Origin: Melioribacteraceae bacterium
GTDB lineage: Bacteria; Bacteroidota; Ignavibacteria; Ignavibacteriales; Melioribacteraceae
Assembly (NCBI GenBank): GCA_024103215.1
Contig: JAGFIY010000164.1
Location: 1 to 48,680 of the forward strand
DNA length: 48,680 nt
Reading direction: 5' to 3'
Part shown: in pieces, positions 1 to 48,680 of the stretch
Layout of the letters: every line of letters begins with the position of its first letter
Numbering within the stretch: the first letter of the stretch is position 1
The notes under the pieces: model-generated
Told to the model about the DNA's origin: nothing
Database searches by the model: none
Seen by the model: the letters and a program-made list of their open reading frames with translations, nothing else
Translations under genes and position numbers: made by a program

Positions 1-275
1 CCCTCTGTCAGAATTTTAACATACAAGAAAATCATAGGACCATAGAGATAAGGGAAAGAATTTGAAAAGCCGGACGTCCAAGGGAAATGCTTTATTATAC
101 CTGTTAAATAAGCAGCACCATTGAGCAAATCCAATGAAAAAATTATCATCAGAATACCAAGAAGTTTGTTTGCAGTAGTATTTTCTTTTTTCTTAAAAAG
201 AAATACATTTAGCAAAAAACCCTGAGCTGCACCAATTATGAAAATGTATGATATTATGTTGGAATATTCTAACAT
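1..275 (-). CDS. Membrane-anchored AraC-family regulator, N-terminal part (partial)
   Basis: The gene begins with ATG at 273-275 on the minus strand and runs off the left edge after about 91 codons. An in-frame stop lies just upstream, so no earlier start is possible, and AGGA abuts the ATG. The visible protein has two hydrophobic helices (about residues 6-26 and 37-57), then the segment LYGPMIFLYVKILT. That GP-(M/L)-hydrophobic-Y-V-K motif is typical of the membrane half of Bacteroidota regulators that end in an AraC-type helix-turn-helix. The DNA-binding part is outside the window, so the regulator call is inference from this N-terminal pattern. It is divergent from the cyclophilin gene, and the 188-base gap presumably holds both promoters. 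Confidence 0.5.
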   Translation of the reverse strand, partial: MLEYSNIISYIFIIGAAQGFLLNVFLFKKKENTTANKLLGILMIIFSLDLLNGAAYLTGIIKHFPWTSGFSNSFPYLYGPMIFLYVKILTE

Positions 276-463
276 TCCTGAGAAAAAAAATTGGGAAAAT
301 TAATTTAATAATTTTTTGGGATAATACGCTGATTACAAAAATCAATTGCTTAGCTGTTCAGCAATCAATTCTTGCTAAATATCAAAAAAAATAGGTAAAA
401 CATTTATCAACTTGTGTATATAATTCAAAATTCCTGTAAGTTTTAAAAAAACATTAGAGGGTT

Positions 464-1939
464 ATGATGAAGAAAGCCATATTACTATTAGCAGTATTAA
501 TTCTGATGACTTCAAACATATCTTTTGCTCAAGAAGGAAGACCGCAGTACAAAATAAGAAATGAAAGAGCAGGAGAATATATTGGAGACATAATAATTGA
601 GCTCTTCCCTTATGTTGCACCGCTGCATGTGGCAAATTTTGACAGTCTCGTATCAATTTCATTTTACGACAGCACAGCTTGGCACAGAGTAGTCCCGGAT
701 TTTGTAATTCAAGGTGGTGATCCGAACTCAAAACATGGCCCAAGGGATACTTGGGGATATGGAGATTCAACTCAAGCCACAGTCCCGGCAGAATTCAGCA
801 AAGTTTCACACTTAACCGGAATTATAGGTGCCGCAAGAGATGAAGACATAAACAGCGCTACTTCTCAATTTTATATAAACACGTTCGATAATACCGGTTT
901 GGACGGCAGCTATACTGCTTATGGAATTGTAGTTGAAGGAATGGATGTCGCTTATGATATTGAGTCATCACCCCGCGATGCTAACGATAATCCGCATGAA
1001 AAAATTGAGATGTTTATTACAAGAATTGGCTTAAATGAAAGCATACCCGGTATTCCCGAACTGATATCGCCTGATGATAATGTGACTGCATTCACACTCG
1101 ATACTAATTTTGTATGGACACCTATTGAAGATGCGGTTCTTTATATGCTAGAAATTGCTCATGATACTGCCTTTACAGATATTGCCCTTCGGGATTCTTT
1201 TGAAGTAATGAATGGAAACATAGTTGCTAAAATCCGTGAAATTGAACTCGGCGAGAAAAAATTCTTTTGGAGAGTAAGAGCTAATAACGGTGCAAAGTTT
1301 GGTGAATATTCCGAAATAAGAAGATTTACTACGTCTATTGCCCCGCCCGTTTTGCTTTTCCCGCCGGATTCATCAACAGGTGTTACAATAAATCCCTTGC
1401 TTCTTTGGGAAGAAGCCGAGGGTGCAAATTCCTACAGGCTTCAAATGGTTAAAACTTTTCCGACTTTCGATCCTTTAAGACTTATAGTAGATGAAGCAGG
1501 GCTTACTTCGACCGAGTTTCAACTTAATGGGTTAGAAAATAACAGAAGATACTATTGGAGAGTTTTAACTGAAACTGATGATTATGATAGTCCGTATTCA
1601 CCGGTGTATATGTTTACAACTGAAGATATTTCCGATGTTGAAGATGAAAACTTACCGCAAGAATTTTCTCTCGAACAAAATTATCCGAATCCTTTTAATC
1701 CGAACACAAAAATTAAATTTTCAATACCTTCTGTTACCAAAATAACTCAGTCCGTTTCAACAAAATTGGTTTTATACGATCTTCTCGGTCAAGAAGTAAA
1801 AACTATCCTTAATGAAAAACTAGTACCGGGAATCTATGAGGTAGAAGTGGATGGATCAAATTTGCCGAGTGGCGTTTATCTCTACAAATTAACAAGCGGC
1901 AATTATTCACAAACAAAAAAAATGGTCTTAATTAAATAA
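464..1939 (+). CDS. Secreted cyclophilin-type peptidyl-prolyl isomerase with T9SS sorting domain
   Basis: This 491-residue protein should catalyse proline cis-trans isomerisation outside the cytoplasm. A signal peptide covers residues 1-22 and is followed by a cyclophilin domain (about 38-190). The core HRVVPDFVIQGGD carries the catalytic arginine R75 and Q83; the usual tryptophan of the TEWLDG loop is replaced (NTGLDG). Two fibronectin-III-like segments (about 197-290 and 292-390) follow. The C-terminus (about 400-491) is a type A T9SS sorting domain, with LEQNYPNPFNPNTKI and a final KKMVLIK. The start is supported by AGAGGG at 456-461. Most bacterial cyclophilins are periplasmic or cytoplasmic, so export to the surface through T9SS is the odd point. 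The gene appears monocistronic. Confidence 0.9.
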   Translation: MMKKAILLLAVLILMTSNISFAQEGRPQYKIRNERAGEYIGDIIIELFPYVAPLHVANFDSLVSISFYDSTAWHRVVPDFVIQGGDPNSKHGPRDTWGYGDSTQATVPAEFSKVSHLTGIIGAARDEDINSATSQFYINTFDNTGLDGSYTAYGIVVEGMDVAYDIESSPRDANDNPHEKIEMFITRIGLNESIPGIPELISPDDNVTAFTLDTNFVWTPIEDAVLYMLEIAHDTAFTDIALRDSFEVMNGNIVAKIREIELGEKKFFWRVRANNGAKFGEYSEIRRFTTSIAPPVLLFPPDSSTGVTINPLLLWEEAEGANSYRLQMVKTFPTFDPLRLIVDEAGLTSTEFQLNGLENNRRYYWRVLTETDDYDSPYSPVYMFTTEDISDVEDENLPQEFSLEQNYPNPFNPNTKIKFSIPSVTKITQSVSTKLVLYDLLGQEVKTILNEKLVPGIYEVEVDGSNLPSGVYLYKLTSGNYSQTKKMVLIK

Positions 1940-2318
1940 CAAGGAATTATTTAAAAAATATAAATCATAAAATACTACTTGAATTTATGCTTGGTGTAGA
2001 AGGATTACCGGTAATACTAAATATTACTACATCAAATATAACTTCTCTTTTTGATTAAATAAGCGAGGAAGTTTTGTTTACAAGCAAGGAACCGGCTCTA
2101 TAAAGCAAAATAAATAATGTAATTATTCATTTTATTTTATGTATCTTTACACCGTTAAAAAATGATCATTTATGCTGATGATTTTTTAACTGTTTTGCTG
2201 TTAGTAAATGTTAAACTTGCCTGACTTCACCGATTTATCCCAGCCTGTTGAATCTTACTAAATTAAAATCACCCGAAATTTTGTGTATTCAGTTTAAAAA
2301 TTATTTAGAAGGAAAAAG
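1940..2318. other. Gene-free stretch upstream of the RNA helicase
   Basis: No convincing coding frame is seen on either strand. The stretch contains a Bacteroidota-like -7 element (TATCTTTAC, 2142-2150; consensus TAnnTTTG), a large hairpin right after it (2154-2190), and a long untranslated leader before the helicase start. Confidence 0.5.
2154..2190 (+). promoter_or_regulatory. Hairpin in the probable 5' leader of the RNA helicase mRNA
   Basis: Arms 2154-2168 and 2176-2190 pair over 15 positions with a single mismatch, around a 7-base loop. The hairpin lies 3 bases after a possible -7 element at 2142-2150, so it would form the 5' end of a leader of roughly 160 bases. Long structured leaders are known for deaD/csdA-type helicase mRNAs in other bacteria; that this one regulates is inference. 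Confidence 0.4.
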
Positions 2319-4040
2319 ATGGTTTCATTTAAAGACCTCGGTATTGATAGTAATCTTATTAAAGCCGTTGAAGAATTAGGATTTGTAAATCCAATGCCGA
2401 TCCAGACGGAAGTAATTCCAGTTATGCTTAAAGATCAGCCGCAGGATATTATTGCTTTGGCACAAACAGGCACAGGTAAAACGGCTGCTTTTGGTTTGCC
2501 GATAATTCATAAAACAGATTCGAAAAAAAGAAATGTTCAGTATTTGATAATTAGTCCCACAAGAGAACTATGTTTACAAATTGCCGATGATTTAAGAGAC
2601 TATTCTGTAAATAGTAAAAACATAAGTATAGCGGCAGTGTTTGGCGGTTCAAGTATGGAAAGACAGATTGATAAACTTAAACGTGGAGCCCAAATAGTTT
2701 CAGCGACTCCGGGCAGACTTTATGATTTAATTCGTAGAAATGTCATTGATCTAACTGACGTAAAAGCAGTTATTCTCGATGAAGCTGATGAGATGCTGAA
2801 TATGGGATTCAAAGAAGACCTCGAGGCTATTCTTGAAGCAACACCTAAGCAAAGAAACACGTATATGTTTTCTGCAACTATGCCGGACCAGTTGTTAAAA
2901 ATTGCCAATAAGTATATGCATAAACCGATTGAAATAACTGTCGGAAAGAAAAACACAGGCGCCGAAAATGTTAAACACATTAGTTACTTCGTTCAAGCCA
3001 GAGACCGCTACTTGGCGTTGAAAAGAATTGTTGATTATCACCCCGATATTTACGGAATAATTTTTTGCAGAACACGTCAGGAAACTAAAGAAGTTGCAGA
3101 AAAATTGTTGCAGGACGGATACAATGCTGAAGCATTACACGGTGATCTTTCTCAACAGCAGAGAGAAGTTGTGATGAATAAGTTTAGAATTCGACACACA
3201 ACTTTGCTTGTTGCAACTGATGTTGCGGCGCGTGGACTTGATGTTGAAAATCTTTCTCACATAATAAATTATAATTTACCTGATGAACTTGAAATTTATA
3301 CACACAGAAGCGGACGAACCGGAAGAGCAGGTAAACACGGTACTTCGATTATAATTGCTAATCTTAAAGAGAAAAATAAAATTAGATTGATTGAAAATAT
3401 GTTGAATAAAAAATTTCAAAATCTGCCTATTCCTTCGGGAAAGGAAATTTGCGAAAAACAATTGTTTCATTTAATTGATAGAGTCGAAAAAGTAGAAGTG
3501 GATCAGACTAACGTTGAAGCATTTCTTCCGCAGATTATCAAGAAATTGGAATGGATGGACAGAACAGAATTGATACAAAGATTTGTTTCGATTGAGTTCA
3601 ATAGATTTTTAGACTACTACAAAAATTTGCCTGAACTAAATGTGCCGTCGGGAAAAAACGAAAGAGGTAATAGAGATTCAATTCGCAAGGCAAACGGATA
3701 CACACGTTTCTTTATTAATCTCGGTTCGAGAGACGGACTGCAGCCAGCCGCTGTTATTGGTATGATTAAAGATTATTCACGAGTTAAATCTATAGATATC
3801 GGTGAAATAGAAATTATGAAAAACTTCTCCTTCTTTGAGGCTGACGGAAATTACACAAATGAAATACTTTCCGGCTTCAATATGCAAGTAGTAAATGGTA
3901 GAGAAATCAATGTTGAAGTTGCTGAACGCAAGAAATCTGAAGGACGTTCAAAATCATTTAACGGCGGTAGTAGAAAGAAAAGAAGATTTGACAAAATTGA
4001 CAGAAATAAAAAACCGGTTAGAAGAAAAAGAAAAAATTGA
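2319..4040 (+). CDS. deaD: DEAD-box ATP-dependent RNA helicase, DeaD/CsdA type
   Basis: A 573-residue RNA helicase that unwinds structured RNA, probably in ribosome assembly and cold adaptation. All core motifs are visible: Walker A AQTGTGKT (48-55), PTREL (80-84), TPGR (130-133), DEAD (154-157), SAT (185-187), ATDVAARGLD and HRSGRTGRAG. After the two RecA-like domains comes a DbpA-like RNA-binding domain (about 458-535, starting YTRFFINLGSRDGL). The last 40 residues are a Lys/Arg-rich disordered tail. AGAAGGA lies just before the ATG. The DbpA-type domain plus basic tail separates it from RhlE and fits the DeaD/CsdA group. The leader upstream is long and structured. The gene converges with the ATP-grasp gene. 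Confidence 0.92.
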   Translation: MVSFKDLGIDSNLIKAVEELGFVNPMPIQTEVIPVMLKDQPQDIIALAQTGTGKTAAFGLPIIHKTDSKKRNVQYLIISPTRELCLQIADDLRDYSVNSKNISIAAVFGGSSMERQIDKLKRGAQIVSATPGRLYDLIRRNVIDLTDVKAVILDEADEMLNMGFKEDLEAILEATPKQRNTYMFSATMPDQLLKIANKYMHKPIEITVGKKNTGAENVKHISYFVQARDRYLALKRIVDYHPDIYGIIFCRTRQETKEVAEKLLQDGYNAEALHGDLSQQQREVVMNKFRIRHTTLLVATDVAARGLDVENLSHIINYNLPDELEIYTHRSGRTGRAGKHGTSIIIANLKEKNKIRLIENMLNKKFQNLPIPSGKEICEKQLFHLIDRVEKVEVDQTNVEAFLPQIIKKLEWMDRTELIQRFVSIEFNRFLDYYKNLPELNVPSGKNERGNRDSIRKANGYTRFFINLGSRDGLQPAAVIGMIKDYSRVKSIDIGEIEIMKNFSFFEADGNYTNEILSGFNMQVVNGREINVEVAERKKSEGRSKSFNGGSRKKRRFDKIDRNKKPVRRKRKN

Positions 4041-4123
4041 AGTAGGGGTTATTCATGTGAGCGGGTTCGGAATAAGCTGTCAAAGTTAACTTTACATTTT
4101 TATCCTACACCTGAGTTTATTAT

Positions 4124-4153
4124 TTACTAATTTAATAAAATGAATATTAGTAA
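4124..4153. terminator. Hairpin between convergent helicase and ATP-grasp genes
   Basis: TTACTAAT (4124-4131) and ATTAGTAA (4146-4153) form a perfect 8-bp inverted repeat with a 14-base AT-rich loop, in the short gap between two convergent genes. A weak bidirectional terminator is plausible. There is no clear T-run. Confidence 0.3.
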
Positions 4154-4156
4154 TCT

Positions 4157-5206
4157 TCAATTCAATTTGAGCTTAATTCTCTTTGCGGCAAGTTCAACAA
4201 TTCGTTTAAGCGTTTTTCTGTATGAATAACCTGCATATTTTGCCGAACGCATAAACCCGGCGTCTTCGGTTAAATCGGGATTCGGGTTTACTTCCAGAAC
4301 ATAAAGTTTCTTGCTTTTGCTTAAACGCATATCAACCCGGGCATAATCTCTGCACCACATTGCCCTAAAAGCAGCTTTGGCAATTGTACCCGCTTCTTCA
4401 GCAATTCTTTTGGATAGTTTCGCAGGACATTTAGGAATTGTTTTGTGATAAGCTTCATGGTATGGATCCCACTTTGCTTGATAGCTTACAATATTGTAAA
4501 GATGATCAGGCATTTTCGAAAAATCTATTTCGCTTATTGGTAACACACGCGGTCGTTTATCGCCGAGCACTGCAACATTTAACTCCCGACCGTCTATGAA
4601 TTCTTCACATAAAGCAGGCTGAGCATATTCAAAAAGAATATGTTCAATTCTGTTTTTCAATTCTTCCTTGTTTGTAACTATAGATTCGTTTTCTATACCA
4701 ACACTGGCGTCTTCGTAAGCCGGTTTAATAATAACCGGATATTTCAAACCAAGCTTATAATCCTTTTTAGGTTTGCTTATAACTTTGAATTTAGGGGTTC
4801 TTATCCCGACGGAACTTAAAATTCTTTTCGTCAGTGTTTTATTTTGACAAGTTCCCAATGCTTGCGGAGGAGCTCCAGTATAAGCAATTCCTAATAGCTC
4901 AAGTATCGAGGCAAAACTCATTTCAAGTTTTGCGTTATCTTTGTAAATCTCAACCAGGTTAAAAATTACATCGGGTTTGTTTTTATTATAATCACGAAAG
5001 AAAATATCAATATCGTCAAGAATATTTAGAATATAAGCATCGAAACCGCTTTTTCTTAATGCTTCCGCTATTGCTTCGTATTCTGCAATCGGGTCGTGTT
5101 CGGCAATTTCGAAATATGGTTTAAAATCGAGATTATCATTTAACTGAGTCTGATATTCGTCGTTTATTTCCGGATAAGCCTCGTTATAAACTACAGCCAC
5201 TTTCAT
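4157..5206 (-). CDS. ATP-grasp ligase related to D-alanine-D-alanine ligase
   Basis: A 349-residue ATP-grasp enzyme that should activate a carboxylate as acyl-phosphate and join it to an amine. The D-Ala-D-Ala ligase plan is visible: an N-terminal Rossmann-like domain (1-110, with PDVIFNLVE), a lid with YPVIIKPAYEDASVGI (ATP-binding lysine and small loop, about 175-190), CEEFIDGRELNVAVLG, and the metal-binding end ARVDMRLSKSKKLYVLEVNPNPD. The N-P-N-P-D metal ligands are intact. It is probably not the housekeeping Ddl: the N-terminal region is divergent and it sits outside a mur cluster, back to back with a C39-like peptidase at 5309. Substrates cannot be read from the sequence; a dipeptide or peptide-tailoring role is inference. 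Confidence 0.75.
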   Translation of the reverse strand: MKVAVVYNEAYPEINDEYQTQLNDNLDFKPYFEIAEHDPIAEYEAIAEALRKSGFDAYILNILDDIDIFFRDYNKNKPDVIFNLVEIYKDNAKLEMSFASILELLGIAYTGAPPQALGTCQNKTLTKRILSSVGIRTPKFKVISKPKKDYKLGLKYPVIIKPAYEDASVGIENESIVTNKEELKNRIEHILFEYAQPALCEEFIDGRELNVAVLGDKRPRVLPISEIDFSKMPDHLYNIVSYQAKWDPYHEAYHKTIPKCPAKLSKRIAEEAGTIAKAAFRAMWCRDYARVDMRLSKSKKLYVLEVNPNPDLTEDAGFMRSAKYAGYSYRKTLKRIVELAAKRIKLKLN

Positions 5207-5308
5207 CTATAATAAGCCCTTGAATGAAATGAAATCAAAACTAAATAAATTTGAAAAGCATTACAAAAGTTTTTATTATCTTATATTCACCATCAAATAA
5301 GGAAGTTT

Positions 5309-6145
5309 ATGAGTTTTTACCCGCAGCCTAACCGCTATCAATGTGGTCCGTTCGCGTTAAAGTATGCACTTGTTATGCTTGGAATTTTTAAAAACGAAAA
5401 TAAAATTGGGATAATTGCCGGAAGTACATGGTGGGCGGGTACTGACGAAATCGGTCTGGCGCGAGCTGCTTCTTCTTTTGACTGCAAGATGAAATATTTT
5501 ACTTCCGATGATTTTGACGAAGCGCGCAAAATGTTAAATGCAGAATTAAAAAAGGGGTTACCATGCATACTTAGCGTTAATAATTGGGAGCATTGGATTT
5601 CTGTCGTAAACTATAGTCAAGGTAAATATGTTGTTGTCGATAGCGAATTGGATAAAGTTATAGCTGTTTATAATACTTCGCAGCTAAAGAGAAAATGGAA
5701 ATATTATGATGAGGAAGAGGATTATTACAGCTTTGATGGTTACGCTCTCAAACCGAAATTTAAAGTAACTACTAGGGCAAAAATAAAACTATCTCATGCG
5801 CGTCAATTGATGTTTAAAAGAAATGACGATCTCGCAAAAAAGTGGGACCAGTATTTTAATGATTTGATTTCGATTACTCGCCCACGCACAAAAATTACTA
5901 CAAATTTTTTAACATTTGATGAATTTTTAAGAAGGCACGAACATAATCTAATTAAAATTGTTGCGGATTGGCATGGGATGCCGAGTTACAGTGAGATCGG
6001 TAAAATTATAAACAACATGAAATTTATTGCCGAGGTTTACGATTTAATTATCCCACTCGCTGAAGAGAAAAGAGCACTTATTGATATCACTTCTTTGTTG
6101 ATGATGTATGCCTGCGGCAAGTACGGTATGGATCCAATTTATTAG
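5309..6145 (+). CDS. C39-like papain-fold cysteine peptidase
   Basis: A 278-residue protein with no signal peptide or membrane segment. Residues 1-150 show a C39-type papain-like fold: oxyanion glutamine and nucleophile in YQCGPFAL (Q11, C12), histidine in EHWISVV (H95) and aspartate in VVVDSELD (D111). The C-terminal 120 residues are helical, charged and unfamiliar. C39 peptidases classically cut double-glycine leader peptides as part of ABC exporters; here the domain stands alone without a transporter. AAGGAAG precedes the ATG. The gene is divergent from the ATP-grasp ligase (102-base shared promoter region) and 10 bases upstream of the isochorismatase gene. Hydrolase activity is inferred from the complete triad; the substrate is unknown. 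Confidence 0.65.
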   Translation: MSFYPQPNRYQCGPFALKYALVMLGIFKNENKIGIIAGSTWWAGTDEIGLARAASSFDCKMKYFTSDDFDEARKMLNAELKKGLPCILSVNNWEHWISVVNYSQGKYVVVDSELDKVIAVYNTSQLKRKWKYYDEEEDYYSFDGYALKPKFKVTTRAKIKLSHARQLMFKRNDDLAKKWDQYFNDLISITRPRTKITTNFLTFDEFLRRHEHNLIKIVADWHGMPSYSEIGKIINNMKFIAEVYDLIIPLAEEKRALIDITSLLMMYACGKYGMDPIY

Positions 6146-6155
6146 AGGAAATATT

Positions 6156-6722
6156 ATGAACGAACCGAAACGAAATCCAAAAATATTAAGAAGAGAAGAT
6201 ACTGCACTTCTTATTATTGATATTCAAGAAAGAATTCTTGGTGTTATGCAAAACAAAGAATCTTTGATAGATAACAACCTTAAGCTGATTAAAGGATGTA
6301 AAATTCTTTCCGTTCCGATATTTTATACCGAGCAATATCCGAAGGGTTTGGGTGAGACTGCTGAGTCTTTGAGAGCCGAACTTGAAAACTACGAGGCGAT
6401 TCAAAAGATGACTTTCAGCTGCTATGCTGCGGGAGATCTTTTCGAAACATTACAAATGCAGAAAATTAAACAAGTAATTGTCTCCGGCATTGAATCTCAC
6501 GTTTGTGTTCAGCAGACGGTACTCGATCTGATTACAAATGGTTTTCAAGTTGATCTTGTTGCGGATGCTGTTTCGTCCCGGAAAGAAACTGATTATAGAA
6601 CCGCATTGGAAAGAATGAGAAGCAACGGGGCTGAGGTTACTACTACAGAATCCGTGTTGTTCGAACTTTTGAATATATGCGGTACTGACGAATTCAAATC
6701 GGTTTCGAAACTTGTTAAGTAG
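6156..6722 (+). CDS. Isochorismatase-family cysteine hydrolase
   Basis: A 188-residue hydrolase of the isochorismatase fold. The catalytic triad is recognisable: D22 in LLIIDIQERI, K84 in AIQKMTFSCY and C117 in SGIESHVCVQQT. This small single-domain type resembles YcaC-like and nicotinamidase-like hydrolases more than siderophore isochorismatases, and no siderophore genes are near. The start at 6156 is chosen because AGAGGA (6144-6149) sits 6 bases before it; a longer frame from 6108 would overlap the peptidase gene. It follows the C39-like gene by 10 bases and is probably cotranscribed. The substrate is unknown. Confidence 0.8.
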   Translation: MNEPKRNPKILRREDTALLIIDIQERILGVMQNKESLIDNNLKLIKGCKILSVPIFYTEQYPKGLGETAESLRAELENYEAIQKMTFSCYAAGDLFETLQMQKIKQVIVSGIESHVCVQQTVLDLITNGFQVDLVADAVSSRKETDYRTALERMRSNGAEVTTTESVLFELLNICGTDEFKSVSKLVK

Positions 6723-6742
6723 AATTTACATTTAGATTTTTT

Positions 6743-7567
6743 ATGAAATTTCTTTTTATCTTCATTGCGGTTTTCTTAAGCATGAACAGTCGGCAACAGA
6801 TAAAAAATTATGATCTGAAAAAATTTGATCAGCAATTAGTGCTTCATAAATCTTTAAACGAAATTTCCGCACTTGCTTTAAATAATAATCAAAGACTTTT
6901 CGCGCTTCAGGACGAAGCAGGAAAAATTTATGAGCTTGATATTATATCAGGAAATATTCTTAAAATATTTACGCTTGGTAGAACAACTATAAATGCGGAT
7001 TTTGAGGGACTCGCCATTGTCGGTGAATCATTTTTTGCAGTGACTAGTTCCGGCATTTTGTATGAATTTAATGAAGGCAAAAATAACGAATCAGTAATTT
7101 ATCAAACTTACCACCTTGGTTTCGATTCAAAGTTTGATATAGAAGGACTTTGTTATGATAGAAAAAATAATTCACTACTGATCGCACCCAAAGAATATGC
7201 CGGTAAAAATTATGAAGAGCATAGAGCCATTTATTCATTCGACCTTGGACAAAAAAAGATAAATCCGAAACCAAAATTTTTAATTTCCCTAAATCAGCTT
7301 AAGGATAAGTTTAATATAAAAGATTTTTTCCCTTCCGCGATTGAGTACAATGAACTGACTGGCAGTTATTTTATTCTTTCCTCAAAAGGGAAAAGCTGTT
7401 TGGTTGAAATTGACATAGAAGGAAACGTTACTTCTGCAGCGGAGTTCGACAAAAAAAATCACAGACAACCGGAAGGAATTGCATTTCTTAATTCGGGAAC
7501 AATGCTGATATCCGACGAAGCTTCAGGAAAATCTCCCACATTAACTTTTTATTTATACCACGAATGA
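6743..7567 (+). CDS. SdiA-regulated (YjiK-like) beta-propeller protein
   Basis: A 274-residue exported protein: hydrophobic N-terminus (residues 2-14) followed by a single propeller domain. The recurrent acidic motifs of the SdiA-regulated/YjiK family are present: LNEISALAL, DFEGLAI, DIEGLCYD, FFPSAIEYN and QPEGIAF, whose Glu/Asp residues line a metal site in related structures. The biological role of the family is poorly known. The gene lies 20 bases after the isochorismatase gene, and its stop overlaps the next gene's ATG as ATGA, so translational coupling to the kinase-like/Omp85 protein is likely. It may act in the periplasm with that partner (inference). Confidence 0.72.
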   Translation: MKFLFIFIAVFLSMNSRQQIKNYDLKKFDQQLVLHKSLNEISALALNNNQRLFALQDEAGKIYELDIISGNILKIFTLGRTTINADFEGLAIVGESFFAVTSSGILYEFNEGKNNESVIYQTYHLGFDSKFDIEGLCYDRKNNSLLIAPKEYAGKNYEEHRAIYSFDLGQKKINPKPKFLISLNQLKDKFNIKDFFPSAIEYNELTGSYFILSSKGKSCLVEIDIEGNVTSAAEFDKKNHRQPEGIAFLNSGTMLISDEASGKSPTLTFYLYHE

Positions 7568-10185
7568 GGGGTGAAGCGTTGAAGAATAAAATTATTTTTC
7601 CCCTTTTGATTTTCTACTCTTTATTCTCGACTGTTTCTGCACAAACAAATTATCGTGATACACTTTTAGCACCAAATCCCGGATATCAAGCGGGCTGGCT
7701 TCATAAGTTTTTTTTTGGAGATCATTGGCGGGATGTTTGGGCAGCTCCTTTCAAAGTGAAGATACTCGATCTTGATTCTTTTGCAGGGGGGCTTACACCG
7801 ATAAAAGAAGGAGGAGGACTCCAAACTAAATCTCTCCGTTTCAAGGGCAACGACAACCACGTTTGGAAGTTTAGATCGATGGATAAAGACCCGGCGAGAG
7901 TGCTTCCCGAAGTTCTGCAAAATACAATAGCTGCCGAACTTGTTGAAGATCAAATTAGCTGGACACATCCAACGGCTTCGCTTGCAGTTGCTCCACTGCT
8001 TGATACTTTGAATCTTTTGCATTCGCCGCCGGAAATATTTTTCATGCCGGACGATCCGAAATTAGGTGAGTTTAGAGAAAATTTTGCAAACATGCTTGGA
8101 ACGATAGAAATTCATCCCGATGTCGACAAGGATGAAAGAATAGAATTTTTTAATGCGGAAAAAGATGAAGGTACCATCGATCTTTTTAAAAGATTGGAAA
8201 AGAAACTCGACGAATATGTTGCTGTAGAGGATTATCTTAAAGCACGTCTGCTTGATTTAATAATAGGAGACTGGGACCGTCATGCTGATCAATGGAAGTG
8301 GGCAAGATATACGGTTAATGGAATACAAACCTGGTTCCCGGTTCCGCGGGATCGTGATCAAGTTTTTGCAAAATTTGACGGACTCCTTGTCCGCGCAGCT
8401 GAATATGCTGTGCCCCAGTTTAACGATTTTGGTTATTCTTATAACAATATCCGAGATATTACTTGGAACGGCAGATTTGTTGATAGACATTTTCTTCCTG
8501 AGATAACCTTATCAAAATGGGACTCTGTTACAAATGTTGTTTATAATAAAATTACTCCTGAAGTAATCTTTGATGCGGTAAAAAAAATGCCGGACACAGT
8601 ATTTGGAATTTCAGGAGAAGAGATAATAGATAAATTAATCAGCAGAAGAGAAAAACTGATTGATATATCAAAAGATTATTACGAGTTGATAAACGATGTT
8701 GTAGATGTTTTCGGTTCGGACAAAGACGATTCACTTTTTGTTGAACGTATTTCAAATAATACAACATTAGTAAAGCTAGTCAGTTACGATGAAGGAAAAA
8801 GTTTTTTACGGTTCAATAAAATTTTCGAAAACTCGTTAACAAATGAGATTAGGATTGACCTGCTTAAGGGAGACGACGTGGCGTTGATCTCTGGTGAGGT
8901 TGATTCGGGCCCGTTATTAAGAATTATCGGCGGAAAGGGGAAAGATAAGTTTATAGATAGTTCGAAAGTAAACGGTTATTTCCTTTGTATTACTCCAATT
9001 CCGGATGCTGAAAACAAAACTTTAATTTACGATCATGGCGATGCCACTGAGATCTACTATGCTGCCGGGACAAAATATGACAACGAAAAAGTTGAAGTAC
9101 CTGATGATGATGAACTTAGATACAGACCACCGCAAAACGACCGCGGAAATTATTGGCTCACGTTTCCGTTGATCGGCTTGGACTCGGACGATGGTTTGAC
9201 AATCGGACTCAATCCAACGGTTGAAAAATATAATTTCAGGGCTGTTCCCTATGAGTATAAACTTTCGTGGGAGGCAATCTATGCAACACGTCCCGGAGAA
9301 GCCCATATCAGCTTTGACGGTAAATTCAATTCTATTTTCAAAAACGCTTCGATAAATTTTTATGCAGCCTTTTCTTCGCTAAAGTTTACTCAATATTTCG
9401 GATACGGAAACTTAACTGATTATGATTCGGATCTGGATGATGATACGGATTTCTATAGATTAAAAAACAGGAACTATACAATAAGAATATCGATGGAAAA
9501 AGAATACTGGGGGAATGTTAATCTTTCATTAGGAGCTGCAGTTTCGTTCAATGAATTTAATTTGAATTCTGTATTTCTGTTAAATTCGTTTCCTTATGGG
9601 GAATACGGACTCGGTAAGTTCTTTGTCGGAGATCTTAGAGCCGGAATAAAAATCGATACGAGAGATTATATCTATAATTCTAAAAAAGGGATAGTGTTAA
9701 ATCTAGAAGCGCATGTTTTTTCCTTCTCGAAAGATTTGGTTGAACCTGTATATAAAAGTAAGATTGATTTTAGAACATATTTAACGACGAAATTTATAAC
9801 GAGATCAACCCTTGCAATAAGAGCCGGTGCTGAAAAAACTTGGGGCAAACATCCGTTCTTTTTAGCTTCATTTTTGGGCGGCAAAGAAAATCTTCGAGGC
9901 TATCCGCGTGAAAGATTTTCCGGCGAAACATCTCTGTTCTTTCAAAGCGAAGTGCGAACAAAATTATTTAATGCAAGTGTTATTCTTCCCGCCGAGGTTT
10001 TTCTTTTGAGTTTTGCGGAAACAGGAAGGGTATTTTCGTCGCTTGAATCATCAACCAAATGGCATCCATCGTACGGTGGAGGAATTGCTTTGGCTTATTT
10101 TGAAAAACTGCTTACTGTTTCTGGGGTGGCTGCATTTTCGCCGGAAGGAATTCAACTTCATGCCGGTATAGGAATGATGTTCTAA
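7564..10185 (+). CDS. Exported kinase-like domain fused to Omp85-type outer-membrane barrel
   Basis: 873 residues. After a signal peptide ending SVSAQ comes a globular half (about 60-500). It holds a possible nucleotide-binding lysine (VWKFR, K102), a loop GDWDRHADQ (235-243) and a downstream PRDRD (261-265). This resembles the catalytic D-R-H-x-x-(N/Q) loop and metal-binding acid of HipA/PI4K/CotH-like kinases. The second half is beta-rich and ends as an Omp85/BamA-type barrel, with the hallmark loop-6 motif GGKENLRGYPRERF near residue 775 and a C-terminal phenylalanine. Similar WDRHxDQW segments occur, as I recall, in Bacteroidota Omp85 proteins that also carry a metallophosphatase; that domain is absent here. 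TTG at 7579 has a far better ribosome site (GAGGGG, 7566-7571) and gives a cleaner signal peptide, so it may be the true start. Confidence 0.75.
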   Translation: MRGEALKNKIIFPLLIFYSLFSTVSAQTNYRDTLLAPNPGYQAGWLHKFFFGDHWRDVWAAPFKVKILDLDSFAGGLTPIKEGGGLQTKSLRFKGNDNHVWKFRSMDKDPARVLPEVLQNTIAAELVEDQISWTHPTASLAVAPLLDTLNLLHSPPEIFFMPDDPKLGEFRENFANMLGTIEIHPDVDKDERIEFFNAEKDEGTIDLFKRLEKKLDEYVAVEDYLKARLLDLIIGDWDRHADQWKWARYTVNGIQTWFPVPRDRDQVFAKFDGLLVRAAEYAVPQFNDFGYSYNNIRDITWNGRFVDRHFLPEITLSKWDSVTNVVYNKITPEVIFDAVKKMPDTVFGISGEEIIDKLISRREKLIDISKDYYELINDVVDVFGSDKDDSLFVERISNNTTLVKLVSYDEGKSFLRFNKIFENSLTNEIRIDLLKGDDVALISGEVDSGPLLRIIGGKGKDKFIDSSKVNGYFLCITPIPDAENKTLIYDHGDATEIYYAAGTKYDNEKVEVPDDDELRYRPPQNDRGNYWLTFPLIGLDSDDGLTIGLNPTVEKYNFRAVPYEYKLSWEAIYATRPGEAHISFDGKFNSIFKNASINFYAAFSSLKFTQYFGYGNLTDYDSDLDDDTDFYRLKNRNYTIRISMEKEYWGNVNLSLGAAVSFNEFNLNSVFLLNSFPYGEYGLGKFFVGDLRAGIKIDTRDYIYNSKKGIVLNLEAHVFSFSKDLVEPVYKSKIDFRTYLTTKFITRSTLAIRAGAEKTWGKHPFFLASFLGGKENLRGYPRERFSGETSLFFQSEVRTKLFNASVILPAEVFLLSFAETGRVFSSLESSTKWHPSYGGGIALAYFEKLLTVSGVAAFSPEGIQLHAGIGMMF

Positions 10186-12251
10186 CCATGTATCTTTTTT
10201 AGATAGTTATAAACTTCATATTGTGCTCTAATTTCTTTTCCTTTTGGAGATTTCTTATACTTGTTTGATTGTGTTTTGTTTATTATACGGTTATGTGTGT
10301 TATCAGATATATGAATGGCAATAATATCGAGCAGAATTCTTTTTATATCCGGATCATAAATCGGGAAAGCCGCTTCAACGCGTCTGCTTAAATTTCGTTT
10401 CATCCAATCGGCAGATGAAAGATAAATCAAATCGTCCCCGCCGTTACTGAAGTAGTACAAACGAGAATGTTCAAGAAATCTATCTACTATGCTGAAGGCT
10501 TTTATATTTTCGCTTAAGTTTTTTTCGCCCGGGATCAAACAGCAAATTCCTCTTACGAGAATTAAAATTTCGACCCCGGCATTGCTTGCTTCATAAAGTT
10601 TGCCGATCATTCGTCTATCTTCAAGGCTGTTCAATTTTAGAATTATTTTTGCCGGAGCTCCTCTCTTTGCAAATTTAATCTCATTGTTTATAAGCGAATC
10701 AAACTTGTTCCGCATATTGAATTGTGCAACCAAGAGATGTTTGAACTTATCGTTAACAATTCTTCCTTCGAGATAAAAGAAAACTTTTTCAACCTCTTCG
10801 GTTATTCTTTTATCGGTAGTGAACAGTCCAAAATCGGAATAAATTTTTGCAGTTTTTTCATTGAAATTACCTGTGCTCAAGTAACAGTAATCCTTGATTT
10901 CTCCATTAATCTCCCTTTGTATTAAAGCAATTTTTGCGTGGACTTTAATTCCGGGAAAACTATAAAGAACATGAATCCCGGCTTTCTGCATTTCTGCCGC
11001 CCAAGAAATGTTTGACTCTTCGTCAAAGCGGGCTTTTATTTCAACGAACACAGTTACATCCTTGCCGTTATTAGCTGCTTTGATCAGTGACTGAACTATT
11101 TGAGAATTTGAAGCAACTCTATATTGAGTTACTTTTATTGTTTTTACTGATGGGTCCTTTGCCGCAGCTTTCATGAAATTAAGTAAGTAATCGAATTTTT
11201 GATAAGGATAATGGAGCAGATGATCGGAGCTTTCCATTGCCGCATACATATCCGGATATGAGTCTATTTTCTTATGATTCAAGACGGGCATCGTTTCGAA
11301 TTCAAGATGTTTTCCCACCGGATTAGGGAAATCAAAAAAATCATTGAAGTTATGATAACGGCTTCCTTCATACATATCTTCAGGGCGGAGTTGAAATGCT
11401 TCGCGCAGAAATTTAATGAAAGGTTTAGGTATTGATATATCATAAAGGAATCTTGCCGGAACCCCCGTACTTCTTCGCTTTAGTCCCTTCTCAATTTTTG
11501 TAAGCAAATCACCTGTAAACTCATCTTCCACATAAAGTTCGGCATCACGCGTAAGTTTTATCGCATAGCTGTCTACGATGTTGTAAGCTTTGAAAATATC
11601 CGGAAGACAGTAACGAATTATATCGTCTAGAAAAATTATAAAATGTTCTCCGTTTCGTTCAGGTAAAAGTACAAATCTCGGCAGATGGTTCGAGGGAATT
11701 TCGAGAAGCGCATACTGATATCTAATTCTTTTAGGTGGTTCTTTCTTTTTTGTTTTGTTCGTCAATCTTATCGCAAGGTAAAGCCTATTGTTTTTCAGGA
11801 AAGGGCTGATCTTGTTTTTGATTAAAATTAAAGGCTGAATGTGTTCGATTATGTTATCTTCAAAATAAGTTTTGATAAACTTCCCTTGTTGAGGATCGAC
11901 GTCCGAATCACTTATAAGGTGAATTCTATTCTGCTGTAGTTCCGGCAGAATTTTGCTGCGGAATATGTTGCCGAAAAATTCTTGCTGTTTGTGAACAGTT
12001 GAATGAATCTGTTTAATTAACTCCTGGGGAACGAATGTAAGTTTGTTTAGAGATTTGTCCTTTAAGTTGAGTAATGCTCTTAAAGAAGCAACTCTAACAC
12101 GAAAAAATTCATCTAAGTTGTTTGAATATATTGCAAGGAATTTTATCCGCTCATACAACGGATTTCTTTCATCGTCGGCTTCTTGGAGAACACGATGGTT
12201 AAATGACAACCAGCTTAATTCGCGGTTAAAGATATTGTATTTACTTACCAT
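10182..12251 (-). CDS. ppk1: Polyphosphate kinase 1
   Basis: About 689 residues, the usual length for PPK1, which reversibly transfers ATP gamma-phosphate to inorganic polyphosphate. The N-terminal domain begins NIFNRELSWLSFNHRVLQEA. Both phospholipase-D-like halves are intact: FPGIKVHAKIALI with the autophosphorylated histidine and YLSTGNFNEKTAKIYSDFG, then RGICCLIPG and FLEHSRLYYF with the second histidine. I place the start at the ATG 12249-12251; a frame from 12281 adds ten residues with no better ribosome site. The start overlaps the end of sixA by 11 bases, so translation is probably coupled. The 3' end overlaps the stop of the convergent kinase-like/Omp85 gene by 3 bases. Confidence 0.93.
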   Translation of the reverse strand: MVSKYNIFNRELSWLSFNHRVLQEADDERNPLYERIKFLAIYSNNLDEFFRVRVASLRALLNLKDKSLNKLTFVPQELIKQIHSTVHKQQEFFGNIFRSKILPELQQNRIHLISDSDVDPQQGKFIKTYFEDNIIEHIQPLILIKNKISPFLKNNRLYLAIRLTNKTKKKEPPKRIRYQYALLEIPSNHLPRFVLLPERNGEHFIIFLDDIIRYCLPDIFKAYNIVDSYAIKLTRDAELYVEDEFTGDLLTKIEKGLKRRSTGVPARFLYDISIPKPFIKFLREAFQLRPEDMYEGSRYHNFNDFFDFPNPVGKHLEFETMPVLNHKKIDSYPDMYAAMESSDHLLHYPYQKFDYLLNFMKAAAKDPSVKTIKVTQYRVASNSQIVQSLIKAANNGKDVTVFVEIKARFDEESNISWAAEMQKAGIHVLYSFPGIKVHAKIALIQREINGEIKDYCYLSTGNFNEKTAKIYSDFGLFTTDKRITEEVEKVFFYLEGRIVNDKFKHLLVAQFNMRNKFDSLINNEIKFAKRGAPAKIILKLNSLEDRRMIGKLYEASNAGVEILILVRGICCLIPGEKNLSENIKAFSIVDRFLEHSRLYYFSNGGDDLIYLSSADWMKRNLSRRVEAAFPIYDPDIKRILLDIIAIHISDNTHNRIINKTQSNKYKKSPKGKEIRAQYEVYNYLKKIHG

Positions 12252-12756
12252 CGCGGTTGGTATAATTCTTTGGAAAATCAAAGAAGATTTGGTCTGCGGT
12301 TTTCGGTTTAATTTCTTTCCAGCCGTTGTGAAGTTTTAATACTACAATACCGCATGTGGGAATATTTTCTATATATTTATCAGAAATCAAATTGTTGAAA
12401 ACTGTCAATCCCGGGTTGTGGCCGAAAATCATCACGGAATTTTCGCTATTAAGTTGAGCAAGAATTTCAACAATAGTTCCTGATGAAGCAAGGTACAAAT
12501 CGCTTTCATGCACAATTGAATCAAAGTTATATCCGATTTTACCGGCAATAATCTCCGCAGTGGAAATCGCCCGTTTTGCGGGACTTGAAATAATAAGGTC
12601 GGGAAGGATATTCTGTTTTGCCAGAAGTTCCCCCATAAAAGGGGCATCACGTTTACCTCTTGAGTTTAACGGTCTTTCAAAATCGGAAAGATCGGGAAAC
12701 TTCCAGCTTGATTTTGCATGACGAACGAGATAAAGTGTTTTGTTGGAATTATTCAA
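12241..12756 (-). CDS. sixA: SixA-type phosphohistidine phosphatase
   Basis: 171 residues of the histidine phosphatase (phosphoglycerate-mutase-like) superfamily. The N-terminal LYLVRHAKSSW carries the RHG-type motif with nucleophile H13, ISSPAKRAISTAEI follows the family pattern, and IFGHNPGL carries the second catalytic histidine. SixA enzymes remove phosphate from phosphohistidine proteins such as PTS carriers. Its position between an HD/Pycsar-like gene and ppk, with overlaps at both ends (8 bases upstream, about 11 downstream), makes a tight operon. A link to polyphosphate or histidine-phosphate turnover is inferred from that arrangement. Confidence 0.88.
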   Translation of the reverse strand: MNNSNKTLYLVRHAKSSWKFPDLSDFERPLNSRGKRDAPFMGELLAKQNILPDLIISSPAKRAISTAEIIAGKIGYNFDSIVHESDLYLASSGTIVEILAQLNSENSVMIFGHNPGLTVFNNLISDKYIENIPTCGIVVLKLHNGWKEIKPKTADQIFFDFPKNYTNRDGK

Positions 12757-13984
12757 TTATAACTCCTAAATCACGGGCTTCGGGAAAAAAGACAAATGCA
12801 ATTGTAAAAGCAATCACTGAAATTATCATTCCGTAAATAAATATTCCGTAACAGTAATTAAGATATCTATATTTCCTGCCGAGAACTTGACCCAAATAAT
12901 AAAAATCTTTGATCATTGCAGAATATAGATATTCTTTGTCTCGTATCAACTGATTCATTCCCCATTCAAAATCTTTGAGTTTCATGTTGAAAAAATTTCC
13001 GAAGAAGAGAAGGTTTGCCCGCTTTTGAGAAATATCCTCATTAGTAAAAGTTCCGGAAGTGATTTTGGGACGAGTAACTAGTGTTGCAAAAATCAAAGTG
13101 ACAACACTTACTATCGTGATGATAATAGTCGGAATGACTAAGTGAGTGTTTGTGTCAAGTTTACGTATAAGTATTGCTATTATTGCCGTTAGAAGAATTG
13201 TATTTACACTTATCATTATATTTGCTTTGCTGTCAGCCATCGAACTGAACTCAACGTGAGTTCTCATAACGTTTCTGAACATAGTTTCTATAGATCTTCC
13301 TGCGGTGTTGATCTCTTTTTTTTTGTTTTTAAGTTTTTCTTTTTCGACGAAAAGTTTCTCTGTTTTCAGTTTTGTTTCCTGCTTCTTCGAAAGTTTTTTC
13401 CTCAGTTGCTTTTGTAGTTTTAGAAAGTTTTTTCTTTTTTGATCGCCGAATTTTTTCTCCGCGTAATCCGTGAAAAATTTATGCTGCGATAAAAAATTTA
13501 TGCTGTTTTCAAGCCATTCGGTTTCTAAGAATTTTTTCTTATGCTTCTGTTCGATCTCGATTCTCAAAAACTCATTTTTTATGAAAAACTCATCCGTACC
13601 GAGGTGATGCAGATCCGCATCGCAAATAACTTCTTCCATAAGATTCTTTGGCTGCTGAGGTACTTTTGTTGCGAGTATGCAGTTTTTTACATCATCGATA
13701 AACGATCGATCCACATTTTCTTCAAGAAGAAATTCTTCGGCATACTTTGCGCTTAATTCCTCGTGCCCATCATCTCCTTTTATATAACCGGTATCGTGAA
13801 ACCAGGAAGCAATCACAACTAAATTCAATTCTTTTTCGGTTAATCCAGCGTTATTGCCGATATCTTTCACCGCCGATATAACTTCATGTGTATGGGATAT
13901 ATTATGGTAATAGTCATCCGCCATATTGGATTCACTGAAGAGTTTTGTAACTCTTTCTTCGGTTTTCTTTAAAAGTTTTTCCAT
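12749..13984 (-). CDS. HD phosphohydrolase fused to Pycsar-effector-like membrane domain
   Basis: 411 residues. An HD domain (1-200) shows YYHNISHTHEV (H27/H31/H33), WFHDTGY (H63, D64) and ICDADLHHLG (D122/D124), the metal ligands of a phosphohydrolase. A Lys-rich, probably coiled-coil linker (180-225) leads to a membrane domain (about 233-405). This begins FRNVMRTHVEFSSMADSKAN and has three hydrophobic helices (about 256-275, 282-304, 378-400), matching the Pycsar effector TM family (DUF5706-like). In Pycsar defence, related domains respond to cCMP or cUMP, but no pyrimidine cyclase gene is adjacent. HD-fused versions may be housekeeping regulators. It is first in the operon with sixA and ppk. 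A possible minus-strand -10 (TATAAT) lies at 14012-14017. Confidence 0.78.
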   Translation of the reverse strand: MEKLLKKTEERVTKLFSESNMADDYYHNISHTHEVISAVKDIGNNAGLTEKELNLVVIASWFHDTGYIKGDDGHEELSAKYAEEFLLEENVDRSFIDDVKNCILATKVPQQPKNLMEEVICDADLHHLGTDEFFIKNEFLRIEIEQKHKKKFLETEWLENSINFLSQHKFFTDYAEKKFGDQKRKNFLKLQKQLRKKLSKKQETKLKTEKLFVEKEKLKNKKKEINTAGRSIETMFRNVMRTHVEFSSMADSKANIMISVNTILLTAIIAILIRKLDTNTHLVIPTIIITIVSVVTLIFATLVTRPKITSGTFTNEDISQKRANLLFFGNFFNMKLKDFEWGMNQLIRDKEYLYSAMIKDFYYLGQVLGRKYRYLNYCYGIFIYGMIISVIAFTIAFVFFPEARDLGVIIE

Positions 13985-14160
13985 ATGATAAAATTTCTTT
14001 AGATAATGTGAATTATAATAAATATTAAATAAGTAATTAACAATACCAGCTGTGTCTACCCAGGCTTTTCTGATAATAATTATTCTTCTTAGTGTATAAG
14101 TATATTTTATCCCCGAAGTTAAATAAAAATTAGATTGCCTGATTAGAAATCAAATATCAT

Positions 14161-14189
14161 TTGACAATATCGCATAACGATATTATTAT
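14161..14189 (+). promoter_or_regulatory. Sigma70-type promoter for the TauE/SafE permease gene
   Basis: TTGACA (14161-14166) and TATTAT (14184-14189) are separated by exactly 17 bases, a near-consensus sigma70 promoter. Transcription would start near 14196, about 60 bases before the ATG at 14256. Confidence 0.6.
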
Positions 14190-14198
14190 TGCGATAAT
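14167..14198 (+). promoter_or_regulatory. Inverted-repeat operator candidate overlapping the permease promoter
   Basis: ATATCG (14167-14172) and CGATAT (14178-14183) form a perfect inverted repeat filling the spacer between -35 and -10. TATCGC at 14168-14173 is also mirrored by GCGATA at 14191-14196, just after the -10. ATTAT/ATAAT arms (14185-14189, 14194-14198) flank that second site. Two related half-sites straddling the -10 are what a repressor operator would look like; the regulator is unknown and none is encoded next door. Confidence 0.5.
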
Positions 14199-14255
14199 TG
14201 TTTTAATTGACTCATAGATTTAACTGTTTGTTTAAAATAATGTGGAAATATACAA

Positions 14256-15044
14256 ATGGATTATTTAGTAATTATTGTTGTTGCCTTATTTGTAGCGGGA
14301 TTAACTTTTTTTTCAGGCTTTGGTTTGGGGACTTTGCTTCTTCCCGGCTTTGCTATTTTCTTCCCGGTGGAGGTGGCAGTGGCAGCTACGGCGATTGTTC
14401 ATTTCGTGAACAACATTTATAAATTCATTTTAATTGGGAAAGAAGGAAATTTAAAAATAATACTCTATTTCGGAATTCCCGCTGTGATTGCGGCTGCCGG
14501 TGGAGCGTATCTACTAGACTTTGTGAGCAAATTCGGTGGCACTCTTAATTATTCGCTTTTTGGTTATGAGTTTACGAACACACCTGTAAAATTAATGATA
14601 GCAATGCTTATGATAATTTTTGCTCTGTTCGAACTGCTGCCTAACCTTAGGAATTTCAATGTTACGAAAAAATGGATTCCTCTGGGAGGAATTCTTTCGG
14701 GTTTTTTCGGAGGTCTCTCAGGTCATCAAGGTGCGCTGCGTACTGCATTTTTGATACGAGCGGGTTTGGAAAAAAAAGAATTCATCGGGACAATAGTGGG
14801 TTGTTCCCTTCTTGTTGATATAACAAGAATAACAGTGTATGGAATTACATTCTTTAAAACAGACTTTAATATTCTTGATCAATCGGGTTTGACCGGACTA
14901 TTAATCGCCGGTTCAATCGCAGCGTTTATCGGTACGACCATTGGGAGATATCTTCTTGAGAAAGTAACATTTAAATCAATTCAATATACAGTAGCAACAA
15001 TGCTTTTTCTTCTTGCAATAGGATTGGGATTGGGGATTATTTAG
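14256..15044 (+). CDS. TauE/SafE-family membrane permease
   Basis: 262 residues with about eight hydrophobic segments spanning the whole length, as in TauE/SafE (sulfite, sulfoacetate and related anion exporters). The two pseudo-repeat signatures are visible: GLTFFSGFGLGTLLLPGFAI near the N-terminus and SGFFGGLSGHQGALRTAFLI near residue 155. In the second, the usual Gly-Gly-Gly is altered to GHQG. The substrate cannot be deduced. The gene stands alone behind a strong promoter with repressor-like repeats, suggesting inducible expression. Its 3' end converges with the PAP2 gene 18 bases away. Confidence 0.85.
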   Translation: MDYLVIIVVALFVAGLTFFSGFGLGTLLLPGFAIFFPVEVAVAATAIVHFVNNIYKFILIGKEGNLKIILYFGIPAVIAAAGGAYLLDFVSKFGGTLNYSLFGYEFTNTPVKLMIAMLMIIFALFELLPNLRNFNVTKKWIPLGGILSGFFGGLSGHQGALRTAFLIRAGLEKKEFIGTIVGCSLLVDITRITVYGITFFKTDFNILDQSGLTGLLIAGSIAAFIGTTIGRYLLEKVTFKSIQYTVATMLFLLAIGLGLGII

Positions 15045-15062
15045 GTGAAGTGATGCAATGTG

Positions 15063-15080
15063 TTAAAAAGATATTTTTAA
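15063..15080. terminator. Short AT-rich hairpin between convergent genes
   Basis: TTAAAAA (15063-15069) and TTTTTAA (15074-15080) form a perfect 7-bp inverted repeat with a GATA loop, overlapping the PAP2 stop codon. It may serve as a weak two-way terminator. Confidence 0.3.
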
Positions 15081-15866
15081 TGAAAGCCCCATTCCATTTG
15101 GCGTGATGTTTACATTGTCTTTCTTTGAAATACTTTCTCGTTTTGATTCTTGATCAATTACGAAAAGTCCACCAGCAAAACCAATAAGTGCACCGAAAAA
15201 AACATCGCTTGCCCAATGCTGGTTGTTATAAATCCGCGCATAAGCAGTTAGAGTTGCGAGACCATAAAAAAAAACTCGCGAGTACCATGTATCAAAATAT
15301 TCTGCAAGAACTGTCGATGCCGCAAATGCAACGGTTGTATGACCGGAGGGAAATGATTGAATTTCGTTATCAAGTGTAAATAAATTGTATTTCCAAGGAC
15401 CATCTCCCGAATAAGGGCGTTCTCTTCCGGCAATTATTCTAAAAGCCATAACAGATAACCCGCTGTAAGACAATGATTGAAAAAGAAGCCTTCCTAATTT
15501 TCTAATCTCGTCTTCTCCGGTCACCAAGCCGACCGCATAGGTTGAAAGACTTGCAATGTTTGCATATTGGACAATTCCATATGTGGTTGGAATATCCCAA
15601 ATATCATTGTTGAGTGTTCGTCTGTCAATTCCGCCCCAGCCATCGAAGATTTTTTGATCGGTGTGCATCAACATATATGTAGCTGCCGCCGAACTACCGA
15701 ATATTAACCAATCAGATCCATCGGCTCGAATTGGATAAGTGAAAAATTCGACACCATCTGACAGAAATATCTCTCCATCTTCCAATAATTTCTCACCGAT
15801 TGTTTGAGAAATTATAATTGCAGGTACAAATATTATAATTAGTAATAACTTATTGTATGCTGTCAT
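15063..15866 (-). CDS. PAP2-superfamily phosphatase, membrane-associated
   Basis: 267 residues with an N-terminal signal or anchor helix (5-20) and several hydrophobic stretches. The three PAP2 acid-phosphatase motifs are present: RIIAGRERP (Arg in place of the usual first Lys), FPSGHTT with the proton-donor histidine, and ARIYNNQHWASD with the nucleophilic histidine (motif usually SRxxxxxHxxxD). Such enzymes dephosphorylate lipid phosphates such as phosphatidate or undecaprenyl pyrophosphate at the membrane's outer face. The substrate here is not resolvable. It is monocistronic and convergent with the permease. Confidence 0.85.
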   Translation of the reverse strand: MTAYNKLLLIIIFVPAIIISQTIGEKLLEDGEIFLSDGVEFFTYPIRADGSDWLIFGSSAAATYMLMHTDQKIFDGWGGIDRRTLNNDIWDIPTTYGIVQYANIASLSTYAVGLVTGEDEIRKLGRLLFQSLSYSGLSVMAFRIIAGRERPYSGDGPWKYNLFTLDNEIQSFPSGHTTVAFAASTVLAEYFDTWYSRVFFYGLATLTAYARIYNNQHWASDVFFGALIGFAGGLFVIDQESKRESISKKDNVNITPNGMGLSLKISF

Positions 15867-15958
15867 TAAAAACTGTAATGTGTCCTACCAAATAATAAAT
15901 ATTTCGCATTGAAGTTACAATTATATTATTTTTTGCTCTTTTGAAAGCAAACATTGTT

Positions 15959-16378
15959 ATGAAAAAACCAGAAAGTTATTATCAGCAGTCGGGAGTTATC
16001 CCGTTTAGAAAAAACGGTACGAAGATAGAACTTTTGCTTATTACCTCCCGAAAGAAAAAGTCATGGATTTTTCCTAAAGGAATAATTGAGAACAAATTAT
16101 CGCCTCAGCAATCGGCGGCAAAGGAAGCAATTGAAGAAGCGGGAGTTATGGGGAAAGTATTTAAGAAAAAAGTAGGAAAATATTATCTTCAAAAATGGGA
16201 CGGTATCTGTGAAGTAAAAATTTATTTGATGGAGGTAGATAAAATTCTTAAAAGCTGGCAGGAAGAAAAAATTAGAAACAGGAAATGGGTTTCGGTAGAC
16301 GCGGCAAAAGAACTTATTAAAAACAAGCAGCTTCAAAAAATTGTTAAGAATTTGGATAAGAGTGATTTCGCTAACTAA
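15959..16378 (+). CDS. Nudix hydrolase with divergent Nudix box
   Basis: 139 residues. The fold is recognisable from SGVIPFRKNGTKIELLLIT, WIFPKGIIE and the helix SAAKEAIEEAGVMG. Against the consensus Gx5Ex7REUxEExGU, the first Glu is replaced (GIIENKL) and Arg is Lys, but the metal-binding KEAIEEAG core is intact. This variant is common in small Nudix proteins related to diphosphoinositol-polyphosphate hydrolases; the substrate is unknown. I prefer the ATG at 15959; an in-frame TTG at 15941 would add six residues. Neither has a strong ribosome site. The stop overlaps the stop region of the convergent gene at 16375. Confidence 0.8.
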   Translation: MKKPESYYQQSGVIPFRKNGTKIELLLITSRKKKSWIFPKGIIENKLSPQQSAAKEAIEEAGVMGKVFKKKVGKYYLQKWDGICEVKIYLMEVDKILKSWQEEKIRNRKWVSVDAAKELIKNKQLQKIVKNLDKSDFAN

Positions 16379-17079
16379 TGACAGATAATCTCTTTTTGCG
16401 GTGTCTCGGAAATTAGTTTCGGACTCAGATAAGGAATTCCCAAGTTTAATCCTCTCAGTATAAAAATTATTCCCAGCACTAAAGCAAGAACCGGTATTAA
16501 TTTGTTGATCCTTCTTTTTATTTCAACATTGATGAATCTTCCGAGCATCGCTGTTGCGAGCATAATCGGGGTTGTTCCTAAGCCGAACAGAGCCATATAA
16601 GCTGCACCGGAAAGTACTCCTCCGGTTGTTACTGCACCAGCTATCGCTACATATACGAATCCGCAAGGAAGAAAACCGTTTATAATACCAAACAAAAACA
16701 GTGATTGTGACGAACCGCTTTTAGTAAGTTTAAAGAAGGCGGATTTAACCGAATCTGCAAAGAATTTATAAACAGGAGTCTGAGCTGTTTTTGCCTTAAC
16801 GGATTTTGGAATCAAAACGAAGATTACGATCGAAGCGCCGAGTGCAATCGAAGCATACTGCTGCAAACCAATCAATGAAAGTCTTTCACCTAACAGTCCG
16901 AAAACCAATCCGAAGAACGAATAAGTTACAACCCGACCAAGATTATAAAGAATGCGGCTTATCATGATTTGCAATTGTGAATTGTTACCTGTAGGTAAAG
17001 CAATTACTATCGGTCCGCACATTCCCACACAGTGAAAACTTCCAAGAAAGCCGATTACGAAACCTGTCCAAATATCCAT
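16375..17079 (-). CDS. SafE/DsbD-like membrane protein of the cbb3 oxidase cluster
   Basis: 234 residues with about six membrane helices. The N-terminal GFLGSFHCVGMCGPIVIALP, with two cysteines flanking VGM, and the later FLFGIINGFLPCGFVYVAIA are typical of the sulfite-exporter/DsbD-2 family commonly found beside ccoG and ccoH. In other bacteria such proteins are linked to copper handling or cytochrome biogenesis for cbb3 oxidase; the conserved Cys pair is consistent with that. Its ATG overlaps the ccoH stop (TGATG), so it is the last gene of the ccoG-ccoH unit. The precise role is inferred. Confidence 0.78.
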   Translation of the reverse strand: MDIWTGFVIGFLGSFHCVGMCGPIVIALPTGNNSQLQIMISRILYNLGRVVTYSFFGLVFGLLGERLSLIGLQQYASIALGASIVIFVLIPKSVKAKTAQTPVYKFFADSVKSAFFKLTKSGSSQSLFLFGIINGFLPCGFVYVAIAGAVTTGGVLSGAAYMALFGLGTTPIMLATAMLGRFINVEIKRRINKLIPVLALVLGIIFILRGLNLGIPYLSPKLISETPQKEIICH

Positions 17080-17525
17080 CAGTTTACCATCAAAATTTTT
17101 TCAGTAAAATATTCAACTCCCTCAACTTGCCAATCGATTTTTATTTTCCACATTCCTTTATGCATAATTCCGGTTTCAAGGTACTGAGTATGCGAACTAT
17201 CCGGAAGAACAAAAAAAGCAAGGTCGCTGTCTTGATCAGCCGGTCTATAAAGATGAATTTCTCCCGAGATAGATTTTGCCGGGAAAATCTTGGGGTAATT
17301 AATAATAATGTTGGAACTTGTTGTCTTGATCAAAATATTTTCCGGAAGACTTTTTGTTCTTTCAATTCGTTCGATTTGTTCCTGGTACTTAATTTCTTTT
17401 TCATAATAGTCGTCAGCAACAAGGTTGACATCGACAGTAAACGTAAATAACACAGTTCCTATTACAACAATCAAAAAAATTATTATCGTGTATAAAATTC
17501 CTTTCCCCCAATCCAGCTTAATCAT
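17079..17525 (-). CDS. ccoH: CcoH/FixH, cbb3 oxidase assembly protein
   Basis: 148 residues: one N-terminal membrane helix (about 9-30) followed by DVNLVADDYYEKEIKYQEQI, a signature of FixH/CcoH, and an immunoglobulin-like periplasmic domain. CcoH is a single-span protein that stays associated with maturing cbb3 oxidase. The gene overlaps ccoG by 8 bases and touches the SafE-like gene by one base, so all three are probably translationally coupled. Confidence 0.85.
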   Translation of the reverse strand: MIKLDWGKGILYTIIIFLIVVIGTVLFTFTVDVNLVADDYYEKEIKYQEQIERIERTKSLPENILIKTTSSNIIINYPKIFPAKSISGEIHLYRPADQDSDLAFFVLPDSSHTQYLETGIMHKGMWKIKIDWQVEGVEYFTEKILMVN

Positions 17526-18939
17526 CTCGTTCTCTCTTTCCTACTTTACCAAGGAAAGATGTACTAATGATGTCCATCGTCTTTCCTTCGGTTGTTACCG
17601 CAATTTCAAGCGGGGTGTTTAATTGTTTGATTTCTTTTTCATCAAGGATAACCATAAACTTTGCCTCAATCACACCTTGAGGTTTTGCAATCATATCGCT
17701 GCCGATAATTTTTATTTCTCCCTTAATATTTTGAAGCTCAAGTTTTGCCGGAATAGTTTTAAATGTTTTGTTCGTAAGAGTGAAATCATATAGATTGCTG
17801 ATTTTGTTTTCCTCCTGCTGCTGATAAAGCATGCCGGGTGTTCTCAGAATTGCAAGTTCAAAGTCAGAGCGATTGACCATCATAAAACCAAGTATGCTTA
17901 TTATTGCAAAAAGAACAATAGTATATCCAACGGCTCTCGGTGTAAATATTTTTCTTACTTTGTTTTCAATTTCGTTCAATGATGCATACCTTATCAAACC
18001 TTTGGGGCGATTAACCTTTTCCATTATCTCGTCGCAAGCATCAATACAAGCAGTACAGTTTATACATTCCAACTGAGTACCGTTTCTTATATCAATTCCT
18101 GTCGGACAGACGGCTACACACATATTGCAGTCAACACAATCACCAAAATCAGAAATTTCTTGATCTTTCTTAATTTTTCCTCGAGGTTCACCGCGCAAAT
18201 GATCATAAGCAATTACAATAGAATTTTGATCGAGCATAACTCCTTGAAGTCTGCCGTAAGGGCAAATCAATGTACATACTTGCTCTCTGAAATGCGAAAA
18301 GACGAAATAGAACACCCCTGAAAAAACCGTAATAGCAAACAAGCCGGCAAGATGTTCTGAAGGCGGATCGGTTATAATATCAATCAGTTGTTCAATTCCT
18401 ATTATATAAGCGAGAAATGTATTTGATATAATAAATGAGATTAAAAAAAATATAATGTGCTTTGATGTTTTTTTTACCAATTTTTCAAAATTATTAGGCT
18501 GCTTTGCCAACGCTCTTTGTCTTGGTGCATCACCTTCAATCCAATATTCAATTTTTCTGAAAACCATTTCCATAAATATTGTCTGAGGACAAATCCACCC
18601 GCAGAAAATTCTTCCATATACGACGGTAAATAAAAATATCGAAACAATTACGGCAATCATCGCAAGTACAAAGAGATGAAAATCGTGCGGACCGAACGGA
18701 ATTCCGAATAAGATAATTTTTCTTTCCAGCAAATTTAAAAGAATTAACGGGTAACCATCAATTTTAATGAAAGGAGCACCAAATAGAAAAAGTAAAAGAA
18801 AAAATGCAACGATATTTCGTGCGGTAGTAAATTTACCTTTGGGCTTTTTAGGAAAAATCCAAACTCGCTTTCCTTCTTTTGTGACTGTTGCAAGTTCGTC
18901 TCGGAATTTTTCGGCTTTGTTTTCGGACGGGGCAGACAA
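17518..18939 (-). CDS. ccoG: CcoG/FixG, cbb3 oxidase accessory iron-sulfur protein
   Basis: 473 residues: about five membrane helices, CGWICPQT and CTLICPYGRLQG in the membrane part, then two ferredoxin-like clusters (CVDCNMCVAVCPTGIDI and CINCTACIDACDEI) for 4Fe-4S centres. The C-terminal 120 residues form an Ig-like domain. CcoG acts as a cupric reductase in copper delivery to cbb3 oxidase in other species. The start is TTG at 18939 with AAGAGG about 7 bases upstream; no ATG is suitably placed. It is separated from ccoP by a strong hairpin, so it may be expressed at a different level from the structural genes. Confidence 0.93.
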   Translation of the reverse strand: MSAPSENKAEKFRDELATVTKEGKRVWIFPKKPKGKFTTARNIVAFFLLLFLFGAPFIKIDGYPLILLNLLERKIILFGIPFGPHDFHLFVLAMIAVIVSIFLFTVVYGRIFCGWICPQTIFMEMVFRKIEYWIEGDAPRQRALAKQPNNFEKLVKKTSKHIIFFLISFIISNTFLAYIIGIEQLIDIITDPPSEHLAGLFAITVFSGVFYFVFSHFREQVCTLICPYGRLQGVMLDQNSIVIAYDHLRGEPRGKIKKDQEISDFGDCVDCNMCVAVCPTGIDIRNGTQLECINCTACIDACDEIMEKVNRPKGLIRYASLNEIENKVRKIFTPRAVGYTIVLFAIISILGFMMVNRSDFELAILRTPGMLYQQQEENKISNLYDFTLTNKTFKTIPAKLELQNIKGEIKIIGSDMIAKPQGVIEAKFMVILDEKEIKQLNTPLEIAVTTEGKTMDIISTSFLGKVGKRERDD

Positions 18940-19004
18940 TTGAAAACCTCTTATTTCTTACTCAAATTTTCAATAACAATTATAACACTTTAGTAAATTA
19001 AAGG

Positions 19005-19034
19005 ATAACCTCCTCGTTAAATTGAGGAGGTTAT
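19005..19034 (-). terminator. Strong hairpin between ccoP and ccoG
   Basis: ATAACCTCCTC (19005-19015) and GAGGAGGTTAT (19024-19034) form a perfect 11-bp stem with an 8-base loop, just after the ccoP stop in the direction of transcription. The minus-strand sequence after it is only moderately T-rich, so it could be a partial terminator or an RNA-processing/stability stem that sets the ratio of oxidase to assembly proteins. Confidence 0.6.
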
Positions 19035-19054
19035 TTTATGGGACTAAAATGATT

Positions 19055-19897
19055 TTATTCGTTGCTTTCTGTTTCCGAAGTATCATCTTTCCAAATAGTT
19101 CCTTCCGGCGCTTTCGGGTTTGCCGGGGTAGTTCCCACAAGTGTTTTAATATAACTAGCAACATCCTGCATTTGATTAGGGGATAATTGTGATTCCCAAC
19201 TTATCATTCCTTTTTGAGGAACTCCGTATTTAATTGTTCTGAAAATATCTTTAATGCTTCCGCCATGAATCCAATAATCATCGGTAAAGTTAGGACCAAC
19301 GAGCCCTCCGCCGTCAACAGCGTGGCAAGCCGCACAATTTTTAACGTATATTTCTTCTCCGCTTGCAAGTGCGCCGGGATCATCAACAAACTTTACAGTT
19401 TCTTCATCAATCAACGCACCGCTTGCGGTTAATATCTGCTTTTCAATTGCAGCTTGTCTCACTTCGGCAAGATATTCTTCTTCTTGCACGTTGCCGCTCC
19501 CGATTATATGATAGTTAACAAGATAGATGACGGCGAAAAGAATTGTTCCGTAAAACATGGCAGAAAACCATGGCGGAATTTTATTGTCGAGTTCTCTGAT
19601 TCCGTCATAATCATGGGAGAGAAGTATTTCTTCTTCCTTTGAAACCGGGGTTGATCTCGTCATAAATGCAAAAAATGATCTGAACGGAGCTAGAAATTTT
19701 TCACCTTCTGGATCATTAGATTCAGCATAAACCAAAACAAGCCACATAACCAATGCAACAAGAAATGCGGTTACTGCTATCATCAATTTTATTACCGATT
19801 CCAAAGTCGACCCCTCGGTTCCGGCTGCAGATACCGGGGAAGAAATCACCGGCAGCAAGACTAAAACAAGAAGTAATTTTAGTTTATTTAGTTTCAT
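19055..19897 (-). CDS. ccoP: CcoP, cbb3 oxidase cytochrome c subunit (single haem)
   Basis: 280 residues: a hydrophobic N-terminus that looks like a signal peptide, two membrane helices (about 34-58 and 110-130), the CcoP hallmark HDYDGIRELDNKIPPWF, then one cytochrome c domain. That domain contains CAACHAVDGGG and the methionine of GMISW as likely axial ligand. Classical CcoP has two CXXCH motifs; only one is present here, which I believe is common in Bacteroidota. The subunit passes electrons from soluble cytochromes to CcoO. Its start overlaps the 3' end of the small ccoQ gene by 14 bases. Confidence 0.92.
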   Translation of the reverse strand: MKLNKLKLLLVLVLLPVISSPVSAAGTEGSTLESVIKLMIAVTAFLVALVMWLVLVYAESNDPEGEKFLAPFRSFFAFMTRSTPVSKEEEILLSHDYDGIRELDNKIPPWFSAMFYGTILFAVIYLVNYHIIGSGNVQEEEYLAEVRQAAIEKQILTASGALIDEETVKFVDDPGALASGEEIYVKNCAACHAVDGGGLVGPNFTDDYWIHGGSIKDIFRTIKYGVPQKGMISWESQLSPNQMQDVASYIKTLVGTTPANPKAPEGTIWKDDTSETESNE

Positions 19898-20087
19898 GAT
19901 TTAACTCAGTATTATTTATAAATTCTTCATTATCATTTAATGGAATTTGTTCCATTTCCTTTATATATGATTTGTCGGTTCTTATCACTTTATAAATCAC
20001 AAACACGAAAACGAGAAAAAAGATAACAAGCGATATCACCGGAAAAATGGAAACACCTTCAATATGACTTAAGTTATTAGATAACAT
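19884..20087 (-). CDS. ccoQ: CcoQ/FixQ-like small cbb3 oxidase subunit
   Basis: 67 residues with a single membrane helix (about 14-36) followed by a charged tail. Position between ccoNO and ccoP, size and topology fit CcoQ, which stabilises the cbb3 complex. Sequence conservation of CcoQ is low, so the call rests mainly on context. GGA lies 7 bases before the ATG, and the gene overlaps ccoP. Confidence 0.75.
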   Translation of the reverse strand: MLSNNLSHIEGVSIFPVISLVIFFLVFVFVIYKVIRTDKSYIKEMEQIPLNDNEEFINNTELNHETK

Positions 20088-20099
20088 TTAATCGTCCGT

Positions 20100-22223
20100 T
20101 TATTTATTTGCTGTTTCTGTTTTGATATCAGTTCCGAGCCGCTGCAGATAAGCTATAAGAGCAATAATTTCTGCATCCGGTTCAGCTATTACTCCGTTCT
20201 CCAACAGATCGTTTGAAATTGTTTCAGCTTGTTGATAAAGATCGTCCACTGCTTTTTCTTCATAACCATCAGAATAAGGAACGCCGATTGATCTCATAGC
20301 TTTTATTTTTGCAGGTGTCAGACTCAAATCAATCTTATTTGTTAATAGCCACGGATAAACAGGCATTAGAGACCCGGGCGACATCTGTCTTGGATTTTCC
20401 ATATGTAGATAATGCCATAAGTTAGAATATTTTCCCCCAACACGATGAAGGTCGGGACCTGTTCGTTTTGATCCCCAAAGAAAGGGATGGTCGTAAACAT
20501 ATTCACCGGCTTTGGAGTATTCACCGTATCTTTCTACTTCTGATCTGAACGGTCTCACTAATTGAGAGTGACATGCATTGCAGCCTTCTTTGATATAAAT
20601 ATCTCGTCCTTCCAATTCTAATGGAGTATATGGTTTAACGCTTGAAATTGTCGGGATATTAGATTCGACTAAAAATGTGGGAAGGAACTCTACAATTCCA
20701 CCGATCATAACTGCAATAATAACAGCTCCCGAGAAAATGATTGGTCGTTTTTCCAACCATCTGTGAAAAGTTCCTCTTTTTGGTTTGTCCTTCTCAATTA
20801 CAAGAGGTGCTGCTTCGGTTTCTTCATTTGCCACAAAACTTCCTTGCTTTGCGGTTTTAACCAAATTGTAAAGCATTATAAACATTCCGATAAAATAAAT
20901 ACTCCCTCCTATTGAACGAATCATATACATCGGAACTATCTGCAGCACTGTTTCGAGGAAGTTCGGATATTTTAATAATCCAAGCGGAGTAAATTCTTTC
21001 CACATCAAGGATTGAGTCAATCCCGACCAGTACATAGAAGTAGCATAAATCACTATTCCTAAAGTGCCGAGCCAGAAATGTGTTGTTGCAAGTTTTTTTG
21101 AATAAAGTTGAGTCTTATATAATTTAGGTACCATCCAATAGAGCATTCCGAAAGTCAAAAAACCGTTCCATCCAAGCGCACCGATATGAACGTGAGCTAT
21201 TATCCAATCCGTAAAATGAGCAAGTGCGTTTACGTTCTTCAGTGAAAGCATTGGTCCTTCGAATGTTGCCATACCGTAAGCTGTTACTGCAACAACCAAA
21301 AATTTTAACACGGGATTATCACGCACTCTGTCCCAAGCACCGCGTAGTGTCAATAGTCCATTTAGCATACCTCCCCAGGAGGGGGCAATTAACATTATTG
21401 AGAAAACTGTTCCGAGTGATTGAGCCCAATCGGGAAGAGCTGAATAGAGCAAATGATGAGGACCTGCCCAAATGTAAATAAAGATAAGAGCCCAAAAGTG
21501 GAGTATCGAAAGTTTATAGGAATAAACAGGACGGTTCGCAGCTTTCGGAAGATAGTAATACATCAATCCCAAATAAGGCGTTGTTAAAAAGAAAGCAACC
21601 GCGTTATGCCCATACCACCACTGAACAAGAGCATCCTGCACTCCGGCATAAACAGGATAACTTTTCAAAATACTAACGGGGATTTCTATTGAATTAACAA
21701 TGTGAAGAATTGCAACTGTAAAAAATGTAGCGATATAAAACCATGCGGCAACGTAAATGTGTTTTTCTCTTCTTTTAATAACTGTTCCCAGCATATTAAC
21801 CCCGAAGATAACCCACACAACTGCTATCAAAATATCAATAGGCCATTCGAGTTCGGCATATTCTTTTGAAGTTGTAAAACCATAAACCAAGGTTATCGCT
21901 GCCAGCACAATTATAAGCTGCCATCCCCAAAAATGAAGCTTCGAAAGAATATCACTAAACATTCTTGCTTTCGAAATCCTCTGAAGCGAATAATAAACTC
22001 CGGCAAAAATTGCATTACCGACAAAGGCAAAAATGACTGCATTCGTATGAAGCGGTCTTATTCTGCCGAAGGTAGTTTGAGCAATGCCGAAGTTTAATTC
22101 AGGTAAGTAGATCTGTAAAGCTATGATAACACCGACAAGCATGCCCACAATTCCCCAAAACACGGTAGCAATCGTGAAGAGTTTTACCGTCTGGTTATCA
22201 TAACTGAATTTCTCCACATTCAT
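20100..22223 (-). CDS. ccoNO: Fused CcoN-CcoO, cbb3 cytochrome c oxidase catalytic and monohaem subunits
   Basis: 707 residues. Residues 1-475 are CcoN with about 12 helices and the expected histidine ligands: RPLHTNAVIF, QWWYGHNAVAFF, AGPHHLLYSALPDW and WIIAHVHIGALGWNG for the haems and CuB. Residues about 495-707 are CcoO: an anchor helix, then EGCNACHSQLVRPF with one covalent haem and MSPGSLMPVYPW with the axial methionine. CcoN and CcoO are separate genes in Proteobacteria; the fusion is characteristic of Bacteroidota. The complex reduces O2 to water with high affinity and pumps protons. AGGAGA precedes the ATG. It is third in the ccoI-S-NO-Q-P order. Confidence 0.95.
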   Translation of the reverse strand: MNVEKFSYDNQTVKLFTIATVFWGIVGMLVGVIIALQIYLPELNFGIAQTTFGRIRPLHTNAVIFAFVGNAIFAGVYYSLQRISKARMFSDILSKLHFWGWQLIIVLAAITLVYGFTTSKEYAELEWPIDILIAVVWVIFGVNMLGTVIKRREKHIYVAAWFYIATFFTVAILHIVNSIEIPVSILKSYPVYAGVQDALVQWWYGHNAVAFFLTTPYLGLMYYYLPKAANRPVYSYKLSILHFWALIFIYIWAGPHHLLYSALPDWAQSLGTVFSIMLIAPSWGGMLNGLLTLRGAWDRVRDNPVLKFLVVAVTAYGMATFEGPMLSLKNVNALAHFTDWIIAHVHIGALGWNGFLTFGMLYWMVPKLYKTQLYSKKLATTHFWLGTLGIVIYATSMYWSGLTQSLMWKEFTPLGLLKYPNFLETVLQIVPMYMIRSIGGSIYFIGMFIMLYNLVKTAKQGSFVANEETEAAPLVIEKDKPKRGTFHRWLEKRPIIFSGAVIIAVMIGGIVEFLPTFLVESNIPTISSVKPYTPLELEGRDIYIKEGCNACHSQLVRPFRSEVERYGEYSKAGEYVYDHPFLWGSKRTGPDLHRVGGKYSNLWHYLHMENPRQMSPGSLMPVYPWLLTNKIDLSLTPAKIKAMRSIGVPYSDGYEEKAVDDLYQQAETISNDLLENGVIAEPDAEIIALIAYLQRLGTDIKTETANK

Positions 22224-22245
22224 AAATTTCTCCTAATGTTATAAT

Positions 22246-22428
22246 TTATTTATGATTTTTGTTGTCGTCGTCTTTTTCCTGACCTGTTTTATCATTATCG
22301 AATAATATTCTAACCGATGGCGTATAGTTATCATCATACTGTCCGGATTTTACAGCCCATATATAAGCCATCAAAAATCCAATTGCTATTATCAGACTAA
22401 ATCCAATCAAAATTAATATTACCGACAT
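22246..22428 (-). CDS. ccoS: CcoS, cbb3 oxidase maturation protein
   Basis: 60 residues: one membrane helix followed by MAYIWAVKSGQYDDNYTPSVRILFD. The W-x(3-4)-GQ(Y/F)DD element is the CcoS hallmark. CcoS is needed for cofactor insertion into cbb3 oxidase. Its ATG overlaps the ccoI stop (TAATG), so it is translationally coupled. Confidence 0.88.
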   Translation of the reverse strand: MSVILILIGFSLIIAIGFLMAYIWAVKSGQYDDNYTPSVRILFDNDKTGQEKDDDNKNHK

Positions 22429-24845
22429 TAGATTAAGCCTTTTTTCTTTGCTAAAAAGTTTGTTGAAAAAACAGTAAATACAACAACTGAAATTGAACTT
22501 ACCGGCATTAGTATTGCCGCAATAACCGGCGAAAGCAATGCTTGTACAGCAAAACTTAACCCAACAACATTATAGAAGAATGAAATCACAAAACTTATAT
22601 AAATGATTTTTTTACTGATAAAAGAAAATTTTATAAACTCGATTAATTTAGGAAACGATTCGGCTTCTAGAATTCCGTCGCAAGAAGGCGAAAAATTAGC
22701 GGCATCTTCCGAGATCGAAATTCCCACATCACTCTGTTTGAGAGCCCCGGCATCATTCAATCCATCGCCGACCATTAGAACAACATCGCCTTCAGTTTGA
22801 AGCTTTTCGATGTAATTCAATTTATCATGTGGTGATTGCCTGAATAAAAGCGTCGGTTCTTTTTCGAAAAATTTTTGAAGTTGTTCTCTCTCCCCGTCGT
22901 TGTCACCGGAAAGCACCGAGATTTTGTAATATGGTTCAAGGTATTCAATTGTTTCTTTTACTGAGTTGCGATAATTGTTTACCACATTAAAAAATCCTTT
23001 TATTTCATTGTTGATCGAAACATAAACTCTGGTTGAAAGCGTGGGATTTTTTTCGTCTTTCATTTTTTCAAGAAACATCTTTGAGCCTATTTGAACAATG
23101 TTTCCTTCGATTACTGCTTTAATTCCTTTTCCGGGAATTTCATGGAAGTCGTTGAGTTCCTCTATTATATGCACGTCAAATAATTCATAAATATTAAGGC
23201 TTAGTGGATGTGATGAATTTCTTGCCAAACTTTTTATTAAACTTTTTTGTTTATCGGTTAGTGGTTCTCCAACGAATTTTATCTGATTACTGCTCGCTTC
23301 GGTTAGGGTTCCGGTTTTGTCGAAAACAATATGATTAACTTTTGACATCCTTTCGATTACGTCGGCATTCTTAACGTAGAAATTGTTTCTCCCGAAAATT
23401 CTAAGCGTATTACCCAATGTGAACGGTGTGCTTAGTGCAAGCGCGCATGGACATGCGATTATGAGAACAGCTGTAAATACGTTTAACGCTGTTGAAATTT
23501 CGGGAATCCAGAACAATGCGGAAATAACAGCAATCGTGATTATAGCAACTGTAAAATATTTACTTATTCCGTTTACTAATGAATTAATTCTGCTTTCATA
23601 ATCTTTGTCAAATATTTTATTGTTCCAAAGCTGAGTTAAATAACTTTGCGATATTTCCTTTACTACCTCTACTTCGATTGCAGAGCCGATCTGCCTTCCC
23701 CCGGCATAGACCAAATCACCATTTACTATTTCCACCGGGTTGGATTCACCCGTAACGAAGCTGTAATCGATAAATGCGTGATCGCTCAATAAAACTGAAT
23801 CAGCCGGTATAAGCTCGCTGCTTTTAACTAATATTCGATCCGAAACCTTTAATTTCTTTAGGGGAATTGTAGTCTCATTACCGTTTATAATTTTCGTGAC
23901 GGCAATCGGGAAGTATGCTTGGTAATTTCTTTCGAAATTTAAGGCATCATATGTTTTGTTTTGAAAGAGTCGTCCTATAAGAAGAAGGAAAACAAGTGCT
24001 GCTAAAGAATCGAGGTACCCAGGTCCGAATCCGAAAACTATATCGACAACACTTCTTGTGAACAATACAATTATTCCAATAGCAATTGGAACATCAATAT
24101 TTACAATCTTCTTCCGCAGACCTTTATAAGCAGAAATAAAATATTCGCTTCCCGAATAGAAAAACACCGGCAGTGAAAGGATGATGTTTAAGTATGCAAA
24201 AACTTCTTTGAGATTTGTTGTTTCAAAATCCGTAAACGATAAGTATTCCGGAAAGCTTAACAGCATAATATTGCCGAAAGCAAATCCTGCTACGCCGATT
24301 TTATAGTACAAACTTTTGTTACGGTATGATGATTTTATGCTTTGCTTGCCTTCAAGATTTAAATCGGGCCTGTAACCGATTGAATCCAGCAATTCTACAA
24401 TTCCTTTAAGCGAAGTTTCCTTTTCCTTAAACTGAACTATTAAAATCTTTTTAAAGAAATCTACTTTCGAATTAGTTATGCCGGGATCAAGCTTGTAGAG
24501 ATTTTCCAATATCCAAATGCAAGAACTACAGTGCATCTGTGGAATTGAAAATGTTATGCGAGTGTTATTTCCGTCCGAAAAATCGATTAAAGTTTCTTTA
24601 AGAGTTGAATCCTCAAGAAAATCATAGTTCCGAGTAATTTTCTTTTTTTGGCTCACGCCGGGATTTTCTTCAATCTGATAATAATTACAAAGATTGTTTT
24701 CGTTTAATATCTCGTAAACAGTTTTACATCCGTTGCAGCAGAAATATTTGTCGTTAATATGAATATCGTCAGTTGCGCACAAATCTCCGCAATGATAGCA
24801 TAATAACTTTTTTTCGACTGTTGTCGTATTATTTTCAGGTTTCAA
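22428..24845 (-). CDS. ccoI: CcoI, copper-translocating P1B-type ATPase for cbb3 oxidase
   Basis: 805 residues. The N-terminus has a Cys-rich domain (CYHCGDLC, FCCNGCKTVYEIL) and a heavy-metal-associated domain with MHCSSCIW. The P-type ATPase core follows with transport motif CPCALAL, phosphorylation motif DKTGTLTE and hinge GDGLNDAGALKQSDVG. CPC and the metal domains indicate copper, and linkage to ccoS and ccoNO identifies CcoI/FixI, which supplies copper for the oxidase. The best start is TTG at 24845, directly before the Cys-rich domain; no ATG lies near, and no strong ribosome site is visible. It is the first gene of the cluster. Confidence 0.93.
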   Translation of the reverse strand: MKPENNTTTVEKKLLCYHCGDLCATDDIHINDKYFCCNGCKTVYEILNENNLCNYYQIEENPGVSQKKKITRNYDFLEDSTLKETLIDFSDGNNTRITFSIPQMHCSSCIWILENLYKLDPGITNSKVDFFKKILIVQFKEKETSLKGIVELLDSIGYRPDLNLEGKQSIKSSYRNKSLYYKIGVAGFAFGNIMLLSFPEYLSFTDFETTNLKEVFAYLNIILSLPVFFYSGSEYFISAYKGLRKKIVNIDVPIAIGIIVLFTRSVVDIVFGFGPGYLDSLAALVFLLLIGRLFQNKTYDALNFERNYQAYFPIAVTKIINGNETTIPLKKLKVSDRILVKSSELIPADSVLLSDHAFIDYSFVTGESNPVEIVNGDLVYAGGRQIGSAIEVEVVKEISQSYLTQLWNNKIFDKDYESRINSLVNGISKYFTVAIITIAVISALFWIPEISTALNVFTAVLIIACPCALALSTPFTLGNTLRIFGRNNFYVKNADVIERMSKVNHIVFDKTGTLTEASSNQIKFVGEPLTDKQKSLIKSLARNSSHPLSLNIYELFDVHIIEELNDFHEIPGKGIKAVIEGNIVQIGSKMFLEKMKDEKNPTLSTRVYVSINNEIKGFFNVVNNYRNSVKETIEYLEPYYKISVLSGDNDGEREQLQKFFEKEPTLLFRQSPHDKLNYIEKLQTEGDVVLMVGDGLNDAGALKQSDVGISISEDAANFSPSCDGILEAESFPKLIEFIKFSFISKKIIYISFVISFFYNVVGLSFAVQALLSPVIAAILMPVSSISVVVFTVFSTNFLAKKKGLI

Positions 24846-25035
24846 AGTAGTTATTGGGTTGAGTAATTGATTCTCGGATCTAAAAAAGACACTTAATCAG
24901 ATAAAATTTTCTTGATACCCAAGCTAAGGAAATTATAAAAAAAAAAGAAACACTAAAGATATTTTATCTATTTTTCGCTGCATTTGTAAGTTGTTGTAAT
25001 AAAACAAGTTACCTTGTAATCAAAACTTTGTAATT

Positions 25036-25050
25036 AGGATAATTTATCCT
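25036..25050. promoter_or_regulatory. Perfect palindrome, operator candidate
   Basis: AGGATAATTTATCCT is a perfect inverted repeat of 7-base arms around one central base, placed between divergent ccoI and Na/Pi transporter genes. It could bind a dimeric regulator of either gene. No known consensus was matched. Confidence 0.35.
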
Positions 25051-25076
25051 ATTTGAGGTTTGTAATGAGAAAATAC

Positions 25077-25093
25077 TTAACAATTATTTAACA
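25077..25093 (+). promoter_or_regulatory. Pho-box-like direct repeat upstream of the phosphate transporter
   Basis: TTAACA (25077-25082), five bases, then TTAACA (25088-25093): an exact direct repeat with 11-base period. This is the arrangement known for PhoP binding sites in Bacillus (TTAACA-like hexamers spaced by about 5). A possible -10 TAATAT at 25127-25132 has no matching -35, and the repeats would lie around -62 to -46, a normal place for an activator. Confidence 0.45.
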
Positions 25094-25150
25094 TTGGGAA
25101 ATCGGGAATTCATTAACTTATTTACCTAATATAAATGATTTTTGGTGATA

Positions 25151-26251
25151 ATGAAGATCATTCAGAACTACTTCAAAGAGAATCCGAATCTCTGGGCTTC
25201 AATCCGGCTAATATTTTTCTTGTATGTTTTTCTTCTCAGTCTGGATTTGATGGGAGGCGCGCTTAAGCTTTTCGGAAAAGATTTTTCGGAGACACTAATC
25301 CAAACCACCTCAAACCCATTTGTTGGACTGTTCATTGGAATTCTGGCTACATCGATTGTTCAGAGTTCATCTTCTACCACCTCGATTGTTGTTGGGATGG
25401 TTGCAGGTGGTGCATTAACTATTGACACGGCAATTCCCATAATTATGGGTGCTAATATTGGGACTTCAATAACAAACACTATTGCCTCGCTGCCGCAAAT
25501 TAACAGAAGCGCAGAATTTCAAAGAGCATTTGCTGCTGCAACAGTTCACGATTTTTTTAATTTTCTTTCAGTCTTAATTTTATTTCCACTCCAGCTTACA
25601 ACAAATTTTCTTGGAAAAATTTCCTATCAACTCGAAAAAATGTTTGAAGATGTAGGTGGTATGGATTTTTTGAGTCCCGTAAAAGCAATTACAAAACCTG
25701 TAGTAAAATTAGCGGCAGATTCTCTTGAATCAGTTCCCTGGCTTATGTTGATAATTGCGATTCTTCTTTTATTCTTTGCGCTTAAGTACATGGTTGGTGC
25801 ATTAAAACAGCTTGTTGTAACGAAAGCTAAAAACTGGTTCGATAAAATTTTATTCAAAAATTCAGCAAGAGCATTTGTAGTGGGAATTCTTTTAACGGTT
25901 CTCGTGCAGAGCAGTTCAATAACCACTTCGCTAGTTGTTCCGATGGCAGGTGCTGGATTGCTGACTCTGATGCAGATTTTCCCTTATACTCTCGGTTCGA
26001 ATATTGGAACAACAATTACTGCTATTTTAGCTGCCTTAATTACTGGAGAAGTTGCCGCAGTTGTGGTTGCATTCTCGCACTTAATGTTCAATATCTGCGG
26101 TATAATAATATGGTGGCCCTGGAAATGGGTCCCCGTCAGATTAGCTCAAAAATTTGCTGAATATTCATTAAAGAGTAAACTTGTTCCGATAGGTTATGTT
26201 TTAATTATGTTTTTTATTGTACCTTTGTTAGTCATATTTATATTTAATTGA
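25151..26251 (+). CDS. Na/phosphate cotransporter family protein
   Basis: 366 residues, about eight to nine membrane helices. The two inverted Na/Pi-cotransporter repeats are clear, each with the signature QSSS(S/I)TTS: QSSSSTTSIVVGMVAGGAL near residue 70 and QSSSITTSLVVPMAGAGLL near 255, plus GANIGTSITNT and GSNIGTTITAI. It probably imports phosphate with sodium. I choose ATG 25151 because GGTGA precedes it; TTG at 25142 would add only three residues. The PhoU-domain gene follows immediately. The upstream Pho-box-like repeat suggests phosphate-starvation control. Confidence 0.9.
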   Translation: MKIIQNYFKENPNLWASIRLIFFLYVFLLSLDLMGGALKLFGKDFSETLIQTTSNPFVGLFIGILATSIVQSSSSTTSIVVGMVAGGALTIDTAIPIIMGANIGTSITNTIASLPQINRSAEFQRAFAAATVHDFFNFLSVLILFPLQLTTNFLGKISYQLEKMFEDVGGMDFLSPVKAITKPVVKLAADSLESVPWLMLIIAILLLFFALKYMVGALKQLVVTKAKNWFDKILFKNSARAFVVGILLTVLVQSSSITTSLVVPMAGAGLLTLMQIFPYTLGSNIGTTITAILAALITGEVAAVVVAFSHLMFNICGIIIWWPWKWVPVRLAQKFAEYSLKSKLVPIGYVLIMFFIVPLLVIFIFN

Positions 26252-26259
26252 GGATTGCT

Positions 26260-26937
26260 ATGATTAAAGAAATTCTCGCGGTATTTAAGAGTGATTCATA
26301 TATGCGGAGAGCTTATGACAGATCTTTCAAAATGCTTGATCTCACACATGAAATGTTTCTTACCGCAAAAGAAGTTCTTCGTGAAAAGGATGAACTATTA
26401 ACAAGCATAAATATTAACGACCAGGATATTGAGGTAAACAAATTTCAACGCGAAGTAAGAAGGGATGTTTTTACTCATCTTACGATGGCGGGAACTGACG
26501 AACTGGCTTCAGGCCTGGCTTTGGTCAGCATTGTAATCGATATTGAACGTATCGGCGATTACACAAAAAATATTGTCGAAATTGCATCGCAGCATAAGGC
26601 AGAACTTAAGGCAGGTTATTTTGAAGAAGATCTCAAAAAAATTGAAGATGCTGTATGCGAAAATTTCAAGAGAACAATTGATTGCTTTAAAAACTCCGAT
26701 TCTGACGAAGCCGAAAAATTAATTTCGGAATATAAGTGGGTATCAAAATTAAGCGACAAGATAATCGAGCAGTTGATTACCGACGAAGAATATACGCTTA
26801 ACGCCAGAAGTGCCGTCGCGCTAACATTATATATAAGATCGCTTAAGAGAGTTTATTCCCATCTGCGCAACGTAACTACAAGCATAATCAACCCATTCGA
26901 TAGAATTGGGTACAAACCAAAAAAGAAACAGCTCTAA
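26260..26937 (+). CDS. PhoU-domain protein
   Basis: 225 residues, all-helical, with two PhoU-like three-helix repeats. The conserved metal-binding-type motif appears as DIERIGDYTKNI near residue 105, and a weaker copy lies in the second half. PhoU proteins restrain phosphate uptake and signalling; many Na/Pi cotransporters carry a C-terminal PhoU domain, and here it is encoded as a separate, adjacent gene. GAGGA (26250-26254) supports ATG 26260; a TTG at 26248 would overlap the transporter stop. It ends before a strong terminator. Confidence 0.85.
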   Translation: MIKEILAVFKSDSYMRRAYDRSFKMLDLTHEMFLTAKEVLREKDELLTSININDQDIEVNKFQREVRRDVFTHLTMAGTDELASGLALVSIVIDIERIGDYTKNIVEIASQHKAELKAGYFEEDLKKIEDAVCENFKRTIDCFKNSDSDEAEKLISEYKWVSKLSDKIIEQLITDEEYTLNARSAVALTLYIRSLKRVYSHLRNVTTSIINPFDRIGYKPKKKQL

Positions 26938-26956
26938 TTCAATTTTAAGTAGTTAA

Positions 26957-26997
26957 AAACATTCCATATCTTTTCGGTATGGAATGTTTCCTTTTTT
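26957..26997 (+). terminator. Rho-independent terminator after the Na/Pi-PhoU operon
   Basis: AAACATTCCATA (26957-26968) pairs perfectly with TATGGAATGTTT (26978-26989) around a short loop, followed by CC and six T (26992-26997). This is the clearest intrinsic terminator in the window. Confidence 0.85.
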
Positions 26998-27523
26998 GAG
27001 GATAACTATCAAAAATAAAAAATCAATATTGTTCGGAATTTTGATCAGCATAATAGTCATTTTATTTATTGCTGAATTTTTTCAATATCTGTTGGGAAAA
27101 CTAATCGTTCCGGAAGATACTTCAATCAAATTTTTATTTATAGTTCCCTTAACCAGCATTATCCCTGATCCCTCTCGAGGTTATTTAGTTTCGATAATTC
27201 TTTATTTAGCAAATTATTTCTTTTTTATATTCAGCATTGAACTTTTCCTCCAGCTGCTTAAAGCTACGGCACTAGGTTTGTGGAGATTTACCATTACTAC
27301 CGCTGTTATAATAATATTCGGTTTTACGATAGTAAGTATCTTTTATAAAGGTATTCTTTCGGTTTTGGACTCATCGCCTTCAAATGATATTTCAAGTTTA
27401 GCGTTTGTTCTTGGAATCAGCGGTGAGGGGATTATAGCGTTTATCTTTTTCTTGATCATAATATTTATTGCTTATGTAAATTTGTTTGCAAAAAGAATTC
27501 TTCAGTATGTAAATATAAATTGA
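26984..27523 (+). CDS. Small integral membrane protein of unknown function
   Basis: The frame gives up to 179 residues with four to five hydrophobic segments (about 18-36, 43-62, 67-90, 95-122, 143-168) and no recognised motif. The only in-frame ATG near the start (26984) lies inside the stem of the preceding terminator, so it is an unlikely start. A good ribosome site, TTGAGGAT (26996-27003), sits 5 bases before ATC at 27008, from which the protein would read (I/M)KNKKSILFGI, a natural-looking N-terminus. Initiation at ATC, at TTG 26996 or at TTG 27029 are the alternatives. Its stop is 7 bases before the SDR gene, so the two are likely cotranscribed. Confidence 0.6.
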   Translation: MFPFLRITIKNKKSILFGILISIIVILFIAEFFQYLLGKLIVPEDTSIKFLFIVPLTSIIPDPSRGYLVSIILYLANYFFFIFSIELFLQLLKATALGLWRFTITTAVIIIFGFTIVSIFYKGILSVLDSSPSNDISSLAFVLGISGEGIIAFIFFLIIIFIAYVNLFAKRILQYVNIN

Positions 27524-27530
27524 GGTTAAT

Positions 27531-28304
27531 ATGGAAAAATTACTCGGTAAAATAGTTTTAATAACAGGAGCAAGTTCAGGAATAGGCGAGGCTTGTGCAT
27601 ACGCTTTCGCGGAAGAAGGGGCAAATGTAATCATAACCGCCCGCCGTTTGGAAAGATTAAATAATCTCGAAAAAGATTTGAAGGAAAAATATAATATAAA
27701 AGTCCTTACGTATCAGCTCGATGTTAGGAACAAAGATAAAGTTTTCGAATTTGTAAATAATCTTCCAAAGGAATGGAAGAAGATCGATATTCTTATTAAC
27801 AATGCCGGGCTTGGAAGAGGACTCGAAAAATTTTATGAAGATAATCATGATTCATGGGATGAGATGATAGATACAAATGTGAAAGGCTTGCTGTATGTTA
27901 CAAAAGCCGTAATACCCAGAATGGTTGAAAGAAAATCGGGTCACATAATCAATATTGGTTCAATCGCCGGACACGAAGCATATTCAAAAGGTGCAATTTA
28001 TTGTGCTACAAAGCATGCTGTAAGTGCAATAACAAAGTCTTTAAGGATGGATGTACTTGATAAAAATATCCGGGTATCGTCAGTAGATCCGGGAATGGTC
28101 GAAACTGAATTCAGCAACGTAAGATTTTACGGAGATACCGAAAGAGCAAAAAATGTATACAAGGGCATAACTCCATTAACTGGAAAAGATATTGCCGAAG
28201 CGGTTATTTTTGTTGCAACAAGACCTGCCTACGCCAACATAAACGAAATGATAATTATGCCGAGTGTTCAGGCAAATACTTTTATGACTTATCGCGAGGA
28301 ATAA
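27531..28304 (+). CDS. Short-chain dehydrogenase/reductase, YdfG-like
   Basis: 257 residues, classical SDR. Cofactor motif TGASSGIG (12-19), NNAG (90-93), catalytic S144, Y157 and K161 (YCATK). ARR after the second strand suggests NADP(H) preference. The C-terminal part (DPGMVETEFSNVRFYGD) matches YdfG-like 3-hydroxy acid/serine dehydrogenases. GAGG lies 6 bases before the ATG. It follows the membrane protein by 7 bases and converges with tsaC, with stops 3 bases apart. Confidence 0.9.
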   Translation: MEKLLGKIVLITGASSGIGEACAYAFAEEGANVIITARRLERLNNLEKDLKEKYNIKVLTYQLDVRNKDKVFEFVNNLPKEWKKIDILINNAGLGRGLEKFYEDNHDSWDEMIDTNVKGLLYVTKAVIPRMVERKSGHIINIGSIAGHEAYSKGAIYCATKHAVSAITKSLRMDVLDKNIRVSSVDPGMVETEFSNVRFYGDTERAKNVYKGITPLTGKDIAEAVIFVATRPAYANINEMIIMPSVQANTFMTYREE

Positions 28305-28307
28305 GTT

Positions 28308-28919
28308 CTATAGAAAATAACTTATATCTCCGGCTCCTTCACGAATTATTTCAGGTTGATCCGCACTGAGATCGACTATTGTTGATGGTTTTCCCTCAAG
28401 TCCACCCGAGGAAAGCATTAAGTCAACCTGGTAATCGAAAACGGCTCTGATTTCAGAAGGATCATAATAGTTTTGACCTTTACGGTTTGTTGCGCTTGTA
28501 CTTAATATTGGATGACCAAGCTGTTCGGCAATTGTTCTTGAAATTACATGATTAGGAATTCTAATTCCTACAGTTTTTCTCTTTGTCCACAATCTTTTCG
28601 GCACATCTTTAGCTGCGGGAAGAACAAATGTATAAGGACCCGGCAGTAGTTTCTTCATCGTTTTATAAGCATAATCCGACACCTTAGCATATTTTGCAAT
28701 ATCCTTTAAATCAGGGCAGATAAAACTGAACAGTTTTGTTTCTGTTTCGTTCTTGATCATATAAATTCTTTCAACCGCTTCTTGATTGAATATGTCGCAT
28801 CCTAAACCGTAAACAGTGTCTGTTGGATAAATTATTACACCGCCTTCTTTTAATATTTCTACTGCTTTATTAATATATCGCTGCTGAGGGGTGACCGGGT
28901 GAAGTTCGTAATATTCCAT
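28308..28919 (-). CDS. tsaC: L-threonylcarbamoyladenylate synthase, TsaC/Sua5/YwlC family
   Basis: 203 residues of the YrdC-like fold, which makes threonylcarbamoyl-AMP for t6A modification of ANN-decoding tRNAs. Visible signatures: GGVIIYPTDTVYGLGCD, KRLWTKRKTVGIRIPNH, and PILSTSATNRKGQNYYD, followed by STIVDLS near the C-terminus. The length fits the single-domain TsaC/YciO class without the Sua5 extension; the SxTxN-type end favours a true synthase. The ATG at 28919 has GAGGAG 7 bases upstream, so a frame starting at 28952 is rejected. Confidence 0.88.
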   Translation of the reverse strand: MEYYELHPVTPQQRYINKAVEILKEGGVIIYPTDTVYGLGCDIFNQEAVERIYMIKNETETKLFSFICPDLKDIAKYAKVSDYAYKTMKKLLPGPYTFVLPAAKDVPKRLWTKRKTVGIRIPNHVISRTIAEQLGHPILSTSATNRKGQNYYDPSEIRAVFDYQVDLMLSSGGLEGKPSTIVDLSADQPEIIREGAGDISYFL

Positions 28920-29197
28920 AATAATCTCCTCGAATATTGAAATGTGAAACAAACAGAATTTTGGGTGTGGTGAAAAACCCTGATATAATTATTATAGTTA
29001 AGATACCCGATAAAATAAAACTTAAATTCACATTGTCAACAAAAATCGATTATTACTTAGCTAAAAAATGATGAATATAATAATCACGCAAATTTGAGTT
29101 AAAATTACGCTGGGAAAGAAGTGTATTCCCCGAAATAAATTCATTTTGGCTCCTCTATTTACTATTTTTACAAAATATTTAGAAAGAATTTGGACTA

Positions 29198-29884
29198 ATG
29201 AGCAAAGAAAAATGTATAGTTGCCGTAAGCGGAGGATTGGACAGCTGCATTACAACCGCAATTGCCAACCTTGACTACGAGTTGGCTTTGGCTCATATAA
29301 ATTACGGACAGCGAACTCAATCCCGGGAATTGAAATCGTTTAATGATATTGCGGATTTTTACAACGTTAAAGAAAGATTAATCATCGATTTTACTCATCT
29401 TGCGAAAATCGGAGGCTCATCTTTAACTGATAAAAATATTGAAGTTGCCGCTGCTGATTTGTTGAATGAAGAAGTACCGAATTCCTATGTTCCTTTTAGG
29501 AATGCAAACATTTTAACAGCCTGCGTAAGCTGGGCTGAAGTTATTGGTGCGAGTGCAATTTTTATGGGTGCGGTTGAAGAAGATTCATCCGGTTATCCCG
29601 ATTGCAGACCTTCGTTTTTCTCGGCTTTCCAAAAAGTTGTTGAAGAAGGAACTAAACCATCAACACACATTGAAATCAAAACACCAATTATTGATATGAA
29701 AAAGTCGGAGATAATATTAAAAGGATTGGAACTCGAAGCACCGCTTCATCTTACATGGTCTTGTTATAAAAACGAAGATAAAGCTTGCGGAGAATGCGAC
29801 AGCTGCGCACTCCGCTTAAGAGGTTTTCAGCAAATCGGTGAAGAAGACCCGATACCGTATGTAGTTAGACCAAATTATATATAG
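29198..29884 (+). CDS. queC: QueC, 7-cyano-7-deazaguanine synthase
   Basis: 228 residues. QueC converts 7-carboxy-7-deazaguanine to preQ0 using ATP and ammonia, on the way to queuosine. The PP-loop VAVSGGLDS (residues 7-15) binds ATP, and the C-terminal CYKNEDKACGECDSCALR supplies four zinc-ligating cysteines. PFRNANIL is also characteristic. In many genomes queC lies with other que genes; here queF is only 1.2 kb away, but two unrelated genes sit between. No preQ1 riboswitch was recognised in the 278 bases upstream. Confidence 0.93.
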   Translation: MSKEKCIVAVSGGLDSCITTAIANLDYELALAHINYGQRTQSRELKSFNDIADFYNVKERLIIDFTHLAKIGGSSLTDKNIEVAAADLLNEEVPNSYVPFRNANILTACVSWAEVIGASAIFMGAVEEDSSGYPDCRPSFFSAFQKVVEEGTKPSTHIEIKTPIIDMKKSEIILKGLELEAPLHLTWSCYKNEDKACGECDSCALRLRGFQQIGEEDPIPYVVRPNYI

Positions 29885-29893
29885 GAGTTTATT

Positions 29894-30133
29894 ATGAGTT
29901 TTATATATAAATCATTGTCAGAGAAACTTGAGAATCATGAATATATCTATGCCATAAGTGTTGAAGATGTACAAACTTTTGCTCAAGAAATGTTGGGTCG
30001 TAAATTAGATTTTTATGAGATGGATAGAGTAAAAGATGGTGTTGAATGGGGGATGATTGATTGGGATACAATTGTAAAGACCGCAATTTCAGAATTAGAA
30101 AACAGTTCGAAAAGAGATGGCAAAAAAAACTGA
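29894..30133 (+). CDS. Small acidic protein of unknown function, nuclease-like gene partner
   Basis: 79 residues, acidic, no signal or membrane segment. The segment AQEMLGRKLDFYEMDRVKDG followed by VEWGMIDWDTIVKTAI resembles a helical motif of short uncharacterised proteins that I cannot name. The ribosome site TAGGAG overlaps the queC stop codon, 7 bases before the ATG. The 3' end overlaps the next gene by 17 bases, so both proteins are probably made together. Immunity, antitoxin or cofactor roles are conceivable but unsupported. Confidence 0.65.
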   Translation: MSFIYKSLSEKLENHEYIYAISVEDVQTFAQEMLGRKLDFYEMDRVKDGVEWGMIDWDTIVKTAISELENSSKRDGKKN

Positions 30134-31040
30134 CATTTTATTTGAAGAGTTCTTAGAAAGAGCACAAAATTTAAAGGCATCAATTGATCCTATAAGAGTG
30201 TTGCGTGCCAGAGTATACCAAATTGGAAATGCTAACGTTTTAATTCGGGTTGCTGGGAACTCTGTAAATAACGGTCGCTACTTTTTCGGAATTAATTATA
30301 TCACTTTGGAAGAAATGGCGAATCTTGAAAATCCATTTATAGCTTTTATCTGTGGCTCAGTCGATAATACGGTTATAATTCCTGCTCAACTGTTATTTGC
30401 CAACATTTCTGAAATAAGCCATGATCGCAATGGTGAATATAAAATTAATCTGGATTCAAACTTAAATATTGTCCTAAAAGGAAGAAACAATCGTATTGAT
30501 TGCCAACCATTTATTAACGCTTGGGAATTAATTCTAAAACCACTTACTTCAAATACGGTTAGAAGTACAGCTGAAGAAAGTATTCATGCTGTTCTACAAG
30601 GAAGGTTATTAGAAATAGGGAATATCAGAGGGTTCAGAACTTATTCACCTGACAAATCGAAAACATTTAACCAAAAGAAATTATCTGAAATTGCAACACT
30701 TGATACTTGTCCAAAACTCGAATTCTCTGATTACAATACATTACGCAATATTGATGTAATTTGGTTCTCTGAAAAAAGCAGAAAACTTATTCCAGAACAA
30801 GCATTTGAAATTGAAATTTCTACCGGCACCTGGTCCGGGGTAGGAAGGCTAGCCACATTAATTGACTATCGTCATGTTAGGTTGTATATAATTTCACATG
30901 ATAACAAGAAGTATAAACAAGTAATGAATTCATTTGCAGACTATGAAAGCAGATATAAATTTGTAAACTCAGAAGCCCTAAGCGACCTTTACGCTTCAGA
31001 AAAAAGTTTAAAAGAATTAAGGTATAGAATAGGTATATAA
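30117..31040 (+). CDS. PD-(D/E)XK restriction-nuclease-like protein
   Basis: 307 residues. An N-terminal beta-rich domain (about 38-140; GRYFFGINYITLEEM, PFIAFICGS, NTVIIPAQLL) is followed by a putative nuclease core: E153/E154 in helix EESIHAVLQGRLLEIG, D213 in RNIDVIWFS and E231-I-E233 in AFEIEISTGTWSGVGRL. The spacing D-x17-E-x-E and the trailing (S/T)-x3-SG-x2-R(L) match PD-(D/E)XK proteins of restriction and defence loci; a Glu takes the place of the usual Lys. It overlaps the small acidic gene upstream by 17 bases and ends exactly where queF begins. DNA cleavage is inferred, not shown, and no methyltransferase is present. Confidence 0.6.
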   Translation: MAKKTDILFEEFLERAQNLKASIDPIRVLRARVYQIGNANVLIRVAGNSVNNGRYFFGINYITLEEMANLENPFIAFICGSVDNTVIIPAQLLFANISEISHDRNGEYKINLDSNLNIVLKGRNNRIDCQPFINAWELILKPLTSNTVRSTAEESIHAVLQGRLLEIGNIRGFRTYSPDKSKTFNQKKLSEIATLDTCPKLEFSDYNTLRNIDVIWFSEKSRKLIPEQAFEIEISTGTWSGVGRLATLIDYRHVRLYIISHDNKKYKQVMNSFADYESRYKFVNSEALSDLYASEKSLKELRYRIGI

Positions 31041-31400
31041 ATGAACGAAAAACAAAAACTAATAGAAACATTTGAAAATCCTAACAAGGAAAGAGATTAT
31101 ATAATCGAGCACACGACACCGGAGTTTACTTCGCTTTGCCCCAAAACCGGTCAGCCTGATTTTGCTACAATAATTTTAGAATATATCCCGGATGAGCTCT
31201 GCATTGAGTTAAAGTCATATAAATTTTACCTGCAGTCATTCCGCAATGACGGAATTTATTTTGAAGCGGTAACAAATCAAATATTGGATGACCTTGTGGG
31301 TGTTTGTAAACCAAGATATATGAGAGTAATTGCTGAGTTCAACACACGCGGAGGAATTTCTTCCGTAATTGAAGTTGAGTATGAAAATGAAAATTACTAA
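31041..31400 (+). CDS. queF: QueF, NADPH-dependent preQ0 reductase
   Basis: 119 residues, type I (unimodular) QueF, which reduces the preQ0 nitrile to the preQ1 amine. The catalytic motif [14 protein letters not shown] contains the cysteine that forms the thioimide and the nearby aspartate, and [20 protein letters not shown] is the family's substrate/NADPH signature. The ATG directly follows the stop of the nuclease-like gene with no gap, and no good ribosome site of its own is visible, suggesting coupling across the cassette. Below it lie 234 bases with an AT-only inverted repeat near 31405-31425. Confidence 0.93.
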
Positions 31401-31634
31401 TTGAATTTTTTTTATAAAAAAATTGTCAAACAAATCAGAAATATCGTTGGAAATTAAAGTAAAAGTAATGCGGCTTTTTAGCAATTCTCCGAATCACTTT
31501 CAACAGAATCCTTATCTCTGTTATGACAGAATCCATACGATATTGATTTATCAACATCTCGCTATGATATCCCCCGCTTAAGCACAAAATTTCAAATAGA
31601 TAATTGCTAATAAAATTTAATTATGGAGAAAATC

Positions 31635-33026
31635 ATGGCTAAAAAAAATATCAAGAAAAGTTGGGCGGAACCGTTTAAAATTAAAGTGGTTGAGCCGATT
31701 AAAGTTACGACACGCGAACACAGAGAAAAAGCAGCAAAGGTAGCAGGCTACAATACCTTCTTATTAAAATCGGAAGATGTTTATATCGATCTGCTTACCG
31801 ACAGCGGAACAAATGCAATGAGTGATTATCAGTGGGCAGGAATGATGCTTGGCGATGAAGCTTATGCCGGCAGCAAGAATTTCTATTATCTGTGGAATAA
31901 CGTAAAAAAATATTATGGTATGCCTTATTTCGTCCCTACGCATCAGGGTAGAGCAGCTGAACATATGATTTCGAAAATATTAATTAAAAAAGGAGATTAT
32001 GTTCCCGGCAACATGTATTTCACAACAACTCGTCTTCACCAAGAACTAGCCGGGGCTACATTTGTTGATGTAATTATCGATGAAGCACACAACCCAAACG
32101 ACGAACATCCATTTAAAGGAAACATCGATCTTAAAAAGCTTGACAAACTTGTTAAGAAAGTGGGCGCCGATAAAATTGCATATGTTTCAATGGCGGGTCC
32201 CGTTAATATGGCTGGCGGTCAACCTTTCTCAATGGATAATCTCGAAAAAGTCTATGAGTATACTAAGAAACACAAAATCAAATTGTGGTTCGATGCAACT
32301 CGTGCTTGCGAAAATGCTTTCTTTATAAAAGAAAGAGAAAAAGGTTATAAGGATAAAACTATTCCTCAAATATTAAAAGAAATGTGCAAGTATTTCGATG
32401 GTTTATGGGTAAGCGCTAAGAAGGACTTAATGGTAAACATTGGTGGTTTCCTTGCAACACGTAACAAAAAAGTTTATGAAGAAGCCCGTAATATGGTCGT
32501 AGTTTATGAAGGACTTCATACATACGGCGGACTTGCGGGAAGAGATATGGAAGCCATGGCTCGAGGTATCGAAGAGATGGTTGAATATGAAAATATTAGG
32601 ATGAGAATTAAGCAGGTAGAATACGCTGGCGAACAACTCGCAAAATATAAAATCCCTATGGTAAAACCTTTCGGCGGTCATGCAATATTCCTTGACGCAA
32701 AAAGGATACTAAACCATCTGTCGCAGGATGAACTTCCGGCTCAAACCTTAGCGTCAGAAATATTTATCGATTCCGGTGTTAGAGGTATGGAAAGAGGTAT
32801 TGTTTCTGCGGGCAGAGATCCGGAAACCGGAGACCACAGAAGACCCAAACTTGAACTTGTGCGTTTAACTTTCCCCCGCAGGGTTTATACTCAATCTCAC
32901 ATCGACGTTATGGTTGAATCGGTTGCAAGTGTTTACGAAGACAGAAAATCGATAAAAGGGTTGAAGTTCGTATACGAACCCAAATATTTGAGATTCTTCC
33001 AAGGGCGTTTTGAAAAACTAAAATAA
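31635..33026 (+). CDS. tpl: Tyrosine phenol-lyase (beta-tyrosinase), PLP enzyme
   Basis: 463 residues of the tryptophanase/tyrosine phenol-lyase family (alpha,beta-elimination giving pyruvate and ammonia). The PLP lysine lies in SAKKDLMVNIGG. Three residue positions that separate the two enzymes all match tyrosine phenol-lyase as I recall them from Citrobacter: Thr in MYFTTTRLHQE (Asp in tryptophanase), Arg in GMERGIVSAGRD (Ile in VEIG) and Phe in YLRFFQGRF (His in LRHF). So phenol plus pyruvate from tyrosine is the likelier reaction. ATG 31635 is chosen because GGAG lies 6 bases before it; the ATG at 31623 overlaps that site. A hairpin follows at 33042-33062. Confidence 0.85.
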   Translation: MAKKNIKKSWAEPFKIKVVEPIKVTTREHREKAAKVAGYNTFLLKSEDVYIDLLTDSGTNAMSDYQWAGMMLGDEAYAGSKNFYYLWNNVKKYYGMPYFVPTHQGRAAEHMISKILIKKGDYVPGNMYFTTTRLHQELAGATFVDVIIDEAHNPNDEHPFKGNIDLKKLDKLVKKVGADKIAYVSMAGPVNMAGGQPFSMDNLEKVYEYTKKHKIKLWFDATRACENAFFIKEREKGYKDKTIPQILKEMCKYFDGLWVSAKKDLMVNIGGFLATRNKKVYEEARNMVVVYEGLHTYGGLAGRDMEAMARGIEEMVEYENIRMRIKQVEYAGEQLAKYKIPMVKPFGGHAIFLDAKRILNHLSQDELPAQTLASEIFIDSGVRGMERGIVSAGRDPETGDHRRPKLELVRLTFPRRVYTQSHIDVMVESVASVYEDRKSIKGLKFVYEPKYLRFFQGRFEKLK

Positions 33027-33041
33027 CGATTATTAATATAG

Positions 33042-33062
33042 CGGGGTTCAATTCGAACCCCG
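33042..33062 (+). terminator. Hairpin between the lyase gene and glnD
   Basis: CGGGGTTC (33042-33049) and GAACCCCG (33055-33062) form a perfect 8-bp GC-rich stem with a 5-base loop. It lies just downstream of the lyase stop and only 7 bases before the glnD ATG. There is no T-run, so it may be a weak terminator or a translation-control stem. Confidence 0.5.
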
Positions 33063-33069
33063 AATTTAT

Positions 33070-35628
33070 ATGCCGGATTATTTACAAATAAAACAAGAAT
33101 TTGCCGCGGCAAAAGAAGAGATTTTCAAGGACAAAAGACTTCTTGAAAATGCATACGAGTTCTGTGTGCAGTTCAGCCTTCTTGTGGAGGAATATTTAAT
33201 CCGTATAGCTAATGATTTTGACTTGAACTGTGCTCTCGTTTCTTCCGGGAGTTTCAGCCGGAGAGAATTATCACCTCACTCGGATATTGACGTTCTCTTT
33301 ATCTTTGAGAAATTTGACGGAGGCGAGGAATCGATTCAAAAATGCATTACCGCACTTTGGGATTGCGGCATTGAGGTTTCTCACACAGTCCGTGAGTTCA
33401 ACGACATCCAAAAGTTTTTAGAAACGGATCTTCATGCTTTTACACAATTTTTTGAAACAAGATTTATCATCGGCAGCGAAAAAATTTATAATGAATGGAA
33501 CAGTAAACTATTATCGTTGCTGAACAAGGAGATAGTTAAAAAACTTGTGCTTGCTTTCTTTGAGGATGTTGAAACCCGTTATAAAAAATACGGCGATTCA
33601 CCCAAAGTACTTGAACCTAATATTAAATATTCTGCCGGCGGACTTCGTGATCTGCAAATGGTCCAATGGATGTACTCGCTTAAAAACAATGTTATAATTA
33701 CCGATCAAAGCGAAAGAACTCAAACCGAAATTTTTATTGATATATTAAGAGAAAAAAAATTAATAAGTCCTATTGAGATAAACAGAATCTATAGAAGCTA
33801 CGAACTCCTGCTTAAAACAAGAAATTTACTTCATCTTATCTGCAGTAAAAAGAACGACCGTCTCGAATTTCATAATCAAGAACAGCTTGCAAAACATCTC
33901 GACCAGTTTTCGAACAACTGGGAAATGTTCATGAAACAGTATTTTGAGGCGGCAACAAAAATTCATCGCTTCTCCAAAACTATTTTGAAAAGATACCACG
34001 AACAGCTTGTTCAGCAGATTTCCGACAGACTTGCTATTGAACTTGATGAAGAGTTTATGCTAAAAGGTAATTTAATAAGCAGAACCGTTGAAAGTGAACT
34101 GACTCTTTCAAGTATTCTTCGTGCCTTTTATTACAGATGCCTGCACGATGCAAGATTTGACGAACAGCTTAGAAGTGCTGTTATTGAAAAGGTTGCTTAT
34201 CTTGACGAAGACAATGAAGATCATCAAGCATCATCTGTATTCTTCCGCGAAATTTTAAAAAGCCATTCAGGTGTCGGTAAAACTTTAACTTCGATGAATG
34301 AAATGGGAGTTCTACAGTTGTTTCTGCCGGAATTTAAGGATCTTATTGGATTCTTTCAGCCCGGGGTTTATCATTGTTATACAGCAGACGAACATACACT
34401 TATAGCACTTAGTAAGCTTGAAAATCTGCCCGAAGACGGAAGAAGCATCAGTAAACTTTTTCACAGTTTGAAAGATAGAGACATAATCTATCTCGCAGTT
34501 CTCTTTCACGATATAGCAAAACCAATTTCGGTTTCCGGGCATGAGATAATCGGCGCTGAAATTGCAAGTTCAATAATGGAACGTATAGGTTATGAAGCTG
34601 ACGAAATTGCAACTGTAAAGCATCTTGTTAGGCATCATCTTACGATGGAGCAAGTTGCTTTTAGAAGAAACTTGAACGATCCGGCAACTCTTAACAAATT
34701 TGCTACGCTTTTTCCTTCAATACATACTTTAGATTTGCTGTATCTTCTTACATACGCTGATCTTTCGGCAGTAAGTCCCGTAGTTTGGACTGAATGGAAA
34801 AGCGATCTGCTTTTTGAGCTTTATCAAAAAACACGCACAATGCTTGAGGAAAGATTATCCGGTGAAGAACTGCTGGTTGCTTCAAAAGAAGAAATTCTAT
34901 CCAGAAAGAAAAAAGAATATAGTTCAAACGTACAGAAACATATTGAATCGATTGACGACATCGGGTACCTGAACATTTATTCGCAAGAAGAAATAAACGA
35001 ACATGTAAAACAAATCGAAAACGGGGAACATATCTCGGTCTTTTTCAAAGAGAACGGAGGGTATACGAATGTTACGGTGATAACAAAAGATTCAAGCTCG
35101 CTGCTATCTAAATTATGCGGGGCACTTTCTATTAACGATCTTAACATTCACGATGCAAATATCTTTACGAGAAATGACGGAATCGTAATCGATAGTTTTA
35201 ATGTAACGGATTACCGTACACAAAAAAAAGTTGAAGAAGCCCGTTATGAAAAAATCACAATAGATTTAACATTAGCCGTTGAGAACGAATTAGCAATCGG
35301 AACGGCATTCAAAAAAATCGAGTCGAAATGGCGAAGGTTCGAGAACAAGTTGTTCAACATTGCATCAAAAATTAAAATTGAATTTGAACGCCACGAGAAA
35401 TATACCATCATTGATGTTTATGCGCCGGATAAGCTAGGGCTGCTCTATCAAGTAACAAAACGAATGAACGAACTTGGTCTCGCTATCTTCTTCGCTAAGA
35501 TTGCTACAAAAGGAGATGATGTGGTGGATGCTTTCTATGTGTTGAACAATAAGGGAAATAAAATTCCGCAGAACGATTATGAATTAATCAAAATGGAATT
35601 AAAGGAAGCAATTGAAGAACTCATTTAA
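33070..35628 (+). CDS. glnD: GlnD, bifunctional PII uridylyl-transferase/removing enzyme
   Basis: 852 residues, full length for GlnD, which senses glutamine and uridylylates or deuridylylates PII proteins. The nucleotidyltransferase motif SSGSFSRRELSPHSDIDVLF is followed by KYSAGGLRDLQMVQWM. A central HD domain carries YHCYTADEHTL, AVLFHDIAKPIS and VRHHLTM. Two C-terminal ACT domains start near NVTVITKDSSSLLSKLCGA and YTIIDVYAPDKLGLLYQVT. No ribosome site is visible: the expected position is taken by a GC-rich hairpin ending 7 bases before the ATG. murI follows after 9 bases. Confidence 0.93.
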   Translation: MPDYLQIKQEFAAAKEEIFKDKRLLENAYEFCVQFSLLVEEYLIRIANDFDLNCALVSSGSFSRRELSPHSDIDVLFIFEKFDGGEESIQKCITALWDCGIEVSHTVREFNDIQKFLETDLHAFTQFFETRFIIGSEKIYNEWNSKLLSLLNKEIVKKLVLAFFEDVETRYKKYGDSPKVLEPNIKYSAGGLRDLQMVQWMYSLKNNVIITDQSERTQTEIFIDILREKKLISPIEINRIYRSYELLLKTRNLLHLICSKKNDRLEFHNQEQLAKHLDQFSNNWEMFMKQYFEAATKIHRFSKTILKRYHEQLVQQISDRLAIELDEEFMLKGNLISRTVESELTLSSILRAFYYRCLHDARFDEQLRSAVIEKVAYLDEDNEDHQASSVFFREILKSHSGVGKTLTSMNEMGVLQLFLPEFKDLIGFFQPGVYHCYTADEHTLIALSKLENLPEDGRSISKLFHSLKDRDIIYLAVLFHDIAKPISVSGHEIIGAEIASSIMERIGYEADEIATVKHLVRHHLTMEQVAFRRNLNDPATLNKFATLFPSIHTLDLLYLLTYADLSAVSPVVWTEWKSDLLFELYQKTRTMLEERLSGEELLVASKEEILSRKKKEYSSNVQKHIESIDDIGYLNIYSQEEINEHVKQIENGEHISVFFKENGGYTNVTVITKDSSSLLSKLCGALSINDLNIHDANIFTRNDGIVIDSFNVTDYRTQKKVEEARYEKITIDLTLAVENELAIGTAFKKIESKWRRFENKLFNIASKIKIEFERHEKYTIIDVYAPDKLGLLYQVTKRMNELGLAIFFAKIATKGDDVVDAFYVLNNKGNKIPQNDYELIKMELKEAIEELI

Positions 35629-35637
35629 GGAATCACA

Positions 35638-36465
35638 TTGAATTTTATGAATCGATCAAACCCTATCGGAATTTTTGATTCCGGGATAGGCGGACTTACA
35701 GTAGTAAAAAGAATATCTGCAAACTTACCGAACGAAAACATTATTTATTTCGGAGATACCGCAAGGGTTCCATACGGATCAAAATCAAATTCAACAGTTA
35801 TAGAATATTCAATTCAAGATGCAAATTTTTTGATCAAGAAAAATGTTAAACTGATTGTGGTTGCGTGTAACACTGCCTCATCAGCGGCACTTGATGCACT
35901 CCGCGAACGTTTTGAAATTCCAATAATAGGTATGATTGAACCTGGGGCAAAGATGGCTCTCGAAACTACTAAAAATGAAAAAATTGGAGTGATAGGAACA
36001 AACGCAACGATAAACAATAAAGCTTACTCAAGTGAATTATTAAAAATCGATCCGAAAGCAGAAATTGTGGAGAAAGCATGTCCGCTTTTTGTTCCGCTTG
36101 CAGAAGAAGGCTGGCTCGATCATAAAGCAACCTATGCCGTCGCAGAAGAGTATTTGAAAGAATTAAAATCAGCAAAAGTTGATACGCTTATTCTTGGATG
36201 TACACATTACCCTATATTATCTAAAGTTATACAGGATGTGATTGGGAATGAGGTTAGACTAATCGACTCGGGTACTGCTGCAACAAAAATTGTCGAAGAT
36301 TATTTGAACGGAAGAAATCTTAGAAATCCATCCAACAACATCGGGATTCACGAATATTACGTAAGCGATCTTCCTATTAAGTTTAAGGAAGTTGCCGAAA
36401 GATTCCTCGGAAGAAAAGTTTCAAACATTCACAAAGTTGATCTTGAAGAAATTACCGGCAATTAG
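35638..36465 (+). CDS. murI: MurI, glutamate racemase
   Basis: 275 residues, making D-glutamate for peptidoglycan. GIFDSGIGGLTV, YFGDTARVPYG, the first catalytic cysteine in VACNTASSAALDAL and the second in LGCTHYPILS are all intact. The start TTG 35638 has AAGGA at a good 6-base distance; ATG 35647 is in frame but too far from that site. The gene follows glnD by 9 bases and its stop overlaps the stop of the convergent Nudix gene. Confidence 0.95.
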   Translation: MNFMNRSNPIGIFDSGIGGLTVVKRISANLPNENIIYFGDTARVPYGSKSNSTVIEYSIQDANFLIKKNVKLIVVACNTASSAALDALRERFEIPIIGMIEPGAKMALETTKNEKIGVIGTNATINNKAYSSELLKIDPKAEIVEKACPLFVPLAEEGWLDHKATYAVAEEYLKELKSAKVDTLILGCTHYPILSKVIQDVIGNEVRLIDSGTAATKIVEDYLNGRNLRNPSNNIGIHEYYVSDLPIKFKEVAERFLGRKVSNIHKVDLEEITGN

Positions 36466-36995
36466 TTTTTTTTGTTGAGCAAGTAATAACTTATTCCACA
36501 GATTGTTTTTGAATCGTAAATCTCCCCGGAAATAATTTTCTGCTTTACTTCTTCAAGTGTTAACTCATAGATTTCCATTCCGTATTCTCCTTCTTCACGG
36601 TTATGGCTGCCAGCCCTCAAATTTTCCGCAAGATATATGTGAAGAATCTCCGAACAAAAACCCGGAGTAGTTGCAATAGCTCCAAGCTTTGAAAAATTAT
36701 TCGATGTATATCCCGTCTCTTCTTCCAGTTCACGCTCGGCACATTTTTGAGGATCTTCATTAGTTTCAAGTTTCCCGGCAGGCAGTTCCAACATATATTT
36801 TTCAAATGGATAGCGGAACTGCTTAACAAAAACAATTTTTCCTTCATTCGTAATCGGTAAAACCACAGCGCCGCCGTTATGTACAACAACTTCTCTAATT
36901 CCGCTGTTGCCCGAGTTGTAAATTATATCATCAACTCTTATATCAAATACTTTTCCCTCAAAAACCAGATTGCTGTTAAGAATTTTATAGTTCAT
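36462..36995 (-). CDS. Nudix hydrolase, ADP-ribose pyrophosphatase type
   Basis: 177 residues. An intact Nudix box, GKLETNEDPQKCAERE followed by LEEETGY, matches Gx5Ex7REUxEExGU. The N-terminal substrate-swapped beta-hairpin (FEGKVFDIRVDDIIY) and RYPFEKYMLELPAG are typical of ADP-ribose pyrophosphatases, which split ADP-ribose to AMP and ribose-5-phosphate. The later GFCSEILHIYLAENL fits the same group. Specificity is inferred from this overall pattern. It lies downstream of the DUF1232 gene after a 38-base gap, and an operon is possible. Confidence 0.88.
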   Translation of the reverse strand: MNYKILNSNLVFEGKVFDIRVDDIIYNSGNSGIREVVVHNGGAVVLPITNEGKIVFVKQFRYPFEKYMLELPAGKLETNEDPQKCAERELEEETGYTSNNFSKLGAIATTPGFCSEILHIYLAENLRAGSHNREEGEYGMEIYELTLEEVKQKIISGEIYDSKTICGISYYLLNKKN

Positions 36996-37033
36996 AAATT
37001 TCCTTTCCGAAAAATATTGTTACAAACCGTAGT

Positions 37034-37393
37034 TTATTTATCGTAATAAGGGATTAGTTCGTGTCCCAAATACTTCAGCACTGCGGTGATTACTCCAAGA
37101 TCATCGAGGTAGCCGATAAGCGGAGAAATATCCGGAATCATATCAACCGGTGTAATGAAGTACAATAATGCTCCGACAACTATTGATTTTCTATACCATT
37201 GAACCCTGCTGTCGGATAAATAATTAAAAAGAGCAAGCACATCTTTTAAAAAGGAAATTTTCTTTCCTGTTCGTTCAACTTTTTCCCAAAGTCTTTCTTC
37301 AACTTCCTGCTTACCTGCATTTACTTTTTCTTCGGAATCAAAATCAATTTCGTAATCTTCTATTTCGTTCAAATTATATTTTTCTTCCATCAT
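37034..37393 (-). CDS. DUF1232 (YkvA-like) small membrane protein
   Basis: 119 residues. An acidic N-terminal third (to about residue 40) precedes the DUF1232 core, WYRKSIVVGALLYFITPVDM and then IPDISPLIGYLDDLGVI, which includes a hydrophobic segment and the PVD-hydrophobic-IPD signature. The function of the family is unknown. The start is ATG 37393 with GAGGA 4 bases upstream; it overlaps the stop of the S9 peptidase gene as TAATG, so translation is coupled to it. A longer frame from 37420 runs into the peptidase gene and is rejected. Confidence 0.85.
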   Translation of the reverse strand: MMEEKYNLNEIEDYEIDFDSEEKVNAGKQEVEERLWEKVERTGKKISFLKDVLALFNYLSDSRVQWYRKSIVVGALLYFITPVDMIPDISPLIGYLDDLGVITAVLKYLGHELIPYYDK

Positions 37394-39432
37394 TAATTCC
37401 TCATGTAATTGTTGAACCAATCATAAACCGTGTTCCACCACAATTTTGCGTTTTGCGGTTTAAGTACAAAATGATTTTCGTTAGGGAAATATAAAAATTT
37501 ACTTTCAACATTCATCTTCTGAAGTGCTGTAAAAAATTGAAAGGCTTGGGTTTCGGGCACTCGAAAATCCTTGCCTCCTTGAATTACAAGAACAGGGGTT
37601 TTAAAGTTTGCCGCATATGTTGAAGGCGAAAAGTATTTGTAATGTTCCGGGTTTTCCCAAGGTGCTCCGCCGAACTCCCATTCGGGAAACCATACTTCTT
37701 CGGTGGAACCGTACATGCTTGTTAGGTCATAAACTCCGTCATGACAAACCAATGCGTTGAACTTGTCGGTGTGTCCTGCAATCCAAGCTATCATATATCC
37801 GCCGTAGGATGCACCTGCGGCAAAAGTGTTTTGTTTATCAATAAAGTTAAAACTTTCAATAGCATGATCGTAAGAATTCATCAAATCCGTGTAAACCTTT
37901 CCTCCCCAGTCCTGAGTTATTTCATCGGTGAATTTTTGCCCGTAACCGGTGCTTCCTCTCGGATTCGGAGCAACTACAATATAACCTTGTGATGCAAACA
38001 TCTGCTGATTCCAGCGGTAATGAAAATCGTCAGTCCAATGTCCTTGAGGACCTCCATGAATTAAGAATATCATGGGATATTTTTTTGCCGGATCAAAAAA
38101 CGGCGGCTTAATAAGTAAAGACTGCACCTTCGCTCCTTCGGCTCCAATTGACCAAAATGTTTCTGGTTCGTTGAATTCAATTTGAGAAAGAAGTTCAGCA
38201 TTTAAACTGCTTAATTGTTTTAAATTGCTTCCGTCAGTATTGACAGAAAATATTTCATTGGGCTGAGTAGTTCTCTGCTGGAGAAAATATAATTTATTCC
38301 CGTCAGGTGAAAGTACTAGTGAGGAGTTAACTCTTTCTTTTACAATTAAATTGTTTTCTCCCGATGCGATATTAAAATTATAGATTGAATTATAAATTTC
38401 GTTTGCGGCAGTATAATAAATTGATTTTGAATCTTTTGACCAAACAATCTGTCCAAAGCTTATATCCAGATCTTTAGTGAGAACTTTTGTTTCTTTTGTG
38501 TTTCTGTCATAAAGAACAAGCCTTTGTTTATCTGCTTCAAAGCCGGCACATTCCATGGAAGTATAAGCTATATATTTGCCATCCGGAGAATAGACCGGCT
38601 GTGTGTCGCTTCCTAAACTTAAAGAAATTTTCTTGAATGGAGTTGCGGCAACTTTATCTGCTTCTTCGAGATTGAGAATAAAAATATCATTGTTTGTCGA
38701 TGTTGCAAGAAAATTGTCGTTATTCATTACGAAAGCAATTTCTCTGCCGTCAGGGCTGAACGAATAATCATTTCCGCTGCCCAGAGCGAATGTCGGAACA
38801 TCGAACTTGGAATAAAGTGTAAGGTCGGTGTAGTCGTTATTTTCAAGATTGTAAAAGAAGAGGTGACTTCTTTTATCCCCACGCCAGCTGTCCCAATGGC
38901 GATAAAGAAGTTCGGTAAAGATCATAGCATCAAGTTTGCTTGCTTCGCTTTCTTTATCCTTTTGTTTGTTGCATCGCTGATCAGAGCAATCGGGGTAAAC
39001 TTCGGAAGTGAAGAGAAAACCGTAACCGGAATTATCGAAGACAAGCCCCGAAACGCCGGTATAAATATCCGTGACTTGTGAGTGCTTAGTTCCGTCAAGA
39101 TTACACTTCCATATCTGTCCGCCTTTTGAGTAAAAGAGAGATTTTCCGTCCGGTGAGAATTTTGGAGCCGTAACTGAAACCTCATCATCGATAAATACTT
39201 TTTCGTTTGATCCGTCTGAATTCATAGTCCAAATATCGGATTGACCGGAATTATTTACCATATCGTAAGAAGTAACTGTAAAAGCCAGCAATTTCCCGTC
39301 AGGTGAAATTTGGAGATTGCCGATTCTTTTCATTGACCAAAGATCATCAACAGTTATAGCACGCTTCGATTGTGCGCTCAACTGAGCTAAAAATAAAATA
39401 ATCGAAAATAAAATTAATCTTGAAATCTTCAT
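37393..39432 (-). CDS. S9-family prolyl-oligopeptidase-like serine peptidase, exported
   Basis: 679 residues with a signal peptide (1-21, ending LSAQ). Residues about 30-400 form a WD40/TolB-like beta-propeller with repeats of the type SPDGKLLAF, SPDGKSLFYS, SPDGREIAFV, SPDGKYIAYTS and SPDGNKLYFL. The C-terminal alpha/beta-hydrolase domain carries the nucleophile in GASYGGYMIAW, aspartate in GGKDFRVPETQ and histidine in NENHFVL. Such enzymes (acylaminoacyl or dipeptidyl peptidase group) cleave peptides in the periplasm. Exact specificity is not decidable. The DUF1232 gene downstream overlaps its stop. Confidence 0.93.
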   Translation of the reverse strand: MKISRLILFSIILFLAQLSAQSKRAITVDDLWSMKRIGNLQISPDGKLLAFTVTSYDMVNNSGQSDIWTMNSDGSNEKVFIDDEVSVTAPKFSPDGKSLFYSKGGQIWKCNLDGTKHSQVTDIYTGVSGLVFDNSGYGFLFTSEVYPDCSDQRCNKQKDKESEASKLDAMIFTELLYRHWDSWRGDKRSHLFFYNLENNDYTDLTLYSKFDVPTFALGSGNDYSFSPDGREIAFVMNNDNFLATSTNNDIFILNLEEADKVAATPFKKISLSLGSDTQPVYSPDGKYIAYTSMECAGFEADKQRLVLYDRNTKETKVLTKDLDISFGQIVWSKDSKSIYYTAANEIYNSIYNFNIASGENNLIVKERVNSSLVLSPDGNKLYFLQQRTTQPNEIFSVNTDGSNLKQLSSLNAELLSQIEFNEPETFWSIGAEGAKVQSLLIKPPFFDPAKKYPMIFLIHGGPQGHWTDDFHYRWNQQMFASQGYIVVAPNPRGSTGYGQKFTDEITQDWGGKVYTDLMNSYDHAIESFNFIDKQNTFAAGASYGGYMIAWIAGHTDKFNALVCHDGVYDLTSMYGSTEEVWFPEWEFGGAPWENPEHYKYFSPSTYAANFKTPVLVIQGGKDFRVPETQAFQFFTALQKMNVESKFLYFPNENHFVLKPQNAKLWWNTVYDWFNNYMRN

Positions 39433-39530
39433 CTCTTCCTCTTACTTGATCTTAGATAATTTTAAAAATAGCAGAAGAAGGTTTGAAAGGCAATTTATTT
39501 GAAAATAAGAAATGATCAACTGAGCGAAGG

Positions 39531-39561
39531 GCAATAAAAAACTTAATTTAACTTTTATTGC
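39531..39561 (-). terminator. Hairpin after the two-component operon
   Basis: GCAATAAAA (39531-39539) and TTTTATTGC (39553-39561) form a perfect 9-bp stem with a 13-base loop, 7 bases beyond the response-regulator stop in the direction of transcription. The AT-rich stem arm provides a U-rich stretch; there is no separate T-run. Confidence 0.45.
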
Positions 39562-39568
39562 TGTCCTA

Positions 39569-40939
39569 TTAATCAGACTCATCGGAGTTTTTCTTTTCTA
39601 TATTATATCGCCGCATTTTTTTGAAAAGATTGGTTCTGTCAATTCCAAGTGTTTCCGCGGTTTCGATTATTTTCCAATCATTTTTTTCAAGCGCTTTTAA
39701 AATGTATTCTTTCTCAAAGTTTGATCTTGCCGCACGAAGATCTCGTATTTCGTTTACATTGTTGAAATGATTTGCTTTCCTCTCAAGGATGTGAATTATC
39801 TGCTCTGCTGTTATTTCTTTTCCGCTCGTAAAAATTACTAATTTCTCCACTGCATTTTTTAATTCGCGTACGTTTCCTTGCCATAATTGATCGGTTAAAA
39901 TAGATTCAGCCTGACGTGAGATGGTCATCATTCTTTTATTGTAACTTTCGCAAAAACTTTTGAGAAAGTGATAAGTCAAGGGGAGAATATCTTCCTTCCG
40001 CTCCCTCAGCGGAGGGATGTGAATATTAACAACGTTTATTCTATGATATAGATCTTGCCTAAAAATTCCCTTTGCAACGAGATCCTCTATATCTTTGTTT
40101 GTTGCAGTTATTATTCTAACATCTATTTTTTTTGAACTGTTACTTCCGATCATTTCAATTTCGCCCTCTTCCAAAACACGCAATATTTTTGATTGGAGCC
40201 GTAAGTCCATATCACCAATCTCGTCCAAAAAAAGCGTGCCTCCGTCAGCCGCCTCGAATTTTCCTACTTTATCCTCGATAGCATTCGTAAAAGATCCTTT
40301 TTTATGTCCGAATAGTTCACTTTCCAAAAGTTCACCAGGAATAGCTGCGCAATTTAATTTAATATAGTTGTTCGATTGTCTTTTGCTGTTGTGATGCAAC
40401 GACCATGCGACAAGTTCTTTGCCGACGCCGGTTTCGCCGGTTATCAGAACTTTTGCGTTTGTTGGGGCAATTTTTTCTATCTGACTCAAGATTGCTTTTG
40501 TTTCATTGCTTTCGCCGATTATCCTGTTGTTTTCTAAAAGCTCGCTGTAAAATGCTGCTTTTTGAAGCATAAGTTCTTTTTTCTTAATTGCATTGTTCAG
40601 TGTTACAATCAGTCTTTCCGCATCTATCGGCTTTTCGAGAAAATCATAAGCCCCGGTTTTAATGAAATCTACGGCAATTTCAATATTGCTTTGACCGGAA
40701 ATAATTATAACCGGTGTTAGAGGTGATTTCATTTTAATTATCTTGAAAATTTCAATTCCATTAAGACCTGGCATTTTAACATCCAGCAATACGGAGCTGA
40801 ATTCTTCGTTTTGGATCGAATCGAGAACCATTCTGGGATTTGAAATAGTTTTTGCTGAAAATCCGCTTAGTTCAAGTATTTTTTTAACTGATTTTAGGTA
40901 GTTCTCGTCATCATCTATTACTAAAATTCTTTCAATCAT
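39569..40939 (-). CDS. NtrC-type sigma54-dependent response regulator
   Basis: 456 residues: a receiver domain with acidic pocket VIDDDEN and phospho-acceptor D53 (LLDVKMPG), a sigma54-activating AAA+ domain (Walker A GETGVGKEL, Walker B GGTLFLDEIGD, arginine-finger region FRQDLYHRINV) and a Fis-type helix-turn-helix at the end (IETAETLGIDRTNLFKKMR). The sigma54-contacting GAFTGA loop reads GSFTNA, keeping the key Phe-Thr. The ATG 40939 overlaps the stop region of the histidine-kinase gene by 8 bases; a TTG at 40951 is the alternative. It should activate sigma54 promoters when phosphorylated by its partner kinase. Targets are unknown. Confidence 0.92.
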   Translation of the reverse strand: MIERILVIDDDENYLKSVKKILELSGFSAKTISNPRMVLDSIQNEEFSSVLLDVKMPGLNGIEIFKIIKMKSPLTPVIIISGQSNIEIAVDFIKTGAYDFLEKPIDAERLIVTLNNAIKKKELMLQKAAFYSELLENNRIIGESNETKAILSQIEKIAPTNAKVLITGETGVGKELVAWSLHHNSKRQSNNYIKLNCAAIPGELLESELFGHKKGSFTNAIEDKVGKFEAADGGTLFLDEIGDMDLRLQSKILRVLEEGEIEMIGSNSSKKIDVRIITATNKDIEDLVAKGIFRQDLYHRINVVNIHIPPLRERKEDILPLTYHFLKSFCESYNKRMMTISRQAESILTDQLWQGNVRELKNAVEKLVIFTSGKEITAEQIIHILERKANHFNNVNEIRDLRAARSNFEKEYILKALEKNDWKIIETAETLGIDRTNLFKKMRRYNIEKKNSDESD

Positions 40940-43418
40940 ATTTCTGTTCAATTTTGTGTGGTATTTTTACAGAAAAAGTTGTGCCAAAATTTAATTTTGA
41001 TGTGACTTCGATTATTCCGTTATGATCTTGAACTATTTTCCGGGCTATGGTTAATCCCATTCCGGTTCCTTCTTTTTTCTTTGTAAAATAAGGCTCAAAT
41101 ATTTTTGATAATTCTTCTTCAGGAATTCCTTTTCCGTTATCGCTTATCAGAAATTCTACATATTTTTCATTTGGATCGGATATATGTTCAGCTAGATCGA
41201 CGGTGATACTAATAATTCCGTGTGAACCAACTGCATCAATTGCATTTTCAATCAGCAGATGAAAAAGCTGAACCATCTGGTTGGGATCCACCCATATTGT
41301 TTTTGCATCCTCACTAATTTCGGTGTTGAACTTCAAGTCGCTGTCGAAAAATATCTGGAAATTGTCCGCAGAATCTTCTATTAACTTTTTCGTATCAATC
41401 CACTGAAAGGATGGTTTATTAAGACTGCTGAATTTCAAAAAACTTTTTGTGAGATTTGTAATATGCTTTACCTCGGAGTGAATCATCTCAATATCATCGT
41501 TAATTAAATCCTTGTTCAATTCATGCAGCGAGTTAATTCGTGTTTTTAATGCAGTTAAATTCAATTGAATCGTCGAGAGGGGAGTTTTAATATCATGCGC
41601 TACTTTTTGTGATATACTTGCCCAAAGCGAATTCCGCTCTTTATGTATTTCTTCTGTTAGGTTCTGGATTTTTATTATGAAAGAATGTGGAATGTTAAAT
41701 AAAGTAAATAACGGAAGCACATTCACTTTGCCAACAAATTTATAATCACCTTTTGTGAATGAAATTTCCCTCGAAGTTTCTTTTTCCGTTTTAAAAGTCT
41801 CTTTAATGCAGTCAATTAAATCATAGTTGCCTTTGAAAATGTCAAATATATTTTCGCTTTTGTGAATGTGTAAATTAGGCGGAAGGTTATATACAACACT
41901 TTTGTTGAAAGACTTGATAGCCCCTTTGTAGTCTGTAATAATAAGTCCTAAGTTTATATCATCATAAGAGTAATTATAAGCTCCGGAAATTCTTGCGGCT
42001 TTGCTGAACGCTTTATGTAATAGAAGCAGAATCAGATAAAATAAAAATGAGGTAAGTAAAAAAGCCGGAACACGGTATTGTGCTAAAAGATTTTTGTGGA
42101 TTGAAAATACTTTGAGATTCTTGTCTGTTAGAATCAATAATTCAGAATTACTGTTTTTTACGTTTTTTATTAACTCCATATCTCGAATGGTGTTTTCCGA
42201 TTCATACGAAAACAATATTTCCAAATCATCCGTAAGTATAAAAACGTTTTTTTGATTTCTAACAAGAAGCTCTTTGCCATCGGATTCAAGAATATTGTCA
42301 AAGAGCTCAAAGGAATAATCATCTTTCCCAAGATTTAATGTATTTAATTTGTTAAAGTCGATATCATATTTATAAACAGCCGCGGCTGTTAAAATGTAAA
42401 AAAAATTATCAAACGGATTTGAGGTTTTGAAAAAATTCCTAATCCCCTCATTCCTTTCGAACTCTTTTTTATTTAAGATATTAAAATCGAAATCCATCAA
42501 CGCAAAAAATTCTTTAGGATCTTGATTCTTTCTGTTGGAAAATATCAGTAGAATCAAATCGCGGTTATTGTGTTTTACAATATCAAATTCAATTCCGTTT
42601 AAGAACTCGCCAATTTCTAATGATTCGTTAACAAATTCAAAATCTTGGTTTAATTTTATAAGCCAATTTGAATTATCGTGAATACCGGTTTTATCTCTTG
42701 TATTTCCCGATGAACCGGCACTCAGAACAATCTCGTTAATTCCGTCATCATTTGTATCGATAAAAACAAACTTTCCCACCGGTGCGGTTGTTTCAAATTT
42801 ATTGAGCAGTTCGCCGGTCAGAAAATCAAATTTATACAATCCGCGCGGGTGAATTGAATGTCCGGTAATCGGACTTAAGTACATCACATTTCTATCCAGC
42901 GATTCATCAAAAAGAATTTTGATTACTACCTTATTTAAGTCCCAGTAATCTGTTACAACAGAAGCAGGTTTTTTTATAATCGAAAATTCTTTTTTTAGAA
43001 ATCTCGAGTTTTTCAAATCTACAATACTGAGATAAAGCAGGGAATCATCCTTCGTAAAGAGAACCAGCTCCTCAAAATTATCGTCGTTTAAATCATAATT
43101 AAAAATTGAAGAGAAAAGAAAATGATTGCTGAAATTGAACTGTTCTTTCAGTTTACCGTTATCGTCATACTGATGAAAGAAATAATTTTCAGCTTCCAAA
43201 GCCTTTCCAAAATCGAATTTCTCATCAATCCCATTACGGTTTAAATCCAAGTAGGTGGAAAAAGTAAACTGATCGGCAATTCCGGAAGATATGAGTTTCG
43301 GTTCATACTTATTTGCAGAAGAGAGAAGCAGCAGGATAGTTAAAAAAGAAAATAGAACTGCTGCCGAGGCAAGAGTAAAATTTAGCTTAACATATCTTTT
43401 TCTTATGGAATTTATCAT
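40932..43418 (-). CDS. Sensor histidine kinase with large propeller-like extracytoplasmic domain
   Basis: 828 residues. One membrane helix (about 15-34), a 415-residue periplasmic sensor (35-449), a second helix (450-468), a PAS-like domain (about 485-590), HisKA with H608 in VAHDIKTPLSTIQ, N-box LIENAIDAV and ATP-binding DNGKGIPEEELSKIFEPYF plus GTGMGLTIARKIV. The sensor contains FG-GAP/VCBS-like elements such as DTNDDGINEIVLSAG and DLNDDNFEELVLF, calcium-binding-type loops of a beta-propeller. It forms an overlapping operon with the NtrC-type regulator. The ligand is unknown; a propeller sensor suggests polysaccharide, protein or envelope signals (inference). Confidence 0.9.
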   Translation of the reverse strand: MINSIRKRYVKLNFTLASAAVLFSFLTILLLLSSANKYEPKLISSGIADQFTFSTYLDLNRNGIDEKFDFGKALEAENYFFHQYDDNGKLKEQFNFSNHFLFSSIFNYDLNDDNFEELVLFTKDDSLLYLSIVDLKNSRFLKKEFSIIKKPASVVTDYWDLNKVVIKILFDESLDRNVMYLSPITGHSIHPRGLYKFDFLTGELLNKFETTAPVGKFVFIDTNDDGINEIVLSAGSSGNTRDKTGIHDNSNWLIKLNQDFEFVNESLEIGEFLNGIEFDIVKHNNRDLILLIFSNRKNQDPKEFFALMDFDFNILNKKEFERNEGIRNFFKTSNPFDNFFYILTAAAVYKYDIDFNKLNTLNLGKDDYSFELFDNILESDGKELLVRNQKNVFILTDDLEILFSYESENTIRDMELIKNVKNSNSELLILTDKNLKVFSIHKNLLAQYRVPAFLLTSFLFYLILLLLHKAFSKAARISGAYNYSYDDINLGLIITDYKGAIKSFNKSVVYNLPPNLHIHKSENIFDIFKGNYDLIDCIKETFKTEKETSREISFTKGDYKFVGKVNVLPLFTLFNIPHSFIIKIQNLTEEIHKERNSLWASISQKVAHDIKTPLSTIQLNLTALKTRINSLHELNKDLINDDIEMIHSEVKHITNLTKSFLKFSSLNKPSFQWIDTKKLIEDSADNFQIFFDSDLKFNTEISEDAKTIWVDPNQMVQLFHLLIENAIDAVGSHGIISITVDLAEHISDPNEKYVEFLISDNGKGIPEEELSKIFEPYFTKKKEGTGMGLTIARKIVQDHNGIIEVTSKLNFGTTFSVKIPHKIEQKYD

Positions 43419-43604
43419 CCCGTTAAAATTAGTTGTGTTTGCCCAGAGCGAAATATCTCAATCGAACTTAACCCAAAATACGAAAGAAAAGCAAAAGATA
43501 TGTTGAATATTTGAAACATGGTTTTAGGGAAATGTTGCAAAATAATCTGAATAATTAACATAAAATCATTCTTTCGTATGGAACGATTTCTGTTATTCAA
43601 TATG

Positions 43605-43613
43605 TGATATAAT
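43605..43613 (+). promoter_or_regulatory. Extended -10 promoter for the secreted repeat-protein gene
   Basis: TGATATAAT (43605-43613) is a perfect extended -10 element (TGn-TATAAT) without a good -35. Transcription would begin near 43620, about ten bases before the GGGAGG ribosome site (43630-43635). Confidence 0.5.
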
Positions 43614-43640
43614 CCAATATAAACTTTCTGGGAGGTTAAA

Positions 43641-45194
43641 TTGAAGCACTTCTTACCAATAATTTTTTTTATGATTTGCACGGTTCTTTTTGCACAGGAA
43701 GAAAGGTTAAACTTTTTTGAAAGCACCTTCAATTTAAATGATAACGATTTTCACTTTAGATCGAAGCACAATGAGGAAATAAAAGCCAAAAAAAATTCTA
43801 ATGGTTTCGATTGGAGCAGACAAGATGTAGAAGTATTTATTGATCAAGGATTTGCTTATGGAATGAATACAATACTCTATGAAAACGGAAAAATAAAAAC
43901 AAATCTTTTGCAGGTAAAGGTTTTTGATGAACTTAGCTCAAGTTATGTAGTACAAAACAGAAATTATGAAGAATACTCCTATACACAAGATGGTTCTTTC
44001 TCTGAAATTATTTCTTCAAATTGGACTAACAATGGATTAAGAGAAGAATACAGAAAAGCAGTATACATTTATGATGATCAGATGAAGCTCCAAGAGCAGT
44101 ACATATATAGAAAGGAGGATAGTGATTGGATTCCAATGTATAAACGCATATACACTTATGAAAATGATTTAATAATAAAAAGAATCGAACAAATAAATTT
44201 TGGGGACGGTTCTGACTGGATAAATGATCGTCAACACCTCTTTAATTATGATGAAAACGGAAACCGAATAGAATGGATTGATCAAAACTGGGATGGAGAA
44301 CAATTTGTGAACTCTAATAGGGAATTGATGACTTACGATGATTTCGACAAGTTAATTGAAGTAATTCGCCAACTATGGAGGGATGAGCAATATGTCAACT
44401 ATAGAAAATATAATCTTTCTTACAACTCGAATGATTTGGAAGAGATGGCTATTTATTACTACTGGGATCAAACAAATAGTATCTGGCTAAATGATACTAA
44501 GACTGAATATTTTTACAACGAACAAGACTTATTAATCGAAAGGTCATATTATCTGTGGGAGAATTCAGGGTGGAATGCGCATTTTACTAACTACACTGAG
44601 TATGGATCAGACCCTTTTATTGTTATTACAAGTCCATCTGCAGCCACGGAACTATCCCCTGACCAAAATATGTTTTATCTTGATTGGCTATCATTTAATG
44701 TCCAAAACATAGATATTGAATTCAGTTCTGATGCCGGACAGACTTGGAATTATATTGCCGAAAACACTCTTGCAAACCAACAGTACCTCTGGACTCTGCC
44801 TCAAAATAATCTTGATGACTGTAAACTAAGGTTTTCAGATTCCGATAATCCAGAAGTCTCTGTGGAAATGGATGGTACTTTTTCGATAAACCCGGTAACA
44901 AATATTGAAGACGATAATTATCAGATTAATCTAAAATTTAGATTAGACCAAAACTACCCTAATCCATTCAACCCAACCACAAAAATTATGTTTTCAATTG
45001 CGAAAACCGGTTTTGTTAACCTTAGTATATACGACAATTTAGGACAAAAAGTAAAAGAATTAGTAAATGAAAATAAATCAGCAGGGCAGTATACCGCAGA
45101 ATTTGAAGGATCCGGATTAGCAAGTGGAATTTACTACTATAAACTGGAAGCAGGAAATTATACTGAAGTGAAAAAGATGATATTGTTGAGATAA
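43641..45194 (+). CDS. T9SS-sorted surface protein with YD-like repeats
   Basis: 517 residues: signal peptide (1-19, ending LFAQ), then about 300 residues of tyrosine/aspartate-rich repeats, each near 40 residues, of the form YDENGNRIEWI, YDDFDKLIEVI, YNSNDLEEMAI and YNEQDLLIERS. These resemble RHS/YD-type strands that wrap a beta-solenoid or shell. An Ig-like domain follows (about 330-415, ITSPSAATELSPDQNMFYLD). The T9SS type A sorting domain (about 430-517) contains LDQNYPNPFNPTTKI and ends KKMILLR. The start is TTG 43641 with GGGAGG 5 bases upstream. Function is unknown: a surface structural or adhesion role is inference. The next T9SS gene follows after 22 bases. Confidence 0.8.
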   Translation: MKHFLPIIFFMICTVLFAQEERLNFFESTFNLNDNDFHFRSKHNEEIKAKKNSNGFDWSRQDVEVFIDQGFAYGMNTILYENGKIKTNLLQVKVFDELSSSYVVQNRNYEEYSYTQDGSFSEIISSNWTNNGLREEYRKAVYIYDDQMKLQEQYIYRKEDSDWIPMYKRIYTYENDLIIKRIEQINFGDGSDWINDRQHLFNYDENGNRIEWIDQNWDGEQFVNSNRELMTYDDFDKLIEVIRQLWRDEQYVNYRKYNLSYNSNDLEEMAIYYYWDQTNSIWLNDTKTEYFYNEQDLLIERSYYLWENSGWNAHFTNYTEYGSDPFIVITSPSAATELSPDQNMFYLDWLSFNVQNIDIEFSSDAGQTWNYIAENTLANQQYLWTLPQNNLDDCKLRFSDSDNPEVSVEMDGTFSINPVTNIEDDNYQINLKFRLDQNYPNPFNPTTKIMFSIAKTGFVNLSIYDNLGQKVKELVNENKSAGQYTAEFEGSGLASGIYYYKLEAGNYTEVKKMILLR

Positions 45195-45216
45195 ATATTT
45201 ACTAAGGAGAGTGTAA

Positions 45217-46998
45217 ATGAAAATAATAATAGTTCTTGTAGTTTTTTCGACAATATTATATTCTCAATCAAATCAAATACTAATTGATGAAAATTTTGAT
45301 GATTGGAATAATATTGAAACATTCATCGAAGACCCGGTTGATGATCTTTCTTTAGGAATAGATTTTCTAAAACTATGGGTCACGAATGATGCAAAATATC
45401 TCTACATAAGAATTGATATCGATCAAGAGATTAATCTTCAAAACGATCCGCTTTTTTCTTTGAATATTGATCTGGACAATAATCTTGAAACCGGTTTACA
45501 CGTACTGGACATGGGAAGTGATATTCTCTACATATTCGGTGAAAGACATATTTCAACCTTTGGTGATAATGGCAGATTTGTTTTCCCCGCAGAAATTGGA
45601 TTTGTATTTGCACCGACAGTTTCTTCTACATCCTTTGAAATGGCGATTTCTTTGGAAGCAATGATTGATGGTGAGAGTCTGTTTACTTCTGAGAACATAA
45701 AAATAGCTTTTATGAGTACGGAAGAGGAAGGAGATATTGTTCCAAACGATCAAGCATATAATTATAAAATCGATTTCTCTGCAGGAACAAATTATCCAAG
45801 TTATTCTTTACAAAAAAACTCCAACACTGATTTTCGACTTCTAACTTACAATGTACTTTTTGATTATATGTTTCATCCTGACGTAGAAGATGAACATAGA
45901 AGGATATTAAATGCAATTAAACCGGATATAATAGCTTTCCAAGAAATTTTCAACCATTGGTCATTTCAAATTAAAGATAAGATAGAAGACTTTTTGCCCT
46001 CTGGAGAAAATGAGCAATGGTACTGTGCAAGAATAGAGGATCTTGATACGAATGATGTATTTAAAAGCGATTTAGCACTAGTCAGCAGATATCCCATATT
46101 AGATATTTTTGCAATTCCTGGCCATGATCCATCCAGTAAAGAAAACAGTGCTTTCTTAATTGATCTACCCAATAATGAAGAACATTTGCTCATTTTCAAT
46201 ATACATCCTCCCGCAGGAGATCAAATAGAAGAACGTACAGGTGATCTAGATAGAATTATGGCTTTTCTCAAAGATGCTAAATCTCCAGGGGGAGATATTA
46301 CTATTTCGCAAAATTCTCCATTCATTATTACCGGGGATTTCAACCTTGTTAGGTACGCCTATCAAAGAGATATTGTACTTTTGGGTGATATTCAAGATAA
46401 TATCACATTCGGGGAGGATTTTGATCCTGATTGGGATGGAACCCCTTTTGCCGATGCAAAGCCATACGCAACAAATACACCATTTGTTTTTACTTGGACT
46501 TGGGATGCCGAGAGGTTTGCTCCAGGTAGATTAGATTATGTAGTTTACTCAGATTATACTCTAAACCTTGAAAATTCATTTACTTTGTTCACAAGAGCAT
46601 TACCCTCAGATACTCTTGAGTTTTACAATCTTGAAAAGGAAGATGTCAATACAGTTAGTGATCATTTACCTGTAGTAGCGGATTTTTCAATTAATTCATC
46701 AGTAGATGTAGATTTTCAAGAAATTGAAATAATAAAGGAGCTTAATCTTGAACAAAACTTTCCAAATCCATTTAATCCGACAACCCGAATAACGTATGTT
46801 ATTCCGAAATCGAGTTTTGTAAAATTGAATGTTTATAATATTCTTGGACAAAATGTGTATGAATTAGTTAATTCATACCAAGCTGCAGGTGAGTTCACCG
46901 TAGAATTTGACGGATCATCTTTATCGAGTGGTGTCTACTTATACAGGCTTGAATCGGAAGGTTATTGTGTAACAAAAAAAATGATACTTCTACGTTAA
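45217..46998 (+). CDS. T9SS-sorted endonuclease/exonuclease/phosphatase-family protein
   Basis: 593 residues. Signal peptide (1-17), an N-terminal carbohydrate-binding-like or DOMON-like beta domain (about 20-185, DENFDDWNNIETFIEDP, LWVTNDAKYLYIRIDI), and an endonuclease/exonuclease/phosphatase domain (about 203-495). The latter has LLTYNVLF, PDIIAFQEIF, IFNIHPPAG, FIITGDFNLV and VSDHLPVVADF, the last three carrying the catalytic His, Asp/Asn and Asp-His pairs. The T9SS sorting domain (about 512-593) has LEQNFPNPFNPTTRI. It is probably a secreted nuclease or phosphodiesterase for scavenging DNA or phosphate; the family also includes sphingomyelinases. GGAG precedes the ATG. It follows the repeat-protein gene by 22 bases and ends before a hairpin. 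Confidence 0.85.
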   Translation: MKIIIVLVVFSTILYSQSNQILIDENFDDWNNIETFIEDPVDDLSLGIDFLKLWVTNDAKYLYIRIDIDQEINLQNDPLFSLNIDLDNNLETGLHVLDMGSDILYIFGERHISTFGDNGRFVFPAEIGFVFAPTVSSTSFEMAISLEAMIDGESLFTSENIKIAFMSTEEEGDIVPNDQAYNYKIDFSAGTNYPSYSLQKNSNTDFRLLTYNVLFDYMFHPDVEDEHRRILNAIKPDIIAFQEIFNHWSFQIKDKIEDFLPSGENEQWYCARIEDLDTNDVFKSDLALVSRYPILDIFAIPGHDPSSKENSAFLIDLPNNEEHLLIFNIHPPAGDQIEERTGDLDRIMAFLKDAKSPGGDITISQNSPFIITGDFNLVRYAYQRDIVLLGDIQDNITFGEDFDPDWDGTPFADAKPYATNTPFVFTWTWDAERFAPGRLDYVVYSDYTLNLENSFTLFTRALPSDTLEFYNLEKEDVNTVSDHLPVVADFSINSSVDVDFQEIEIIKELNLEQNFPNPFNPTTRITYVIPKSSFVKLNVYNILGQNVYELVNSYQAAGEFTVEFDGSSLSSGVYLYRLESEGYCVTKKMILLR

Positions 46999-47052
46999 TT
47001 TTGCATTGACGTTCAACTATAATTTCCCAGCTTTCCCGAGGCTGTGAAAAAA

Positions 47053-47080
47053 TGAGGACAGTGTTTTAATGCTGTCCTCA
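47053..47080 (+). terminator. Hairpin terminator after the T9SS gene pair
   Basis: TGAGGACAG (47053-47061) and CTGTCCTCA (47072-47080) form a perfect 9-bp stem with a 10-base loop, 55 bases after the upstream stop codon. The downstream sequence is CT-rich. Confidence 0.6.
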
Positions 47081-47243
47081 CTCTCCTTATAATAGAATAA
47101 TAACTCCTTTTTTTAGAATAGAATGTGTCATAAACTCAAAACATTCATAAATAATTTTTATTCTTATATAAAAATGATTGATTTGATTTATCATTTTTTA
47201 TTAATGAAATTGTCACTTAGGAAATCATTTGCTATTATATAAC

Positions 47244-47681
47244 ATGGAAACAACTAGTTCGATACAGGCAGTCAAAAAAGGAATATTACTTTCTCTTGGA
47301 ATTATTCTAACCGGGATCGGGATTATTGGAATTTTTCTGCCCATACTTCCAACTACAATATTTCTAATACTTGCTTCTATCTGTTTTATGAAGAGTTCGA
47401 AGCGAATGAACGATTGGCTTGTAAACCATAAGTATTTAGGGCAGTATATTAAAGCTTACCGAAATAATACAGGCATGACAGTTAAATCAAAAATTACTTC
47501 GATTGTTATGTTGTGGATATCCATAAGTATTTCCGGGTTATATTTTACCGATAGTACGCCCGTTCGTTTACTTCTGCTTTTAATCGCTGCCGGGGTTACA
47601 ATTCATTTAATTACAATTAAAACAGCAAATTCAGTTAGTGTTAAAAAATCAAAAAAACTAAAGGAGGATTTTAATGAGTAA
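47244..47681 (+). CDS. DUF454 (YbaN-like) inner-membrane protein
   Basis: 145 residues with about four hydrophobic segments. The DUF454 signature is clear: [20 protein letters not shown], then [20 protein letters not shown] and [10 protein letters not shown]. The function of the family is unknown. ATG 47244 is preferred; an in-frame TTG at 47229 adds five residues, and neither has a clear ribosome site. The stop codon overlaps the catalase start (ATGAGTAA), so it is cotranscribed and translationally coupled with the catalase gene, which hints at a role in oxidative or haem-related stress (inference). Confidence 0.85.
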
Positions 47682-48680
47682 GGAAAAAAAGAAGCTCACT
47701 ACTGCTCACGGCAGTCCGGTTGGGGACAGCCAAAATTCATTAACTGCGGGCAAACGAGGTCCGCTTCTTCTTCAGGATTATCAACTTTTAGAAGAAATGG
47801 CAACTTTTAACCGCGAACGCGTACCAGAAAGAGTTGTTCACGCAAAAGGATCCGGTGCGTTCGGAACTTTCAAGGTTACTAATGATATTACAAAGTACAC
47901 AAAGGCAAGTGTCTTTTCTAAAATCGGAAAAGAAACAGAAGTGCTTGCCCGATTTTCAACAGTCGCTGGTGAGCGTGGAGCTGCCGACGCCGAAAGAGAC
48001 GTTAGAGGTTTCGCCGTTAAATTTTATACCGACGAAGGCAACTGGGATATGGTTGGTAACAACACACCTGTCTTTTTTGTGAGAGATCCTTATAAGTTCG
48101 ACGATTTTATTCACACTCAGAAGAGAGATCCCAGAACAAATATGCGTTCAAATACTGCAATGTGGGATTTTTGGTCATTAAGTCCCGAAAGCTTGCACCA
48201 GGTGACCATCTTGATGAGCGACAGAGGGCTTCCCCAAGGCTATCGCCACGTTAACGGATACAGCAGTCATACTTACAGCTTCATAAATAAAAACAATGAA
48301 AGATTTTATATGAAGCTTCATTTCAAAACTCAGCAGGGAATTAAAACCTGGACAAACGAAGAAGCGGAAAAAATTGTGGGTAAAGACAGGGAAAGCTCAC
48401 AACGTGATCTTTACGAAGCAATAGAAAAAGGCGATTATCCGAAGTGGAAAGTTTACGCTCAAGTTATGCCCGAAGCGGAAGCAGAAACATATAAAATAAA
48501 TCCGTTCGATCTGACAAAAGTGTGGCCTCATGCAGATTATCCTCTGCACGAAATAGGTGTGATGGAACTTAATAGAAATCCCGAAAACTATTTTGCAGAA
48601 ATTGAGCAGGCAACGTTCGAACCTTCCAATATAGTTCCGGGAATTGGGTTCTCACCGGATAAAATGCTTCAGGCAAGAAT
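47674..48680 (+). CDS. katA: Haem catalase, N-terminal 335 residues (partial)
   Basis: The gene runs off the right edge. The visible part is a clade-3-like monofunctional catalase, which converts hydrogen peroxide to water and oxygen: [20 protein letters not shown], the catalytic histidine in [12 protein letters not shown], distal-pocket [10 protein letters not shown] with its asparagine, and [14 protein letters not shown]. The proximal haem-ligand tyrosine (RxFxYxDxxxxR) lies beyond the window. AAGGAGGA (47661-47668) is 5 bases before the ATG, a very strong ribosome site. The start overlaps the DUF454 stop by 8 bases. With the cbb3 oxidase elsewhere in the window it points to a microaerobic lifestyle with peroxide defence. 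Confidence 0.94.

Follow-up and report, generated by a model that had tools for sequence, protein, structure and literature searches.

In Streptococcus pneumoniae, DpnI and DpnII are alternative restriction cassettes housed at one place (PMC3573125). A methyl-dependent type IV REase and a methylating type II system alternate at one locus in Dolosigranulum pigrum (PMC8547433), and the PcaRCI/PcaRCII conflict is a further precedent (PMC8989522). The EVE-PD-(D/E)XK architecture belongs to enzymes that are predicted to be modification-dependent, or type IV (PMC7641849). Here we describe an insert between queC and queF in the window, a 48,680-nucleotide stretch of DNA from a Melioribacteraceae bacterium, which is best explained as a two-gene restriction cassette made of a small accessory protein and a double PD-(D/E)XK nuclease. 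The reading that we favor, at a little under even chances, is that the cassette occupies a restriction-modification (R-M) hotspot, is independent of a methyltransferase (MTase), restricts methyl-marked DNA, and displaces TdeIII/EcoO109I-type systems.

The queC-queF junction and its occupants

The four genes from queC to queF follow one another in the same direction on the + strand and have the following features.

29198..29884, +: queC (7-cyano-7-deazaguanine synthase), Pfam PF06508 QueC, E 4.8e-67; left anchor of the hotspot
29894..30133, +: small ORF for an acidic 79-aa protein, putative type A accessory, predicted all-helical
30117..31040, +: predicted restriction-type nuclease of 307 aa, PADLOC REase_II E 7e-5, 39 homologues
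30117..30554, +: nuclease N-terminal domain, residues 1-146 (AF2 model, VIA, conservation)
30567..31025, +: predicted C-terminal PD-(D/E)XK catalytic domain of the nuclease, residues 151-303 (conservation, VIA)
30753-30755, +: codon of D213
30807-30809, +: codon of E231
30813-30815, +: codon of E233
31041..31400, +: queF (preQ0 reductase), Pfam PF14489 QueF, E 7e-32; right anchor of the hotspot

Nine bases separate queC from the small ORF, the small and large ORFs overlap by 17 bases (30117-30133), and 0 bases lie before queF. A first-pass annotation, made by a model from the letters and their open reading frames, had given the same gap and overlap figures, which proved exact when the coordinates were re-read, and its acidic 79-residue protein does have that length and a pI of 4.8. 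The ORF pair is not a product of chance because 39 homologues of the large ORF occur in other genomes or at other loci, with related small ORFs before most of them. The cassette is probably expressed from the queC promoter and would then be cotranscribed with queC.

The positions of queC and queF were compared across 79 genomes of the window's family, to which Melioribacter and Melioribacteraceae MAGs belong; 61 of the 79 have both genes on one contig. Thirty-four of these junctions are compact (≤40 bp), a further 11 are 77-317 bp long, and the other 16 contain inserts of 1.2-7.4 kb. Nine of the 16 large inserts consist of a gamma-type N6_N4 methylase and a TdeIII-family REase (G001, G002, G008, G012, G048, G055, G298, G329, and G743), three of another N6_N4 methylase and an EcoO109I-family REase (G003, G049, and G051), and three of a small ORF and the 307-aa type of nuclease without an MTase (the window, G258, and G045), while one is a larger mixed island (G031); for each REase type, one representative was assigned to its family by hmmscan and the others by sequence similarity. 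The nearest relative with a compact junction, judged by queC and queF, has 16 bp there (G043), and its congener G055 has 2.8 kb. Scars are found within two of the short gaps: G038 keeps a fragment of a methylase, and G046 a solitary type A ORF. The cargo follows the strand of queC and queF throughout, bar one Dam-like gene in G031. The sister family f3 has the methylase at this junction in four genomes (G070, G081, G082, and G087) and a long junction in two others (G775 and G788). The gap between queC and queF is an insertion hotspot for R-M systems. TdeIII cuts GGNCC and EcoO109I cuts RGGNCCY; going by these REase family names, all complete occupants of the hotspot presumably share the core site GGNCC. 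A single vertically inherited insertion was considered for the three nuclease carriers, and their grouping in one clade was rejected (AU test, p 0.002); locus L036 could have left queC-queF, so this result is compatible with one insertion as well as with several.

The mixed island (L097, G031:C15:36000-45300) is a 7.4-kb insert that contains both type A and type B small ORFs. Its cargo, read by eye, includes a 464-aa ParB/DndB-like protein, a 633-aa SNF2-like helicase, a 312-aa protein, and a Myb-like repeat protein; a Dam-like methylase is encoded in the reverse direction, and an EcoO109I-type REase has left a C-terminal remnant. Such gene content is possibly that of an uncharacterised defense island.

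The 307-residue nuclease and its small partners

Within the sequence data searched, the nuclease has 39 near-full-length homologues at 54-67% identity (37 loci from a profile search of genome contigs and two from whole-genome searches), which together with the window gives 40 distinct loci. The bacterial hosts are Ignavibacteria, Bacteroidetes, Chloroflexi, Acidobacteria, Planctomycetes, Spirochaetes, Nitrospirota, and Deltaproteobacteria, and the archaeal hosts are of the Methanoperedens type. Three of the 40 loci lie at queC-queF and 37 elsewhere. PADLOC REase_II matches 27 of 32 family members; the window nuclease, which also gives this match, has no Pfam family match and hits neither TdeIII (PF09520) nor EcoO109I (PF14511). 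Single-sequence scans for close relatives found none in viral contigs, genome contigs, or phages, and a profile scan of viral contigs found no homologue, so the cassette is not phage cargo in the data searched. The nuclease is under purifying selection (dN/dS 0.04-0.19), including among Methanoperedens-type loci that have no nearby MTase trace, where dS is unsaturated and dN/dS is 0.09-0.19. Since selection persists at loci without a methylase trace, the nuclease is being used where the linked methylase family is lacking.

An AF2 model of the nuclease was built on 32 sequences (pLDDT 85, pTM 0.55). The best VIA matches of both halves are PD-(D/E)XK nucleases with Z up to 9.9: the N-domain resembles I-Ssp6803I (Z 9.9), Hjc/RecU/D212 (about 8), NhoI (7.6), and DpnI (6.3), and the C-domain resembles N.BspD6I, EcoT38I, and BamHI (Z 6-8), where values below 8 may reflect mere shared arrangement. 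Foldseek on the model returned no match at E≤1e-3. Because of this empty search and the ambiguity of Z below 8, our claim is limited to two PD-(D/E)XK-like domains, with no nearer kinship. An alignment of 32 homologues shows no variation at E153, E231, or E233 and conservation of 90% or more at D213, and the C-domain active-site set as a whole (E153/E166, D213, and E231xE233) is invariant or nearly so. An ExE variant of the PD-(D/E)XK site is known from BamHI, and the D213...E231xE233 site of the C-domain is, as read from the alignment, intact and of the BamHI type. By its modeled fold and its D...(D/E)x(K/E) residues, the protein is placed in the PD-(D/E)XK superfamily and would be expected to cleave DNA. 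The nuclease role proposed in the first pass is thus supported by both model and motif: the fold on which it hung is present, and the residues picked out then are the conserved ones. In the N-domain, a loop at residues 101-109 (SHDRNGEYK) is invariant. Catalytic residues are apparently absent from this domain, so it is presumed to bind DNA and serve in recognition. No modified-base reader fold was found among the listed VIA matches of the N-domain, which is PD-(D/E)XK-like in the model.

In relatives, shorter proteins that share only the C-domain adjoin Dam-like or other methylases, as identified by motif (L007, L008, L009, L012, L014, L015, and L020). In a genome of the same order, a 364-aa protein (L019, 981-2075, - strand) combines an EVE domain with a nuclease domain homologous to the window C-domain, with 28% identity between the two catalytic domains. 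This protein is a candidate modification-dependent REase.

Small ORFs of type A, helical and mostly acidic, precede the nuclease at about 18 of the 40 loci including the window and share 25-43% identity. Type B, which is unrelated to type A, is found at 14 loci and a third type at two, and the remaining six have another gene or none; loci apparently without a small ORF are L035, L050, L056, L060, and L063. The type of small ORF switches at least eight times along the nuclease tree, and related small ORFs also stand beside full M+R systems in the hotspot. These proteins look like swappable accessories of restriction operons, and a regulatory or inhibitory role for the small protein may be envisaged. 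One of 11 type B members matches DpnD-PcfM (PF14207) weakly (E 0.03); the type A protein of the window has no PF14207 match and no confident match in Pfam, NCBIfam, PHROG, or PADLOC. Its AF2 model is all-helical at low confidence (pLDDT 68). Most small ORFs have a pI of 4-5, and the nuclease is basic (pI 8.8). L048 (2188-2418) bears a deletion scar: a type A ORF there apparently continues in frame from the opening 15 codons of the methylase that was lost.

Methylases at the nuclease loci and in their genomes

At 24 of the 40 nuclease loci, tblastn found methylase sequence 5′ of the cassette, TdeIII-type REase sequence 3′ of it, or both, and the order is always M-cassette-R. Nearly all full-length homologues of the methylase within the class extend to residue 526-528 of 529. 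The methylase at nuclease loci is never complete and always 3′-truncated where present, ending in most of these loci at residue ~30 to ~400 of roughly 526. The longest copies, in L060 and L061, were considered as normal M-small-R systems with intact MTases and rejected because their C-termini are truncated: the last 13-20 residues, which are conserved in intact hotspot copies, have been replaced. The downstream TdeIII REase is a 5′-truncated remnant in most loci and is altered in L063 and L065. Breakpoints are scattered from MTase residue ~30 to ~515 and along the greater part of the REase gene. L046 combines an EcoO109I-type methylase remnant on the left with a TdeIII-type REase remnant on the right; the left remnants in other loci come from the TdeIII-associated MTase, which is unrelated to that of L046.

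Two further observations concern individual loci. Apparently intact TdeIII REase genes lie directly 3′ of the nuclease in L039 (5980-8260) and L062 (5977-7966), and no TdeIII-associated methylase was found in either genome. In L061, a palindromic REP-like repeat (ACGGGTCGGG...TTCCGCTGCAATC...GGATTTCCGCTTCAATCCC) at ~5668-5750 lies precisely at the junction of truncated methylase and small ORF, and L053 has a similar but weaker sequence (~2600-2690); as a boundary of the cassette, the element is not general across loci.

Over the stretch that was compared, the methylase arms are free of internal stops and show the signature of purifying selection. L044 and L045 form a sister pair in which the dS of the arm is about 0.33 versus 1.7 for the nuclease; their methylase arms break off at different residues, and their right arms belong to separate TdeIII subfamilies. 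Because the arms lack stops, are younger than the nucleases, and have mixed flanks, working methylases appear to have been displaced more than once and recently. The 24 loci do not amount to 24 independent events, since methylase-arm and nuclease distances correlate (Mantel r 0.61, p 0.008) and some will have spread together as a unit. The idea that the MTase was disrupted once, in an ancestor, is opposed by the unequal ages of arm and nuclease and by the mixed flanks (L044 versus L045, and L046). The conservation of the arms may also have another source, namely, retention of their helix-turn-helix-like N-terminus as a regulator.

No complete copy of the linked MTase family was found in the 40 carrier genomes; among 391 genomes from the class, about 15% do have a complete methylase of that family. 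No C5-MTase was found in the window genome (G000) or in 22 of the 40 carriers, and no GGNCC-type MTase was found in G000. The other N6_N4 MTases inspected in G000 are not close to either hotspot methylase, and panel MTases share mostly about 25-35% identity with the inspected N6_N4 MTases, with short stretches up to 53%. A type II R-M system calls for a cognate MTase that is linked or present, which the window cassette lacks, there being none in the window. Persistence of the nuclease without an MTase is well supported and, judged by the linked family, the nuclease appears to work without a cognate MTase in the manner of a type IV enzyme. GGNCC occurs in G000 at 130 sites in 265 kb, close to expectation. 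GGCC is five-fold depleted, with 48 sites versus 250 expected in 265 kb (the window plus 20 further contigs, L110-L129), and its depletion of about 3-20-fold in G000 and relatives is seen with or without the nuclease; it is therefore a lineage trait and no clue to specificity. Depletion of GGNCC in short loci of other carriers was set aside as a specificity clue, being without matched controls.

Readings of the cassette and comparison with known systems

R-M systems normally decay by losing the REase before the methylase, since a REase left unprotected by its methylase is lethal. At these loci the nuclease is kept and the methylases are cut, the reverse of the usual decay, which makes a modification-dependent enzyme, one that would leave unmodified DNA alone and could not live alongside the methylase, the simplest mechanism. 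In the favored reading, a cassette of small protein and nuclease would settle in the queC-queF R-M hotspot, and its nuclease, unlike the M+R occupants of sister genomes, would operate without a cognate methylase. The nuclease would restrict DNA bearing a methyl mark absent from the host, with a GGNCC-type mark as the best candidate, and the cassette would stand as an alternative to the TdeIII/EcoO109I-type systems that it displaces and be unable to coexist with them, following the logic of DpnI versus DpnII. We infer DNA cleavage and GGNCC specificity, the latter because two unrelated methylases of overlapping specificity are among the victims. The mark would be N4-methylcytosine because adenine has no fixed place in GGNCC and the methylases belong to the N6_N4 type; specificity and modification type are taken here from the family names (TdeIII, EcoO109I, and N6_N4 MTase). 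This favored reading accords with a hotspot of alternative occupants, with a cassette never found alongside a complete MTase, with a window genome that has 130 GGNCC sites and neither a C5-MTase nor a detected GGNCC-type MTase, and with a catalytic-domain relative that is an EVE-nuclease fusion (PMC7641849). Set against it are an N-domain without a recognized modified-base reader fold, the possibility that the MTases of L060 and L061, ~13-20 C-terminal residues short, might still work, the intact-looking TdeIII REases without an MTase in L039 and L062, which the model leaves unexplained, and the partial co-inheritance of MTase arms and nuclease in the Mantel comparison. Modification dependence is accordingly put forward as a tentative part of the reading. 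Its broadest form, in which the 307-aa family is a new cross-phylum DpnI-like class against cytosine-methylated (probably N4-methyl) GGNCC that invades and kills TdeIII- and EcoO109I-type operons, nuclease and methylase being unable to coexist, is more doubtful still.

The cassette could instead be what is left of a classical type II R-M system that lost its MTase, with the nuclease inactive, silenced, or protected by an unlinked nonhomologous MTase. The order MTase-small-nuclease with truncated MTases would fit, as would the C-domain relatives beside Dam-like MTases and the other N6_N4 MTases owned by carriers. However, strong purifying selection and invariant catalytic residues across many phyla argue against it, as do the absence of a C5-MTase from 22 of 40 carriers, the lack of a homologue of the linked MTase in the carriers, and an identity of mostly only about 25-35% between panel MTases and the inspected N6_N4 MTases; we regard this explanation as unlikely. 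Protection might also come from the small acidic protein, restraining the nuclease until it is removed upon infection in a toxin-antitoxin-like or abortive unit. Survival without an MTase would then be accounted for, and the genes are adjacent, often overlapping, and mostly of opposite charge (acidic small ORFs, basic nuclease). A dedicated inhibitor is nevertheless at odds with a partner that swaps between unrelated families at least eight times, is apparently missing from some loci, and has counterparts beside complete M+R systems, and we find such a unit decidedly unlikely.

Likeness of the N-domain to I-Ssp6803I, repeated presence within M-R operons, and the unequal ages of MTase arms and nucleases bring to mind a selfish homing-type element that cuts R-M loci and copies itself in. 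Variable breakpoints, the lack of an intron or intein, and occupation of unrelated sites such as queC-queF make this improbable. Service to the queuosine operon or to 7-deazaguanine DNA modification, an idea raised in the first pass and suggested by a position between two preQ0/preQ1 genes, is scarcely credible from the distribution of the pair: 3 of 40 copies are at queC-queF, the other 37 are not, 34 of 61 family junctions are empty, and ordinary R-M systems make up the rest of the gap's occupants. The same counts favor the mobile or defense character proposed alongside it, the pair not being confined to queC-queF and the junction being an R-M hotspot. The letters by themselves had not disclosed that a methylase is missing or that the cassette is linked to R-M loci of the TdeIII/EcoO109I type.

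Consistently broken methylases beside a nuclease are an unusual pattern, and the 307-aa proteins provide a defined, testable enzyme family that survives without a methylase. R-M operons are themselves sites taken by a competing nuclease cassette, and a single junction offers a natural series (empty, M+R, nuclease only, and scars) for restriction-system replacement. If dependence on GGNCC modification is true, the family would be another independent alternation of the DpnI/DpnII type and possibly a tool for mapping N4-methylcytosine.

The nearest comparisons are with the neighbors of the cassette. TdeIII (PF09520) and EcoO109I (PF14511) R-M systems have the queC-queF slot, small ORFs, and flanking remnants in common with it but carry an intact MTase, which the window cassette does not. 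The EVE-PD-(D/E)XK enzymes (PMC7641849) have an EVE domain in place of the PD-(D/E)XK-like N-domain seen in the window protein. The immigration control region of enterobacteria (PMC12707154) resembles the queC-queF slot in its conserved anchors around exchangeable restriction systems; the systems and hosts there are different, and the queC-queF slot lies inside a metabolic operon with cargo that is nearly always codirectional. The D. pigrum pair concerns m5C in a single species, whereas the cassette described here sits inside M-R operons of many hosts. Relative to DpnI/DpnII, the nuclease family is another one, the site is presumably of the GGNCC type, many phyla are involved, and the MTase genes are physically displaced; modification dependence of the window nuclease is a tentative proposal. 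The likeness to DpnI/DpnII lies in one cassette with an MTase facing one REase without, and in a small partner gene, dpnD there and the small ORF here.
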